44,049 bases of DNA from Anaerolineales bacterium (GTDB taxonomy: Bacteria > Chloroflexota > Anaerolineae > Anaerolineales > UBA6663): the NCBI GenBank assembly GCA_016789175.1, contig JAEURK010000207.1:1-44049 (forward strand). Direction: 5' to 3'. Positions 1-44,049 of the stretch are shown here, one piece after another (within the stretch, counting starts at the first letter, position 1; the number at the start of each line of letters is the position of its first letter). The notes beneath the pieces are model-generated. The model did not search any database. It was not told the origin of the DNA and saw only the letters and a program-made list of their open reading frames with translations. The position numbers were made by a program, and so were the translations under genes.

Positions 1-315
1 GATCAGGACCTGGATGCCCTTGGTGATCAGGGCTTCGACGTTGGACTTCTCCATGGCGGAGTCGCCCTGGCTGAACAGGATCTCGACCTCGTAGCCGGCG
101 GCGCTGAGCGCCTCCTTGAAGCGGGCCTCGTCCTGCACCCAACGGGGCTCATCCTTGGTGGGGAGCACGATGCCGACCGCGAGCTTGCTGCCCTCCGGAG
201 CCGTGGTGGCCGCCGGGGCAGGCGTGCTGGCCGGCGCGCAGGCCGACAGCAAGACCGATGCGCTGGCCACGACGGACACTGCCGCCATGGCGAGCCTATT
301 GAATGTACGACTCAT
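1..315 (-). CDS. ChvE-like sugar ABC transporter substrate-binding lipoprotein (N-terminal part)
   Basis: First 105 residues of a periplasmic sugar-binding protein; the rest lies beyond the window edge. The N-terminus is a lipoprotein signal with lipobox LLSAC (C26), then an Ala/Pro/Thr linker and the start of a type I periplasmic-binding fold. The stretch GIVLPTKDEPRWVQDE and the later ITKGIQVLI resemble ChvE-type multiple-monosaccharide binding proteins, partners of GguA/GguB importers (family knowledge). ATG at 315 is chosen because GAGGAGAGAAAG lies just upstream. The gene starts 81 bases after the response regulator on the same strand, so it is probably co-transcribed and may be a target of that regulator. 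The exact sugar cannot be told. Confidence 0.85.
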   Translation of the reverse strand, partial: MSRTFNRLAMAAVSVVASASVLLSACAPASTPAPAATTAPEGSKLAVGIVLPTKDEPRWVQDEARFKEALSAAGYEVEILFSQGDSAMEKSNVEALITKGIQVLI

Positions 316-380
316 CTTTCTCTCCTCTTGATTGGCTGAAACAGACACGACAACCTGAAGTCGGGGATCCTTGGGGGGCA

Positions 381-392
381 TCACCTCCTTTT
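381..392 (-). promoter_or_regulatory. Perfect anti-Shine-Dalgarno match between regulator and sugar-binding gene
   Basis: On the minus strand this reads AAAAGGAGGTGA, full complementarity to the 16S rRNA 3' end, just after the response-regulator stop. It is followed immediately by an ATG that is in frame with the sugar-binding gene but has no spacing. The real start at 315 has its own site. It may be a standby ribosome site or chance. Confidence 0.3.
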
Positions 393-396
393 CCGT

Positions 397-1461
397 TTAG
401 TGTCCGGGTTCACTCATCGATCCCAGCGTGTCCTGGATGACCTGACGCACCGCGGCGACGTCCAGGTCTTTCTTGTCGAGATAGGCCACCGCGCCGGCGT
501 TGAAACCCAGGCGGCGGAACTCGCGGTCCGGATAAGCACTGATCAGCACGACTCGGGTCGCCGGCGATGCCGCCTTGATGCGACGCGTGCACTGGATGCC
601 GTCCTCGTCGCGCAGGACCACATCCACAAAAGCCAGGTGGGGATGGATGCGCTCGGTCAACTGAAGCGCATCGGCGATGTCGCCGGCCTCGACCACCTTC
701 GACAACGGGTGGGTCTTGCCGATCAAGCGCGCCATCTGCTCGCGATAACGCGGGTTGTCGTCCACCAGCAAGACCGTCAGCAATCCTTCGGTGTTGGTCT
801 CAGGCGTCACACCAACCGGATCCGGATCGCGCAATACTTCCGGGTAACGCATCGCGAAATTGGTGGCTTCGAGCCGGCTCTCCACCGCCAGCGAGCGGTA
901 CAGGCTGGTCAGATGGTTCTCCACCGTCTTGACGCTCAGGTCCATAGCCTGCGCGATCTTGCGGTTGTCGAAGCCTTGCATCAAAAGCCGCAGCAACTCG
1001 CGCTGTCGGCGGGTCAGCGCCGGTGTCGCCCGCGGCGCGGCCGGCTGTCGGTGCACCAGTCGGTCGACCAACTGGGCCGGGATCCAGCGCTCGCCCTCGA
1101 TCACGCGCTGGACCGCCAGCTGCAGGTCCGCCAGGGGCTGATCCTTGAGGTGGTACCCGTCCACGCCTGCGCCGAGCAAGCCGACCAGATAACCCTCGTC
1201 GGCGTAGGCGCTGACTACCAGGATCCGCATCGCCGGGTACTCGGTTTTGAAGGTGCGCACCGCGCTGACCGGCTCGAAATCCGGCATCGCGACGTCGATC
1301 ACGATCAAGTCGGGCAGCAGCTCTCTCACCGCAGCCAGCAGATCGGGCCCATTGCCGACCTCGGCCACGACGTCCAGGTCTTGACGACCTGTCAGGGCGT
1401 TCCGCAAGCCTGCCCGCACGACCGCATGGTCGTCGGCGAGAACAATCCGAATGTTGGCCAT
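397..1461 (-). CDS. Response regulator with REC-HTH(LuxR)-REC architecture
   Basis: 354-residue DNA-binding response regulator. REC1 (about 1-125) has the acidic pair D10/D11, phospho-acceptor D56 in DLIVIDVAMPD, S84 and K106. A NarL/LuxR-type helix-turn-helix follows (about 147-203, with NRKIAQAMDLSVKTVENHL). A second full receiver (about 228-348) has D234/D235, D280, S308 and K330. NarL-family regulators normally end with the HTH, so a C-terminal second receiver is unusual. The gene is divergent from the XylF/XylH/ATPase-kinase operon, whose kinase is of the HisKA_3 class that normally pairs with NarL-type regulators, so it is the obvious partner. A G4/C4 inverted repeat lies about 50-75 bases upstream. 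Two receivers could integrate two kinases or act as a phosphate sink; that is inference. Confidence 0.92.
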   Translation of the reverse strand: MANIRIVLADDHAVVRAGLRNALTGRQDLDVVAEVGNGPDLLAAVRELLPDLIVIDVAMPDFEPVSAVRTFKTEYPAMRILVVSAYADEGYLVGLLGAGVDGYHLKDQPLADLQLAVQRVIEGERWIPAQLVDRLVHRQPAAPRATPALTRRQRELLRLLMQGFDNRKIAQAMDLSVKTVENHLTSLYRSLAVESRLEATNFAMRYPEVLRDPDPVGVTPETNTEGLLTVLLVDDNPRYREQMARLIGKTHPLSKVVEAGDIADALQLTERIHPHLAFVDVVLRDEDGIQCTRRIKAASPATRVVLISAYPDREFRRLGFNAGAVAYLDKKDLDVAAVRQVIQDTLGSMSEPGH

Positions 1462-1506
1462 ACAGTGACCCCTTCTATGTAACAGAACTCACCCCTTCAG
1501 GTCATT

Positions 1507-1536
1507 GGGGGGTGTCCCCTAGGGGGATTTCCCCTA
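1507..1536. promoter_or_regulatory. G4/C4 inverted repeats, candidate operator of the divergent sensor locus
   Basis: Two overlapping dyads: GGGG..TGT-CCCC (1507-1519) and TAGGGG-GATTT-CCCCTA (1520-1525 and 1531-1536, perfect 6-base arms). They lie in the 193-base gap between the response regulator (minus) and the xylF-like gene (plus). NarL-type regulators bind short inverted repeats, so this is a plausible binding site. No direct evidence. Confidence 0.5.
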
Positions 1537-1654
1537 ATGCGGAGAGGGCAATTCGGGTAGGAAAATGTCCGAAGCGTGTGGAGCGTAGGCTATGACGCGC
1601 CAGCGGTCGCTCCACGCATCCATGGTCCGTCGAGTATTATCTACCCAAGCCATC

Positions 1655-2734
1655 ATGCGTATTACCCTTGCCTTCTGGTTGGTCCTCGTCGCTCTGGCCG
1701 TTGGTTGCGCGCCCCCGGCCGCGCCGACGCAGGGCAAGATCGCGTTTCTGCTGCCCGAGACCAAGACGACGCGTTACGAATCTCATGACCTGCCGATCTT
1801 TCGCGCACAGCTGGCAGCCCTGGGCTTCAACGTCGAGCGCGATCTGATCTACAGCAACGCGACTCAGGATGCCGCCGCGCAGCAGCAGCAGGCCGAGGCC
1901 GCGCTTACGAACGGCGCGCGGGTGCTGGTGCTCGATCCGGTTGACTCGAGCTCGGCCACGGCCATCGCCGAGCTGGCTAAGGCGCGGGGTGTGCCGGTCG
2001 TGGCTTACGACCGGCTGATCACCGACTCGGCTGCCGTCGATTACTACGTGTCGTTCGACAACGTCGAGGTCGGTCGGCTGCAGGCCGAGGCGCTGGTGGC
2101 GGCCTTGACGGGCGAGGGTAATCCGCAAATCGTGATGCTGAACGGCTCACCCCTCGACAGCAACACCACGCAGTATCGTCAGGGCGCGATGGCCGTTTTG
2201 GACGGGCGCGTCACGATCGCGCAGAGCTTTGACGTGCCCGACTGGAGCCCGGACAAGGCGCAGGAGTTCATGGCGCAGGCGTTGACCGCGCTCGGCAACC
2301 AGGTCGACGGCGTGTATGTTGCCAACGACGGCATGGCCGGCGGCGCGATCGCGGCCATGAAGGCGGCCGGGCTCAGCCCCTTGCCGCCGGTCACCGGCCA
2401 GGACGCCGAGCTGGCCGCGATCCAGCGCATTCTGGTTGGCGAGCAATACATGACCGTCTACAAAGCCATCCACCGCGAAGCCACGGCTGCCGCCGATCTG
2501 GCTTATCAACTGTGGCTGGGCCGCACACCCGATCCGGCCCAGTTCAACGCCCAGGTCGACAACGGACGCATCCAGGTGCCCGCGATCCTGCTCAAACCCA
2601 TCAGCGTCACGCGCGTCAACCTGCGCGACACGATCTTCGCCGACCAGTTTTGGGATCCGGTGGAGGTCTGCGTTGGCGAATATGCGGTCGCCTGTGTGAC
2701 GGCCGGGATCGGGATCGAGGAAGGGGTGCCATGA
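1655..2734 (+). CDS. xylF: XylF-like (D-xylose type) sugar-binding lipoprotein
   Basis: 359-residue periplasmic binding protein. The signal sequence ends at a relaxed lipobox, LAVGC (C18), followed by a short Pro/Ala linker. The first lobe starts KIAFLLPETKTTRY. The block around YDRLI (118-122) and SFDNVEVGRLQAEAL (133-147) closely resembles the XylF signature, where E. coli XylF has a similar DRMI and ISFDNEKVG. XylF binds D-xylose, but ligand identity here is inferred. A longer reading frame begins at 1592; I prefer ATG 1655 because it starts the signal peptide. A TATTAT -10-like box at 1635-1640 leaves only a short leader, and no clear SD is seen. The stop overlaps the permease start (ATGA). 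In Clostridium beijerinckii a XylF-like protein (XylFII) acts as a sensor with the kinase LytS, a useful precedent. Confidence 0.88.
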   Translation: MRITLAFWLVLVALAVGCAPPAAPTQGKIAFLLPETKTTRYESHDLPIFRAQLAALGFNVERDLIYSNATQDAAAQQQQAEAALTNGARVLVLDPVDSSSATAIAELAKARGVPVVAYDRLITDSAAVDYYVSFDNVEVGRLQAEALVAALTGEGNPQIVMLNGSPLDSNTTQYRQGAMAVLDGRVTIAQSFDVPDWSPDKAQEFMAQALTALGNQVDGVYVANDGMAGGAIAAMKAAGLSPLPPVTGQDAELAAIQRILVGEQYMTVYKAIHREATAAADLAYQLWLGRTPDPAQFNAQVDNGRIQVPAILLKPISVTRVNLRDTIFADQFWDPVEVCVGEYAVACVTAGIGIEEGVP

Positions 2735-3945
2735 CAACCCCCGCGCCCCTAAGCGGCGGCTCGACCCTGTGGGCCCAGGTCTGGTCGCGGGTCAATCGGC
2801 CGGACTTCGCGTATGTGCCGATGCTATTCGGGCTGGCCCTGATCTGGGCGGTGTTTCAGCTCGTCAACCCGAATTTTCTGACGCCGCTCAACCTCACCAA
2901 CCTGGTCCTGCAGATCGCGGCCGTCGGCACGATCGCGGTCGGCCTGGTGCTCGTGTTGCTGCTGGGCGAGATCGATCTCTCGGTCGGCGTGGTCAGCGGG
3001 CTCGCGGCCGCCGTGATGGCGGTGTTGAACGTCAAGAGCGGTGTGCCGGGCCCGATCGCGGTCCTGGCCGGGGTCGGCGCCGGCCTGGCGATCGGTTGGG
3101 TCCATGGCACCTGGATCACCAAGCTGCGCATCCCGTCCTTCATCGTGACCCTGGCCGGTCAATTGGCCTGGCAGGGCGCTCTGCTCTCTGTGCTGGGCAA
3201 CACCGGCACGGTCAACCTGCGCGATCCGTTCATCCTCAGCCTGGCGGGTACGTTCTTTAAGCGTGACGTGCCCGGCGGTGAGATGCTGAGCTGGGTCATC
3301 GGCGGGTTGTTTGTGAGCCTGTATGCGGTCGGGCTGGCCTGGGAACGGCGCCAACGGTTGCAGGCGGGGCTTGCGGCCCGTTCGTTACGGTCGCTGGTGG
3401 CACAAGTGGGGATCATCGGCGTGGGTGGGCTGGGCGCGATCGCCATCCTCAACGCCGATCGGGGCCTGCCGTCGGCGCTGGTGCTCTTCATCGGCATCGT
3501 CGTGTTCTTCGACTACATCACGCGACGCACGGTGTTTGGTCGCAGCATTGCCGTCGTCGGCGGCAGCCCGGAGGCGGCGCGTCAGGCCAACCTTGACGTC
3601 GACCTGATCCGCATCTCGGTCTTCGGCCTGGCATCGATGCTCGCGGCCTGTGGCGGGATCCTGGCCGCCTCGCGATTGCTGGCCGTCCATCAGAGCTCGG
3701 GCAGTGGCGACGTCTTGCTCAATGCGATCGCCGCGGCCGTGATCGGCGGTGTCAGCGTATTCGGTGGGCGGGGCGGGGTGTGGTCGGCCGTGCTCGGTGC
3801 GCTCGTGGTCGGCTCGATCTCGAACGGCATGGACCTCCTGGTGGTGGCGCCCCCGGTCAAGTTCATGGTGACCGGCGCCGTGTTGCTCGGCGCCGTGACC
3901 CTCGATGCCGTGGCGCGTCGGCGGCGTGAGGCGGCCGGGCTGTAG
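2731..3945 (+). CDS. xylH: XylH-like sugar ABC transporter permease
   Basis: 404-residue integral membrane permease of the sugar (CUT2/XylH) type. Long hydrophobic segments cover most of the protein. The segment with LVLVLLLGEIDLSVGVVSG (about residues 69-90) is the family hallmark GEIDLSVG. The C-terminal AAVIGGVSVFGGRGGVWSAV region matches the conserved loop before the last helices. As in XylH the middle is longer than in RbsC. The start ATG overlaps the stop of the xylF-like gene by four bases, indicating translational coupling. It should form the membrane pore for the adjacent XylF-like protein. Whether it transports or only senses is open, since the only ATPase in the operon is the kinase fusion. 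Confidence 0.9.
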   Translation: MTTPAPLSGGSTLWAQVWSRVNRPDFAYVPMLFGLALIWAVFQLVNPNFLTPLNLTNLVLQIAAVGTIAVGLVLVLLLGEIDLSVGVVSGLAAAVMAVLNVKSGVPGPIAVLAGVGAGLAIGWVHGTWITKLRIPSFIVTLAGQLAWQGALLSVLGNTGTVNLRDPFILSLAGTFFKRDVPGGEMLSWVIGGLFVSLYAVGLAWERRQRLQAGLAARSLRSLVAQVGIIGVGGLGAIAILNADRGLPSALVLFIGIVVFFDYITRRTVFGRSIAVVGGSPEAARQANLDVDLIRISVFGLASMLAACGGILAASRLLAVHQSSGSGDVLLNAIAAAVIGGVSVFGGRGGVWSAVLGALVVGSISNGMDLLVVAPPVKFMVTGAVLLGAVTLDAVARRRREAAGL

Positions 3946-3946
3946 G

Positions 3947-4067
3947 GTCCTGCCCGTCTGTCCTGCCCGTCTGTCCTGCCTGTCAGTCCGGCCTGTCAGT
4001 CCGGCCTATCGGGGCGGCGCGTCGGGGCGGCGCTTGTCGCCGCCCGCCCGCCCGCCCGCCCGCCCGC
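3947..4067. repeat. 13-mer minisatellite followed by CGCC microsatellite
   Basis: Five tandem 13-mers: GTCCTGCCCGTCT at 3947 and 3960, then drifting copies at 3973, 3986 and 3999. Two 13-mers of GGGGCGGCGCGTC type follow at 4011 and 4024, then about six CGCC units at 4041-4066. The tract fills the whole gap between permease and ATPase-kinase. AAGGA at 4074-4078 is the ribosome site of the next gene. Confidence 0.8.
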
Positions 4068-4085
4068 TCACTCAAGGATGCCTTT

Positions 4086-5669
4086 ATGACCTCACCTCTC
4101 CTGCGCGCGACCGACGTCTCCAAACGCTTCGGTCGCCTCTGGGCCCTCGAGAACGTCAGTTTTGAGCTTCAGCCGGGTGAAGTCCTGGGCGTGGTCGGGC
4201 GGCGGGCCTCGGGCAAGTCGACGTTGTTACACGTGCTGGCGGGTCTCTATCCGCCCCAGACCGGCCAGGTGTGGTTGAGGGGTCAGCCGCTCAAGTTCGC
4301 GGGACCTCCGGCCACCCGACGGCAGGGCATCGAACTGGTCCAACAGCGCCCGGTGTTGTCCGACCAGCTGGACGTGACTCAAAACGTCTTCCTGGGGCGG
4401 GACCGCAGTTGGCGAGCGCAACTGGGCATCCCGAACCTGACCTGTCAGGCGGGCCGGGCGCGCGACTTGCTGGCCGCGCTCGACACGCCGCCAGGCCTGT
4501 TGCATGCCCGGCTTGACAGCCTCTCGGATGAGCAGCGTCAGATCGTGGCTCTGGCGCGCGCGTTCTGTCAGCCCGCCCCGCTGATCCTGCTCGACGAGGC
4601 CCTGGCTGCGCTCAGTTTTCAGCGTCAGGAGCGCTGTCTGGCGCTGATCCGCAGGCTGGCAGCCGAGGGCACCGCTTTTCTGATCGCCAGCGACAACCTC
4701 AAGCACCTGTTCGAGGTTACCCACCGCATCCTGGTGTTATATGAGGGCCGTCTGGTGGCCGATCAGCTCACCAGCGAGGCCACGCCGCGCGAGATCGTCG
4801 AGTTGATCGTCGGCGCCTCACAACAGGAGCAGGTCACGCCCGTCATCTGGGCCCTGGAGAGCTATCACCAGCTTCAACAACAGGCCGAGGAGCTGCGCCG
4901 CAAGCAGGCGGTCCTGCAGGAGGACCTGCAGGCCCAGGGCTCGCTCAATCAGCAGTTGTTGGTCCGCTTGCGCAAGCAGGTTGACGCGCTCGATCGCCTG
5001 AACGTCGCCCTGCAGGCGGCGCAGCGGCGCCTGATGACCGAGCGTGAGCAGGAGCGCAAGGCGCTGGCGCGCGAACTGCACGACTCGGTCATCCAGGACC
5101 TGCTCAGCTTCAACTATCGGCTGGAGGATCTCGAAGGCCATACCGTCGAAGCCCATCAGCGGGCCGAGTTATCCGAGCTGCGCGATGACATCCGCGTGAT
5201 CGTCACGGATCTGCGACGCCTATGCAGCGATCTGCGCCCGCCGACGATCGACAGTCATGGCCTGACGGCGGCGATCCGCTCGCACGCGCAGGAATGGGCC
5301 GACAAGCATCGCGTCGCCCTGGAGTTGGACGTGGATTCGCAGCTCGGACGTCTTCCGGAAGCCGTCGAACTGTCGATCTTCCGGATCGTGCAGGAGGCGC
5401 TCAACAACGTGCGCAAACATGCTGCCGCGCGCCGCGTCCGTCTCTCGTTACAGCGCACAGCCTCGACACAGCTGTTGCTGCGCCTGGAGGACGACGGTCA
5501 GGGGATCGCCGAGCCGGTCGATCTGGCGGCGCTCTCGGCCAGCAAGCACTTCGGCCTGCTCGGCATCAGCGAACGCGTGGCGTTGTTAGGTGGCAGCATG
5601 CGGGTCGATTCAGCACGCCAGGGTGGCGTTGCCCTGAATATCGAGATCCCCAGCCCGTCGCCGACGTGA
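4086..5669 (+). CDS. Sugar ABC ATPase domain fused to a HisKA_3/HATPase_c histidine kinase
   Basis: 527-residue chimera. Residues 1-245 form one ABC ATPase domain: Walker A GRRASGKST (38-46, K44), Q-loop near 86-87, signature LSDEQ (146-150, not LSGGQ) and Walker B LILLDE (166-171). The switch region reads ASDNLKH, with D203 where the H-loop His is expected. Residues 255-320 are a Gln/Glu/Leu-rich coiled coil. Residues 321-385 are HisKA_3 with ERKALARELHDSV (phospho-acceptor H332). Residues 420-525 are HATPase_c with N-box EALNNVRKHA (437-446), G1 DDGQGI (469-474) and G2 GLLGISERV (490-498). There is no membrane segment, so it should dock on the permease like any ABC ATPase. Sugar ATPases such as XylG carry two ATPase domains in about 500 residues; here the kinase replaces the second. 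The partner regulator is divergent at 397-1461. Inference: a transporter-coupled sugar sensor. Confidence 0.93.
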   Translation: MTSPLLRATDVSKRFGRLWALENVSFELQPGEVLGVVGRRASGKSTLLHVLAGLYPPQTGQVWLRGQPLKFAGPPATRRQGIELVQQRPVLSDQLDVTQNVFLGRDRSWRAQLGIPNLTCQAGRARDLLAALDTPPGLLHARLDSLSDEQRQIVALARAFCQPAPLILLDEALAALSFQRQERCLALIRRLAAEGTAFLIASDNLKHLFEVTHRILVLYEGRLVADQLTSEATPREIVELIVGASQQEQVTPVIWALESYHQLQQQAEELRRKQAVLQEDLQAQGSLNQQLLVRLRKQVDALDRLNVALQAAQRRLMTEREQERKALARELHDSVIQDLLSFNYRLEDLEGHTVEAHQRAELSELRDDIRVIVTDLRRLCSDLRPPTIDSHGLTAAIRSHAQEWADKHRVALELDVDSQLGRLPEAVELSIFRIVQEALNNVRKHAAARRVRLSLQRTASTQLLLRLEDDGQGIAEPVDLAALSASKHFGLLGISERVALLGGSMRVDSARQGGVALNIEIPSPSPT

Positions 5670-5719
5670 GTGTGGAGCGAACGCTACAGCGCCCTGACGC
5701 TGTGGCGTTCGCTCCACAC
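5670..5719. terminator. Long perfect hairpin between convergent genes
   Basis: Perfect 15-base arms (GTGTGGAGCGAACGC at 5670-5684, complement at 5705-5719) enclose a second stem CAGCG/CGCTG (5687-5691, 5698-5702). It starts one base after the kinase stop and ends just before the end of araB. It is probably a bidirectional terminator, although no T-run follows. It shares the word GGAGCG with the element at 8709-8764. Confidence 0.65.
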
Positions 5720-5726
5720 GCTCCGA

Positions 5727-7400
5727 CTAGGCCCTGGCCGCGGCCTTGATGGCCTTCAGACGTTTCATCGTGTCGACCCCGCCGCGGCCGAAGAGGTCGT
5801 GCAGCCGCAGGTACTCGGCGAAGAGCTGGTCGTAGACCGGCTTGACCGTCGGGTCGGGGGTGTAGTGCTCGTCCTTGAGCCGGCCCATGCGCGGCGCCGC
5901 TTCGAAGATCGTGTCGTAGCCCCCGGCCGCTTTGCCCGCGGCTACCGCCCCGAACATGGCCGCGCCCAGGGCGGTGGCCTGGGCCGAGGCTGCCAGCTTG
6001 ATCTCGAGCCCGGTGACGTCGGCGTAGATCTGCATCAGCAGCTTGTTCTTCTCGGGCAGGCCGCCGCAGGCCACCAGTTCATGGATCGGCACGCCGTGTT
6101 GATTGAAGGCGTCGATGATCACGCGCGTGCCGAAGGCCGTGGCCTCGATCAAGGCGCGGTAGATTTCCTCGGGCCGCGTCGTGAGCGTCGCGCCGATCAG
6201 CAGGCCGGTCAGGTCGGCGTCGACCAGCACGCTGCGGTTGCCGTTCCACCAGTCGAGCGCCACCAGGCCGCTCTCGCCGGGCTTGAGGGCGGCCGCCTTG
6301 ACCTCGAGCAACTCGTGCACCGACAGGCCGCGCGCTTCGGCTTCGCGCTCGTAGGCGGCCGGGACACAGGTCTCGGTGAACCAGGCGAAGTGATCGCCCA
6401 CGCACGATTGGCCGGCCTCGTAGCCGATCAGTCCCGGCAGGATGCCGTCTTCGACGTAGCCGCACATGCCGGGGATGACGTGTTCTTCGCTGCCGACGAC
6501 CATGTGGCAGGTGCTGGTGCCCATGATCATCACCATGCGCCCCGACTCGGCCACGGTCGTAGCCGGCACAGCCACATGGGCATCGATGCTCGGGATCGCG
6601 ACGGCCGTGCCGGGCCTCAGGCCCATCCAGGCCGCGGCCTGGGCGGTGAGCGAACCGGCGCGCGAGCCGACCGGCGCGATGTCGCGCGACATCTTGGTGT
6701 CGACGATGTCGGCCAGGCCGGGCTCGACCTCTGTCAGAAACGCGCGGCTCGGAAAGCCCTCCCGTTTCGACCACATCCCCTTGTACCCGGCCGTGACCGA
6801 GTTGCGCGTCTCAACGCCCGTCAGTTGCCACACGATCCAATCGGCGGCCTCGATCAGACGATCAGCCGCCTGATACACCTCAGGCGCCTCGTTGAGGATT
6901 TGCAGCGCCTTTGAGAAGAACCACTCCGACGATACCTTGCCGCCATAGCGATCGATCCAGCCCTCGCCGCGCGTCAGCGCGACGGCGTTGATTCGATCCG
7001 CCTCGGGCTGCGCTGCGTGGTGCTTCCAGAGCTTGACCCAGCTGTGGGGATTGGCCCGGAACTTGGGCAGGGCGCAGAGCGGTGTGCCATCGGCCTTGAC
7101 CGGCAGCATCGTGCAGGCCGTGAAGTCGACGCCGACGCCGATGACGTCATCGACTGACACGCCAGCCTGTTTGATCACCGCCGGCACGGCCTGCTGGATG
7201 ACCTCAAGGTAATCATTCGGATCCTGAAGCGCCCAATCGGGTTCGAGCCGCAGCCCGCTCTCCGGGAGGCGTTCGTCGATTACCCCATGGGCGTACTTAT
7301 GGACGACGGCCGCCAGCTCCTGGCCGTTTTCGACGTCGACCAACACGGCACGACCCGACTCGGTCCCGTAGTCAATGCCAAGCGCAACCTTCTTCGACAT
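5727..7400 (-). CDS. araB: Ribulokinase
   Basis: 557-residue FGGY-family sugar kinase, the usual AraB length. It phosphorylates L-ribulose with ATP to L-ribulose-5-phosphate in L-arabinose catabolism. The N-terminal phosphate-binding motif [15 protein letters not shown], then [12 protein letters not shown] and the C-terminal [20 protein letters not shown] are typical AraB blocks. GGAGGCCACC precedes ATG 7400, giving a clear ribosome site, and TTGCAG/GATAAT boxes lie upstream. It converges on the sugar-sensor operon, and no araA or araD is visible within the window. The neighbouring sensor/transporter locus is therefore probably for pentoses (inference). Confidence 0.95.
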
Positions 7401-7435
7401 GGTGGCCTCCGAAGCATTCGTCGTGGAATTCCCTC

Positions 7436-7465
7436 ATTATCCTGCATGCCGGCGTGCCACTGCAA
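7436..7465 (-). promoter_or_regulatory. Probable araB promoter
   Basis: On the minus strand, TTGCAG (7460-7465), an 18-base spacer and GATAAT (7436-7441), about 35 bases upstream of the araB start. The divergent 307-base gap also holds a near-palindrome TTCTCGCGAAA around 7540. I see no other clear site there. Confidence 0.5.
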
Positions 7466-7653
7466 ACCGGCCAGGCCGATCGTATCTTGTTCGCGAGGCC
7501 CGGTTTCGGCGCCACGCATTTTGTGAATAGATCCGAATTCTCGCGAAATGGGATCGTTCGTGCCAGTTCGATTCAGTTCGTGAAACTAGTGGCAAGACCC
7601 GCGCTGTACACTTCAGATGCGGTAGCCCTGATCGCACGTGGCGCAGGCTCCAC

Positions 7654-7685
7654 TACAATGGAGGGATCCGGTGACGCCGGATCCC
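7654..7685 (+). promoter_or_regulatory. -10 box and leader hairpin before the fucosidase gene
   Basis: TACAAT at 7654-7659 is a good -10 box without a convincing -35. It is followed at once by a perfect hairpin, GGGATCCGG-TGACG-CCGGATCCC (7663-7685), which would form the 5' end of the transcript or act as an operator. No T-run follows. Confidence 0.45.
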
Positions 7686-7707
7686 ACGTTCACACGAGGA
7701 CACTCAC

Positions 7708-8709
7708 ATGAAGACCGTCGACCATGCCCAACTCGAAGACACACACGCCGCTCGCCTGCAGGCCTCGGCCGAGGGTGTCAAGCGCTTCATGGATGCCCAA
7801 TACGGGTTGTCGGTCCATTGGGGTCTCTACAGCCTGAGCCATCACGGCGGCGAGTGGATCTACTATCAGGATCAGATCCCGTTCGAGACGTACCGGCAAC
7901 GGGTGAGCCAGTTCAACCCGGTGCGGTTCAACGCCGACGAGTGGGGGGATCTGATGGTCGAGGCCGGCCAGAAGTTCCTGTTCATCACCACGAAGCACCA
8001 CGACGGCTTCTGTCTGTGGGACTCGGCCCTGACGGAATTCAAGATCACGCACACGCCCTTCGGGCGCGACGTCCTGGCCGAATTGGCCCCCGCGCTCCAG
8101 GCCCGCGGCATCGCTTTGCACTTTTACTATTCGCTGGTGGATTGGACGCATCCGGCCTATCGGACCGATTGGGCGGCCTACCGGGCGTATTATCAGGGCC
8201 AGATTCGCGAGCTGTGTACCAACTACGGCGAGATCGGCGGGTTCGTCTTCGACGGATATTGGCCCCGCTCGGTGTTCGAGACCGACGTGGAGCGGGCCTA
8301 CTTTGCCGCCGGCGGTGCCTGGGACCTGGCGGGAACGTACGACCTGATCCATGGCCTGCAGCCCAACGCCGTGATCGCCAACAATACGCATGTGCCGCCG
8401 CTCAAGGGCGAGGACTATCAGGTCTGGGAGCTCGACCTGCCGGGCGAGAATTCGATCGGCTTCAATACTGCCGAGGTCGGCGACAAGCCGCTCGCATCCT
8501 GGTGGAACCTCAACCATGGTTGGTCGTACCAACCCTGGAACCACAAGTTGCGCAGCGTCGAAAACATCCTCAGTCTGCACGAGATCCTGCGTGAGCGTCG
8601 AGCCGTCTTCATGCTCAACGTCGGCCCGCGTCCATTCGGCGATATCCACCCCGAAGAGCAATCCATCCTGCGCCAGGTGGGCCACGTGTTGCGCCAGCGC
8701 GAAGCCTAG
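7708..8709 (+). CDS. Alpha-L-fucosidase, GH29 family
   Basis: 333-residue glycoside hydrolase that removes terminal alpha-L-fucose. GH29 blocks are visible: QYGLSVHWGLYS (31-42), FITTKHHDGFCLWDS (92-106) and GGFVFDGYW (177-185). D182 in the last is the expected catalytic nucleophile. There is no signal peptide and no C-terminal beta-sandwich or carbohydrate-binding module, so this is a minimal, cytoplasmic form acting on imported oligosaccharides. GAGGA sits about ten bases upstream of ATG 7708. It is divergent from araB. The substrate may be another alpha-L-linked sugar, since GH29-like proteins are diverse. Confidence 0.9.
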   Translation: MKTVDHAQLEDTHAARLQASAEGVKRFMDAQYGLSVHWGLYSLSHHGGEWIYYQDQIPFETYRQRVSQFNPVRFNADEWGDLMVEAGQKFLFITTKHHDGFCLWDSALTEFKITHTPFGRDVLAELAPALQARGIALHFYYSLVDWTHPAYRTDWAAYRAYYQGQIRELCTNYGEIGGFVFDGYWPRSVFETDVERAYFAAGGAWDLAGTYDLIHGLQPNAVIANNTHVPPLKGEDYQVWELDLPGENSIGFNTAEVGDKPLASWWNLNHGWSYQPWNHKLRSVENILSLHEILRERRAVFMLNVGPRPFGDIHPEEQSILRQVGHVLRQREA

Positions 8710-8764
8710 AGCGGAGAGCGTGGAGCGGAGAGCGTGACCCCTCTCCGCTCCACGCTCTCCGCTT
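8709..8764. repeat. Tandem 14-mer folded into a perfect 23-bp hairpin
   Basis: Two tandem copies of GAGCGGAGAGCGTG (8709-8722, 8723-8736), each made of two related heptads, are followed by their inverse. Arms 8710-8732 and 8741-8763 pair perfectly around an 8-base loop. The element begins at the fucosidase stop codon and lies upstream of the Mrp gene. It may terminate transcription, but the heptad structure points to a dispersed repeat. Confidence 0.8.
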
Positions 8765-8819
8765 CCGTGGTACATTTCCCACTCACGTCCAAGCCAGCCC
8801 GAAACCCAAAGGAACCTCC

Positions 8820-9656
8820 ATGTCTGCTCGTCCACCGTTTCCCGGCCAACAGCCCGCGCCGCTGCTTGCGCCGGCCAAAAAGATCATCGCTATCGCCTCC
8901 GGCAAAGGCGGTGTCGGCAAAAGCACGGTCGCGGCCAACCTGGCCGTCGCCATGGCCAAAGCCGGCCATAAGGTCGGTCTGCTCGACGCCGACATCTATG
9001 GCCCGAATGCCCCGATCATGCTGGGCGCAGCTGACTACGCGCCGGTGGCCGTCAACAACAAGCTTCCCCCCGCGCACGTGCACGGCATCGAGCTCTTTTC
9101 GATGGGCTTCATCGTCCGACCCGAGCAGGCCATCATCTGGCGCGGGCCGATGCTCGACAAGGCCATCCGCCAGTTCGTCACCGACGTCGCCTGGGGCGAC
9201 CTCGACGTCATGTTGCTCGACATGCCGCCCGGCACCGGTGATGCGCAGCTGGCCGTTTCGCAATCGTTTGCGTTGACCGGCGCCGTGATCGTCACGTTGC
9301 CGCAGGCCGTCTCGCAGGCCGATGCCCGCCGCGGGCTCGAGGGCTTCCGCGAGATGCAGGTGCCGATCCTGGGCGTCATCGAGAACATGAGCTATATGCT
9401 CATGCCCGACGGCAGCAAACTCGACGTCTTCGGTCACGGCGGCGGGCGCCAGCTCGCGCGTGACGCCGGGGTTGAGTTCCTGGGCGAAGTGCCGCTCGAT
9501 CCGCAGGTTCGCATCGGGGGCGACGGGGGCGTGCCGGTGGTCGTCAGTCAGCCCGAGTCGGCGGTGGCGCTCTCTTTCGAGGCTCTGGCGCGCGCGGTCT
9601 ATGAGCGCGCCGACACCGAGCCCGGCGACGGGCCGGTATCGATCAGCGAAATATGA
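8820..9656 (+). CDS. Mrp/NBP35-family P-loop ATPase lacking the CxxC motif
   Basis: 278-residue ATPase of the Mrp/ApbC group, which usually carries Fe-S clusters to apoproteins. The deviant Walker A SGKGGVGKST (27-36), LLDADIYGPNAP and the DMPPGTGDAQL block are canonical. Where Mrp proteins have the cluster-binding Cys pair after ENMSY, this protein reads MLMPDGSKLDVFGHGGG, so both cysteines are gone. The N-terminal MIP18-like domain of longer Mrp proteins is also absent. AGGAACC precedes ATG 8820. It may be a nucleotide-dependent regulator or chaperone rather than a classical cluster carrier. The family assignment is firm; the role is uncertain. Confidence 0.9.
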   Translation: MSARPPFPGQQPAPLLAPAKKIIAIASGKGGVGKSTVAANLAVAMAKAGHKVGLLDADIYGPNAPIMLGAADYAPVAVNNKLPPAHVHGIELFSMGFIVRPEQAIIWRGPMLDKAIRQFVTDVAWGDLDVMLLDMPPGTGDAQLAVSQSFALTGAVIVTLPQAVSQADARRGLEGFREMQVPILGVIENMSYMLMPDGSKLDVFGHGGGRQLARDAGVEFLGEVPLDPQVRIGGDGGVPVVVSQPESAVALSFEALARAVYERADTEPGDGPVSISEI

Positions 9657-9662
9657 GTGGGG

Positions 9663-9736
9663 GAGGAGGGAGGAGCGAAGAGCCCGATAGCGTTTCGCTC
9701 CTCCCTCCTCGCTCTTCTCTCTTCGCTCCTCCCTCC
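9663..9736. repeat. Purine-rich heptad hairpin between mrp-like and EamA genes
   Basis: Left arm GAGGAGGGAGGAGCGAA (9663-9679) pairs perfectly with 9694-9710. A second copy of most of the right arm (9721-9736) allows an alternative longer hairpin with 9668-9680. The pyrimidine-rich right side runs up to the EamA start codon, leaving that gene without an SD. Confidence 0.8.
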
Positions 9737-9747
9737 CTTCTCCCCGC

Positions 9748-10602
9748 ATGACCCCCCTTGCGTTAGGGCTCCTTCTGCTCTCGGCCGCCCTGCACGCCAG
9801 CTGGAACCTGCTTCTCAAACAGGCCCATGATCGGCAGGCCGCCGCCTGGTGGGCGATGCTGATCGGGTCGATCCTCTTCCTGCCTGTGCTGGCGTTTTTT
9901 CCGCCGCTGCCCGTCGAGATCTGGCCGTACCTGGTGGCCACCGCCCTGGTTGAAGCGTTCTACTACTTTCTCCTGGCGACCGCCTACGACGCCACGGACT
10001 TCTCGCTGGCGTACCCGATCGCGCGTGGGACCGCGCCCGGCCTGCTGGCGCTGTGGGCCACGCTCTTCCTGGGCGAGCCTCCCAGTGCACTGGGCTGGCT
10101 CGGAATGGCGATCCTGGCGCTGGGTCTGATGGTGACGGGCGGGGTTTTTCGGCGGCGCGCGCCCGGCGCGGCCTCACCGCTCCGGGGGATCGGTTACGCC
10201 CTGGGCGTCGCGGTGTGCATTTCGACCTATTCGATCATCGACGGCGCAGCCGTACGGATCGTGCCAGCCGTGCCTTACACGGCGTTGGCCTTTCTGGGGA
10301 CTGCCGTGTTCCTGACCCCTATCGTGTGGTGGCGAACCGGAGCCCGCACGGTCCTGCAGGAAGGTCGCCGCCATCTTGGGCGGCTGGCATTGATCGGGCC
10401 GTTGTCGGTGCTGGCCTATCTGCTCGTCCTGATCGCGTACAGCCTGGCGCCGATTGCGTATGTGGGAGCGGTCCGTGAACTGAACATCCTGTTTGGTGTG
10501 GTGTTGGGGGCGGTCGTCCTCAAAGAGCCCGTTGGCCGGTCACGCTGGCTGGGCGTTCTGTTGATCGCTGCCGGCGTCATCATCATCTCGCTCACCGGCT
10601 GA
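9748..10602 (+). CDS. EamA/DMT-family transporter
   Basis: 284-residue membrane protein of the drug/metabolite transporter superfamily, with about ten hydrophobic helices in two repeated halves. Family marks include HASWNLLLKQA near the N-terminus, the FSLAYPIARGTAP loop with WATLFLGEPPS in the first half, and ELNILFGVVLGAVVLKEPVG in the second. Substrates of this family include amino acids, nucleotides and metabolites; none can be assigned here. ATG 9748 follows the hairpin element directly and has only C/T-rich sequence in front of it. About 146 bases of unremarkable sequence separate it from the convergent next gene. Confidence 0.88.
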   Translation: MTPLALGLLLLSAALHASWNLLLKQAHDRQAAAWWAMLIGSILFLPVLAFFPPLPVEIWPYLVATALVEAFYYFLLATAYDATDFSLAYPIARGTAPGLLALWATLFLGEPPSALGWLGMAILALGLMVTGGVFRRRAPGAASPLRGIGYALGVAVCISTYSIIDGAAVRIVPAVPYTALAFLGTAVFLTPIVWWRTGARTVLQEGRRHLGRLALIGPLSVLAYLLVLIAYSLAPIAYVGAVRELNILFGVVLGAVVLKEPVGRSRWLGVLLIAAGVIIISLTG

Positions 10603-10748
10603 GCCCGAATAGCGCGGGTCCGTGCGCCGCGCGTCATGGGTCAATCTCACGGCCTCCGGGCCAGGTGCTCGTGCTCTTCAGCGTCACGCGCAAGCCCGCG
10701 CCGCCAGGCGAAGGCCGTGCCGCGTGTTCCATTCAGCCCAACAACGCG

Positions 10749-11918
10749 CTACAGCGGCCTGGGCGAGATCAGTGTGAATCCGCGCGCCAGCTCGGTCAGC
10801 CCGTCTGAGACATCCGAGAATCCACTGCCAAGCGCTGTGCCGATGGTGAGGACGAGGCTATCTCGGCCGCCCTCGTCGGATAACGCGGCGGCGCCGCCGT
10901 CATGCAGCAGATGCAGGCGCACGCCGCGCCCGAGCGTGTCCTGGAGTTGCGCGCACATCCAATCGCGCAGGTTAGGGGCCAGCAGGCTCAGCCGTCCATA
11001 GCAGCCGACGTCATCCGGGGCCGGGTGCCCGTCGAAGAGGTAGCAGGCCAGGCACAACCCGAGCTCGACCGGGCCGCCGGTCTCAAAGGTCCTGACGCAG
11101 TCTTTCACGATCGCCAGCATCCGCGCCCATTGGCGGGCTGCATCGTTTTGCGTCAACGGTATGTCCGCCAGCGGCGGGCAGACGCTGGCGAGGGTCGGCA
11201 GCAGTTCGAGCCAGGCCAGGCGACCGTCACTGTAACGCGCGATCCCGCGCTTGATCGAGGTTTGGCCGAAGTCGAAGACATAGCGGTCCGTGGTGGGCGC
11301 CGGCCCGCACCGGGCCAGTCCGACCAGGGCCAGATGGGCGCCGAACGGCGAGCGGGTCAGGCGCAGGTCGGCCGCGCCGTGTGCGTCGAGCACGGCCTGC
11401 GCGGCGGGCAGCGCGAGCTCGCCAAGGCGGCCGCTCAGCAGACCGCCGCCGATCACCACCCGGTGCAAACCAGCCCAGAACGCCCAGTGTTCGTCGTGCC
11501 ACTCGGGCCGCGCCGCGCGCGTCTCCGGCGCGCCGAGCTTGAGCGCGAGCAGCAGGCAACCCAGCCGCCGCCCGAAGCGGCGCGCGATGCTTTCGGCCCG
11601 TTGGTGATGTGCGGGCAGGGTGTGCGGCGCGGTCAGGATCCGATCGAGGGCTCGCGGCCAATCCGGCGTGGCGGGATCGAGGTCCAGCGCTTCAGCTGCG
11701 CTTTGAAGATCCTGTGCAAGCGACCAGCCGGTCGCCAGTTGAAACCCGGTCTTGCCCAGGGCGTCCGGCTCGTCAAGCCCGACCGGCAGAGCCCCGACCC
11801 GGGCGCGATTGAGCGACCTGAGCGTTCCGGCGCGGCCGTGGAAGGGGTGCACGGCGAAGGTGCCAGTGGGTGAGCGGGCGATCCGCCGGGCCGGGCCTGA
11901 CGCGTGAGCGCCGATCAC
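10749..11918 (-). CDS. ROK-like sugar-kinase-fold protein with circularly permuted motif order
   Basis: 389 residues. I can match ROK (repressor/ORF/kinase) elements, but in a rotated order. VVIGGGLLSGRLGELALP (154-171) with the following LGLARCG-type end resembles the normally C-terminal IVIGGG block. Then comes FDFGQTSIKRGIA (215-227), like the normally N-terminal phosphate-1 motif DIGGTKI. LLHDGGAAALSDEGG (338-352) is like ENDANAAALGE with D340 in the catalytic-base position. LTIGTALGSGF (358-368) is like LTLGTGIGGG. The ROK zinc motif CxCGxxGC is not seen. The start is GTG at 11918, with no strong SD. It lies 33 bases downstream of the aldolase gene on the same strand and is probably co-transcribed. 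Function unknown; possibly a sugar kinase or sugar sensor. Confidence 0.7.
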   Translation of the reverse strand: MIGAHASGPARRIARSPTGTFAVHPFHGRAGTLRSLNRARVGALPVGLDEPDALGKTGFQLATGWSLAQDLQSAAEALDLDPATPDWPRALDRILTAPHTLPAHHQRAESIARRFGRRLGCLLLALKLGAPETRAARPEWHDEHWAFWAGLHRVVIGGGLLSGRLGELALPAAQAVLDAHGAADLRLTRSPFGAHLALVGLARCGPAPTTDRYVFDFGQTSIKRGIARYSDGRLAWLELLPTLASVCPPLADIPLTQNDAARQWARMLAIVKDCVRTFETGGPVELGLCLACYLFDGHPAPDDVGCYGRLSLLAPNLRDWMCAQLQDTLGRGVRLHLLHDGGAAALSDEGGRDSLVLTIGTALGSGFSDVSDGLTELARGFTLISPRPL

Positions 11919-11951
11919 CAGGCCTTCGATCGCCCACTCACCCCATCGTAC

Positions 11952-12902
11952 TCAGCTCAGGGCCGCCTTGATCGCGGCCAGTTGGCCGGCGGAGCCGAGC
12001 TTCTCGTTCTTGTGGGCGATGAACTTGCCGTACTCGGCCACGAAGATCTTGCCGGGCGGGCGGAAGTCGAACTCGGCCGACTTGTCGCGGAAGAACTCGC
12101 GGTGCACGCGCGTCCACACCAGGCGGCCGTCGGTGTCGATGTTGACTTTGGTCACGCCCAGTTTCGCGGCGCGCGCGAACTCGTCTTCGTTGACGCCGCG
12201 GGCCGACGGATCGAGCGTGCCGCCGGCGGCATTGATGCGCGCGACTTCTTCCTGCGGCACCGACGACGAGCCGTGCATGACCATCGGATAGCCCGGGATC
12301 TTCTGCTGGATGGCCTCGATGCGGTCGAAGTGCAGCGACTGCTGGCCCTTGAACTTGTAAGCGCCGTGGCTGGTGCCGATCGCGACCGCAAGACAGTCGC
12401 AGCCCGAGAGTTTAACGAACTTCTCGGCATCGTCGGGGTCGGTCAGGGCGGCGTGTTTCTCGTCGACCTTGATGTCTTCCTCGACGCCGCCGAGCATGCC
12501 CAACTCGGCCTCGACCGACAGGCCCTTGGCATGGGCGCGCTCGACCACGCGTTTGGTGATGGCGACGTTCTCGTCGAACACTTCGTGCGAGGCGTCGATC
12601 ATGACCGAGCTGTAAAAACCCGAATCGATGCAGTCGTAGCAGGTCGCCTCATCGCCGTGATCAAGATGGACGGCGAACACGGCTTCAGGGTAGCGCTCTT
12701 CGGCAGCGCGGATGATCGCCTCGATCATCTTGGCGCCTGCGTATTTGCGCGAACCTTTTGAGAGCTGGATGATGAACGGCGCCTGCGATTGCAGACAGCC
12801 TTCGAACAGGCCGAGCGCCTGTTCCATGTTGTTGATGTTGTAGGCTCCGACGGCGTATTTGCCGTACGCGAGCTTGAACAACTGGGCGGTGGTGACGATC
12901 AT
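11952..12902 (-). CDS. fba: Class II fructose-bisphosphate (ketose-bisphosphate) aldolase
   Basis: 316-residue zinc-dependent aldolase cleaving fructose-1,6-bisphosphate (or tagatose bisphosphate) to DHAP and glyceraldehyde-3-phosphate. Visible blocks: YAVGAYNINNMEQ near the N-terminus, VHLDHGD with the zinc/catalytic His and Asp, VEAELGMLGGVEED, AIGTSHGAYKF, VMHGSSSVP, and KVNIDTDGRLVWTR. A longer frame reaches 12974, but ATG 12902 has GAGGAACC upstream and starts the conserved MIVTTAQLF region. The extra residues upstream come from the AT-rich inverted repeat and are probably untranslated. It is followed by the ROK-like gene. It serves glycolysis/gluconeogenesis or deoxy-sugar breakdown. 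Confidence 0.95.
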   Translation of the reverse strand: MIVTTAQLFKLAYGKYAVGAYNINNMEQALGLFEGCLQSQAPFIIQLSKGSRKYAGAKMIEAIIRAAEERYPEAVFAVHLDHGDEATCYDCIDSGFYSSVMIDASHEVFDENVAITKRVVERAHAKGLSVEAELGMLGGVEEDIKVDEKHAALTDPDDAEKFVKLSGCDCLAVAIGTSHGAYKFKGQQSLHFDRIEAIQQKIPGYPMVMHGSSSVPQEEVARINAAGGTLDPSARGVNEDEFARAAKLGVTKVNIDTDGRLVWTRVHREFFRDKSAEFDFRPPGKIFVAEYGKFIAHKNEKLGSAGQLAAIKAALS

Positions 12903-12947
12903 TGTAGGTTCCTCATGAATTGAAACAGCAGTGAACAATTGCTGCTG

Positions 12948-12988
12948 GATGATCTCTGATTGCCGATTGAACACAATCAGAAATCATC
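12948..12988. repeat. AT-rich inverted repeat with GATTG words
   Basis: Arms 12948-12962 (GATGATCTCTGATTG) and 12974-12988 pair with one mismatch around an 11-base loop. The words GATTG and GCTGATTG recur, as in the element at 28095-28140. It overlaps the last codon of npdG and lies upstream of the aldolase gene. Confidence 0.65.
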
Positions 12989-13646
12989 AATCAGCAATCC
13001 CAGTGATTTTGATCCCGCTGCTCTTGACCTTGTGTCGGATGTTCAGCCCGATCAGCACCGAGGTCAGGCCTTCAGGCACGACCGAGTTCGCGAGCGGGCC
13101 GGCATCGAAGGCGGTCATGCCCGCGTCCTTGGCCAGGCCGATCACGCTGGCCTTGGATGCCTTGTCATCGCCGCAAACCAGCACGTCACAGTCGACGGCA
13201 TGCCCGAGTTCCTGGAGATGCTCGGCTGAGATGTTTTGGAAGGCTGTCACTACCCGGACCTCCGGCCCGAGCAGTGCCTGGGCTTCCAGGCTGGCCGATC
13301 CGCCAGGCGGCAGAGCCACCCGGGTCACCTTGCCAGGTACAAGCGGCACGGTGACGTCGACCAGGATCTTGCCCTGGCAGGCCTCCCTGACTGACTCGAG
13401 CGTGGCTGCGTGGGCGGTGTAAGGCACCGTGAGCACGACGATCTCGGCCGCCGTGGCCGCGTCGGCGTTGGCCGCACCCCGGGCGCGCTCGGCCCCGATC
13501 TTGGCATTGATCGCCTCGGCCGCGGCCTGCGCCCGGGCAGCGTCTCGCGAACCGATGATGACGGTGTGCCCGGCCTGCGCCCAACGCAAAGCCAGCCCGC
13601 CACCCTCAGGCCCCGTGCCCCCCAGCACCGCAATCGTGGTTGTCAT
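12987..13646 (-). CDS. npdG: NADPH-dependent F420 reductase-like protein
   Basis: 219-residue Rossmann protein similar to NADPH:F420 oxidoreductase, which moves hydride between NADPH and cofactor F420. The N-terminus has IAVLGGTGPEGGGLALRWAQ, then VIIGSRD (NADP 2'-phosphate recognition), VPYTAHAATLESV, and a C-terminal FDAGPLANSVVPEGLTSVL block seen in this family. ATG 13646 is chosen because GGAGGA lies about eight bases upstream; a longer frame to 13787 has no support. TACAAT (13678-13683 on the minus strand) could be its -10 box. No F420 biosynthesis gene is in the window, so use of F420 rests on the family. It may be co-transcribed with fba. Confidence 0.85.
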   Translation of the reverse strand: MTTTIAVLGGTGPEGGGLALRWAQAGHTVIIGSRDAARAQAAAEAINAKIGAERARGAANADAATAAEIVVLTVPYTAHAATLESVREACQGKILVDVTVPLVPGKVTRVALPPGGSASLEAQALLGPEVRVVTAFQNISAEHLQELGHAVDCDVLVCGDDKASKASVIGLAKDAGMTAFDAGPLANSVVPEGLTSVLIGLNIRHKVKSSGIKITGIAD

Positions 13647-14029
13647 GCGGTTGTCCTCCTCCGAAGATGTTTCGCGCATTGTACCTTGTCCGCGTGATGA
13701 CCGCGGCCGTCGCCCACTCGGTGTGCACGGGCAAGCTGAGGCTGTTGGCAATCCTATCCGTTGAGGTAAGGAGCCGGGCAATCGCATTTATTTCGCGAGG
13801 GCCTGTCTTCACCACGAACTGAAGGAACTGTTCGGCCCGGTTGGGAGAAGGCTGGCGAAAGACGAGGGTGTGCGGGACGGTATCTGGTCCCACACGGGGT
13901 GTTCGAGGGGCTCCGGCGCAGCCGGAGCCCCTCGAACACCCCGTGTGGCGTCACGAAACTCCCCGGTTGGGCCGCAGAATGACCGCATCTGCCGTGATTC
14001 GTGACGGTCGAGGTCCAGAACGGGCCGGT
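13647..14029. other. Gene-poor interval between npdG and ricT
   Basis: Nearly 480 bases separate the npdG and ricT start codons. I find no coding region with conserved features and no tRNA. The interval carries a possible npdG -10 box (13678-13683) and the very strong palindrome at 13890-13948. A small structured RNA is possible but unproven. Confidence 0.5.
13890..13948. repeat. 59-base palindrome with perfect 28-bp arms
   Basis: Arms 13890-13917 and 13921-13948 are exact complements around a 3-base loop (GCA), the strongest dyad in the window. It is GC-rich, not built of heptads, and has no T-run on either side. It lies in the divergent gap between npdG and ricT, so it is not in a normal terminator position. 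Confidence 0.85.
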
Positions 14030-14058
14030 TTGCGTCCCGGGAGGCGGTCGGCTATGAT
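14030..14058 (+). promoter_or_regulatory. Probable ricT promoter
   Basis: TTGCGT (14030-14035), a 17-base spacer and TATGAT (14053-14058): a good sigma70-type promoter, 72 bases before the ricT start. Confidence 0.6.
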
Positions 14059-14082
14059 GGTTGATGGCTGCGAGCCAGTCAG

Positions 14083-14103
14083 GGGACGGCATGGTGCCGT
14101 CCC
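14083..14103 (+). promoter_or_regulatory. Leader hairpin before ricT
   Basis: GGGACGGCA-TGG-TGCCGTCCC followed by GATTTGTTTG. In the predicted ricT leader it begins near base 20 of the transcript and looks like a weak terminator or attenuator. Confidence 0.45.
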
Positions 14104-14129
14104 GATTTGTTTGCGATAATTCGAGCGCC

Positions 14130-15095
14130 ATGACAGACGCCGTCCAAACCCCTCCTTCCGTCGCGCTGCCGTACATCATTGGTGTGCGGTTCATGCGCGT
14201 GAGCAAGATGTACCACTTCGATGCTTCGGATTTCGTCGAGGTGCGCCCCGGCGATAAGGTCGTGGTCGAAACCACGCGGGGCCGCCAGCTGGGCGAAGTG
14301 GTCCAGCGGATCCCGCCCGAGAAAGTTGCGCCGCCGCCCGGGGGCTACAAGCGCATCCTCGGCCCGGCGACGGCCCGCGACCTGGCCATGGAGAGCCACT
14401 GGAAGGCGAAAGAGACCGCGGCCATGATCGATTGCCGCGCCCGCTCCTTCGCCCTGGAGCTGGATGGCATCAAGATCGTCAAGGCCGAGTTCAGCTATGA
14501 CGGCTCGCGCCTGACGTTTCTGTGGGCCGGCCCGGACGACGAAAACGCCCGAGTCGATCTCAAGTCGCTGCGTGAGGATATGCAGGCTGCGTTTGCGCAG
14601 CAACTGGTGACCTTCCGCCAGATCGGCCCGCGCGATGTGGCCAAGATCGTCGGCGGGCTGGGCGCCTGCGGCCTCGAAAACCGCTGCTGTTCGATGTTCC
14701 TGACCGAGTTCAGCCCGGTCAGCATCAAGATGGCCAAGGAGCAGGGGATCTCGCTCAACCCGGAGGAGATCACGGGCATCTGTGGGCGTCTGCGCTGCTG
14801 CCTGGTGTACGAGTATGAGCAGTACGTCGAGGCCCGCAAACAGTTGCCGAAGCGCAACAAGATCGTGATCACCCCCAAGGGCGTGGCCAAGGTGCTGGAT
14901 GCCAACCCGCTGAAGGCCACCGTATACGTTCGCCTGCAGGACAGCGACGACGACCGAATGTACGAGTTCCACAAAGACGAACTTCAGCCACGGGATGAGC
15001 TGGAGGCGCTCCAGAACAAGGCCGCCGATCCTTGCGACCGCCACGAGAACGGTGGCTGCGATTGCGGCAAGGCGGACCGGCCCCGCCGCAAGTAG
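14130..15095 (+). CDS. ricT: RicT/YaaT-like PSP1-domain protein
   Basis: 321-residue PSP1-domain protein. In Bacillus, RicT (YaaT) is part of the RicAFT complex, carries Fe-S clusters and affects RNase Y function and phosphorelay signalling (family knowledge). The PSP1 core includes VGVRF-like and VETTRGRQLGEVV segments. The conserved cysteines lie in GACGLENRCC (C180, C186, C187) and CGRLRCC (C218, C223, C224), fitting cluster ligands. The C-terminus adds a further Cys-rich tail, CDRHENGGCDCG. The frame extends to 14061, but ATG 14130 fits the conserved N-terminus. There is a good promoter and a leader hairpin upstream. The BtuF-like gene follows 17 bases after the stop. Confidence 0.92.
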   Translation: MTDAVQTPPSVALPYIIGVRFMRVSKMYHFDASDFVEVRPGDKVVVETTRGRQLGEVVQRIPPEKVAPPPGGYKRILGPATARDLAMESHWKAKETAAMIDCRARSFALELDGIKIVKAEFSYDGSRLTFLWAGPDDENARVDLKSLREDMQAAFAQQLVTFRQIGPRDVAKIVGGLGACGLENRCCSMFLTEFSPVSIKMAKEQGISLNPEEITGICGRLRCCLVYEYEQYVEARKQLPKRNKIVITPKGVAKVLDANPLKATVYVRLQDSDDDRMYEFHKDELQPRDELEALQNKAADPCDRHENGGCDCGKADRPRRK

Positions 15096-15112
15096 GGGGC
15101 ACCGCATTCCGC

Positions 15113-16000
15113 ATGGACGTGTGGCCTGAGCTCCCCGCCGCGCCTCAGCGGATCGTCTCGCTCGTACCGTCGCTTACAGAGACGGTGTGCGATTTCGGCC
15201 GCCGCGACGGCCTGGTTGGTCGCACCGATTTCTGCATCTTTCCAACCGATCTGCACGACGTGCCTACGATCGGCGGCACCAAGAACCCCGACCTCGATCG
15301 CATCCTGGCCCTCAAGCCCGATCTGATCCTCGCCAACCACGAAGAAAACCGCCCATCCGATCTGGAAGCCCTCAGCGCTGCCGGGATCCCGGTAGCGATT
15401 TCGTGCCCGCTGACCGTGGCCGCGGGCCTCGCGATGCTCTGGCGCCTGGCGGCATTGTTGGGTGTCCCGGCCATGTCGCAGCGTGTGGATCTGATCGAGC
15501 GGGCCTACGAGTGGCAGGTGCGGGCGGCCGAGGACGCCCAGCGCCGCACGGTCTTTTGCCCAATCTGGCGTGCGCCTGACGGCGCCGGCCCGGCCGACTG
15601 GTTCATGACGATCGATCGACGCACTTACGTGCACGACATGCTGCGCGTGCTGGGGCTCGACAACGTCTTCGCGGACCGGGTCCGTCTGTACCCGCTTGAG
15701 GCCGATCTGGGCCGGGCGCCGGCCCAGGACCCCGGTCTTCGCGACACCCGCTACCCCAGGGTGTCGCCGGCCGAGATTGCGGCGGCCGATCCCGAGGTCG
15801 TACTCCTGCCGACCGAGCCATACGCATTTGCTCAGGCCGATGTTGAGGCCCTGGTCGCACAATTTCCCGGGATCCCGGCGGCGCGCCAACGACGGGTGCT
15901 GATCGTCGACGGCACCTATTTGACCTGGGCGGGCACCCGAATTGCACGGGCTTTGAGCGCACTGCCGGCGCTTCTGAGCGGGATCGGCACAACAACCTGA
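15113..16000 (+). CDS. BtuF/TroA-type helical-backbone binding protein without signal peptide
   Basis: 295 residues resembling cobalamin/metallophore binding proteins (BtuF, FepB group). The N-terminus RIVSLVPSLTETVCDFG matches the family's RIVSLxPSxTE motif, followed by GTKNPDLDRILALKPDLILAN. The C-terminal RVLIVDGTYLTWAGTRIARAL ends the second lobe. Secreted relatives begin with a signal or lipobox; here ATG 15113 starts directly before the fold, and an earlier frame start (15032) overlaps ricT and adds no signal either. It is therefore predicted to be cytoplasmic, perhaps a cobalamin or corrinoid sensor or carrier. GTAGGGGGC upstream serves as the SD. No BtuCD transporter is adjacent. Confidence 0.82.
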   Translation: MDVWPELPAAPQRIVSLVPSLTETVCDFGRRDGLVGRTDFCIFPTDLHDVPTIGGTKNPDLDRILALKPDLILANHEENRPSDLEALSAAGIPVAISCPLTVAAGLAMLWRLAALLGVPAMSQRVDLIERAYEWQVRAAEDAQRRTVFCPIWRAPDGAGPADWFMTIDRRTYVHDMLRVLGLDNVFADRVRLYPLEADLGRAPAQDPGLRDTRYPRVSPAEIAAADPEVVLLPTEPYAFAQADVEALVAQFPGIPAARQRRVLIVDGTYLTWAGTRIARALSALPALLSGIGTTT

Positions 16001-16040
16001 GGCCCTGCTCCGCGGTGCATGAACGAATGGAGGAAGACAC

Positions 16041-16292
16041 ATGACAAAAATGAACGCGAGACGAATGCTTCTCCTGGCCGCTCTGGGCGGCAGCGCGCTG
16101 TTGAGCGCGTGTGGCGGAGGCGGTGGCGATAGCACAGCCACACCCTTGTCGGTCGTCGAGCCGCCCGTGGGTGGGTATCCGGCCGAATCGACCGAGGGTG
16201 TCACGCCGCCGCCGGTGGAGACTCCCTCGGGTGGTTACCCGGGCGCTGACGAAGGCCCGGACAATCCCGAGAGTGGATATCCAGCGCCCTGA
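16041..16292 (+). CDS. Small lipoprotein with GGYP repeats
   Basis: 83-residue predicted lipoprotein. It has a basic N-terminus, a hydrophobic stretch and lipobox LLSAC, followed by a run of five Gly. The mature part is acidic and Pro/Gly-rich with three similar repeats: PPVGGYPAES, TPSGGYPGAD and PESGYPAP. GGAGGAAG precedes ATG 16041. It lies 40 bases after the BtuF-like gene on the same strand. I recognise no family; such short acidic lipoproteins may be surface-exposed linkers. Confidence 0.75.
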   Translation: MTKMNARRMLLLAALGGSALLSACGGGGGDSTATPLSVVEPPVGGYPAESTEGVTPPPVETPSGGYPGADEGPDNPESGYPAP

Positions 16293-16394
16293 ATCCCGTG
16301 AGCCTCTGATCCCGTGGCTGCGTTGCGACCGTGGATCGGGCGACGGGGGGATCCGCACGGGTCCGGCAGGCCGGGCGCTTCTGGAGTAAGCCTC

Positions 16395-16661
16395 ATGGAG
16401 ACCGAGAGTCCACTGCGGGTGTTCACCGAGCTTGAGTTGATGCGCTACAACGGCGAGCGCGGCCAGAGGGCCTTGATCGCCTTTCGTGGCGACGTGTTCG
16501 ACGTTACCGATTGCCCGCAGTGGCGCACCGGTCTGCACAAAAACCTGCACTTCGCCGGGATTGACCTGACCGAGGCCCTGGCGGACGCCCCGCATGCCGC
16601 CGACGTCTTCACACGCCCGTGTGTCAAACGGGTTGGGCGTCTGCAGCCTCATCGAGAGTGA
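16395..16661 (+). CDS. Cytochrome b5-like heme-binding domain protein
   Basis: 88 residues forming a single cytochrome b5-like domain. FTELELMRYNGERG, ALIAFRGDVFDVTDCPQW and GLHKNLHFAGIDLTEAL are the family blocks; the axial-ligand candidates are H48 and H67. Small soluble versions are thought to bind heme or steroid-like ligands. There is no signal peptide or anchor. ATG 16395 is preferred over the longer frame at 16314 because it begins just before the domain; GGAGTAAG lies upstream. Redox partner unknown. Confidence 0.75.
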   Translation: METESPLRVFTELELMRYNGERGQRALIAFRGDVFDVTDCPQWRTGLHKNLHFAGIDLTEALADAPHAADVFTRPCVKRVGRLQPHRE

Positions 16662-16689
16662 GCTCTCACGCCGGGATCTCAGGCCGCAC

Positions 16690-16729
16690 GATCGTGGCAA
16701 TCTCACTCCGCGAGATCGCGGCAATCTCA
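16690..16729. repeat. Two 16-base direct repeats
   Basis: GATCGTGGCAATCTCA (16690-16705) and GATCGCGGCAATCTCA (16714-16729), one mismatch and a 24-base period, upstream of the regulator promoter. It may be a tandem operator or a remnant of a repeat. Confidence 0.5.
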
Positions 16730-16806
16730 TCTTTTTCACCGCCCTGAATTGCCCTCCACCAGCCTTTGCGTCCAAATCTGACCGAAATATGCCAGCCGCA
16801 GTCCAC

Positions 16807-16835
16807 TTGACCGCGCAACAGGGCGGGTGTATCCT
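16807..16835 (+). promoter_or_regulatory. Probable promoter of the GntR-type regulator
   Basis: TTGACC (16807-16812), 17 bases, TATCCT (16830-16835). An imperfect palindrome, ATTCGTTCGATGAAT (16844-16858), follows at the expected transcript start and could be an autoregulatory site. Confidence 0.55.
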
Positions 16836-16874
16836 TTTGGGTAATTCGTTCGATGAATCGTATTAATCGGTGGA

Positions 16875-17576
16875 ATGATGGTTGTTGATCGAATTGACTC
16901 CGCGCTCCTGCGGTACATCGCCGAGCGCGGTGGACATGCAGGCTCACAATTGCCCTCGATCGAAAAGCTCTCCGAAGAGCTTGGCGTCAGCGCCGGGAAG
17001 CTGCGCGAGCAGCTCGAGGTGGCTCGTAGCCTGGGGTTGGTCGAGGTCAGGCCCAAGCTGGGCATACGCCTGACCGACTATAGCTTTCAGCCGGCGGTGC
17101 GCCAAAGCCTGTTCTATGCCCTGGCCTGCCGACAGGCCACGTTCGGCCAATTCAGTGTGTTGCGCCAGCATCTCGAAGCCGCATTCTGGCACGAAGCCGT
17201 TGCGGCGCTGCGTCCCGAAGATCACGCCCATTTGCAGCGACTGATCACCGACGCTCAGGCCAAGCTCAACGGCCGCCCGATCCAGATCCCGCAAACCGAG
17301 CATCGCGAGCTGCACCTGACGATCTTCTCGCGGCTCGATAATCCGTTTGTCACGGGCCTGCTGGCGGCTTACTGGGATGCGTATGAAGCCGTCGGCCTGA
17401 GCCTGTATTCCGACTACGGCTACCTCCAGGAGGTCTGGTCACACCACGCCCAGATCGTCACAGCGGTCGTCAACGGTGACGTGGATGGCGGACATCGTCT
17501 GCTGGTCGAGCACTGGAACTTGCTCGCCCATCGCGGCGAGGCGGGAACCGTGGCGACCATGGCCTCGATCGGTTAA
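16875..17576 (+). CDS. GntR-family transcriptional regulator (FadR/FCD type)
   Basis: 233 residues. The N-terminal winged helix (about 1-68) includes QLPSIEKLSEELGVSAGKLREQL and LGLVEVRPKLGIRLTD. The all-helical C-terminal part with HLEAAFWHEAV, TEHRELHLTIF and HHAQIVTAVVNGD fits an FCD effector domain; its spaced His residues suggest metal-assisted acid binding. ATG 16875 or the adjacent ATG 16878 could be used; the SD-like GGTGGA favours the second. It lies 52 bases upstream of korA on the same strand, with an inverted repeat in that gap, so it probably controls korAB in response to an organic acid (inference). Confidence 0.85.
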   Translation: MMVVDRIDSALLRYIAERGGHAGSQLPSIEKLSEELGVSAGKLREQLEVARSLGLVEVRPKLGIRLTDYSFQPAVRQSLFYALACRQATFGQFSVLRQHLEAAFWHEAVAALRPEDHAHLQRLITDAQAKLNGRPIQIPQTEHRELHLTIFSRLDNPFVTGLLAAYWDAYEAVGLSLYSDYGYLQEVWSHHAQIVTAVVNGDVDGGHRLLVEHWNLLAHRGEAGTVATMASIG

Positions 17577-17597
17577 CCCACACCCGAAAAACCATCT

Positions 17598-17615
17598 ATT
17601 CACCAGGATGTGAAT
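17598..17615 (+). promoter_or_regulatory. Inverted repeat before korA, candidate operator
   Basis: ATTCAC-CAGGAT-GTGAAT, perfect 6-base arms, ending just before the korA ribosome site. The outer ATTC/GAAT ends are shared with the palindrome at 16844-16858 near the regulator's own promoter. Confidence 0.4.
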
Positions 17616-17628
17616 TAGGAGATGAGAT

Positions 17629-19458
17629 ATGGCATTGAGTGAAGTCGCTGGGTCGCAGCAGACCGAGCGCGACCCGGTGGTCAACAACTTTTCGATCATG
17701 GTGGCCACCAAGAACGGTTCAGGCAGTCAGACCGCAAACACCGCGCTGCTGCGCGCGCTGTTCAAGATGGGCATCCCCGTCACCGGCAAGAACCTGTTCC
17801 CCTCCAATATCCAGGGCCTGCCGACCTGGTACACGATCCGGTTGAGCGCCGACGGCTTTGCCGCGCGGCGGCCGCGCTCCGAGATCGTGATCGCCATGAA
17901 CCCGGCCACGGCCATCGAGGATTACGCCGGTGTTGAGCCGGGTGGGGCGTTCTTGTATGCCGATGACATCAAGATGCCGATGGACCGGACCGACATCGCG
18001 CACTATGCGATCCCGGCCAAGGCGATCTCGATCAAGCACGAGAAGGACCCCAAGCTGCGCGGGTACGTCGCCAACATGGTTTACGTCGGCGCGCTGGCGC
18101 ACCTGCTCGGCCTGCAGCTCGAAGAGCTCGAGTCGGCCCTGATGTACCACTTCAAGGGCAAGCGCAAACCGGTCGACCTGAATATGGCCGTCATCCGCGC
18201 CTCAGCCGAACATGCGGCAGCCAACTACAAGAAGCACGACCCGTTCACGGTCGAGCGGATGAACAAGACCGACGGCATGCTCATGATCGACGGGAACACT
18301 GCCGCCGCGCTGGGCGCGATCTACGGCGGTTTCACGTTCTGCGCCTGGTACCCGATCACGCCCGCCACCAGCATGCCCGAGGCCCTGATCTCGTTCTCGC
18401 CCGGGCTGCGAACCGAAGCCGATGGCAAGCGCACCTACGCGATCGTCCAGGCCGAGGATGAACTGGCTGCGCTCGGCATGGTGATCGGCGCGGGCTGGGC
18501 CGGCGCGCGTTCGGTGACCTCGACCTCGGGCCCTGGCATCTCGTTGATGGCCGAATTTGCGGGCTACGGTTACTTCGCCGAGATCCCGGCCGTGATCTGG
18601 GACGTGCAGCGCATGGGCCCGTCGACGGGTCTGCCGACCCGCGTCTCACAGGGCGATGTCCTCAAAACGTACTTTCTGGGTCACGGCGACAGCCGCCATA
18701 TCTGCCTGATCCCGTGCGACCCGTACGAGTGCTTCGAGTTCGGCTGGAAATCGTTCGACGTGGCCGAACGCTTCCAGACCCCGGTGTTCGTGCTCAGCGA
18801 CCTCGATATCGGCATGAACCAGTGGATGTCCAAGCCCTTCGACTATCCGGACCTTCCGCAGGATCGCGGCAAGGTGCTCGGCGCCGAGGCGCTCGACCGG
18901 CTCGGCGGCTTTGCGCGCTACAAGGACGTCGACGGCGACGGCATCCCGTATCGGACCCTGCCCGGCACGCCGCACCCGCTGGCCGCGTACTTCACGCGCG
19001 GCACCGGACATACCGAGAAGGCCACGCTCTCCGAGCGGCCGGCCGACTGGACCGGCAATCTGGACCGGATCCGAGCCAAGTTCGAGACGGCCCGCGCCGA
19101 GCTGCCGCAGCCGATCGTGTCGCTGGCCGACGGCGCAGAGGTCGGCCTCATCGCCTACGGGTCGGCGCACCCGGCGATCGAAGAGGCGCTCTCGCGTCTC
19201 GAGCAGACCGGCTTGAAGGCGTCGTACCTGCGTGTTCGCGCGCTCCCGCTGGCCGAGAGCATCAAAGACTTCGTCGCCGCGCACAAGCGCGTCTACGTTG
19301 TCGAGATGAATGACGACGCGCAGATGTTGCAGTTGCTGCGCCTGCACCTGTCCGGTGTCGAGGGCGACAAGCTCCGCGCCGCCAACCTGTGCGATGGCCT
19401 GCCGCTGACCGCCCGCTGGATCACCGAGACCATTCTTTCGAAGGAGGCGAGCCAATGA
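17629..19458 (+). CDS. korA: 2-oxoacid:ferredoxin oxidoreductase, fused gamma-alpha subunit
   Basis: 609 residues. Residues 1-190 are the gamma domain (NGSGSQTANTALLRALFKMG, FPSNIQGLPTWYTIRLS). The alpha domain follows from about 225 (MIDGNTAAALGAIYGGFTFCAWYPITPATS). Together with the beta subunit it decarboxylates a 2-oxoacid, most likely 2-oxoglutarate, to acyl-CoA with reduction of ferredoxin. The YPITPATS block and the gamma-alpha fusion are typical of KorA-type enzymes in bacteria, including aerobes. GGAG lies upstream of ATG 17629. The stop overlaps the korB start by four bases. 2-oxoglutarate versus pyruvate or branched-chain acids cannot be settled by eye. Confidence 0.93.
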   Translation: MALSEVAGSQQTERDPVVNNFSIMVATKNGSGSQTANTALLRALFKMGIPVTGKNLFPSNIQGLPTWYTIRLSADGFAARRPRSEIVIAMNPATAIEDYAGVEPGGAFLYADDIKMPMDRTDIAHYAIPAKAISIKHEKDPKLRGYVANMVYVGALAHLLGLQLEELESALMYHFKGKRKPVDLNMAVIRASAEHAAANYKKHDPFTVERMNKTDGMLMIDGNTAAALGAIYGGFTFCAWYPITPATSMPEALISFSPGLRTEADGKRTYAIVQAEDELAALGMVIGAGWAGARSVTSTSGPGISLMAEFAGYGYFAEIPAVIWDVQRMGPSTGLPTRVSQGDVLKTYFLGHGDSRHICLIPCDPYECFEFGWKSFDVAERFQTPVFVLSDLDIGMNQWMSKPFDYPDLPQDRGKVLGAEALDRLGGFARYKDVDGDGIPYRTLPGTPHPLAAYFTRGTGHTEKATLSERPADWTGNLDRIRAKFETARAELPQPIVSLADGAEVGLIAYGSAHPAIEEALSRLEQTGLKASYLRVRALPLAESIKDFVAAHKRVYVVEMNDDAQMLQLLRLHLSGVEGDKLRAANLCDGLPLTARWITETILSKEASQ

Positions 19459-20498
19459 CAGCCGCTGCCCCCGCCGCCAAGAGCAATGTCAACATCCTGG
19501 GCCTGACCAAGGCCGACTACAAGGCCGCCCCAAGCACGCTGTGCGCCGGCTGCGGCCATAACTCGATCGCCGACAAGGTGATCGACGCAACTTTCGAACT
19601 CGGGCTCAAGCAGCACGAGGTCATCAAGCTGTCGGGCATCGGCTGCTCGTCCAAGAGCCCGGCCTACTTCCTCGGGCGCTCGCACGGCATCAACACCCTG
19701 CACGGGCGCATGCCCTCGGTGGCCACCGGCGCGTTGATGGCCAACCATCAGCTGTACGGCGTCGGCGTCTCCGGCGACGGCGACACCGGCTCGATCGGCT
19801 TTGGCCAGTTCAAGCACATGGTGCGCCGCAACGTCCGCATGGTCTACATCGTCGAGAACAACGGCGTGTACGGCCTGACTAAGGGCCAGTTCTCGGCCAC
19901 CGCCGACGTCGGCCAGGAGCTCAAACACGCCGGGCGCAATGAACTGCCGCCGCTGGATCTGTGCCTCGAGGCCATCATCGCCGACTGCGGCTTTGTGGCG
20001 CGCTCGTTCGCGGGCGATCCCAAACACGTCACGGCGCTGATCAAGGCCGCTTTCAACTTCCCGGGCACGGCCGTGCTCGACATCATCAGCCCGTGCGTGA
20101 CCTTCAACGACAAAGACGACTCGACCAAGAGCTACGCGTGGGGCAAGAGCCACGACGAGCGCGTCAACGATTTCACGTTCGTGATGCAGCAAGATGAGAT
20201 CACGGTCGAATATGAAGAGGGCGAGACCAAGGCGGTCGAGCTGCACGACGGCTCGCAGATCATGCTGCGGAAACTCGACGGCAAGCATGATCCGACCAAC
20301 CGCGCCGCCGCGATCACACTGCTCGACGAGGCCCGCGAAAAGCAGCAGTTCATCACCGGCTTGATCTATCTCAACCCGGCCCGTGCCAGCCTGGCAACCG
20401 CCGCCAACCTGATCGATTCACCGTTGGCCTGGCTGCCCGAGAGCCGGACGCGCCCGTCGCGCGAATCGCTCGACAAGATCGTAGCCAGTCTGAAGTAA
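19455..20498 (+). CDS. korB: 2-oxoacid:ferredoxin oxidoreductase, beta subunit
   Basis: 347-residue thiamine-diphosphate subunit. CAGCGHNSIADKV near residue 30 and GIGCSSKSPAYFLG carry the cluster cysteines. VSGDGDTGSIGFGQFKHMVRRN followed by ENNGVYGLTKGQ is the TPP/Mg motif (GDG...N). AAGGAGG at 19441 is the SD and ATG 19455 overlaps the korA stop. Coupled translation with korA and the strong terminator after the gene define a two-gene operon. It supplies reduced ferredoxin and succinyl-CoA if the substrate is 2-oxoglutarate. Confidence 0.94.
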   Translation: MTAAAPAAKSNVNILGLTKADYKAAPSTLCAGCGHNSIADKVIDATFELGLKQHEVIKLSGIGCSSKSPAYFLGRSHGINTLHGRMPSVATGALMANHQLYGVGVSGDGDTGSIGFGQFKHMVRRNVRMVYIVENNGVYGLTKGQFSATADVGQELKHAGRNELPPLDLCLEAIIADCGFVARSFAGDPKHVTALIKAAFNFPGTAVLDIISPCVTFNDKDDSTKSYAWGKSHDERVNDFTFVMQQDEITVEYEEGETKAVELHDGSQIMLRKLDGKHDPTNRAAAITLLDEAREKQQFITGLIYLNPARASLATAANLIDSPLAWLPESRTRPSRESLDKIVASLK

Positions 20499-20521
20499 GA
20501 TCTGGCGGGGATGTGCTGACC

Positions 20522-20556
20522 AACGCGGGCCGGCGGAACCGGCCCGCGTTTTGTTG
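20522..20556 (+). terminator. korAB terminator
   Basis: Perfect 12-base stem, AACGCGGGCCGG with loop CGGAA and its complement (20522-20550), followed by TTGTTG: a good Rho-independent terminator 24 bases after korB. Confidence 0.85.
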
Positions 20557-20575
20557 TGAGTGGGGGGGGCGAGGA

Positions 20576-21157
20576 ATGTCCGTTTTGAAAGAAATCGCGG
20601 GATTGTTCAGGCTGTCTGCGACCTGGGTCGCCCTGGGGTTGGTGGGCGGCTATCTGGCCGGTGTGATCGTCGGCCAGCAACTGGGCGGATCCGATCTGGT
20701 GGGCTGGCAACGCGTGGCGGCGGCCGACGTCGCCGCGGTCGAGGTCGTCAGCGTGACGGATGAGTCAGTCGTGTATGTCCGCGCCGCAAACGGTCAGCAC
20801 ACGCGTTGCACGCCGACGACGAACGGGATGTTCGATTGCGTCGCGGTCGAAGACTCGGCCGTCGAGCCGACCCCGCCCGAGTCGGCCGCCTGTGGCGATT
20901 ACGAGCCCGGCGACCCGGCCGAGACGCCCGGCTACGTGGTCAGCGCCGTGCATCATCGCGTATGCACGGCAGAGAGCGCCACGATGCTCGACGTGATCGC
21001 GATCTCGGATGGCAGCGTGTGGATCTGGAACACCGGCACCGGGGCCTGGTTTAACTTCGGGGCTTCGACGGCTGCGCCGCTGGTCGGGTCTGTCCTGGGG
21101 GGCTTGCTCGCGATCGGGTTGCTGCGCCTGCGCAAGAACTCGGACCAACCCGCGTAG
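20576..21157 (+). CDS. Two-helix membrane protein of unknown function
   Basis: 193 residues, no family recognised. A hydrophobic helix (about 15-37) and a second one near the C-terminus (about 163-185), followed by a basic RLRKNSDQPA tail, flank a hydrophilic domain of about 120 residues predicted outside the membrane. The domain has several Cys (TRCTP, FDCVA, AACGD, HRVCTA), suggesting disulfides, and a Pro-rich acidic stretch. ATG 20576 is preferred to 20513, which lies in the korB terminator; GAGGA is the SD and a run of eight G precedes it. It stands alone between two strong terminators. Confidence 0.65.
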   Translation: MSVLKEIAGLFRLSATWVALGLVGGYLAGVIVGQQLGGSDLVGWQRVAAADVAAVEVVSVTDESVVYVRAANGQHTRCTPTTNGMFDCVAVEDSAVEPTPPESAACGDYEPGDPAETPGYVVSAVHHRVCTAESATMLDVIAISDGSVWIWNTGTGAWFNFGASTAAPLVGSVLGGLLAIGLLRLRKNSDQPA

Positions 21158-21204
21158 ACGCCAGGCCTTCTGTTTCCGACCCGGCTGAGCGGTCACGAAG
21201 GCAC

Positions 21205-21240
21205 GTCAAAAGCGGAAGCGTCGGCGCTTCCGCTTTTGGC
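21205..21240. terminator. Bidirectional-type terminator
   Basis: AAAAGCGGAAGCG-TCGG-CGCTTCCGCTTTT (21208-21237), a perfect 13-bp stem with A and T runs on either side, extended by a few more pairs. It ends the gene at 20576. Confidence 0.88.
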
Positions 21241-21346
21241 GTTTCTTGCGAGGGCGTGTAGCTCACGACGGTCGCCTTGCCGGTCTCAGCACGCCGCAAA
21301 GTAGATCGGAATGGTCGTTAATCCCGATACACCATGGGAGACGATC

Positions 21347-23470
21347 ATGAAACGCAACGCCATCCTGCGGGTGATGTGGGTGTTCGGGCTGGCCCTGAGC
21401 GGAGCCGCGGCCACGGGCCCAGCGTCGCCGGCAGTCGCGGGCACGACCATCACAGTCACCACGACGGCTGACGAACTCAACACCGACGGAGACTGCTCGT
21501 TGCGGGAAGCCGTCGCCGCCGCCAATTACGACGTCGCAGTCGACGGCTGCCCGGCCGGGAACGGCGGTGATGTGGTCGATATTCCGGCCGGCACCTTCCC
21601 GATCGCGGCGACGCAGCCGGGCCCGGGTAACAGCGGCGCCAACCCGTTGGTGTTGATCGGATCGGTGACGATCAGGGGCGCCGGCGCATCCGCCACCCGG
21701 CTGGAAGGCGACGGCTGGACCTCCATCTTCGCGGCTCAGGCGCCGAGCTACGCGCTGGTGTGTGACAGCGTCAACGACACAGTTCGACGGTACCGTCTCG
21801 ATGGCAGTTTCTATGGAACGACCGTGACCGCCGGCAGCGGCGGCTTGAACATGCCGCTGGCCGCGGTGGTTGACGGCCCGGACCTGTACGTGGCCGGTTT
21901 TTTGAGCGGCATCGATCGCTATGATCTGAGCACCGGCGCACACGAGGCGGATCTGGTCGGCACAACGGCCAACGGCCACATCTTTGCCCCAACGGATTTC
22001 GCGCTTCGCGACAACGTGATTTGGGCCACCAGCTATCAACCCGGCGTCGACGGCGGGATCTATCGGTTCAACCAGCTGAACGGGGCCTTTCTCAGCCAGC
22101 CGATCGTCAACGGCAGCGGCGGCCTGACGATCCCCAACAGCGTGCTGCTCGAACCCGACGACGACGTGCTCGTCGTTGATCCGGCCAGCCACCGGGTGCT
22201 GCGCTACAACAGTGCGGGGACGTACGAGGCCGTCGCTATCGCTACCGGGCCGGGCGGGCTCAATCAGCCCCGTGGGCTCACGGCCGGCTTCCAGACCCTT
22301 CCCAATCGTCTGTACCTCACCAGCGAGAACAACGACAAGGTCGCGGCCTATCTTTGGAACACGGGCACGCAGGCCTGGACCTACCAAAGCGACATCGTGC
22401 CAGGCGGCAGCGGTGGGCTGGATCGACCGACCGGGGTGGTGGTCGGACCGGACGGCATGTTGTACGTGATCGCCCAGGGTACTCATCAGATCCTGCGCTA
22501 TGACGCGCGTACCGGCCAGGCGTTGGGCGCGCTGGTCACCGCCGGCGGCGGGCTGGGTGCGCCGAGTTGTCTGGCCTTTGCCGCTTCGTCGGAGCAGCCC
22601 GTAGTCGTGGTGCACGACCTGACTGTCGCGCACTCGCGCTCGGCCTCGCTCGCCGTCAGCACGGGTGTCGACCTGACCGTGGAGCGCGCCGTGTTCGAGG
22701 GTGGCTTCGAGATGCTGGGCGCGATCCAAAACCACGGCACCCTGACCGTGCGCGAGACGCTCTTCAGCGACAACCAGGCCAGTGGCGTGTTGAATACCGG
22801 CGGAACTGTCTTCATCTACGACTCGACGGTGACCGGTGGCAGCTCGCAGCAGGTCACGCTCGGCTCGGGCCTGACCAACGACGGCGGCACCATGATCGTG
22901 TTCGATAGCACGCTCTCCGGCAACGCCTCGTTCGCGACCGGTATCGTGCGCAACATGGGTGAGGGCGTGCTCTTCCTCAGCTTTGTCACGGTGACGGCCA
23001 ACACCCTGCCGGGCGGGTTGGGCGACAACGGCGTGGTCAACGTCGGTGGCGACGTGTTCATCGGCAGTTCGTTGCTGGCCGGCAACGCCGGCACCACCTA
23101 TGGCGTGGACTGCGCCGGGACGATCACGAGCATGGGCTACAACCTGATCGGCAACAACCAGGATTGCGACCTGGCCGCGTTGCCGACCGACCAGGTCGGT
23201 ACACCGGGCGCCCCGATCGATCCGCTCCTGAGCCCGCTGGATGATCACGGCGGTCGGACGCCGACCCATTTGCCGCTGCCCGGCAGCCCCGCGATCGACC
23301 GCGGCAAGACGACGCCCAGCGGCTTCCTGTCGTTCCATTGTGACACCGCCGATCAGCGCGGCTTTGCCCGGCCCTTCGACGGGGACGCCGTGGCCGGCGC
23401 GCTCTGCGACGTCGGCGCGACGGAGTACGTGGTCTTCACGACCCTGGTGCCGGCGCTGCTCAAGGATTAG
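21347..23470 (+). CDS. Secreted CSLREA-type beta-helix protein with a nested beta-propeller
   Basis: 707 residues with a signal peptide (about 1-32). The CSLREA motif is at 50-55 in DGDCSLREAVAAAN, followed by an IPAGTF block and IRGAGASATRLEG, the usual start of these predicted surface proteins. At about 132-415 an NHL/propeller-like section intervenes, with repeated units such as VNDTVRRYRLDGSFYGT, SHRVLRYNSAGTY and THQILRYDARTG. The beta-helix resumes at about 418 (VVVVHDLTVAHSRSASL) with NHGTLTVRETLFSDNQ-type coils. The end carries GSPAIDRG and a DQRGFARP...CDVGATEY block common to this class. There is no membrane anchor or sorting signal that I recognise. GGGAG precedes ATG 21347. Likely a cell-surface adhesin or scaffold; function unknown. 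Confidence 0.85.
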   Translation: MKRNAILRVMWVFGLALSGAAATGPASPAVAGTTITVTTTADELNTDGDCSLREAVAAANYDVAVDGCPAGNGGDVVDIPAGTFPIAATQPGPGNSGANPLVLIGSVTIRGAGASATRLEGDGWTSIFAAQAPSYALVCDSVNDTVRRYRLDGSFYGTTVTAGSGGLNMPLAAVVDGPDLYVAGFLSGIDRYDLSTGAHEADLVGTTANGHIFAPTDFALRDNVIWATSYQPGVDGGIYRFNQLNGAFLSQPIVNGSGGLTIPNSVLLEPDDDVLVVDPASHRVLRYNSAGTYEAVAIATGPGGLNQPRGLTAGFQTLPNRLYLTSENNDKVAAYLWNTGTQAWTYQSDIVPGGSGGLDRPTGVVVGPDGMLYVIAQGTHQILRYDARTGQALGALVTAGGGLGAPSCLAFAASSEQPVVVVHDLTVAHSRSASLAVSTGVDLTVERAVFEGGFEMLGAIQNHGTLTVRETLFSDNQASGVLNTGGTVFIYDSTVTGGSSQQVTLGSGLTNDGGTMIVFDSTLSGNASFATGIVRNMGEGVLFLSFVTVTANTLPGGLGDNGVVNVGGDVFIGSSLLAGNAGTTYGVDCAGTITSMGYNLIGNNQDCDLAALPTDQVGTPGAPIDPLLSPLDDHGGRTPTHLPLPGSPAIDRGKTTPSGFLSFHCDTADQRGFARPFDGDAVAGALCDVGATEYVVFTTLVPALLKD

Positions 23471-23471
23471 G

Positions 23472-23522
23472 ACATCGGGGCACATCGGGAGACACCCGGT
23501 GTCTCCCGATGTGCCCCGATGT
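23472..23522. repeat. 51-base palindrome made of direct and inverted 10-mers
   Basis: Perfect 25-base arms (23472-23496, 23498-23522) around one base. The left arm itself contains ACATCGGGGC and ACATCGGGAG in tandem. It fills almost the whole gap between the CSLREA gene and hyuA. A terminator role is possible, but there is no T-run. Confidence 0.8.
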
Positions 23523-23534
23523 AGAATCGCTCGC

Positions 23535-25622
23535 ATGCGTATCGGCATCGACATCGGGGGCACGTTCACGGATCTGGTTCTGATCGACGACGCCACCGGC
23601 GCGGTGCTGGTCGGCAAGGCCCTGACTACGCCCGCTGACCCGGCCCGCGGCTTCCTCCAGGTGCTGCACGAGGCCCTGGCCCGGGCCGGTCGCCCCCTGA
23701 CACAGGCGCGCACGCTCGTGCACGGCACCACGCTGGTGACCAACGCCCTGATCGAACGCTCCGGGGCGCGCACGGCTCTGCTGGCCACCCAGGGCCACCG
23801 CGATATGGTCGAGATCGGACGCGAACAGCGCTTCGATCTTTATGATCTGACACTGCAACGACCGGCGCCGCTCGCGCCGCGCTGGCTGCGCTTCGATGTC
23901 CCCGAACGTATCCTGGCTGATGGCTCGGTGCGCGATCCGCTCGACGTCGCGTTCGTCGAGGCCCTGGCCATCGAGCTGGCTGCCAACGACGTCAGCGCCG
24001 TGGCGATCTGTTTCCTCAACAGCTACCTCAATCCGCTGCATGAGCAAGCCGCGGCCGCCGCGATCCGCCGGGCCGCGCCCGGGCTGCGGATCACGCTTTC
24101 GGCCGAGGTCGCGCCCGAGATCCGCGAATACGAGCGCGCGACGACAGGCCTGGCTAATGCGTATGTCCAGGCGCGTCTCGAGGACTATCTGCGGTCGCTC
24201 ATGGCTGAGTTGGAGCGGGCCGGGTTTCGCGGCAGCTTCCTCCTGATGCAGTCGGCCGGCGGGCTGGCCGCGCCGGAGACGGCGGCGCGCTTCCCGGTGC
24301 GCCTGCTCGAATCGGGCCCGGCCGGCGGGGTGCTGGCGGCCGCGCGAATCGCCGAGCAGGCCGGCTTCAGCGATGTGTTGGCCTTCGACATGGGCGGCAC
24401 CACCGCTAAGCTTTCGGTGATCGAGGGCGGGGTGCCGCTGGTGGCCCGCGACTTCGAGGCCGATCGCGTCCATCGCTTCAAACGCGGCTCGGGGCTGCCG
24501 ATCCGGGTCCCGACGATCGACCTGATCGAGATCGGCGCGGGCGGCGGCTCGATCGCGCGGCTCGATACGCTCGGCCTGCTCAAGGTCGGACCTGAGTCGA
24601 GCGGCGCAGACCCGGGTCCCGCCTGCTATGGCCGGGGCGGCACGGCCCCAACCGTGACCGACGCCGACCTTGTACTCGGGTACCTCGATCCGGATTTCTT
24701 CCTCGGCGGCGCGTTGGCGCTCGACGTGGCCGCGGCCCGGGCGGCGCTGGCCACCCTGGGGGCGCAACTCGGCCAGACTGTCGAACAGGTCGCCTGGGGC
24801 ATCCATCAGGTCGTCAATCAAAGCATGGCCAACGCCGCGCGCCGCCATGTGCTCGAGCGCGGGCAGGACCCGCGGCGCCTGCCGGTGCTGGCCTTTGGGG
24901 GCGCCGGCCCGGGCCATGCGACGCGCGTGGCGCAGGCCCTGGGTGCGCCGGGCGTGATCGTGCCGCCGGCCGCGGGTGCGCTGAGCGCCCTGGGATTCCT
25001 GGTGGCGCCACCGTCGTTTGAGGGCGTCCGTTCGTTCCCGGGCGAGCTGGCGCGTCTCGAGTGGGACGCGGTCGAGCGCTTGCTGCAGGAGTTGGCCGAC
25101 GTCGGGGATGCCCAACTCAAGGCGGCCGGCGTCGAGCCCGAGCGGATCACACACACCCGCTTCGCCGAGTTGCGCTACCTCGGTCAGGGTTACGAGATCA
25201 GCGTGCCCGTTCCGGCGGCCGGATCGACCCAACCGCTGGCGCAACTGCAGACGGCCTTTGCCGCCGCCTACCAGCGGCTGTATCAACGCCCCGGGCCGCC
25301 GGTGCCGATCGAGGCCGTCTCGTGGCGCGTGGTCTCATCGGGGGCGTCGCCACAGCTGGCCCTGCCGCGGCTGGCGGGCGGTGATCCCGAGTCGGCTCGC
25401 AAAGGCGAGCGCGCCGCGTACTTCCCGGAATCCGGCGGCTACCAGGCTGTGTCGGTGTACGACCGACAGCGTCTTGGGGTTGGCACGCGAGTCTCCGGCC
25501 CGGCCCTGATCGAGGAACGTGAATCGACCATCGTGGTGCGTCCCGGTCAGCTGGCGCGTGTCGACCGGCTGGGGTGTGTGATCCTGGACGAAGATCCAGC
25601 GATGACGGGAGACCCGGCATGA
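23535..25622 (+). CDS. hyuA: Hydantoinase/oxoprolinase family protein, HyuA-type subunit
   Basis: 695-residue ASKHA-fold ATPase subunit. Family members cleave N-methylhydantoins or 5-oxoproline or carboxylate ketones with ATP. RIGIDIGGTFTDLVLID at the N-terminus is the phosphate-1 motif. HGTTLVTNALIERSGA, FDMGGTTAKLSVIEGG and IGAGGGSIARLD are canonical HyuA blocks, as is LAFGGAGPGHA in the C-terminal half. ATG 23535 starts the conserved region directly; a longer frame to 23241 runs back through the palindrome and the previous gene and is rejected. There is no clear SD. The stop overlaps hyuB by four bases. Without structural gene context the substrate cannot be chosen. Confidence 0.92.
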   Translation: MRIGIDIGGTFTDLVLIDDATGAVLVGKALTTPADPARGFLQVLHEALARAGRPLTQARTLVHGTTLVTNALIERSGARTALLATQGHRDMVEIGREQRFDLYDLTLQRPAPLAPRWLRFDVPERILADGSVRDPLDVAFVEALAIELAANDVSAVAICFLNSYLNPLHEQAAAAAIRRAAPGLRITLSAEVAPEIREYERATTGLANAYVQARLEDYLRSLMAELERAGFRGSFLLMQSAGGLAAPETAARFPVRLLESGPAGGVLAAARIAEQAGFSDVLAFDMGGTTAKLSVIEGGVPLVARDFEADRVHRFKRGSGLPIRVPTIDLIEIGAGGGSIARLDTLGLLKVGPESSGADPGPACYGRGGTAPTVTDADLVLGYLDPDFFLGGALALDVAAARAALATLGAQLGQTVEQVAWGIHQVVNQSMANAARRHVLERGQDPRRLPVLAFGGAGPGHATRVAQALGAPGVIVPPAAGALSALGFLVAPPSFEGVRSFPGELARLEWDAVERLLQELADVGDAQLKAAGVEPERITHTRFAELRYLGQGYEISVPVPAAGSTQPLAQLQTAFAAAYQRLYQRPGPPVPIEAVSWRVVSSGASPQLALPRLAGGDPESARKGERAAYFPESGGYQAVSVYDRQRLGVGTRVSGPALIEERESTIVVRPGQLARVDRLGCVILDEDPAMTGDPA

Positions 25623-27319
25623 CCTCTGTTTTTGACGCCGCCACCCTGGAAGTGCTCTGGGCACGTCTGCTGGCCGTCGTGGATGAACAACAAGGCGCGC
25701 TGATCCGGACCGCGTTCAGCACGGTCGTGCGCGAATCGCAGGATCTGGCCTGCGGCGTGTTCGACACGCGGGGGCGCATGCTGGCCCAGTCGCTGACCGG
25801 CACGCCGGGACATATCAACGCCATGGCCACCGGTGTGCGCCACTTCCTGGCCGCCTATCCTCCGACCACACTAAGCCCCGGCGATGTGCTGGTCACCAAC
25901 GACCCCTGGCAGACGGCCGGACAGATCAACGATTTCACAGTGCTCACCCCGGTCTTTCGCGGGCGGGAGTTGATCGCGTACTTCGCAAACACCTGTCACG
26001 CGCCCGATATCGGCGGGCGGTTGCTGTCGGCCGAGGCCCGTGAGGTGTACGAAGAAGGCCTGCGGGTCCCGATCACGCGCCTGTTTGCGGGTGGGGCCCC
26101 GAATGCCGAACTGCTCAAGCTGATCCGGGCCAATGTGCGTACGCCGGACGAGACTGTGGGCGACCTTTACGCTCAGGCGGCCTGCAACGCCGTCGGTGGT
26201 GAGCGGCTGTTGGGCCTGTTCGACGAGTTCGGGTTGACCACCCTGGATGGGCTGGCGACCGAGATCATGGATCGCTCGGAGCGGGCGCTGCGAGCGTCGA
26301 TCACGGCCCTGCCGGACGGGGATTATGCGGCCGAGGCCTGGAGCGACGGCTTCGAAGAGCCGATCGTCATTCGCTGCAGGGTGAGCGTGCGCGGGTCGGA
26401 TCTGGCGATCGACTTCGCCGGTTCATCGCCGCAGAGCCCGCGCGGTATCAACGTCGTGTTGAACTACACCCATGCCTATGCGTCATTTGCCGTCAAGGCC
26501 GCGCTCAGCCCGGACGTGCCGCACAATGAGGGCGCGTTTCGCCCGGTGCGGGTGAGCGCGCCGGCCGGCTCGATCCTGAACTGTCGCCCACCGGCGGCCG
26601 TGGCCTCGCGCCACGTGCTCGGGCACTTCATCCCCGGCGTCATCCTGCAGGCGTTAGCGCCGGCCCTGCCGCGCGCCGGGCAGCTGGCCGGCGGCGCCGA
26701 CGCGGTCTGGATCTCGGTCTGGCGCGGCGAGGCCGAGCGCGGACGGCCCTTTACATTCACGCTCTTTCAGTGTGGGGGCATGGGCGCGCGAGCCGACTCG
26801 GACGGATTGAGCACGACCGGGTTCCCGAGCGGCGTTGCCGGCGTGCCGGCCGAGGTGATCGAGGCCCTGACCCCGTTGGTGGTCGAGCGCCGCGCCCTGG
26901 CGACCGACAGCGGTGGAGCGGGGCGCTGGCGCGGCGGGCTGGGCCAGCACGTGGTCATCGGCCGGCGCGGTGCGAACCCCTGGGGGGTATCGGCCATGAT
27001 CGATCGCACGGGCCATGCGGCGGCGGGCGCGGCCGGCGGGCTGAGCGGCGCGAGCGGGCGCTTCAGCGTCACCGACAATCCCGCCGCCCGACCCAAGGAG
27101 CTGGCGGCGATCGGACCGACCGGCCGGGTGCTGTTGACCCTGCCGGGCGGTGGGGGCCAGGGCGATCCCGCCCGGCGCGAGGCCGCGCGGGTGCTGGCCG
27201 ATGTCGTCAACGGCTATGTCTCGCCCGAGGCCGGCCTGGCGGCTTACGGCCGGCGGATCGTCTACAGTGGCGACCCGGACGACCGCGTCCGACCGCCGGA
27301 GCGCTGGATCGTCGAGTGA
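25619..27319 (+). CDS. hyuB: Hydantoinase/oxoprolinase family protein, HyuB-type subunit
   Basis: 566-residue partner of HyuA. Blocks typical of HyuB: RTAFSTVVRESQDLACGVFD, QSLTGTPGHINAMATGV, DVLVTNDPWQTAGQINDFTVLTPVF, CHAPDIGGRL, SPQSPRGINVVLNYTHAYASF, and TLPGGGGQGDPARRE near the end. Start ATG 25619 overlaps the hyuA stop (ATGA), so the two are translationally coupled and form a two-subunit enzyme. Candidate reactions are 5-oxoproline or hydantoin hydrolysis. A strong promoter for the next operon begins 24 bases after the stop, and no terminator is visible. Confidence 0.93.
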   Translation: MTSVFDAATLEVLWARLLAVVDEQQGALIRTAFSTVVRESQDLACGVFDTRGRMLAQSLTGTPGHINAMATGVRHFLAAYPPTTLSPGDVLVTNDPWQTAGQINDFTVLTPVFRGRELIAYFANTCHAPDIGGRLLSAEAREVYEEGLRVPITRLFAGGAPNAELLKLIRANVRTPDETVGDLYAQAACNAVGGERLLGLFDEFGLTTLDGLATEIMDRSERALRASITALPDGDYAAEAWSDGFEEPIVIRCRVSVRGSDLAIDFAGSSPQSPRGINVVLNYTHAYASFAVKAALSPDVPHNEGAFRPVRVSAPAGSILNCRPPAAVASRHVLGHFIPGVILQALAPALPRAGQLAGGADAVWISVWRGEAERGRPFTFTLFQCGGMGARADSDGLSTTGFPSGVAGVPAEVIEALTPLVVERRALATDSGGAGRWRGGLGQHVVIGRRGANPWGVSAMIDRTGHAAAGAAGGLSGASGRFSVTDNPAARPKELAAIGPTGRVLLTLPGGGGQGDPARREAARVLADVVNGYVSPEAGLAAYGRRIVYSGDPDDRVRPPERWIVE

Positions 27320-27342
27320 GATACCGGGGCACCCCTGGTCTC

Positions 27343-27382
27343 TTGACGCCGACGCCGATCTGTACTATACTCCCCTATAGTA
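27343..27382 (+). promoter_or_regulatory. Promoter with overlapping operator of the thiol-stress cluster
   Basis: TTGACG (27343-27348), exactly 17 bases, TATACT (27366-27371), one of the best promoters in the window. A perfect dyad, TACTATA-CTCCCC-TATAGTA (27363-27382), covers the -10 box. Operators of the CsoR/DUF156 family often have a C or G tract between A/T-rich inverted ends, so this is a likely autoregulatory site. GGAGG at 27385-27389 is the SD. Confidence 0.72.
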
Positions 27383-27394
27383 TCGGAGGCGGTA

Positions 27395-27655
27395 ATGGAC
27401 GACGCTGCGCGAGACGATGTCAAACGAAGGCTGCGACGGGTCGAGGGGCAGGTGCGGGGCGTGATCAAGATGCTGGATGAGGGGCGCTCCTGCACCGAGG
27501 TCATCCAGCAGCTCGGCGCGATCAAGGCTGCGGTCCAACAGGCCAGTCTGTCGATGGCCCGGACCTACGCGTGCGAGTGTCTGGCTGAGGACCCCGGCAA
27601 AGACCAGGTCAAGCTGGTCGACGAGTTGATCGACGTGCTTTCCAAGGCACGCTAA
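27395..27655 (+). CDS. CsoR/DUF156-family regulator, CstR-like ligand set
   Basis: 86 residues, all helical, a dimer/tetramer DNA-binding repressor. RRLRRVEGQVRGVIKMLDEG is the family signature. Copper-sensing CsoR uses Cys-His-Cys (C36/H61/C65 in M. tuberculosis). Here the equivalent positions are C33, Y58 and C62, with an extra C60. The 29-residue Cys spacing with no His is what persulfide-sensing CstR has (C31/C60 in S. aureus). A reactive-sulfur or thiol sensor is therefore more likely than a copper sensor (inference). It heads an apparent operon with OsmC and thioredoxin, under an overlapping promoter/operator. Confidence 0.88.
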   Translation: MDDAARDDVKRRLRRVEGQVRGVIKMLDEGRSCTEVIQQLGAIKAAVQQASLSMARTYACECLAEDPGKDQVKLVDELIDVLSKAR

Positions 27656-27673
27656 CCACACGGAAGGCAAGCT

Positions 27674-28093
27674 ATGGCGACAAAAGAAGGACGCGCGATC
27701 TGGCAGGGCGAGGGGATGAAGTTCACGGGAACGGTGCCCTCCGGCGCCAGCCTGACGTTCAACAGCGAGGGCGATGCCTTTCGCCCGATGGAGATGCTGG
27801 TGCTCGGCCTGGCCGGGTGTACGGCCATGGACGTGATCGACATCCTGCGCAAGAAGCGCCAGGCCGTGACCGCGTTCGAGGTCGTAGCCCGCGGCGAAAC
27901 CGCCGAAGAGCACCCGCACATGTACAAGGCGCTCGACGTGACCTACATCGTCACCGGCACCGACATCGACCCGGCTGCGGTCGAGCGTGCGATGCAGCTC
28001 TCTGAGACCAAATACTGCGGCGCCATGGCCACGTTGCGCCAGGCCGCGCCGGTCACACTCAAATACGAGATTCGTGTCGCGAACCCGCAGTGA
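27674..28093 (+). CDS. OsmC-family thiol peroxidase-like protein
   Basis: 139 residues of the OsmC/Ohr fold, which reduces organic hydroperoxides or reactive sulfur species through two cysteines. C49 in LGLAGCTAMDV and C115 in ETKYCGAMATL are 66 residues apart, the spacing seen in OsmC. FRPMEMLVLGLAGC is the central-helix motif. GGAAGGCAAGC precedes ATG 27674, 18 bases after the regulator stop, so they are co-transcribed. Within the family it resembles YhfA-like forms rather than Ohr. Confidence 0.88.
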   Translation: MATKEGRAIWQGEGMKFTGTVPSGASLTFNSEGDAFRPMEMLVLGLAGCTAMDVIDILRKKRQAVTAFEVVARGETAEEHPHMYKALDVTYIVTGTDIDPAAVERAMQLSETKYCGAMATLRQAAPVTLKYEIRVANPQ

Positions 28094-28094
28094 G

Positions 28095-28140
28095 TGCTGA
28101 TTGCCGATAGTCAACGCACAATCGGCAAGGTCAATCAGCA
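28095..28140. repeat. Nested inverted repeat with GATTG words
   Basis: TGCTGATT (28095-28102) pairs with AATCAGCA (28133-28140), and TTGCCGAT (28101-28108) with ATCGGCAA (28121-28128). It has the same words as the element at 12948-12988. It lies between the OsmC and thioredoxin genes. Confidence 0.6.
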
Positions 28141-28173
28141 ATGAGCAAACAGCGATAGCACAATGGAGTAACC

Positions 28174-28533
28174 ATGTCTGACCCAATTTCCGAACCCATC
28201 CACGTCACCGATGCCGCCTTCGAGAAGACCGTGCTGCAAAGCCCGACGCCCGTGATCGTCGACTTCTGGGCGCCCTGGTGCGGCCCGTGCCGGGCCGTGG
28301 CCCCGCACCTCGACAAGATCGCCAAGGAGTATTCGGGCAAGGTGATCATCGCCAAGGTGAACACCGACGAAGAGAACGAGTGGGCCGGCCGCTTCGGCGT
28401 GCAGGGCATCCCGACCATGCTGTTCGTCGCCGGTGGCAAGGTCGTGTACACCCAGGTCGGCGCGTTGCCCCCGGGCCCGCTGAAGATGATGGTCGACAAG
28501 TTTCTGGAGACCGTCAGCCCGGCCGCGGCCTGA
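28174..28533 (+). CDS. trxA: Thioredoxin
   Basis: 119-residue thioredoxin with the active site WCGPC (C36, C39) in VIVDFWAPWCGPCR, the cis-Pro loop GIPTMLFV and a short N-terminal extension. It is a cytoplasmic disulfide reductase. GGAGTAACC precedes ATG 28174. It follows the OsmC gene across an 80-base gap filled by an inverted repeat and is closed by a strong terminator. With the regulator and OsmC it makes a small thiol-redox operon. Confidence 0.94.
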   Translation: MSDPISEPIHVTDAAFEKTVLQSPTPVIVDFWAPWCGPCRAVAPHLDKIAKEYSGKVIIAKVNTDEENEWAGRFGVQGIPTMLFVAGGKVVYTQVGALPPGPLKMMVDKFLETVSPAAA

Positions 28534-28553
28534 ACGCCGCCCGTCTGAAACGC

Positions 28554-28592
28554 AAAAGGGCCGCCGCACCGTCAAGGTGTGGCGGCCCTTTT
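28554..28592. terminator. Bidirectional terminator between trxA and fabH
   Basis: A 17-bp stem (28554-28570 with 28576-28592, one G.T pair) around GTCAA. It begins with AAAA and ends with TTTT, so it works for the convergent genes on both sides. Confidence 0.92.
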
Positions 28593-28606
28593 GTTGTTCA
28601 AAGCCC

Positions 28607-29854
28607 TCAGGTCGGGTCCTTGGTCTTCGCGCCCTCGTCGATCTTCGAGCGCTTGGGCGGTTGTTGGCCGCCCTCGGGCGACTGCGAGCCAAAGAGCAGG
28701 CCCTCGACCCGGCGCCAGCCCCGCCGCGCTGTCGAGCGCAAACCCGCAAAGCTGTAGGACAGTTGCCGGCGGAAGCGCGCGACCCCGGTCGGCTCGGCCG
28801 GCGGCGTGGCGTCCCAGTGGATCAGGCCGGCGCCCCAGGTCAGCCCGGCGCCGAAACCGACCAGCACGACGTTGTCATCCGGCCGCAGCCGGCCGTCGCG
28901 TACGGCCTCGCAGACCGCGATCGGGATCGAGGCAGCCGAGGTGTTGCCATAGCGGTCGAGGTTGAGCACAAAGCGATCTTCGGAGAGGCCGAGCGAGCGG
29001 GCCGAGGACTCGATGATGCGCTGATTGGCCTGGTGCGGCACGATCAACTGCACCTGGTCGAGTGCCACGCCGGCCTTGGCCGTGACTTCCTTGATCGACT
29101 CGGTCATCACCCGTGTGGCGAAGCGATACACGGCTTTGCCGTCCATCTGCAGCGTGTGCAGGTTGTCGCGCACCGTCTCGAAGGTGGCCGGTTGGCGGCT
29201 GCCGCCGGCCGGGACGATCAGCGAGCCGCCGCCGGAGCCATCGGCACGCAACACGCTGGTCAGCAGGCCCCCGGGCGTCTCGCGCGCCTGGAGCACAAAA
29301 GCGCCGGCCCCGTCGCCGAAGAGCACGCAGGTGGCCCGATCCTTCCAGTTGATGAAGCGCGAAAGGGTTTCGGCCCCGATAACCAGGATCGTGCGCATCG
29401 CGCCGGTGCGGATCAAGTTGGTGCCGAGCGTCAGCCCATAGATGAAGCCCGAGCAGGCCGCCGAGACGTCGAAGGCGCCGGCCCGGCCACAGCCCAGCGC
29501 GTCCTGCACGAGGCAGGCCGTGGCCGGGAAGAAGTGGTCGGGCGTGCAGGTCGCGACGATCACCAGGTCGACATCGTTCGGATCGATGTTGGCCATATCG
29601 AGCGCGGCGCGCCCGGCCTGGGCGGCCAGGGTCGATGTGCTCTCCTTCGGCCCCGCGATCCGACGCTGGCGGATGCCGGTGCGCGACGTGATCCACTCAT
29701 CCGACGTATCGACGATACGGGCCAGGTCGTCGTTGGTCATCACGCGTTGGGGCACGCCCATGCCCCAGCCAACGATGTGCGCATACTGAGCTGCCGCCGC
29801 GCCGGTCGGCAGAGCGGGGGTGGGCTCGTGTGAGCCGTTCTTTCCATTCAACAT
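28607..29854 (-). CDS. fabH: 3-oxoacyl-ACP synthase III with a basic C-terminal tail
   Basis: 415 residues. FabH condenses acetyl-CoA or another acyl-CoA with malonyl-ACP to start fatty-acid synthesis. The catalytic triad is visible: C134 in VSAACSGF, H274 in VPHQANQRI and N304 in RYGNTSAAS. The normal C-terminus GFGAGLTWGAGLIHW ends at about 347. A further 68 residues follow, rich in Arg, Lys, Pro and Gly, with no recognised domain. About 25 extra residues precede the usual N-terminus. It is in the same operon as fabF, 30 bases downstream. The tail could mediate binding to nucleic acid, membrane or a partner. Confidence 0.94.
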   Translation of the reverse strand: MLNGKNGSHEPTPALPTGAAAAQYAHIVGWGMGVPQRVMTNDDLARIVDTSDEWITSRTGIRQRRIAGPKESTSTLAAQAGRAALDMANIDPNDVDLVIVATCTPDHFFPATACLVQDALGCGRAGAFDVSAACSGFIYGLTLGTNLIRTGAMRTILVIGAETLSRFINWKDRATCVLFGDGAGAFVLQARETPGGLLTSVLRADGSGGGSLIVPAGGSRQPATFETVRDNLHTLQMDGKAVYRFATRVMTESIKEVTAKAGVALDQVQLIVPHQANQRIIESSARSLGLSEDRFVLNLDRYGNTSAASIPIAVCEAVRDGRLRPDDNVVLVGFGAGLTWGAGLIHWDATPPAEPTGVARFRRQLSYSFAGLRSTARRGWRRVEGLLFGSQSPEGGQQPPKRSKIDEGAKTKDPT

Positions 29855-29884
29855 GCGAAGGGCCCGCCTTTCGTGGTGCGCGGT

Positions 29885-31144
<1,260 letters not shown>

Positions 31145-31202
31145 GTTCTTCCCGTGCCAGCAGCGACAGGGATTTTCGCCGCGCGAGGCGTCGCTGCCGG
31201 GC

Positions 31203-31231
31203 ATATTATGTTAGTCTTTTCTGCGCGTCAG
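31203..31231 (-). promoter_or_regulatory. Probable fabF promoter
   Basis: On the minus strand, CTGACG (31226-31231), 17 bases, TAATAT (31203-31208), about 60 bases before fabF. Confidence 0.5.
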
Positions 31232-31372
31232 GCAGTATAACACCCGGACTCCGGTCAGGATGCGGCCTGGCTGGCAGCGTGCCTGAGCACGCGTCTTTCG
31301 CCCGGATTCCTGCTGGACGGCTGAGCCCCAACGGGTGTTGCAGCCATTGGCGTGGGTTCAGACCACCCGAAA

Positions 31373-31401
31373 TTGACGACCGCTGGGCGGTGGGTTACAC
31401 T
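31373..31401 (+). promoter_or_regulatory. Probable promoter of the epimerase gene
   Basis: TTGACG (31373-31378), 17 bases, TACACT (31396-31401); predicted transcript start about 20 bases before the GTG start at 31427. Confidence 0.65.
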
Positions 31402-31426
31402 CTTCCCGCTTTCCGGAGACGATGCG

Positions 31427-32359
31427 GTGTTGATCTTATTGACTGGGGCGACGGGCCAGGTCGGGCGCGCGCTTTTGCCGCGCCTTCTGGCCGCCGGCCA
31501 TGACGTCCGCTGTCTGGTGCGGCCGTCGCAGCGCACGCCCAATCTGCCGCCCAATGTGCCTGTCCAGCTCGCGCTGGGCCGGGTCGAGGACGAGCGCGCG
31601 GTGCGCGGCGCCCTGGCCGGTGTCGAGGCCGTGATCCACCTGGCGAGCGCAGAGTGGCGCGGTCATCGCGGCAACCTGGTCGCGACCGATGTCGAGGGCA
31701 CGCGCCTGATCGCTTCGGCGGCGGCCGAGGCCGGCGTCAAGCGCCTGATCTACGTGTCGCATCTCGGCGCCGATCGCGCGTCCGGTTATCCGGTGCTCAA
31801 GGCCAAAGGCATCGCCGAGGAGTTCATCCGCCAGAGCGGCGTTCCCTATCTGGTTCTGCGCAGCGCCATGCTCTTTGGGCCGGAGGATCGGTTCGTCAAC
31901 GTGATCGCGCTCCTGGTCAAGCTGGCCCCCGGCGCGCTCCTGCTGCCCAGCGAAGGACGCACGACGCTCCAGCCCCTGGCCATCCAGGATCTGGTGACCT
32001 GCCTCGAGTGGAGCTTGCTCGACCCTGAGCTGACGGGCCGCACGCTTTCGGTCGGCGGCCCCGACATGTATACGGTGAAGGAGTTGTTCGAGCAGGTCAT
32101 GGATGCGCTCAAACGAAGCCACGCGCTCTGGTCGGTCAGCCCGTTCTTCTTGCGAACGACCAGCTGGTTGATGGAACAAACCCTCCCGCGGGCGCCGATC
32201 ACGAGTTTTTGGCTCGATCACCTGGCCCTGAGCGGCGTGACCGAGTTGACCAGCATCACTCAGGCCTTCGGGTTCAAACCGACCCATCTCAACCGCTCGC
32301 TCGGCTTTCTGCAGGCTCACCGGTCCTGGCGCGAATGGCGCCGTTTGAGCACCGGGTGA
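31427..32359 (+). CDS. NAD(P)-dependent epimerase/dehydratase-like protein (NmrA/NDUFA9 type)
   Basis: 310-residue extended/atypical short-chain dehydrogenase. ILLTGATGQVGRALLPRLLAAG at the N-terminus is the nucleotide-binding Rossmann motif, followed by VIHLASAEW, LIYVSHLGAD and LVLRSAMLFGPEDRF. The central part fits complex-I assembly NDUFA9-like and NmrA-like proteins rather than sugar epimerases: the catalytic YxxxK is replaced by YPVLKAKG. The start is GTG 31427, since a promoter covers 31373-31401 and GGAG lies ten bases upstream; the frame extends to 31352 but that ATG lies before the promoter. The GNAT gene follows 27 bases later. Substrate unknown. Confidence 0.82.
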   Translation: MLILLTGATGQVGRALLPRLLAAGHDVRCLVRPSQRTPNLPPNVPVQLALGRVEDERAVRGALAGVEAVIHLASAEWRGHRGNLVATDVEGTRLIASAAAEAGVKRLIYVSHLGADRASGYPVLKAKGIAEEFIRQSGVPYLVLRSAMLFGPEDRFVNVIALLVKLAPGALLLPSEGRTTLQPLAIQDLVTCLEWSLLDPELTGRTLSVGGPDMYTVKELFEQVMDALKRSHALWSVSPFFLRTTSWLMEQTLPRAPITSFWLDHLALSGVTELTSITQAFGFKPTHLNRSLGFLQAHRSWREWRRLSTG

Positions 32360-32386
32360 CCCGGCGCGCCGTCCTGAGGTATCGTC

Positions 32387-33268
32387 ATGCCCATCGAGAT
32401 TCGACCGATCCAGACCCTCGACGACTTCGTCCAGGTCGAGGACGTCCAGCGCGAGATCTGGAGCGACTCCGAAACCCAGATCGTGCCGCGCCATCTCATC
32501 AATGTAACGGCCCACAGCGGCGGCGCCGTGATCGGTGCGTTCGACGGCGAGCGCCTGATCGGATTCGTCTACAGCTTTATCGGCACCGACGAGCACGAGC
32601 CGCGCCGCCCGGCGATGGCGCACCTCAAGCATTGCTCGCACATGCTGGCGGTGCTGCCGGAGTATCGCGGCCACGACCTGGGGCTCAAACTCAAGCTCGC
32701 GCAACGCGACTTCGTCAACAAGCAGGGCATCCGCCTGGTCACGTGGACATTTGACCCGCTCGAATCGAGGAACGCGCACCTCAACATCGGCCGCCTGGGC
32801 GCGATCGTCACCACGTACGCGAACGACGCCTACGGCGAGATGGTGGACGGCTTGAATGCCGGCCTGCCCAGCGATCGCTTGGAGGCGGAGTGGTGGATCA
32901 CGTCGCCGCGAGTGCGCGAGCGGCTCGAGGGCGGCCGGGCAGCGCTCAATCTGGTCGCATACCTGCAGGCCGGCGCCCCGATCGTCAATGCCTCGACGAC
33001 CGCACCCGATGACGGCCTGCCGCGCCCGCCGGAAACGCTGACCCAGCCGACCGGCATGTTCGCGCTGGTCGAGGTGCCGCGCGACTTCCAGTCGCTCAAA
33101 GCCTACGACGGCGTGCTGGCTCGCGACTGGCGCTTCAATGTGCGTGAGGCGTTCTGCTCGTTGTTCGAGGGCGGTTACATGGTGACCGATTTCTTTGCCG
33201 AGGAGCACGGCGGGCGATTACGTTCGTTCTATGGCCTGGCGCCGCGGGATGTGCCGCGCGAAGGCTAA
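32387..33268 (+). CDS. GNAT-family acetyltransferase-like protein (COG3375 type)
   Basis: 293 residues. The first half is a GNAT domain with VIGAFDGERLIGFVYSF and HMLAVLPEYRGHDLGLKLKLAQRD, the acetyl-CoA-binding segment. WTFDPLESRNAHLNIGRLGA and the later part match the uncharacterised double-GNAT family COG3375, found in Chloroflexota and others. ATG 32387 lies 27 bases after the epimerase gene. Its TAA stop shares bases with the TAG stop of the convergent HEAT gene in CTAA at 33265-33268. Acceptor unknown. Confidence 0.85.
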   Translation: MPIEIRPIQTLDDFVQVEDVQREIWSDSETQIVPRHLINVTAHSGGAVIGAFDGERLIGFVYSFIGTDEHEPRRPAMAHLKHCSHMLAVLPEYRGHDLGLKLKLAQRDFVNKQGIRLVTWTFDPLESRNAHLNIGRLGAIVTTYANDAYGEMVDGLNAGLPSDRLEAEWWITSPRVRERLEGGRAALNLVAYLQAGAPIVNASTTAPDDGLPRPPETLTQPTGMFALVEVPRDFQSLKAYDGVLARDWRFNVREAFCSLFEGGYMVTDFFAEEHGGRLRSFYGLAPRDVPREG

Positions 33269-35688
33269 GCCGTGCCGGTCGCCGCAGACTGCACGCCGAC
33301 ATCCGGGTCACGGGCCAGCTGCGCCAGCGCCGCGCTCCCGTGAGAACTGCCCAGGCCCCGCAACCCGCGAGCCGCCGCCGCGCGCTGAACCGGGTCGCGA
33401 CTGCGCGCCGCCAGGAGCAACGCGCGCAGGGCGCGATCGGGGTCGTGCCGCAACTCGTTGATGACGCTGCCGCGCAGTTCCTCGTGCGCCAGCAAGGCCA
33501 CCAGGGCCTCGTACGCCGCCTGATCACGGCAATGACTGAGCGCCAGAACGGCGCGTTCGCGTACGGCCGGCTCGGTGTCACGGGCCAGCGCCGCCAGCAA
33601 CGGCGCCGCTTCAGAGACCGCGATCTCGCCCAGGGTATCCGCCAGGGCCAGCCGCACGCTCGGGTCCGGGTCATGGCGGAGCGGCGTCAGGAGATCCAGC
33701 ACACTGGCATCGCCGTTCGAAATGACCGCCAGCGCCCTCAAGGCGTGCAAACGCACCTGGATCTCGTCGTCGAACACGCCTGCGCGCAGCACCGGCAGCA
33801 GCGTCGGATCGGCATTGATCTCCAGGCCCTGATAGGCTGCGTCGCGCACGGCGCCGGCGCGATCGCTCGTGCCGAGCAGCAGGATCTCGCGGGCGCGGAT
33901 GTCATCCAACCGCGCGCAGGCTGCCATCACCGCGCGGCGCACCCACGGGTCCGCATCCTGCGCCAGCTCGCGCAACGGGCCGAAGGCGCGGTGATCGCGC
34001 AGGCGGCTGAACGCGCCGACCAGAGCGAGTCGCACGCGCCACTCGGGGTCGCGAGCCAGCGGTTCGAGCGCGGCCAGAGTGCGCGAGTCGTTGATATGAC
34101 TGAGGGCCTCGATCGATTTCTGGCGCACCAGCCAATCCCGATCGCCGGTGGCCTCGATCAGCACATTGACCGCGCGCCGGCCGCGCACGAGTGAGAGCGC
34201 GTTGGCGGCGGCGTGCCGGAGCCGCGGGTCGTGACTGCGGATGGCGTTGAGCAGGATGCTGGCCGCCAGTTCGTCGCCAAGCATACTCAGCGCGCGCGCG
34301 GCAGCCCACTTGATCGCCTCATCAGCCTGGCTTTGATAGAGCACACCCTGCAGATAGCGCTTGAACTCGTCGATCAGGGCTTCTTCGCCGAGCCCGCCGA
34401 TCAGGCTGATCGCATGTTCCGCCAGGGCCGGGTCGTTGAGGGCCAACACCAGGGCCGCGTAGGCCGGCTCGCCGCCAAGCCCGGTCAGGGCGCGCAGGAC
34501 CGCGATGCGCACGGTCTGCGGCTCGTCGTTGAGGTGGCGGAAGAGCGGCTGCGCGCCGCTCGAGTCGCCGATCAGGCCAAGCAGGTCGGCCGCGGCCTCG
34601 CGCACCTGCGGCTCCGGACGTTCGAGCGCCTCGATCAACTTGGGCACTGCGACGATGTTGAAACGCAGCAGCGCCTCGAGCGCGGCATCGCGCAGAGCGG
34701 AATCGGTGGTGTTGAGACAGGCGATCAGATCGGCCAGGGCATCCGGGCGGCCGAGCCAGCCGAGCACGTGCGCGGCATAGGCGTTGTTGGGCGCGACGCC
34801 GGCCCGCAGCTCGCGCTGCAAGGCGACGGTCGAGATGAGCGGGCGCAGACGGGCTGTGCGCAGCAGGCTGGCGCGCCGCACCGTCGGCTCGACGACGATG
34901 CGGTAGAGCGCCTCGAGCAACTGTCCACGCCAGCCATCCAGCGCGACATGCGCCGGCCCGCGCGGCTGGGTCGATAACCACTCGAGCGCGCCCATCAACG
35001 CTGGAACCGCATCGGTGCTGGCCAACACACCCAGGGTCCGGACGGCGGCCAGGCCGATTTCGGTCTGGCCATGCTCGATCTCGCTGACCAGCCCGCAGAG
35101 CGGTTCGACGGCCTGGACATCCCCGCGCTGGCCGAGCGCCAGGATCGCGGCCACCCGCACTCGTTCGGGGCCGGCCGAGCGCGCAAGTTTGAGCAGGGCC
35201 AGCGTGCCGCGCTCGTTATCGAGTTGCCCGAGCGCTGCTGCGGCCGCGCAGCGGACGTCGTGGGACTCCTCGGCGTTCTCGAGCAATGCAATCAGGGGCT
35301 CCAACGCGCCGGTCCGGCCGAGATCGCCCAGGGTTGCCGCGGCCCAGGCACGCACGTCCGGGTCGGGGTCGTTCAAGGCGTCGAGGACATCGGCCGGGCG
35401 GGCCTGTGCTATCTCGAGCAGGGCGCGCCGCGCGCTTTGGCCGGGGACGCGCTCCGGTTGTTCGCGGCCGAGCGCCACCAGTTGATGGATGAGGTCGGGC
35501 TCGGTCTGGGCCAACAGGGCCTTGATGATGGCGTTCTGAGCCGGGAAGTGCGGCTCGCTCAAGGCCGCGATCAAGGCCCGGGCGCCGGCGGCCGAGGGGC
35601 GCGCGCCCAGGTACTCGGCGGCAGCCTGCCGGACCGCCGGCGCGGGATCGTGCAGATCGGCGAGGATGCGGGTGAGCGGATCAGACAT
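33265..35688 (-). CDS. Large HEAT-repeat (PBS lyase-like) protein
   Basis: 807 residues, essentially one continuous alpha-solenoid of about two dozen HEAT-like repeats of roughly 30 residues, for example DPAPAVRQAAAEYLGARPSA, DPDPDVRAWAAATLGDLGRT and DPEWRVRLALVGAFSRLRDH. No catalytic domain, signal or membrane helix. Such solenoids act as protein-interaction scaffolds; phycobilisome lyase is not implied. Its start overlaps the end of the REC-GGDEF gene by eight bases, so it is translated as part of the same operon and may scaffold c-di-GMP or receiver signalling (inference). Confidence 0.9.
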   Translation of the reverse strand: MSDPLTRILADLHDPAPAVRQAAAEYLGARPSAAGARALIAALSEPHFPAQNAIIKALLAQTEPDLIHQLVALGREQPERVPGQSARRALLEIAQARPADVLDALNDPDPDVRAWAAATLGDLGRTGALEPLIALLENAEESHDVRCAAAAALGQLDNERGTLALLKLARSAGPERVRVAAILALGQRGDVQAVEPLCGLVSEIEHGQTEIGLAAVRTLGVLASTDAVPALMGALEWLSTQPRGPAHVALDGWRGQLLEALYRIVVEPTVRRASLLRTARLRPLISTVALQRELRAGVAPNNAYAAHVLGWLGRPDALADLIACLNTTDSALRDAALEALLRFNIVAVPKLIEALERPEPQVREAAADLLGLIGDSSGAQPLFRHLNDEPQTVRIAVLRALTGLGGEPAYAALVLALNDPALAEHAISLIGGLGEEALIDEFKRYLQGVLYQSQADEAIKWAAARALSMLGDELAASILLNAIRSHDPRLRHAAANALSLVRGRRAVNVLIEATGDRDWLVRQKSIEALSHINDSRTLAALEPLARDPEWRVRLALVGAFSRLRDHRAFGPLRELAQDADPWVRRAVMAACARLDDIRAREILLLGTSDRAGAVRDAAYQGLEINADPTLLPVLRAGVFDDEIQVRLHALRALAVISNGDASVLDLLTPLRHDPDPSVRLALADTLGEIAVSEAAPLLAALARDTEPAVRERAVLALSHCRDQAAYEALVALLAHEELRGSVINELRHDPDRALRALLLAARSRDPVQRAAAARGLRGLGSSHGSAALAQLARDPDVGVQSAATGTA

Positions 35689-36631
35689 GGCGCTGATCCT
35701 TCACGACCATGCTGCCGCCGCGCGATTTGGCGAACAGCTTGAGCTCGGCCCCGATCTCGGCCACCTCGTAATGGCTGGTGACGTCGCGATATTCGTTGTG
35801 CACGATCGCGACCGCGATCGAGAGCAGCGCGTATTTGCGCAGGATCCCCTGGCGGTCCTTGGCCGTAATGTAGCCGCGCCGTCGATCGGCCGGGGTGTAG
35901 AGCTCGCTGACCTGATGATCGAATTCGGCCACGATCCGGTTCGCGATCGGCTCGGAGCGATCCGGCCGGGTCAGCACGACGAAATCGTCGCCGCCGACAT
36001 GGCCGACCAGATCGGCGGGGCCGCCGTGTTCATGCGCGGCCGCGACGATCACGCGCGCGGTCATCCGGATGGCTTCATCGCCGGCCGCGAAGCCGTACAC
36101 GTCGTTATAGGCCTTGAAGTTGTTGAGATCGATGTAGAGCGCGGCGAAGGCGCCGGCGCCCGGCTCCGTCCGCCGCCGCAGCTCTTGCTCGATCACCAGG
36201 TTGCCGGGCAGGCCGGTCAGCGGGCTGACGGCCGGCTTGAGCCGAGCCCGGCGGATCAGCGCGACGATGCGCGCCGCCAGCAGTCCGAAGTCGATCGGGC
36301 GCGCCAGGTACTCGTCGGCACCGGTCTCGAGCACCTCACGTAGCGGCTGCGAGCCGGGCAAGCTGCCGAGCACGATGATCGGGATGTGGCGGGTACGGGT
36401 GTCGTCCAGCAGACGCTGGCAGACCTGCGACCAGCGCATGTCGGGCATGTGCTGGTCGCAGATCACCAGGTCGGGGAGGTCGATCTGCGCGGTCTGCAAG
36501 CCCTGCGCGGCGGTGCTCACCGGGCGCACGTCATAGGCCTCGCTGTCGAGATGCAGCCGGAGCAGATGCAGCATCGGCATCTCGGGCGAGATGAGCAAGA
36601 TGCTGGCGCGGCCGACATCCATAATCGACAT
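35681..36631 (-). CDS. Receiver domain fused to a GGDEF domain with altered motifs
   Basis: 316 residues. The receiver (about 10-125) keeps phospho-acceptor D59 in VICDQHMPD, but the N-terminal acidic pair is reduced to SPE (15-17) and the conserved Lys is Arg (R111 in YLARPID). The GGDEF domain (about 133-310) starts SPLTGLPGN and has a metal-site YIDLNNFKAYNDVYGF. Its signature is GGDDF (213-217) rather than GG(D/E)EF, with no RxxD inhibitory site. It may be a weak diguanylate cyclase or a GTP/c-di-GMP-binding receptor. It is embedded in an operon with a VTT protein one base upstream and the overlapping HEAT gene downstream. Confidence 0.88.
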   Translation of the reverse strand: MSIMDVGRASILLISPEMPMLHLLRLHLDSEAYDVRPVSTAAQGLQTAQIDLPDLVICDQHMPDMRWSQVCQRLLDDTRTRHIPIIVLGSLPGSQPLREVLETGADEYLARPIDFGLLAARIVALIRRARLKPAVSPLTGLPGNLVIEQELRRRTEPGAGAFAALYIDLNNFKAYNDVYGFAAGDEAIRMTARVIVAAAHEHGGPADLVGHVGGDDFVVLTRPDRSEPIANRIVAEFDHQVSELYTPADRRRGYITAKDRQGILRKYALLSIAVAIVHNEYRDVTSHYEVAEIGAELKLFAKSRGGSMVVKDQRHV

Positions 36632-36632
36632 G

Positions 36633-37238
36633 TCACTGTCCGATATACTGCGAAATAACCTGGTTCAACCAGGGCGCCCAGCTCAAGGCGCCGGCGCCGG
36701 CCAGGGCGATGATGGTCATCTTCGGCGCTTTGCCCAGTAACGTGAAGATGAAGTACTCATGCACCGGCAGTTTCAACACGCCTGCCACGATCCCGGCCAG
36801 ATCAAAGAACGGTAACGGCAGAAACCCGAGCACCGTCAGCACCCACGGTCCATAGCGCAAGATGTAGCGGTGCAGTCGGTCGTACATGTCGCGGTTCTCG
36901 ACCGCGGCGCTGCCGGAGTAGCCCGCGATGTAGCCCGAGAACTCGCCGATCGTGGCCCCGACGCCGGCCACGATCCCGACGATCCACGGGTTGAGCCCGA
37001 GCGCGGGCGCGCCAAAGACCAGGACCAGGCCGGGCGCCGGCAGCACGACCGTGGCGTTGGCCAGGATCGAGAGCAGGAAAACACCCGGATAGCCGAACGC
37101 GGCCAGTGTCGCGGCCTGATCCTTGATGCTATAGATAAAGACCGACAGGCCGATCACGAAGGCCAGCATGAGCCCGCGAGTCAGCCACAATCGCCAGTTC
37201 GGCGACGTCGGAGCGGCCTGCCGATCCGGCTCGGTCAC
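36633..37238 (-). CDS. VTT-domain (SNARE-associated/YqaA-like) membrane protein
   Basis: 201-residue polytopic membrane protein. [23 protein letters not shown] (split by a short loop) and [33 protein letters not shown] are the VTT hallmarks, with re-entrant helices. [17 protein letters not shown] and [10 protein letters not shown] follow. VTT/DedA proteins are linked to lipid scrambling and membrane homeostasis. Its start overlaps the cyclophilin stop by four bases and its stop is one base before the next start. Five genes appear to be one operon. Confidence 0.87.
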
Positions 37239-37744
37239 TGCTCGATGATCTCGATCGACTTGATCGCGGCGCCGGGCGTGCGGGCGCGCATCGGGTCGCG
37301 CTCCGGGATGCCCAGCACGATGTCCAGCCCTTCAGTGACCTTGCCGAAGACCGAGTGGCGGTTGTCGAGATGCGGCGTCGGCCCGTGCGTGATGAAGAAC
37401 TGGCTGCCGTTCGTATTGGGGCCGGCATTGGCCATCGACAGGATGCCCGGCACGTTGTGGCGCAACGCCGGGTGAAATTCATCCTTGAATTTGTAACCGG
37501 GCCCGCCGGTGCCGGTGCCGGTCGGGTCGCCGCCCTGGGCCATGAAGCCCTTGATGACGCGATGGAACGTCACGTCGTTGTAAAAGCCTTCGCGAGCCAG
37601 GAAGACGAAGTTGTTGACCGTGTTCGGCACCTTGTCGGCATACAGTTCGACCGTGAAATCGCCGACGTCGGTCTTGAAGATCGCCTGATAGCGCTTCTTA
37701 GGATCGATCACCAGATCGGGAGCAGCAGCATAGTGTTTGGTCAC
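37235..37744 (-). CDS. Cyclophilin-type peptidyl-prolyl cis-trans isomerase
   Basis: 169 residues, single cyclophilin domain, cytoplasmic. [51 protein letters not shown] and [14 protein letters not shown] are the active-site and binding blocks; the catalytic Arg is in FHRV. It accelerates X-Pro isomerisation in protein folding. It lies 58 bases after tsaC and overlaps the VTT gene, so it is an internal gene of the operon. Confidence 0.94.
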
Positions 37745-37802
37745 GTGAGAACCTTTCTGATTGGATTGTGGCCGGTGAGCCAGGGGCTCACACGACCAAG
37801 CA

Positions 37803-38876
37803 TTATAGTACCGCCGTTGAACTTAACCGGGTGACGTTGCCCTCGGCCGCCCGGGTCAACCGATCGCGCAGCGCCAGGCCCAACCCGGCCGGGCCCGGCA
37901 GGCGGGCGAGCAGCAGGTCGAGACCCGCTTCATCCAGGGCCCGCAAGACGTCGAACAACCGCGCGGCGGCCTGTTCGATGGCGCGCTCCGACCCCAACGT
38001 CTCCAGCCGTGCCAGGCCGCCGGCTGCCAACGCCTCCAGGTCCTCGGCGAAGGCCAGTGCCCCGACGCGCAGACCGCGCGCCGCAGCCTGCCGCGCCGCC
38101 GCCAACATGGCATCTCGACAGGCCTCCGGGTCGCCGTCGAAGACCTGCAGCGGGGTCCGCGGCGCGTAGTGCTTGAGGAACTGGCCCGGCGCCTGAGCCG
38201 CGAACGTCTCGGCGGAATACCGCTCGACCACCATCAGCCCGGGCAGGAGCTCCCGCAGGGCTTCGAAGGCCACACCCCCAGGCCGCAGCAGTCGCGGCGG
38301 CGATCCGGTCAGATCCACGATCGTGGACTCGACGCCGACCGGGGTTGGGCCGCCATCCAGGATCAGATCGACTCGTCCGTCCAGATCGGCCAGGACGTGC
38401 TCGGCCCGGGTCGGGCTGGGGCGCGAGAAGCGGTTGGCGCTGGGCGCGGCCACGGGCACGTTTGCTGCAAGGAGCAATGCACGTGCCACAGGATGCGCCG
38501 GGATCCGCACGGCCACCGAATCGGCGCCGGCAGTGACCGCAGCCGGCAAGTTCGGATGGCGCGGGACGATGACGGTCAAAGGCCCAGGCCAGAACGCCGC
38601 CGCCAGGGCCGGCAGACCCTCCGGCAGGGCCCGTGTGACCTGGGCCAGGCCGCCCAGATCCAGGACGTGCACGATCAGGGGATCGGTTGCCGGCCGTTCC
38701 TTGGCCGCGAAGATGCGTTCGACCGCCCGGGCGGACAGGGCCGTTGCGCCCAGGCCATAAACGGTCTCGGTGGGAAACACCACCAGGCCGCCCTCCAGCA
38801 GCACCCGGGCCGCCTCGGCGACAGTGCCGGGTTCCGGATGCTCGCGATCGACGGTCAGGACGCGAGTTGTGGTCAT
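37803..38876 (-). CDS. tsaC: L-threonylcarbamoyladenylate synthase (Sua5 type)
   Basis: 357 residues. It makes threonylcarbamoyl-AMP from threonine, bicarbonate and ATP for the t6A modification of tRNAs. The YrdC domain (about 15-205) has [16 protein letters not shown], the KERP block, and [17 protein letters not shown]. The linker KHYAPRTP precedes a C-terminal Sua5 domain (about 240-340), so this is the long Sua5 form rather than short TsaC. No TsaB, TsaD or TsaE is in the window. It is probably the first gene of the operon running to the HEAT gene. Confidence 0.94.
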
Positions 38877-38954
38877 CGCGGCCGATTATAGGTGAGGGGA
38901 CGTGCGCTCGGGGACCAGAAGCAAACCGGGCGGATCGGGAGTAAGATACGCATT

Positions 38955-40010
38955 ATGACACCTCGTTCAGTTGCTCGCACGCATGTTCGCCTCATGCGGC
39001 TGGTGCCGTTGGGCCTTCCGGCTATCCTGGCGCTCAGCGCGTGCGTGCCCCTGATCCAGTTGCAGCCGATCCCGACAGTCGCGGCGCCGCTCTCCACGTT
39101 GACGCCCAGCGTGACAGTGGCCCCGCCGACCGGGACGCCGACCCGCAATCCGAGTTTTGGCTATCTGATCGGTGGGGTCTGGAGCGACGCCTGTGATCCT
39201 TCGGCGTCATCGGCCAACCCGACCCCGGCCTGCATCCCCGACTCGTATGGCGCGCTCTATGGCAATGGCGTGCGCGACGCCGGCGAGACGGGTATCGCCG
39301 GAATAACAGTCAACCTGGGAGTCGGCGCCTGTCCGTCGAAAGGGCAGGCCGAGACCTTGACCGACGAAAATGGCGACTTCGTGTTCAAGGACGTTGCGCC
39401 GGGCACTTACTGCATTTCGGTCGATCCCGAGGAGAACCCGCAGCTGGACCGTGGTGGCTGGACGTTCCCGCAAACCGCCGATCGTCGCGGGGTGGCGGCA
39501 TTGTCCGTTGCAGCCGCCTCCGGCGTCGATTCGACCGGCATCATGTTCGGGTGGGACCTGTCGGTGCAGCCGACGCCCACGTCCAGCCCGACCCCGCGCG
39601 AGTCGGCCACCATCACGATGACGCCTACCCGCACGCGCAGCGCCGCGCAACCGATCAAGATCCCGGCGACCTTTACGCCGATCATGTCCGCCACACTCAC
39701 GCGCACCATCACACCGACGCCGACCATCACGCTCACGCGCACCCACACGCCGACGGCAACTTCGGGCACGCCGACCGCGACCGCGACCTGGGTCATCGTG
39801 ACTGTCACTTACACGCCGAGCCCGACCCCATCGCGCACACCAACGGGGACGCTCTCGCCGACGGTGACCCTGACGCGCACCATCACGCCGACCTCGACCG
39901 CCACGGCGACCGCGACCATGACTTCAACTGCGACCGCCACGGATACGCCGACGATGACGCCCACGGCGACCGACGGCACGCCCACGCCGACCTCGACGAA
40001 CCCGCCGTAG
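38955..40010 (+). CDS. Lipoprotein with an SdrD B-like domain and long Thr/Pro tail
   Basis: 351 residues. Lipobox LALSAC after a hydrophobic stretch. The middle (about 70-200) resembles an SdrD B-like/prealbumin-type fold: GNGVRDAGETGIAGITVNL, LTDENGDFVFKDVAPGTYCISVD. From about 202 the chain is almost entirely Thr, Pro, Ser and Ala, in TPT/TRT/TAT-like units, without a wall-anchor motif. This type of stalk is common on Chloroflexota surface proteins. ATG 38955 is preferred to 38892 as it begins the signal peptide. No clear SD. Probably a surface stalk or carbohydrate-contact protein. Confidence 0.8.
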   Translation: MTPRSVARTHVRLMRLVPLGLPAILALSACVPLIQLQPIPTVAAPLSTLTPSVTVAPPTGTPTRNPSFGYLIGGVWSDACDPSASSANPTPACIPDSYGALYGNGVRDAGETGIAGITVNLGVGACPSKGQAETLTDENGDFVFKDVAPGTYCISVDPEENPQLDRGGWTFPQTADRRGVAALSVAAASGVDSTGIMFGWDLSVQPTPTSSPTPRESATITMTPTRTRSAAQPIKIPATFTPIMSATLTRTITPTPTITLTRTHTPTATSGTPTATATWVIVTVTYTPSPTPSRTPTGTLSPTVTLTRTITPTSTATATATMTSTATATDTPTMTPTATDGTPTPTSTNPP

Positions 40011-40045
40011 AGCTCCGAGATCGACACCACGATCGCGCCGATCGG

Positions 40046-40075
40046 TCGTCCATCGGGCAATTCGCCCCTGGACGA
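40046..40075. terminator. Hairpin between convergent genes
   Basis: TCGTCCA/TGGACGA (40046-40052 and 40069-40075) enclosing GGGC-AATTC-GCCC. It lies in the 98-base gap between the lipoprotein and the glycosyltransferase. No clear T-run. Confidence 0.4.
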
Positions 40076-40108
40076 TCGATCATCATTTAACTCAGAAGGC
40101 GGGGAGGT

Positions 40109-41254
40109 TCAGCGCAGCAATGCTTCGACGCGTTCGAGGGCCGCGTCTGGGCCGGGCAGCGCGACGAAGTCAAGGCGGATCCGTTCGAGCGCGGCTCGAT
40201 AAGCCGGATCCGTGATCAGCGACGTGGCCGTTGCGAGCACATCGGCGGGGGTCGCGGCGACGGGATCGAGCCAGCGCCCGAGGCCGAGAGTTTCGCAGCG
40301 CCAGGCGTTGTGCGGCTGGTCGGCCCCCATCGGAAGGATCAAGAGCGGCACGCCGTGTACCAGAGCTCCGGCCACACTGCCGGACCCGCCATGGGTGACG
40401 ATCAAACTGCAATGGGGCAGGAGGTCGTTCTGCGGCACATAGCGCTCGATGCGCACGTGCTCGGGCTGAGGACCGAACTCCAGTGGGTCGATCTCGTGGC
40501 CGACCGTGACGATCAGGTTCATGGGCAGCGCCTGCAAGCCGGCCAGAGCGCGGTTGAACAGGTCGCCCGACTCGAGATTGAAGACGGTCCCCAGCGAGAA
40601 GTACACCAGCGGAGCCTTGGGGCGCATCCCGGCCCAGACGGGCGGCGCCGTCGCGCGCGCAGACGCCTGCGGGTTGTAACTGAAAGCCGTCGGAGGTAAG
40701 GGATAGCGCGGATCGCGAAACGCCGGTGGGAAGGGCGAGAGCACCAGATCGCGTTGCAGCATGGCCAACGTCGGGTCCGGTTCCAGGCCCAACGCCACGC
40801 GGACCGCGTTGAGCGTGTCCGAGAGGAGGTCAGCGCGCACGAACGATCCAGCCGCCATGACGTTCACGGTCACGCGCGGGAGAGCGAGGCGTTCGGCGGC
40901 CAGCAGGCTGCCGAAGTCGGCCTCGTCGCACAGGATCACATCCGGCCGCCACTCCGCGCAGAAGGCGATCAGCAACGGCACCTTGTGGCGGGGCGCGGCC
41001 CCGGCAAAACGCTCGCGGAACTCGTCGTCTTCGCGGGCGGGATCGAGCTGACGCAATGGGCTGCGCTCGGGCGCGCCACCGGTCGCTGCGCCGAGCGGAT
41101 AGGCGGAAAAGCCCGCGGCCTCGACGGCGCCCACCAGCGCCGGCCCGCAGGCGAAGGCCACCGTGTGTCCGGCGCTCTGGGCAGCCCGCGCGATCGGGAC
41201 GAGGGGCGCGAAGTGGCCGTGCCCGCCCATGAACGAGAACAGCAGGCGGCTCAT
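40109..41254 (-). CDS. MGT/UGT-type glycosyltransferase (GT-B)
   Basis: 381 residues of the macrolide/UDP-glucuronosyl transferase type. SFMGGHGHFAPLVPIARAAQSAGH begins the acceptor lobe (broken here by residue spacing in the family). VYFSLGTVFN and the donor-binding CSLIVTHGGSGSVAGALVHG with PMGADQPHNA form the C-terminal signature. A frame of 577 codons exists, but the first 196 are the shadow of the next gene; ATG 41254 overlaps the nucleotidyltransferase stop (ATGA). It transfers a sugar to a small molecule or lipid; substrate unknown. Operon of four or five genes. Confidence 0.9.
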   Translation of the reverse strand: MSRLLFSFMGGHGHFAPLVPIARAAQSAGHTVAFACGPALVGAVEAAGFSAYPLGAATGGAPERSPLRQLDPAREDDEFRERFAGAAPRHKVPLLIAFCAEWRPDVILCDEADFGSLLAAERLALPRVTVNVMAAGSFVRADLLSDTLNAVRVALGLEPDPTLAMLQRDLVLSPFPPAFRDPRYPLPPTAFSYNPQASARATAPPVWAGMRPKAPLVYFSLGTVFNLESGDLFNRALAGLQALPMNLIVTVGHEIDPLEFGPQPEHVRIERYVPQNDLLPHCSLIVTHGGSGSVAGALVHGVPLLILPMGADQPHNAWRCETLGLGRWLDPVAATPADVLATATSLITDPAYRAALERIRLDFVALPGPDAALERVEALLR

Positions 41255-41829
41255 GGCACGATCGTAACCCGCGGCCAGCGCTCGGCGTATCGTTTGGTCG
41301 CGATGCGTTGACGGTACCATTCGAGGCTCACCCGCGTCGGGTTGCGGCGCACGATCATGGCGAACAGATCCTCCAGGCCGCAGGGGGCGATGATGCGCGG
41401 TGTGCCGTCGGGCTCGATCGTGATCGCGACCGACGTCGCGGTCTCCGGCCAGGTGGCGATCGCGGCCTCGAGTGAGGTCAGGGCCGGCACCGCATAACCG
41501 AAGGCCTGCGCATACCAGAGGTGCACGCTCGCCTGGTTGGTGACCTCCCAGGGCAGCTCCGGGCAATCGGCGACCAGCGTGGCTCGCAGCCGAGCCTCGG
41601 ACTCGGCAGTCAGGTCCTGGGGATCGAAATAGGCTACATCGAGATCCGCCAGATGCGATGGGGTCGCGTAGCCATGCAGATGATCCCAGACCAGGTTGCG
41701 CACGGCGCCGGCGCCCACGGCCCACGACTCGAGGCCCAACCGGCCGACTGCCGTGAGCGCGCGCCGGAACCAGGGTGTGGCCAGCGCGAGCTCGATCAGG
41801 TCGTGAGCGCGGCGTTCGCCGTCGGCCAT
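41251..41829 (-). CDS. Nucleotidyltransferase-like protein (COG3575/DUF925)
   Basis: 192 residues. WAVGAGAVRNLVWDHLHG and HLADLDVAYFDPQDL contain the conserved G and DxD-like active-site residues of this nucleotidyltransferase-fold family. The C-terminal part includes GLEDLFAMIVRRNPTRV. ATG 41829 starts just before the fold; the longer frame overlaps the ornithine cyclodeaminase-like gene and is rejected. It couples to the downstream glycosyltransferase by a 4-base overlap. The reaction is unknown. Confidence 0.87.
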   Translation of the reverse strand: MADGERRAHDLIELALATPWFRRALTAVGRLGLESWAVGAGAVRNLVWDHLHGYATPSHLADLDVAYFDPQDLTAESEARLRATLVADCPELPWEVTNQASVHLWYAQAFGYAVPALTSLEAAIATWPETATSVAITIEPDGTPRIIAPCGLEDLFAMIVRRNPTRVSLEWYRQRIATKRYAERWPRVTIVP

Positions 41830-41842
41830 ATTGCCGGCACAC

Positions 41843-42817
41843 TCAGGCTTTGGTCGAGGAACCGCCAAAGAGCGGGATCTCGACGCCCAGGCCGCGCTCT
41901 CGCGCGAGGTCGTAGACCCGGACCGCCGTGGCGATATCCCAGGCCGAGAGGCCGTGCGACTCGAAGAGTGTGATCTCGTCGGGCGCGGCCCGGCCGGGAA
42001 CACGCCCGCAGACCACGTCCGTGAACTCGAGCACGTCTTCCCAGCGCAATGCCCCCTCGGCCACGGCTGCGGCCAGATCGCCGCTCTCGAGTCGGGCCTG
42101 TTCGACCGAATCGGCCACGACCCGCGCCGCTCGGGCGACTGTGACACCGTCGATCTCGCGTCGCAGGAGGTGATTGCTGCCGGCGGCGTTGACGTGCGCT
42201 CCGGCCTTGAGCCAGGCGCCGTCGAACACGGGCGCCGAGGCCGAAGTCATCGTCACGACCACGTCGGCGGGCTCGATTGCGGCGCGCGCGTCGGCCACAG
42301 CCTGCACCTCGGCCGTGAGCGCACCGCCCAGCGATCGCGCAAAGGCCGCGCGCCGGGCAGGGTCGCGCCCATAGACCCGCACTTGCTTGATTGGGCGCAC
42401 CGCACATACGGCCAGCACCTGGGTGAAGGCCTGGCCGCCGGTGCCGATCACGCCCAGCACCTCCGCGTCCGCGCGCGCCATGAACTTGGTCGCGACGCCG
42501 CTGGCCGCGCCAGTGCGCAGACGGCCGAGCCAGTCCGCCTCGATCAGGGCCAGCAACACGCCGGTCGAGCCGCGATAGAGCGGGACCAAAAAGCGCGGCG
42601 CCCCGTGGCCGGTGGCATACAACTTCGCGCCGAAGGCGTCGACGCCGGGCAAGCTGCTGGTCATGTAGTGCAGCTGTCCGTCGGGCACCGGCAGCCGGCG
42701 GCGTGGGTGGTTCACACCTTGCGCGCCCAACGCTCGCTGCGCGGCTTCCACGCACGCGAGCGCCAGGTCCATTGTGAGCACGGATTCGACGTCGCGTTCA
42801 GTGAGCAGGAGGGTCAT
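41843..42817 (-). CDS. Ornithine cyclodeaminase/mu-crystallin family dehydrogenase
   Basis: 324-residue NAD(P)-binding protein of the OCD/alanine dehydrogenase/ketimine reductase group. LHYMTSSLPGVDAFGAKLYA, LRTGAASGVATKFMARADAEVLGVIGTGGQA (split over the dinucleotide site), and VNAAGSNHLLRREID are the hallmarks. ATG 42817 follows a heptad repeat whose sense strand is C/T-rich, so no SD is present. The next gene downstream is 13 bases away. Which amino or imino acid is used cannot be told. Confidence 0.9.
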   Translation of the reverse strand: MTLLLTERDVESVLTMDLALACVEAAQRALGAQGVNHPRRRLPVPDGQLHYMTSSLPGVDAFGAKLYATGHGAPRFLVPLYRGSTGVLLALIEADWLGRLRTGAASGVATKFMARADAEVLGVIGTGGQAFTQVLAVCAVRPIKQVRVYGRDPARRAAFARSLGGALTAEVQAVADARAAIEPADVVVTMTSASAPVFDGAWLKAGAHVNAAGSNHLLRREIDGVTVARAARVVADSVEQARLESGDLAAAVAEGALRWEDVLEFTDVVCGRVPGRAAPDEITLFESHGLSAWDIATAVRVYDLARERGLGVEIPLFGGSSTKA

Positions 42818-42825
42818 TGGGGTGA

Positions 42826-42867
42826 AGAGGGAGGAGGGAGGAGGGAGGAGGGATTTCTCCTCCCTCT
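42826..42867. repeat. GAGGGAG heptads with inverse arm
   Basis: Three exact GAGGGAG heptads and a partial fourth (42827-42853), followed by CTCCTCCCTCT (42857-42867), which pairs with AGAGGGAGGAG at 42826-42836 or with a shifted heptad. The element fills the gap between psuG and the OCD-like gene. Confidence 0.85.
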
Positions 42868-42877
42868 ACCGCTCCTT

Positions 42878-43777
42878 CTACAAATATGCCTTTGCGACTC
42901 GAGCCGCCAGGCGAGCGTTGTTGAGCACGAGCGCGATGTTGACCCGCAGGCTTTCGCCGTGCGTGGCGGCGTGAAAGTGCCCGAGCAGGAAGGGCGAGAC
43001 GGGTTTGCCGCGCAGGCCACGCCGGGTCGCTTCGGCCAGCCCTTCGGCCAGCACGCGATCGTGGAGCGCCGGGTCGAGCTGTTGCTCGACGGGCAACGGG
43101 TTAGCGATCACCAGGCCGCCGCGGGTGTCGTGCAGGGCCCAGTGGTGACGCATCGTCGCTGCGATTTGCTCGGGCGTATCGACCTGCCAGTCGAGCGGGA
43201 AGCCTGAGTCGTTCAGGTAGAAGCCCGGGAACCGGCGGGTGCGATAACCGAGCACCGGCACGTTGAGCGTCTCGAGCCGTTCGAGCGTCGCGCCGATGTC
43301 CAGAATCGATTTGCACCCGGCGCACACCACGGCCACCGGCTCGCGGCCAAGCGTCATCAGGTCGGCGCTCTCGTCGAACGTGGTCGAGGCTTCGCGGTGC
43401 ACGCCGCCAAGGCCGCCGGTCGCGAACACACGGATGCCGGCCCGCGCCGCCAACAGCATCGTGCTGGCCACGGTCGTGGCGCCGTGCGAGTTCAGCGCCA
43501 TCGCGATCGGGACGTCGCGCACGCTGAGCTTGGGCACGTTGGGCGACGCGCACAGCGCGCCGAGCTGCTCGGCCGTCAGGCCGATGGTGGGTACGCCGGC
43601 AACAAGCCCGATCGTGGCCGGCACGGCGCCCTCGGCGCGGATCACGTCTTCGATCTCGCTTGCCACGCGCAGGTTATCGGGCGCGGTCAGGCCGTGCACG
43701 ATCAAGGTGGTCTCGAGCGCGACGACGGGCTGGTGGGCATCGAGGGCGGCTTTGACTTCAGGAGAGTAGGTGAGCAT
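42878..43777 (-). CDS. psuG: Pseudouridine-5'-phosphate glycosidase
   Basis: 299 residues. PsuG reversibly cleaves pseudouridine 5'-phosphate to uracil and ribose-5-phosphate. [12 protein letters not shown] (E22), PKLSVRDVP (K83), FDESADL and [11 protein letters not shown] (K156) carry the active-site residues expected for the ribose Schiff-base mechanism. GTTVAS-like [12 protein letters not shown] and [11 protein letters not shown] are strong family blocks. ATG 43777 lies just after a heptad hairpin and has no clear SD. No psuK kinase is seen next to it. It is downstream of guaB, which suggests nucleotide salvage context. Confidence 0.94.
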
Positions 43778-43803
43778 GGTGTTCTGTGGGAGGTAGGCGA
43801 AAG

Positions 43804-43847
43804 GAGGGAAGAGGGAGGAGGGAGGAGACCCTCCTCCCTCTTCCCTC
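43804..43847. repeat. Perfect heptad hairpin between guaB and psuG
   Basis: GAGGGAA (43804-43810) then GAGGGAG twice. Arms 43804-43820 and 43831-43847 pair perfectly over 17 bases, and the right side continues with further TTCCCTC copies. It is closely related to the element at 42826-42867. Confidence 0.88.
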
Positions 43848-43863
43848 TTCCCTCTTCCGTTCC

Positions 43864-44049
43864 TCAGCTGCCTCGCTGGTAATTCGGCGACTCGCGCGTG
43901 ATCATCACGCTGTGCGGATGGCTCTCGATCAGGCCCGAGTTGGTGATGCGCACCAGACGGGTGCGAGTGCGCAGATCGTCGAGGGTGCGCGCGCCGGCGT
44001 AGCCCATGCCGGAGCGCAGGCCGCCGACCATCTGGTAGACCGCATCGCG
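43864..44049 (-). CDS. guaB: IMP dehydrogenase, C-terminal part
   Basis: Last 61 residues of GuaB, which oxidises IMP to XMP in guanine-nucleotide synthesis; the rest lies beyond the window edge. I translated it directly: it begins [17 protein letters not shown] and continues [10 protein letters not shown], the conserved GGLRSGMGY block near the IMPDH C-terminus, and ends SPNYQRGS. The stop is at 43864-43866, 17 bases before the heptad hairpin region. Confidence 0.92.

Follow-up and report, generated by a model that had tools for sequence, protein, structure and literature searches.

A degenerate sugar-importer ATPase domain fused to a histidine kinase in Chloroflexota: a candidate subunit of a sugar receptor made from ABC-importer parts

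Introduction

The CUT2 importers (RbsABC, XylFGH) share the families of their binding protein, permease and ATPase domain with the system described here. The BceAB-BceS type joins an ABC transporter and a histidine kinase into one signalling unit; its permease is of a different family, its ATPase is a working one and its kinase is separate and membrane-bound. In the UhpC-UhpB-UhpA system, a transporter homologue serves as the receptor that drives a NarX-type kinase and a LuxR-type regulator. There, the receptor UhpC belongs to the major-facilitator proteins and the kinase UhpB is membrane-spanning. XylFII-LytS and CuaD-CuaS-CuaR contain a sugar-binding protein that activates a kinase and a regulator. 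For CuaDSR, the sugar-binding protein is described to act through the kinase and the regulator to switch on importer genes, and CuaS to carry two membrane helices plus an outside part, which was modelled together with the binding protein (PMC10384115).

In our study, a stretch of 44,049 nucleotides from an Anaerolineales bacterium (contig JAEURK010000207.1), called the window below, was found to contain a gene in which an ABC ATPase-like domain is fused to a histidine kinase. Unlike the ATPases of CUT2 importers, the fusion combines a Glu as fourth signature residue with a missing switch His, its ATPase-like domain is joined to a kinase, and the window operon is devoid of a true ATPase gene. 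The system would resemble UhpC-UhpB-UhpA in principle but is not a member, its permease being a BPD_transp_2 protein of ABC parts and its kinase having no membrane segment. It is likewise akin to XylFII-LytS and CuaDSR without belonging to them: the fusion kinase has neither membrane helices of its own nor an outside part, and the permease would be the go-between. From BceAB-BceS it differs in the three points named above. Signalling transporters are known, and the cases that we know of use a separate membrane kinase. No published description of an ABC-histidine kinase fusion or of such a transporter-as-receptor was found among open-licence papers searched with narrow terms.

Results

The operon and the fusion protein of the window

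The features of the operon were located as follows.

397..1461, minus strand: divergent response regulator, receiver - LuxR-type HTH - second receiver, with D56 and D280
1592..2734, plus strand: XylF-like sugar-binding protein (Peripla_BP_4); NCBIfam xylF 227.8 bits, below the cut-off of 389.55
2731..3945, plus strand: BPD_transp_2 sugar permease; GguB-like, 232.6 bits, below the cut-off; presumed start at ATG 2731
4086..5669, plus strand: ABC-histidine kinase fusion gene, 527 amino acids; a single ABC ATPase-like domain, a long helix and HisKA_3/HATPase_c
4086..4830, plus strand: putative pseudo-ATPase (nucleotide-binding) domain, residues 1-248
4197..4223, plus strand: Walker A GRRASGKST, residues 38-46; K44 at 4215-4217
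4521..4535, plus strand: signature LSDEQ, residues 146-150; E149 (4530-4532) at the place of the fourth residue, Gly, of LSGGQ
4593..4598, plus strand: Walker B D170 and E171
4692..4694, plus strand: switch position D203, Asp where His is expected
4824..5051, plus strand: linker, predicted with modest confidence as the first part of a continuous helix (residues 247-352) from the nucleotide-binding domain to the phosphoacceptor helices
5052..5243, plus strand: HisKA_3 domain, residues 323-386; phosphoacceptor H332 at 5079-5081
5367..5654, plus strand: HATPase_c kinase domain, residues 428-523

The order of the operon was binding protein, permease and fusion; with the presumed start at ATG 2731, the permease gene shares its first 4 bases with the binding-protein gene. 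No ATPase gene was present between the binding-protein and permease genes of the window, where relatives carry one. The permease contained the cytoplasmic loop GRSIAVVGGSPEAA, largely kept, with S in place of the usual N. We take the GRxIxxxGGNxEAAxxxGI loop to be the ATPase-contacting motif of this permease family. Among permeases of the window type, the loop contained GGN in the genomes G001 and G004 and GGS in the window, and GGN was conserved in all eight aligned permeases from complete importers.

The divergent regulator contained the receiver Asp and LuxR HTH of a NarL-type regulator, followed by an extra second receiver. The receiver - LuxR HTH - receiver order, both receiver Asp residues and the Lys of the second receiver were conserved in all 27 aligned regulators. 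An araB-like L-ribulokinase gene adjoined the operon in the window, and none was found (E <= 1e-10) in the searched flanks of the other fusion loci; being unique to the window among these loci, this gene was rejected as a guide to the ligand. An alpha-L-fucosidase-like gene (Pfam Alpha_L_fucos; 7708-8709, plus strand) was also present near the operon, as a possible target or hint to the ligand. Further along the window, a long HEAT-repeat protein (33265-35688, minus strand) adjoined a receiver-GGDEF protein (35681-36631, minus strand). An 841-codon open frame (21263-23788, minus strand) lay opposite and beside hydantoinase-like genes and had no Pfam match; the GC-rich DNA may have given rise to it as a shadow frame.

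Pfam assigned the fusion to ABC_tran (residues 21-173, 94.3 bits), HisKA_3 (323-386) and HATPase_c (428-523). The best 25 of 184 NCBIfam matches all fell far short of their cut-offs; YtfR scored 129.8 bits (cut-off 850) and the MctS kinase 122.2 bits (cut-off 700), and UhpB scored 99.7 bits on the kinase part (cut-off 408). The full-length fusion was a single copy in its own genome. The sequence-only reading had described Walker A, Walker B and E171 as intact, the signature as LSDEQ and the switch His as replaced by D203; each of these was confirmed in the translation at the correct residue number, along with Q87 and with S202-D203-N204 at the switch. The protein has the fold of an ABC ATPase together with both Walker motifs, as in a CUT2-importer ATPase, but owing to E149 and D203 a dimer of it would lack even one complete ATP site, comprising catalytic Glu, switch His and usable signature. 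The kinase part contained the HisKA_3 His and the HATPase_c N and G boxes of a NarX-type kinase, and N441, D469, G471 and G490 of these boxes were invariant in two 16-row alignments.

The AlphaFold2 model, built on 16 sequences, had a mean pLDDT of 79.0 and a pTM of 0.48. The pLDDT blocks of the ABC domain ranged from 83 to 95, except for residues 101-120 (61), whereas the helix 247-352, predicted to run from the ABC domain to the phosphoacceptor helices, had a lower confidence (about 52-80). The 50 solved structures listed as Foldseek matches were ABC ATPases. No membrane segment was seen in the window fusion (highest 19-residue hydropathy 1.28) and no membrane helix across 56 fusions, where the highest value was 1.72 (L049, from residue 30, in the Walker A region).

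Distribution and conserved residues of the fusion family

A full-length fusion was found in 16 of the 61 genomes searched in the genus, family and order of the window, its own genome included, and an alignment search (E <= 1e-90) found the fusion in 27 of 400 genomes sampled across the phylum, again with its own. In the named collection, those matches among the 80 loci listed that covered both domains (L070-L086, two of them partial or broken) all had Chloroflexota names, and the cultured Ornatilinea apprima was among the carriers listed. The fusion is a conserved Chloroflexota family, as far as the matches listed go, so that carriers in other phyla are possible.

Of 58 candidates, 56 full-length homologues were aligned (54 distinct, some of them close copies), leaving out L080 with a broken frame and L085, which was partial. 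Removal of 13 close copies gave a thinned set of 43. Three of the 56 (L070, L079, L082) were repeats of other genomes and were placed outside both the 43 and the 53 loci of the neighbourhood count. The reference set consisted of 21 catalytically intact domains, namely 12 first domains of dual ATPases and nine single ATPases.

Glu at signature position 149 was conserved in all members (56/56; 43/43 thinned) and was absent from the intact relatives (0/21). His at position 203 was found in no member (0/56; 0/43 thinned) and in every intact relative (21/21). Since both changes run through the whole family, chance and sequencing error are ruled out as the cause of the odd motifs. Position 171 was variable, with Glu in 28/56 members and in 16/43 of the thinned set, where it was otherwise D (21), N (3), A, G or S (1 each). 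In one respect the sequence-only reading needs correcting: the intact E171 does not hold as a family feature, the congener G001 having Asp at this position, and E171 of the window protein is uninformative and incidental.

D170 was kept throughout (56/56; 43/43 thinned), as was the phosphoacceptor H332 (56/56). The Walker A Lys (K44) was kept in 52/56 members and in 39/43 of the thinned set. The remaining four, L018, L019, L021 (G014, G039, G051) and L084, contained I, V, V and T, respectively, in its place and retained the kinase His. In the Q-loop region, Q87 (40/43), N100 (40/43) and G104 (41/43) were largely conserved. At 23 further or related positions, the residue was kept in less than 70% of the thinned set when compared with the 21 intact domains; the change in the family is therefore not limited to catalysis. 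Taken together, the alignments show that the family changed the residues that hydrolyse ATP and contact the ATP of the partner, while the fold, the Q-loop region and, in most members, the nucleotide pocket were retained.

The earlier proposal that the domain binds ATP and hydrolyses it slowly or in an altered way, because E171 is intact, is weakened by these counts. With E171 replaced in 27/43 members, the Glu at position 149 invariant and the Walker A Lys gone in four, a domain that no longer hydrolyses ATP productively is more probable than one that does so slowly, and the domain would at most bind ATP. Changes of the type LSGGQ to LSGDQ are said, in a passage of the ABCB10 paper (PMC4459825), to affect hydrolysis in other transporters but not ATP binding.

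A slow but working importer, in which the fusion is the real ATPase of the binding protein and permease and the kinase reports flux, would agree with the Walker A, D170 and E171 of the window protein, with the largely retained permease loop and with an operon that holds no other ATPase gene. Bce-type transporters report flux in this manner. However, both sites of a fusion homodimer would contain Glu at the Gly4 place and lack the switch His, and E171 is replaced in 27/43 members, including G001, which has the same gene order. We therefore regard a slow importer as quite improbable.

Comparison with importer ATPases

The motifs were compared with both domains of 12 dual ATPases (four E. coli K-12 proteins, namely RbsA, XylG, MglA and AraG, plus eight others; 24 domains). 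The switch His was missing in all 12 second domains, and signature position 4 was A or S in four of the 12 first domains. Glu at this position was found in none of the 24 domains, and neither was the combination of both changes. The expectation that bona fide sugar importers would be free of such substitutions was thus borne out for the pair in one domain and not for each alone; either change by itself is ordinary in real importers and is no proof of a sensor. Four single ATPases contained LSGGQ (three) or FSGGE (one), all with Gly4, the catalytic Glu and the His, and five more contained LSGGQ with Glu and His.

In the tree, which was made by a quick method with SH-aLRT support only, the fusion domains formed one clade (99), nearest to the single ATPases (93, not starred), which were not one strict group and included one long branch. 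Dual ATPases were placed away from the fusion domains with both their first (91) and their second (99) domains. Judged by this tree, the nucleotide-binding domain of the fusion is akin to single sugar ATPases that retain their catalytic residues, presumably of the FrcA-like type (single-ATPase systems like FrcBCA). An origin from the second domain of an RbsA-type ATPase, which likewise lacks the His, was supported neither by the tree nor by the scores. It is also unlikely that LSDEQ is the LSxGEQ of some first domains shifted by one residue, as the nearest single ATPases contain LSGGQRQ and the alignment is free of gaps.

Gene neighbourhood of the fusion

The neighbourhood was counted within 8 kb at 53 loci, leaving out repeats of the same genome. 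A sugar permease gene was present in 35/53 loci, the two-receiver regulator in 36/53 and either of them in 44/53; among the 33 loci with at least 5 kb on both sides, 26 had the permease and 23 the regulator. The own genome contained 24 matches to the permease family on 14 contigs, from which, by arithmetic, about 4-5% of random genes would be expected to have a permease this close. In 18/53 loci, some of them on short contigs, the 8 kb around the fusion showed no permease. Six members of one genus (L164-L166, L168, L169, L171) lacked both the permease and the regulator over about 8 kb to either side, and the binding-protein-like gene of L171 was better matched by the LacI-type regulator RbsR.

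These six members are among the points in favour of an energy or nucleotide sensor, in which a soluble dimer of the nucleotide-binding domains binds or loses ATP and so sets the kinase according to the energy state of the cell, with the permease untouched and the importer genes mere targets. The lack of any visible membrane segment in the fusion and the conservation of the Walker A Lys and D170 in the thinned set would also agree with it. The four members devoid of this Lys have nevertheless kept the kinase His, Q87, N100 and G104 are retained about as well as Walker A, and a permease gene accompanies the fusion in the majority of loci; such a sensor is rather unlikely in our judgement.

The loci were found in four settings. 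In the first, permeases outnumbered ATPases (11/53 loci; L077, with an ATPase gene truncated where its contig stops, was not counted); the window, G001 and G004 were of one kind and the other eight of another. These eight contained an RbsC-like permease with an RbsB-like binding protein, seven of them beside a dual ATPase and a XylH-like permease. The second setting held binding protein, single ATPase, permease and fusion together, in the third an entire dual-ATPase importer lay close to the fusion, and the fourth, comprising the six members of one genus and the loci on short contigs, had nothing near it.

The cytoplasmic loop was altered in all eight spare RbsC-like permeases (G, followed by R/S/N and then D/N/S). 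In these eight, from L029, L076, L155, L156, L158, L160, L161 and L162, the loop was GRDERA-like as against GGNxEAA. An unusual partner in place of a normal ATPase would agree with the altered loop, but relaxed selection would produce it as well. LsrC and LsrD are two permeases paired around one dual ATPase, and each spare RbsC-like permease could likewise form a pair with the XylH-like permease next to it, a point against the reading of the fusion as a receptor subunit.

Of the 35 loci with a permease, 32 also contained an importer ATPase gene within 8 kb, the truncated gene of L077 included. The only permease loci with no such gene within that distance were the window, L027 and L076, and just 4 kb upstream of the fusion was available in the window and L027. 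This count weakens both the reading of the fusion as a receptor subunit and the idea that a whole importer became a receptor. It favours a fusion that is an add-on to an importer, where a true ATPase, neighbouring or shared, serves the permease and the fusion binds or competes, reporting or braking transport. In the congener G001, a complete XylG-type dual-ATPase importer lay just past the regulator, which supports an add-on and counts against a pure receptor. The contig of the window ends where G001 has this importer, so the window may have one too.

Operon series and absence of the ATPase gene

In the genus of the six members, the regulator was located apart from the fusion. At L187 and L188, it was divergent to a binding protein, an intact single ATPase (LSGGQ, Glu, His) and a permease, the fusion lying elsewhere; the other four genomes of the genus had a permease equally far from the regulator. 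L173, whose GTDB family includes that genus, contained binding protein, ATPase, permease and fusion in this order with a divergent regulator. In the window, G001 and G004, the order was binding protein, permease and fusion, again with a divergent regulator, and the fusion was the only ATPase-like gene of the operon. The window shared 60-61% identity with L187 and L188 in the binding protein and 51% in the permease. Within the GTDB family of the window, the fusion (E <= 1e-45) and the permease (E <= 1e-60) occurred in the same three of six genomes.

A separate single ATPase that could serve the window permease was sought and none was seen in its own genome, where the best matches (up to 41%) lay in long frames. 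As this genome is 93.86% complete and is in 460 contigs, an ATPase may have been overlooked. The several such ATPases in long frames of dual size again agree with an add-on to an importer, but for the window permease they would require the sharing of an ATPase between transporters, and this permease is of the single-ATPase kind, as its identity with that of L187 and L188 indicates. We consider an add-on distinctly improbable.

Discussion

We lean, somewhat beyond an even balance, towards the reading that the fusion docks on the permease and, judged from the protein sequence, is unable to drive sugar transport and instead turns the movement of the permease into kinase activity. The fusion would then be the kinase subunit, on the cytoplasmic side, of a sugar receptor made from ABC-importer parts. 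Two copies would sit on the permease homodimer at the usual docking place of the ATPase, and the XylF-like binding protein would bring the sugar signal from outside. The nucleotide-binding domain would serve as a coupler, with the fold, Walker A, the Q-loop and the stretch after it retained, Glu at the Gly4 place and the switch His gone. Movement of the permease would turn the helix 247-352 and so set the HisKA_3 kinase, which would phosphorylate the divergent two-receiver LuxR-type regulator. The targets of the regulator probably include nearby sugar-importer genes, and a pentose, for instance arabinose or xylose, is a possible ligand. The family-wide loss of catalytic residues, the intact kinase, the conserved regulator and the permease neighbours support, short of proof, the earlier suggestion of a sensing rather than a pumping role.

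A mixed pair of the fusion and a true ATPase would, we reason, leave every site without a proper signature, without a switch His or without either. For this reason the two proteins, where both exist, should compete and not cooperate, and a permease may act as a transporter when the true ATPase is docked and as a receptor when the fusion is docked. More tentatively, we propose that a whole importer became a transmembrane receptor, with the true ATPase gene dropped in the window lineage and the permease switching between both roles elsewhere; we hold this to be possible rather than probable.

If the fusion is such a receptor subunit, it would represent a new route from pump to receptor, in which a kinase free of membrane segments uses a permease as its membrane part by way of an altered ATPase domain. 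The binding protein, permease, kinase and regulator could each be studied singly, and the order of events is testable on the operons, which form a series from those that have the true ATPase to those that lack it.

What the first reader, a model, noticed from the sequence alone, without database searches (positions are those of the whole stretch)
10749..11918. Circularly permuted ROK-like protein
ROK motifs occur in rotated order: the normally C-terminal IGGG block (154-171) precedes the normally N-terminal DIGGTK-like block (215-227), which is followed by the NDANAAA-like (338-346) and LTLGTG-like (358-368) blocks at the very end. The catalytic-base Asp is kept (D340) but the zinc motif is missing. 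Permutation would leave the two-lobed fold intact while moving the termini. I know of no described permuted ROK family.
Basis: partly seen in the sequence, partly recalled or inferred. Interest (0 to 1): 0.7.

Follow-up and report, generated by a model that had tools for sequence, protein, structure and literature searches.

The report
Circularly permuted ROK-like sugar kinase
The gene encodes a member of an unannotated Chloroflexota protein family that has the fold and ATP-binding motifs of ROK sugar kinases but with the chain rearranged, its usual back half coming first, so it is a natural case of a two-lobed enzyme that was re-wired without changing its predicted shape.

Summary
Window ORF 10749-11918(-), 389 aa, has GGG (157-159), DFGQTSIK (216-223), HDG.AAA (339-345) and GTALG (360-364) in that order. 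About 25 Chloroflexota genomes hold relatives, 18 of them full-length and all in the same rotated order; close pairs are under purifying selection. Pfam and NCBIfam recognise none of those scanned. Profile comparison with ROKs from the same genome gives 83% probability over the C-lobe only as written (119 columns), and 96.9% (E 1.3e-10, 281 columns, ROK 6-306) when rotated. A tandem profile gives one continuous hit across the junction. BadF, FGGY and Glk controls give 2% or less. AlphaFold2 (pLDDT 88, pTM 0.87) gives secondary-structure elements in exactly the ROK order, rotated. Foldseek aligns the whole chain only to tandem-duplicated hexokinase I and aligns ROKs only in part. No relative in canonical order was found in 400 Chloroflexota genomes. 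The new termini fall where ROKs carry the ExGH and zinc segment, which explains the missing zinc motif. Most likely an active ATP-dependent kinase of unknown, probably carbohydrate, substrate. Two of four ROK signatures are met, two are not: a ROK-derived, circularly permuted sister family, not a standard ROK. The function is inferred.

The parts
10749..11918 (-). permuted ROK-like protein, 389 aa (GTG start at 11918; alternative GTG at 11852)
   Evidence: conserved family
11295..11831 (-). canonical C-lobe block placed first (residues ~30-208): SLNR motif, G.TGF.LATG segment (counterpart of ROK GCLEaxaSG), helix GRRLG, adenosine motif GGG 157-159, C-terminal ROK helix ALVGLAR
   Evidence: hhalign to ROK C-lobe without rotation, 119-126 columns; rotated HMM matches here as profile 179-354
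10752..11294 (-). canonical N-lobe block placed second (residues ~209-389): phosphate-1 DFGQTSIK 216-223, HDGGAAA with catalytic Asp 340, phosphate-2 GTALG 360-364
   Evidence: rotated HMM matches here as profile 2-178; model strands and helices
11472..11531 (-). family-specific insertion just before the adenosine motif (residues ~130-149, family pattern RGDxxNRxARPxWxxxHWxxW, invariant R137, W140, W145, W148); absent from canonical ROKs
   Evidence: alignments; helices H131-135 and H142-150
11952..12974 (-). class II fructose-bisphosphate aldolase gene immediately upstream on the same strand (33 bp gap); possible operon partner, not seen beside the gene in other lineages

Best explanation
The gene encodes a naturally circularly permuted member of the ROK lineage of the ASKHA (hexokinase-type) fold. 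The old C- and N-termini are joined by a short linker (about residues 204-211), making the nucleotide lobe continuous. The chain is cut between the phosphate-2 hairpin and the segment equivalent to the ROK ExGH/zinc loop, so the C-lobe is now built from both ends of the chain. The fold, both hinge crossings, the ATP-binding motifs and the catalytic Asp are kept. It most likely works as an ATP-dependent small-molecule (probably carbohydrate) kinase, D340 being the general base, with a re-modelled substrate site: HDG in place of ND, SLNR and G.TGY.LLS in place of ExGH and CxCGxxGCxE, plus a Trp/Arg-rich insertion. Shown by computation: permutation, family conservation, ROK relationship, retention of ATP motifs. 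Inferred: catalysis, substrate, and origin by duplication-fusion-truncation.
For: hhalign against ROKs of the same genome: linear 83.4% (119 columns, C-lobe only); rotated 96.9%, E 1.3e-10, 281 columns over ROK 6-306 of 321; tandem 96.4%, continuous (smaller ROK set). The rotation scan peaks at residue 208; column shuffles, reversed profile and unrelated families give 0.8% or less. BadF, FGGY and Glk profiles give 2% or less, though ROK itself matches Glk at 96.8%, so the kinship is to ROK specifically. AF2 model pLDDT 88.4, pTM 0.87. Its elements, rotated, equal those of a canonical ROK control plus three helices and no mismatch. Foldseek: top hits are tandem hexokinase I with 387 columns spanning the halves, ROK GlcNAc kinase only 130 columns; the canonical control aligns with ROKs full length at TM ~0.7-0.86. 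A rotated-order HMM hits every complete member as two pieces in swapped order, and no continuous match exists in 400 genomes. ATP motifs and catalytic Asp are invariant. dN/dS 0.18-0.43. L032 and L035 have an in-frame stop 4 codons before their start, so no hidden N-terminal lobe.
Against: No Pfam or NCBIfam match for the natural sequence and no Pfam match after manual rotation, so the sequence is very divergent. Two of the four ROK signatures (ExGH, CxCGxxGC) are absent. No operon partner is conserved that would point to a substrate. A 3D superposition ignoring chain order could not be run. Most members appear to come from fragmented draft or metagenome assemblies.
Confidence: 0.85

Rival explanations
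1. A circularly permuted ROK fold that no longer phosphorylates a substrate (pseudokinase, sensor or ATP-dependent regulator).
For: ExGH and zinc motifs lost; N of the ND motif replaced by H; neighbours vary, with no clear sugar pathway; several ROKs are repressors (established knowledge of the family).
Against: [quoted passage not shown] No DNA-binding domain: members start directly with the C-lobe.
Confidence: 0.2
2. A permuted ASKHA protein derived from another branch (hexokinase, Glk, BadF/BcrA, FGGY), not from ROK.
For: D-x-G-x-T-x-x-K with Lys at T+3 is seen in several ASKHA families; Foldseek's best E-values are to hexokinase I.
Against: BadF, FGGY and Glk profiles match at 2% or less, ROK at 96.9%. 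The hexokinase rank is explained by its tandem duplication; eukaryotic hexokinase profiles themselves were not tested.
Confidence: 0.08
3. Artefact: two neighbouring gene fragments, a misassembly or a chance ORF read as one protein.
For: The G005 copy is interrupted by an ambiguous base/frame break and the G676 copy is split by a frameshift at the linker.
Against: 17 further full-length members in different genera and assemblies; purifying selection; one compact, confident model.
Confidence: 0.01
4. An unpermuted distinct fold whose motifs resemble ROK by chance.
For: No HMMER-level similarity to ROK.
Against: hhalign rotation scan and controls; element order matches at the true rotation, and only 143 of 20,000 shuffled strings do as well at any rotation.
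Confidence: 0.02

Closest known systems
ROK family kinases/repressors (Pfam PF00480; e.g. Streptomyces griseus glucokinase 3vgk, NanK 2aa4, GlcNAc kinase 4db3)
   Same: Two-lobed ASKHA fold; DxGxT phosphate-1, catalytic Asp, GT-x-G phosphate-2 and GGG adenosine motifs; same secondary-structure elements; profile match over nearly the whole length after rotation
   Different: Chain order rotated; no CxCGxxGC zinc motif; no ExGH; ND replaced by HDG; Trp/Arg-rich insertion before GGG; not detected by Pfam PF00480
Fusobacterium nucleatum NanK (PMC5458393, PDB 5nck)
   Same: ROK fold without the zinc-binding motif
   Different: Canonical chain order and keeps ExGH
Hexokinase type I (tandem, PDB 1dgk)
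   Same: Foldseek aligns the whole permuted chain (387 columns) to it, as expected if its tandem repeat offers C-lobe then N-lobe in sequence
   Different: Duplicated, unpermuted; rigid-body rmsd 34 A, consistent with the two matched lobes sitting in different halves
Proteobacterial-type glucokinase Glk (PF02685), BadF/BcrA (PF01869), FGGY (PF00370)
   Same: Same superfamily fold
   Different: Profile match 2% or less in linear, rotated or tandem form

Membership tests
ROK family (signatures as listed in PMC5458393) | N-terminal nucleotide-binding DxGxT motif | tested here: met
   DFGQT 216-220, D216 and G218 invariant, but in the middle of the chain
ROK family (signatures as listed in PMC5458393) | strictly conserved catalytic Asp in the active-site loop | tested here: met
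   D340, invariant, aligned to the ROK ND site
ROK family (signatures as listed in PMC5458393) | ExGH sugar-contact motif | tested here: not met
   no ExGH in the family alignment; the corresponding stretch lies at the permutation site
ROK family (signatures as listed in PMC5458393) | CxCGxxGCx(E/D) zinc motif | tested here: not met
   no such motif in any member; residual G.TGY.LLS aligns there
ROK family (signatures as listed in PMC5458393) | curated Pfam PF00480 match | tested here: not met
   no match natural or rotated
ROK family (signatures as listed in PMC5458393) | ATP-dependent sugar kinase or repressor activity | not testable with these tools
   needs biochemistry
circular permutant of ROK fold | one continuous profile hit over a tandem copy, better than the linear one | tested here: met
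   96.4% continuous over the junction vs 83.4% linear
circular permutant of ROK fold | secondary-structure elements in rotated canonical order | tested here: met
circular permutant of ROK fold | 3D superposition on ROK ignoring chain order | not testable with these tools
   coordinates not available to the script box and Foldseek is order-dependent; partial matches only

The most novel reading that the evidence does not exclude
The first natural circular permutation described in the ROK family, and perhaps in the whole sugar-kinase/Hsp70/actin superfamily: an active kinase whose termini have moved into the substrate/zinc region and which has gained a new specificity.
Probability: 0.5. Interest if true: 0.75.

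Novelty: new variant of a known kind. Interest (0 to 1): 0.6.

Why it matters
ASKHA enzymes close by hinge motion between two lobes, and no natural circular permutant of the ROK branch was found in the literature searched. A conserved family that swaps which lobe is chain-continuous, and puts the termini where the zinc loop was, would show that neither the canonical termini nor the zinc site is required for the fold. It also gives a natural test of whether chain order matters for folding and domain closure. It shows that standard profile searches miss permuted, divergent members of very common families.

Tried and rejected
Pfam and NCBIfam scans of the natural sequence, and Pfam scans of hand-rotated sequences: no match. 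phmmer against PDB: no relevant match. Viral contigs and plasmids: no relative. Operon-based function: the window has an fba gene upstream, the order of G740 often has ligA-gene-moeA, other lineages have glycosyltransferases or PMT-like genes; no partner is shared by all, so no substrate was assigned. Folding a rotated sequence was not attempted because the tool takes unchanged sequences only. Literature searches for circular permutation in ROK/ASKHA/sugar kinases found nothing relevant; the library is open-access only, so this is weak evidence of absence. Genomes outside Chloroflexota could not be searched with a sensitive profile; the one genome-wide scan used short exact patterns and found only the same-genus relative.

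Full report
Observation. Pfam and NCBIfam see nothing in it, although the same genome has eight ordinary ROK proteins.

Family. Whole-genome searches found relatives in the same genus (interrupted copy), in another family of the same order, in other classes of the phylum, and in 18 of 56 genomes of a second order. That is about 25 genomes, some with fragments only; 18 full-length proteins went into the alignments. All full-length members have the same block order. Typical N-termini are 'MxNPFLxx...SLNR'. In L032 and L035 an in-frame stop lies 4 codons before the start, so nothing is missing upstream. Pairs are under purifying selection, dN/dS 0.18-0.43. In the family tree the window protein nests among sequences of the order of G740 (starred support 95/95), while only 3 of 400 genomes of its own order have the gene; horizontal acquisition is plausible.

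Permutation, sequence level. Against a profile of the genome's own ROKs, the family profile aligns as written only over the C-lobe (83.4%, 119 columns). Rotated at residue 208 it aligns end to end (96.9%, E 1.3e-10, 281 columns, ROK 6-306 of 321), and as a tandem it aligns continuously across the junction (96.4%) (a smaller ROK set). Scanning the rotation point, the score peaks at 208 (73.7, against 43.3 unrotated); column shuffles, reversal and unrelated families stay at background. BadF, FGGY and Glk profiles do not match in linear, rotated or tandem form, although ROK and Glk match each other at 96.8%: the parent is ROK-like. A profile in canonical order, run over 400 Chloroflexota genomes, hits each complete member as two pieces in swapped order and finds no continuous match: no canonical-order close relative in that sample.

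Permutation, structure level. AlphaFold2 gives a confident compact model (pLDDT 88.4, pTM 0.87). A canonical ROK from the same genome (L006; weaker model, pLDDT 77) has elements EEEHEHEHEEE-HHHHEHEH. The window protein, rotated, has EEEHE(H)HEHEEE-HHHH(HH)EHEH, that is three added helices and no mismatch, the best of all 22 rotations; 143 of 20,000 shuffled strings do as well at any rotation. Foldseek, which is order-dependent, aligns the whole chain only to tandem-duplicated hexokinase I (387 columns, rmsd 34 A, as expected if the two lobes match different repeats) and to ROKs only in part (130 columns for 4db3), whereas the canonical control aligns full length with ROKs at TM ~0.7-0.86.

Anatomy (partly inference). 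In FnNanK the nucleotide lobe is made of residues 1-118 and 272-291 and the C-lobe of 126-268 (PMC5458393). Here the terminal ROK helix (193-203) runs through a short linker into beta-1 (212-217), making the nucleotide lobe continuous, and the C-lobe is made of both ends of the chain. The cut lies between the phosphate-2 hairpin and the G.TGY.LLS segment, where ROKs have ExGH and the zinc motif. In L028, L032 and L035 the chain ends within a few residues of the phosphate-2 hairpin. The missing zinc motif is therefore part of the permutation site. A 20-residue insertion with invariant R137, W140, W145 and W148 is specific to the family.

Function. The ATP motifs and D340 are invariant, so an active phosphotransferase is most likely; the sugar-contact motifs are replaced, so the substrate is probably not a typical ROK hexose. 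Neighbours (fba in the window; ligA and moeA; glycosyltransferases elsewhere) vary and do not name a substrate.

Membership. By the signatures in PMC5458393, DxGxT and catalytic Asp are met, ExGH and zinc motif are not; Pfam PF00480 is not met. It should be filed as a circularly permuted, ROK-derived sister family, not as a standard ROK. No description of such a family was found in the open-access library.

Noticed in passing
L060:7749-8890 (minus): In G676 the family member is split by a frameshift in the linker joining the old C- and N-termini, giving separate C-lobe and N-lobe ORFs; a natural split or an assembly error.
   Followed up: partly
L012:1-1107 (G005, same genus): The closest relative's copy (about 75% identical) is interrupted between residues ~117 and ~134, with an ambiguous base and a frame break; error or pseudogene not resolved.
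   Followed up: partly
11472-11531: Highly conserved RGDxxNRxARPxWxxxHWxxW insertion before the adenosine motif, absent from ROKs; role unknown.
   Followed up: partly
L044, L046, L050, L051, L052, L053, L054: The permuted gene lies next to or near ligA, and in several of these also moeA, across genera of the order of G740.
   Followed up: partly
5727-7400 (minus): An FGGY-type carbohydrate kinase-like ORF (PF00370 match, E 5e-14) lies a few kb away in the same window.
   Followed up: no
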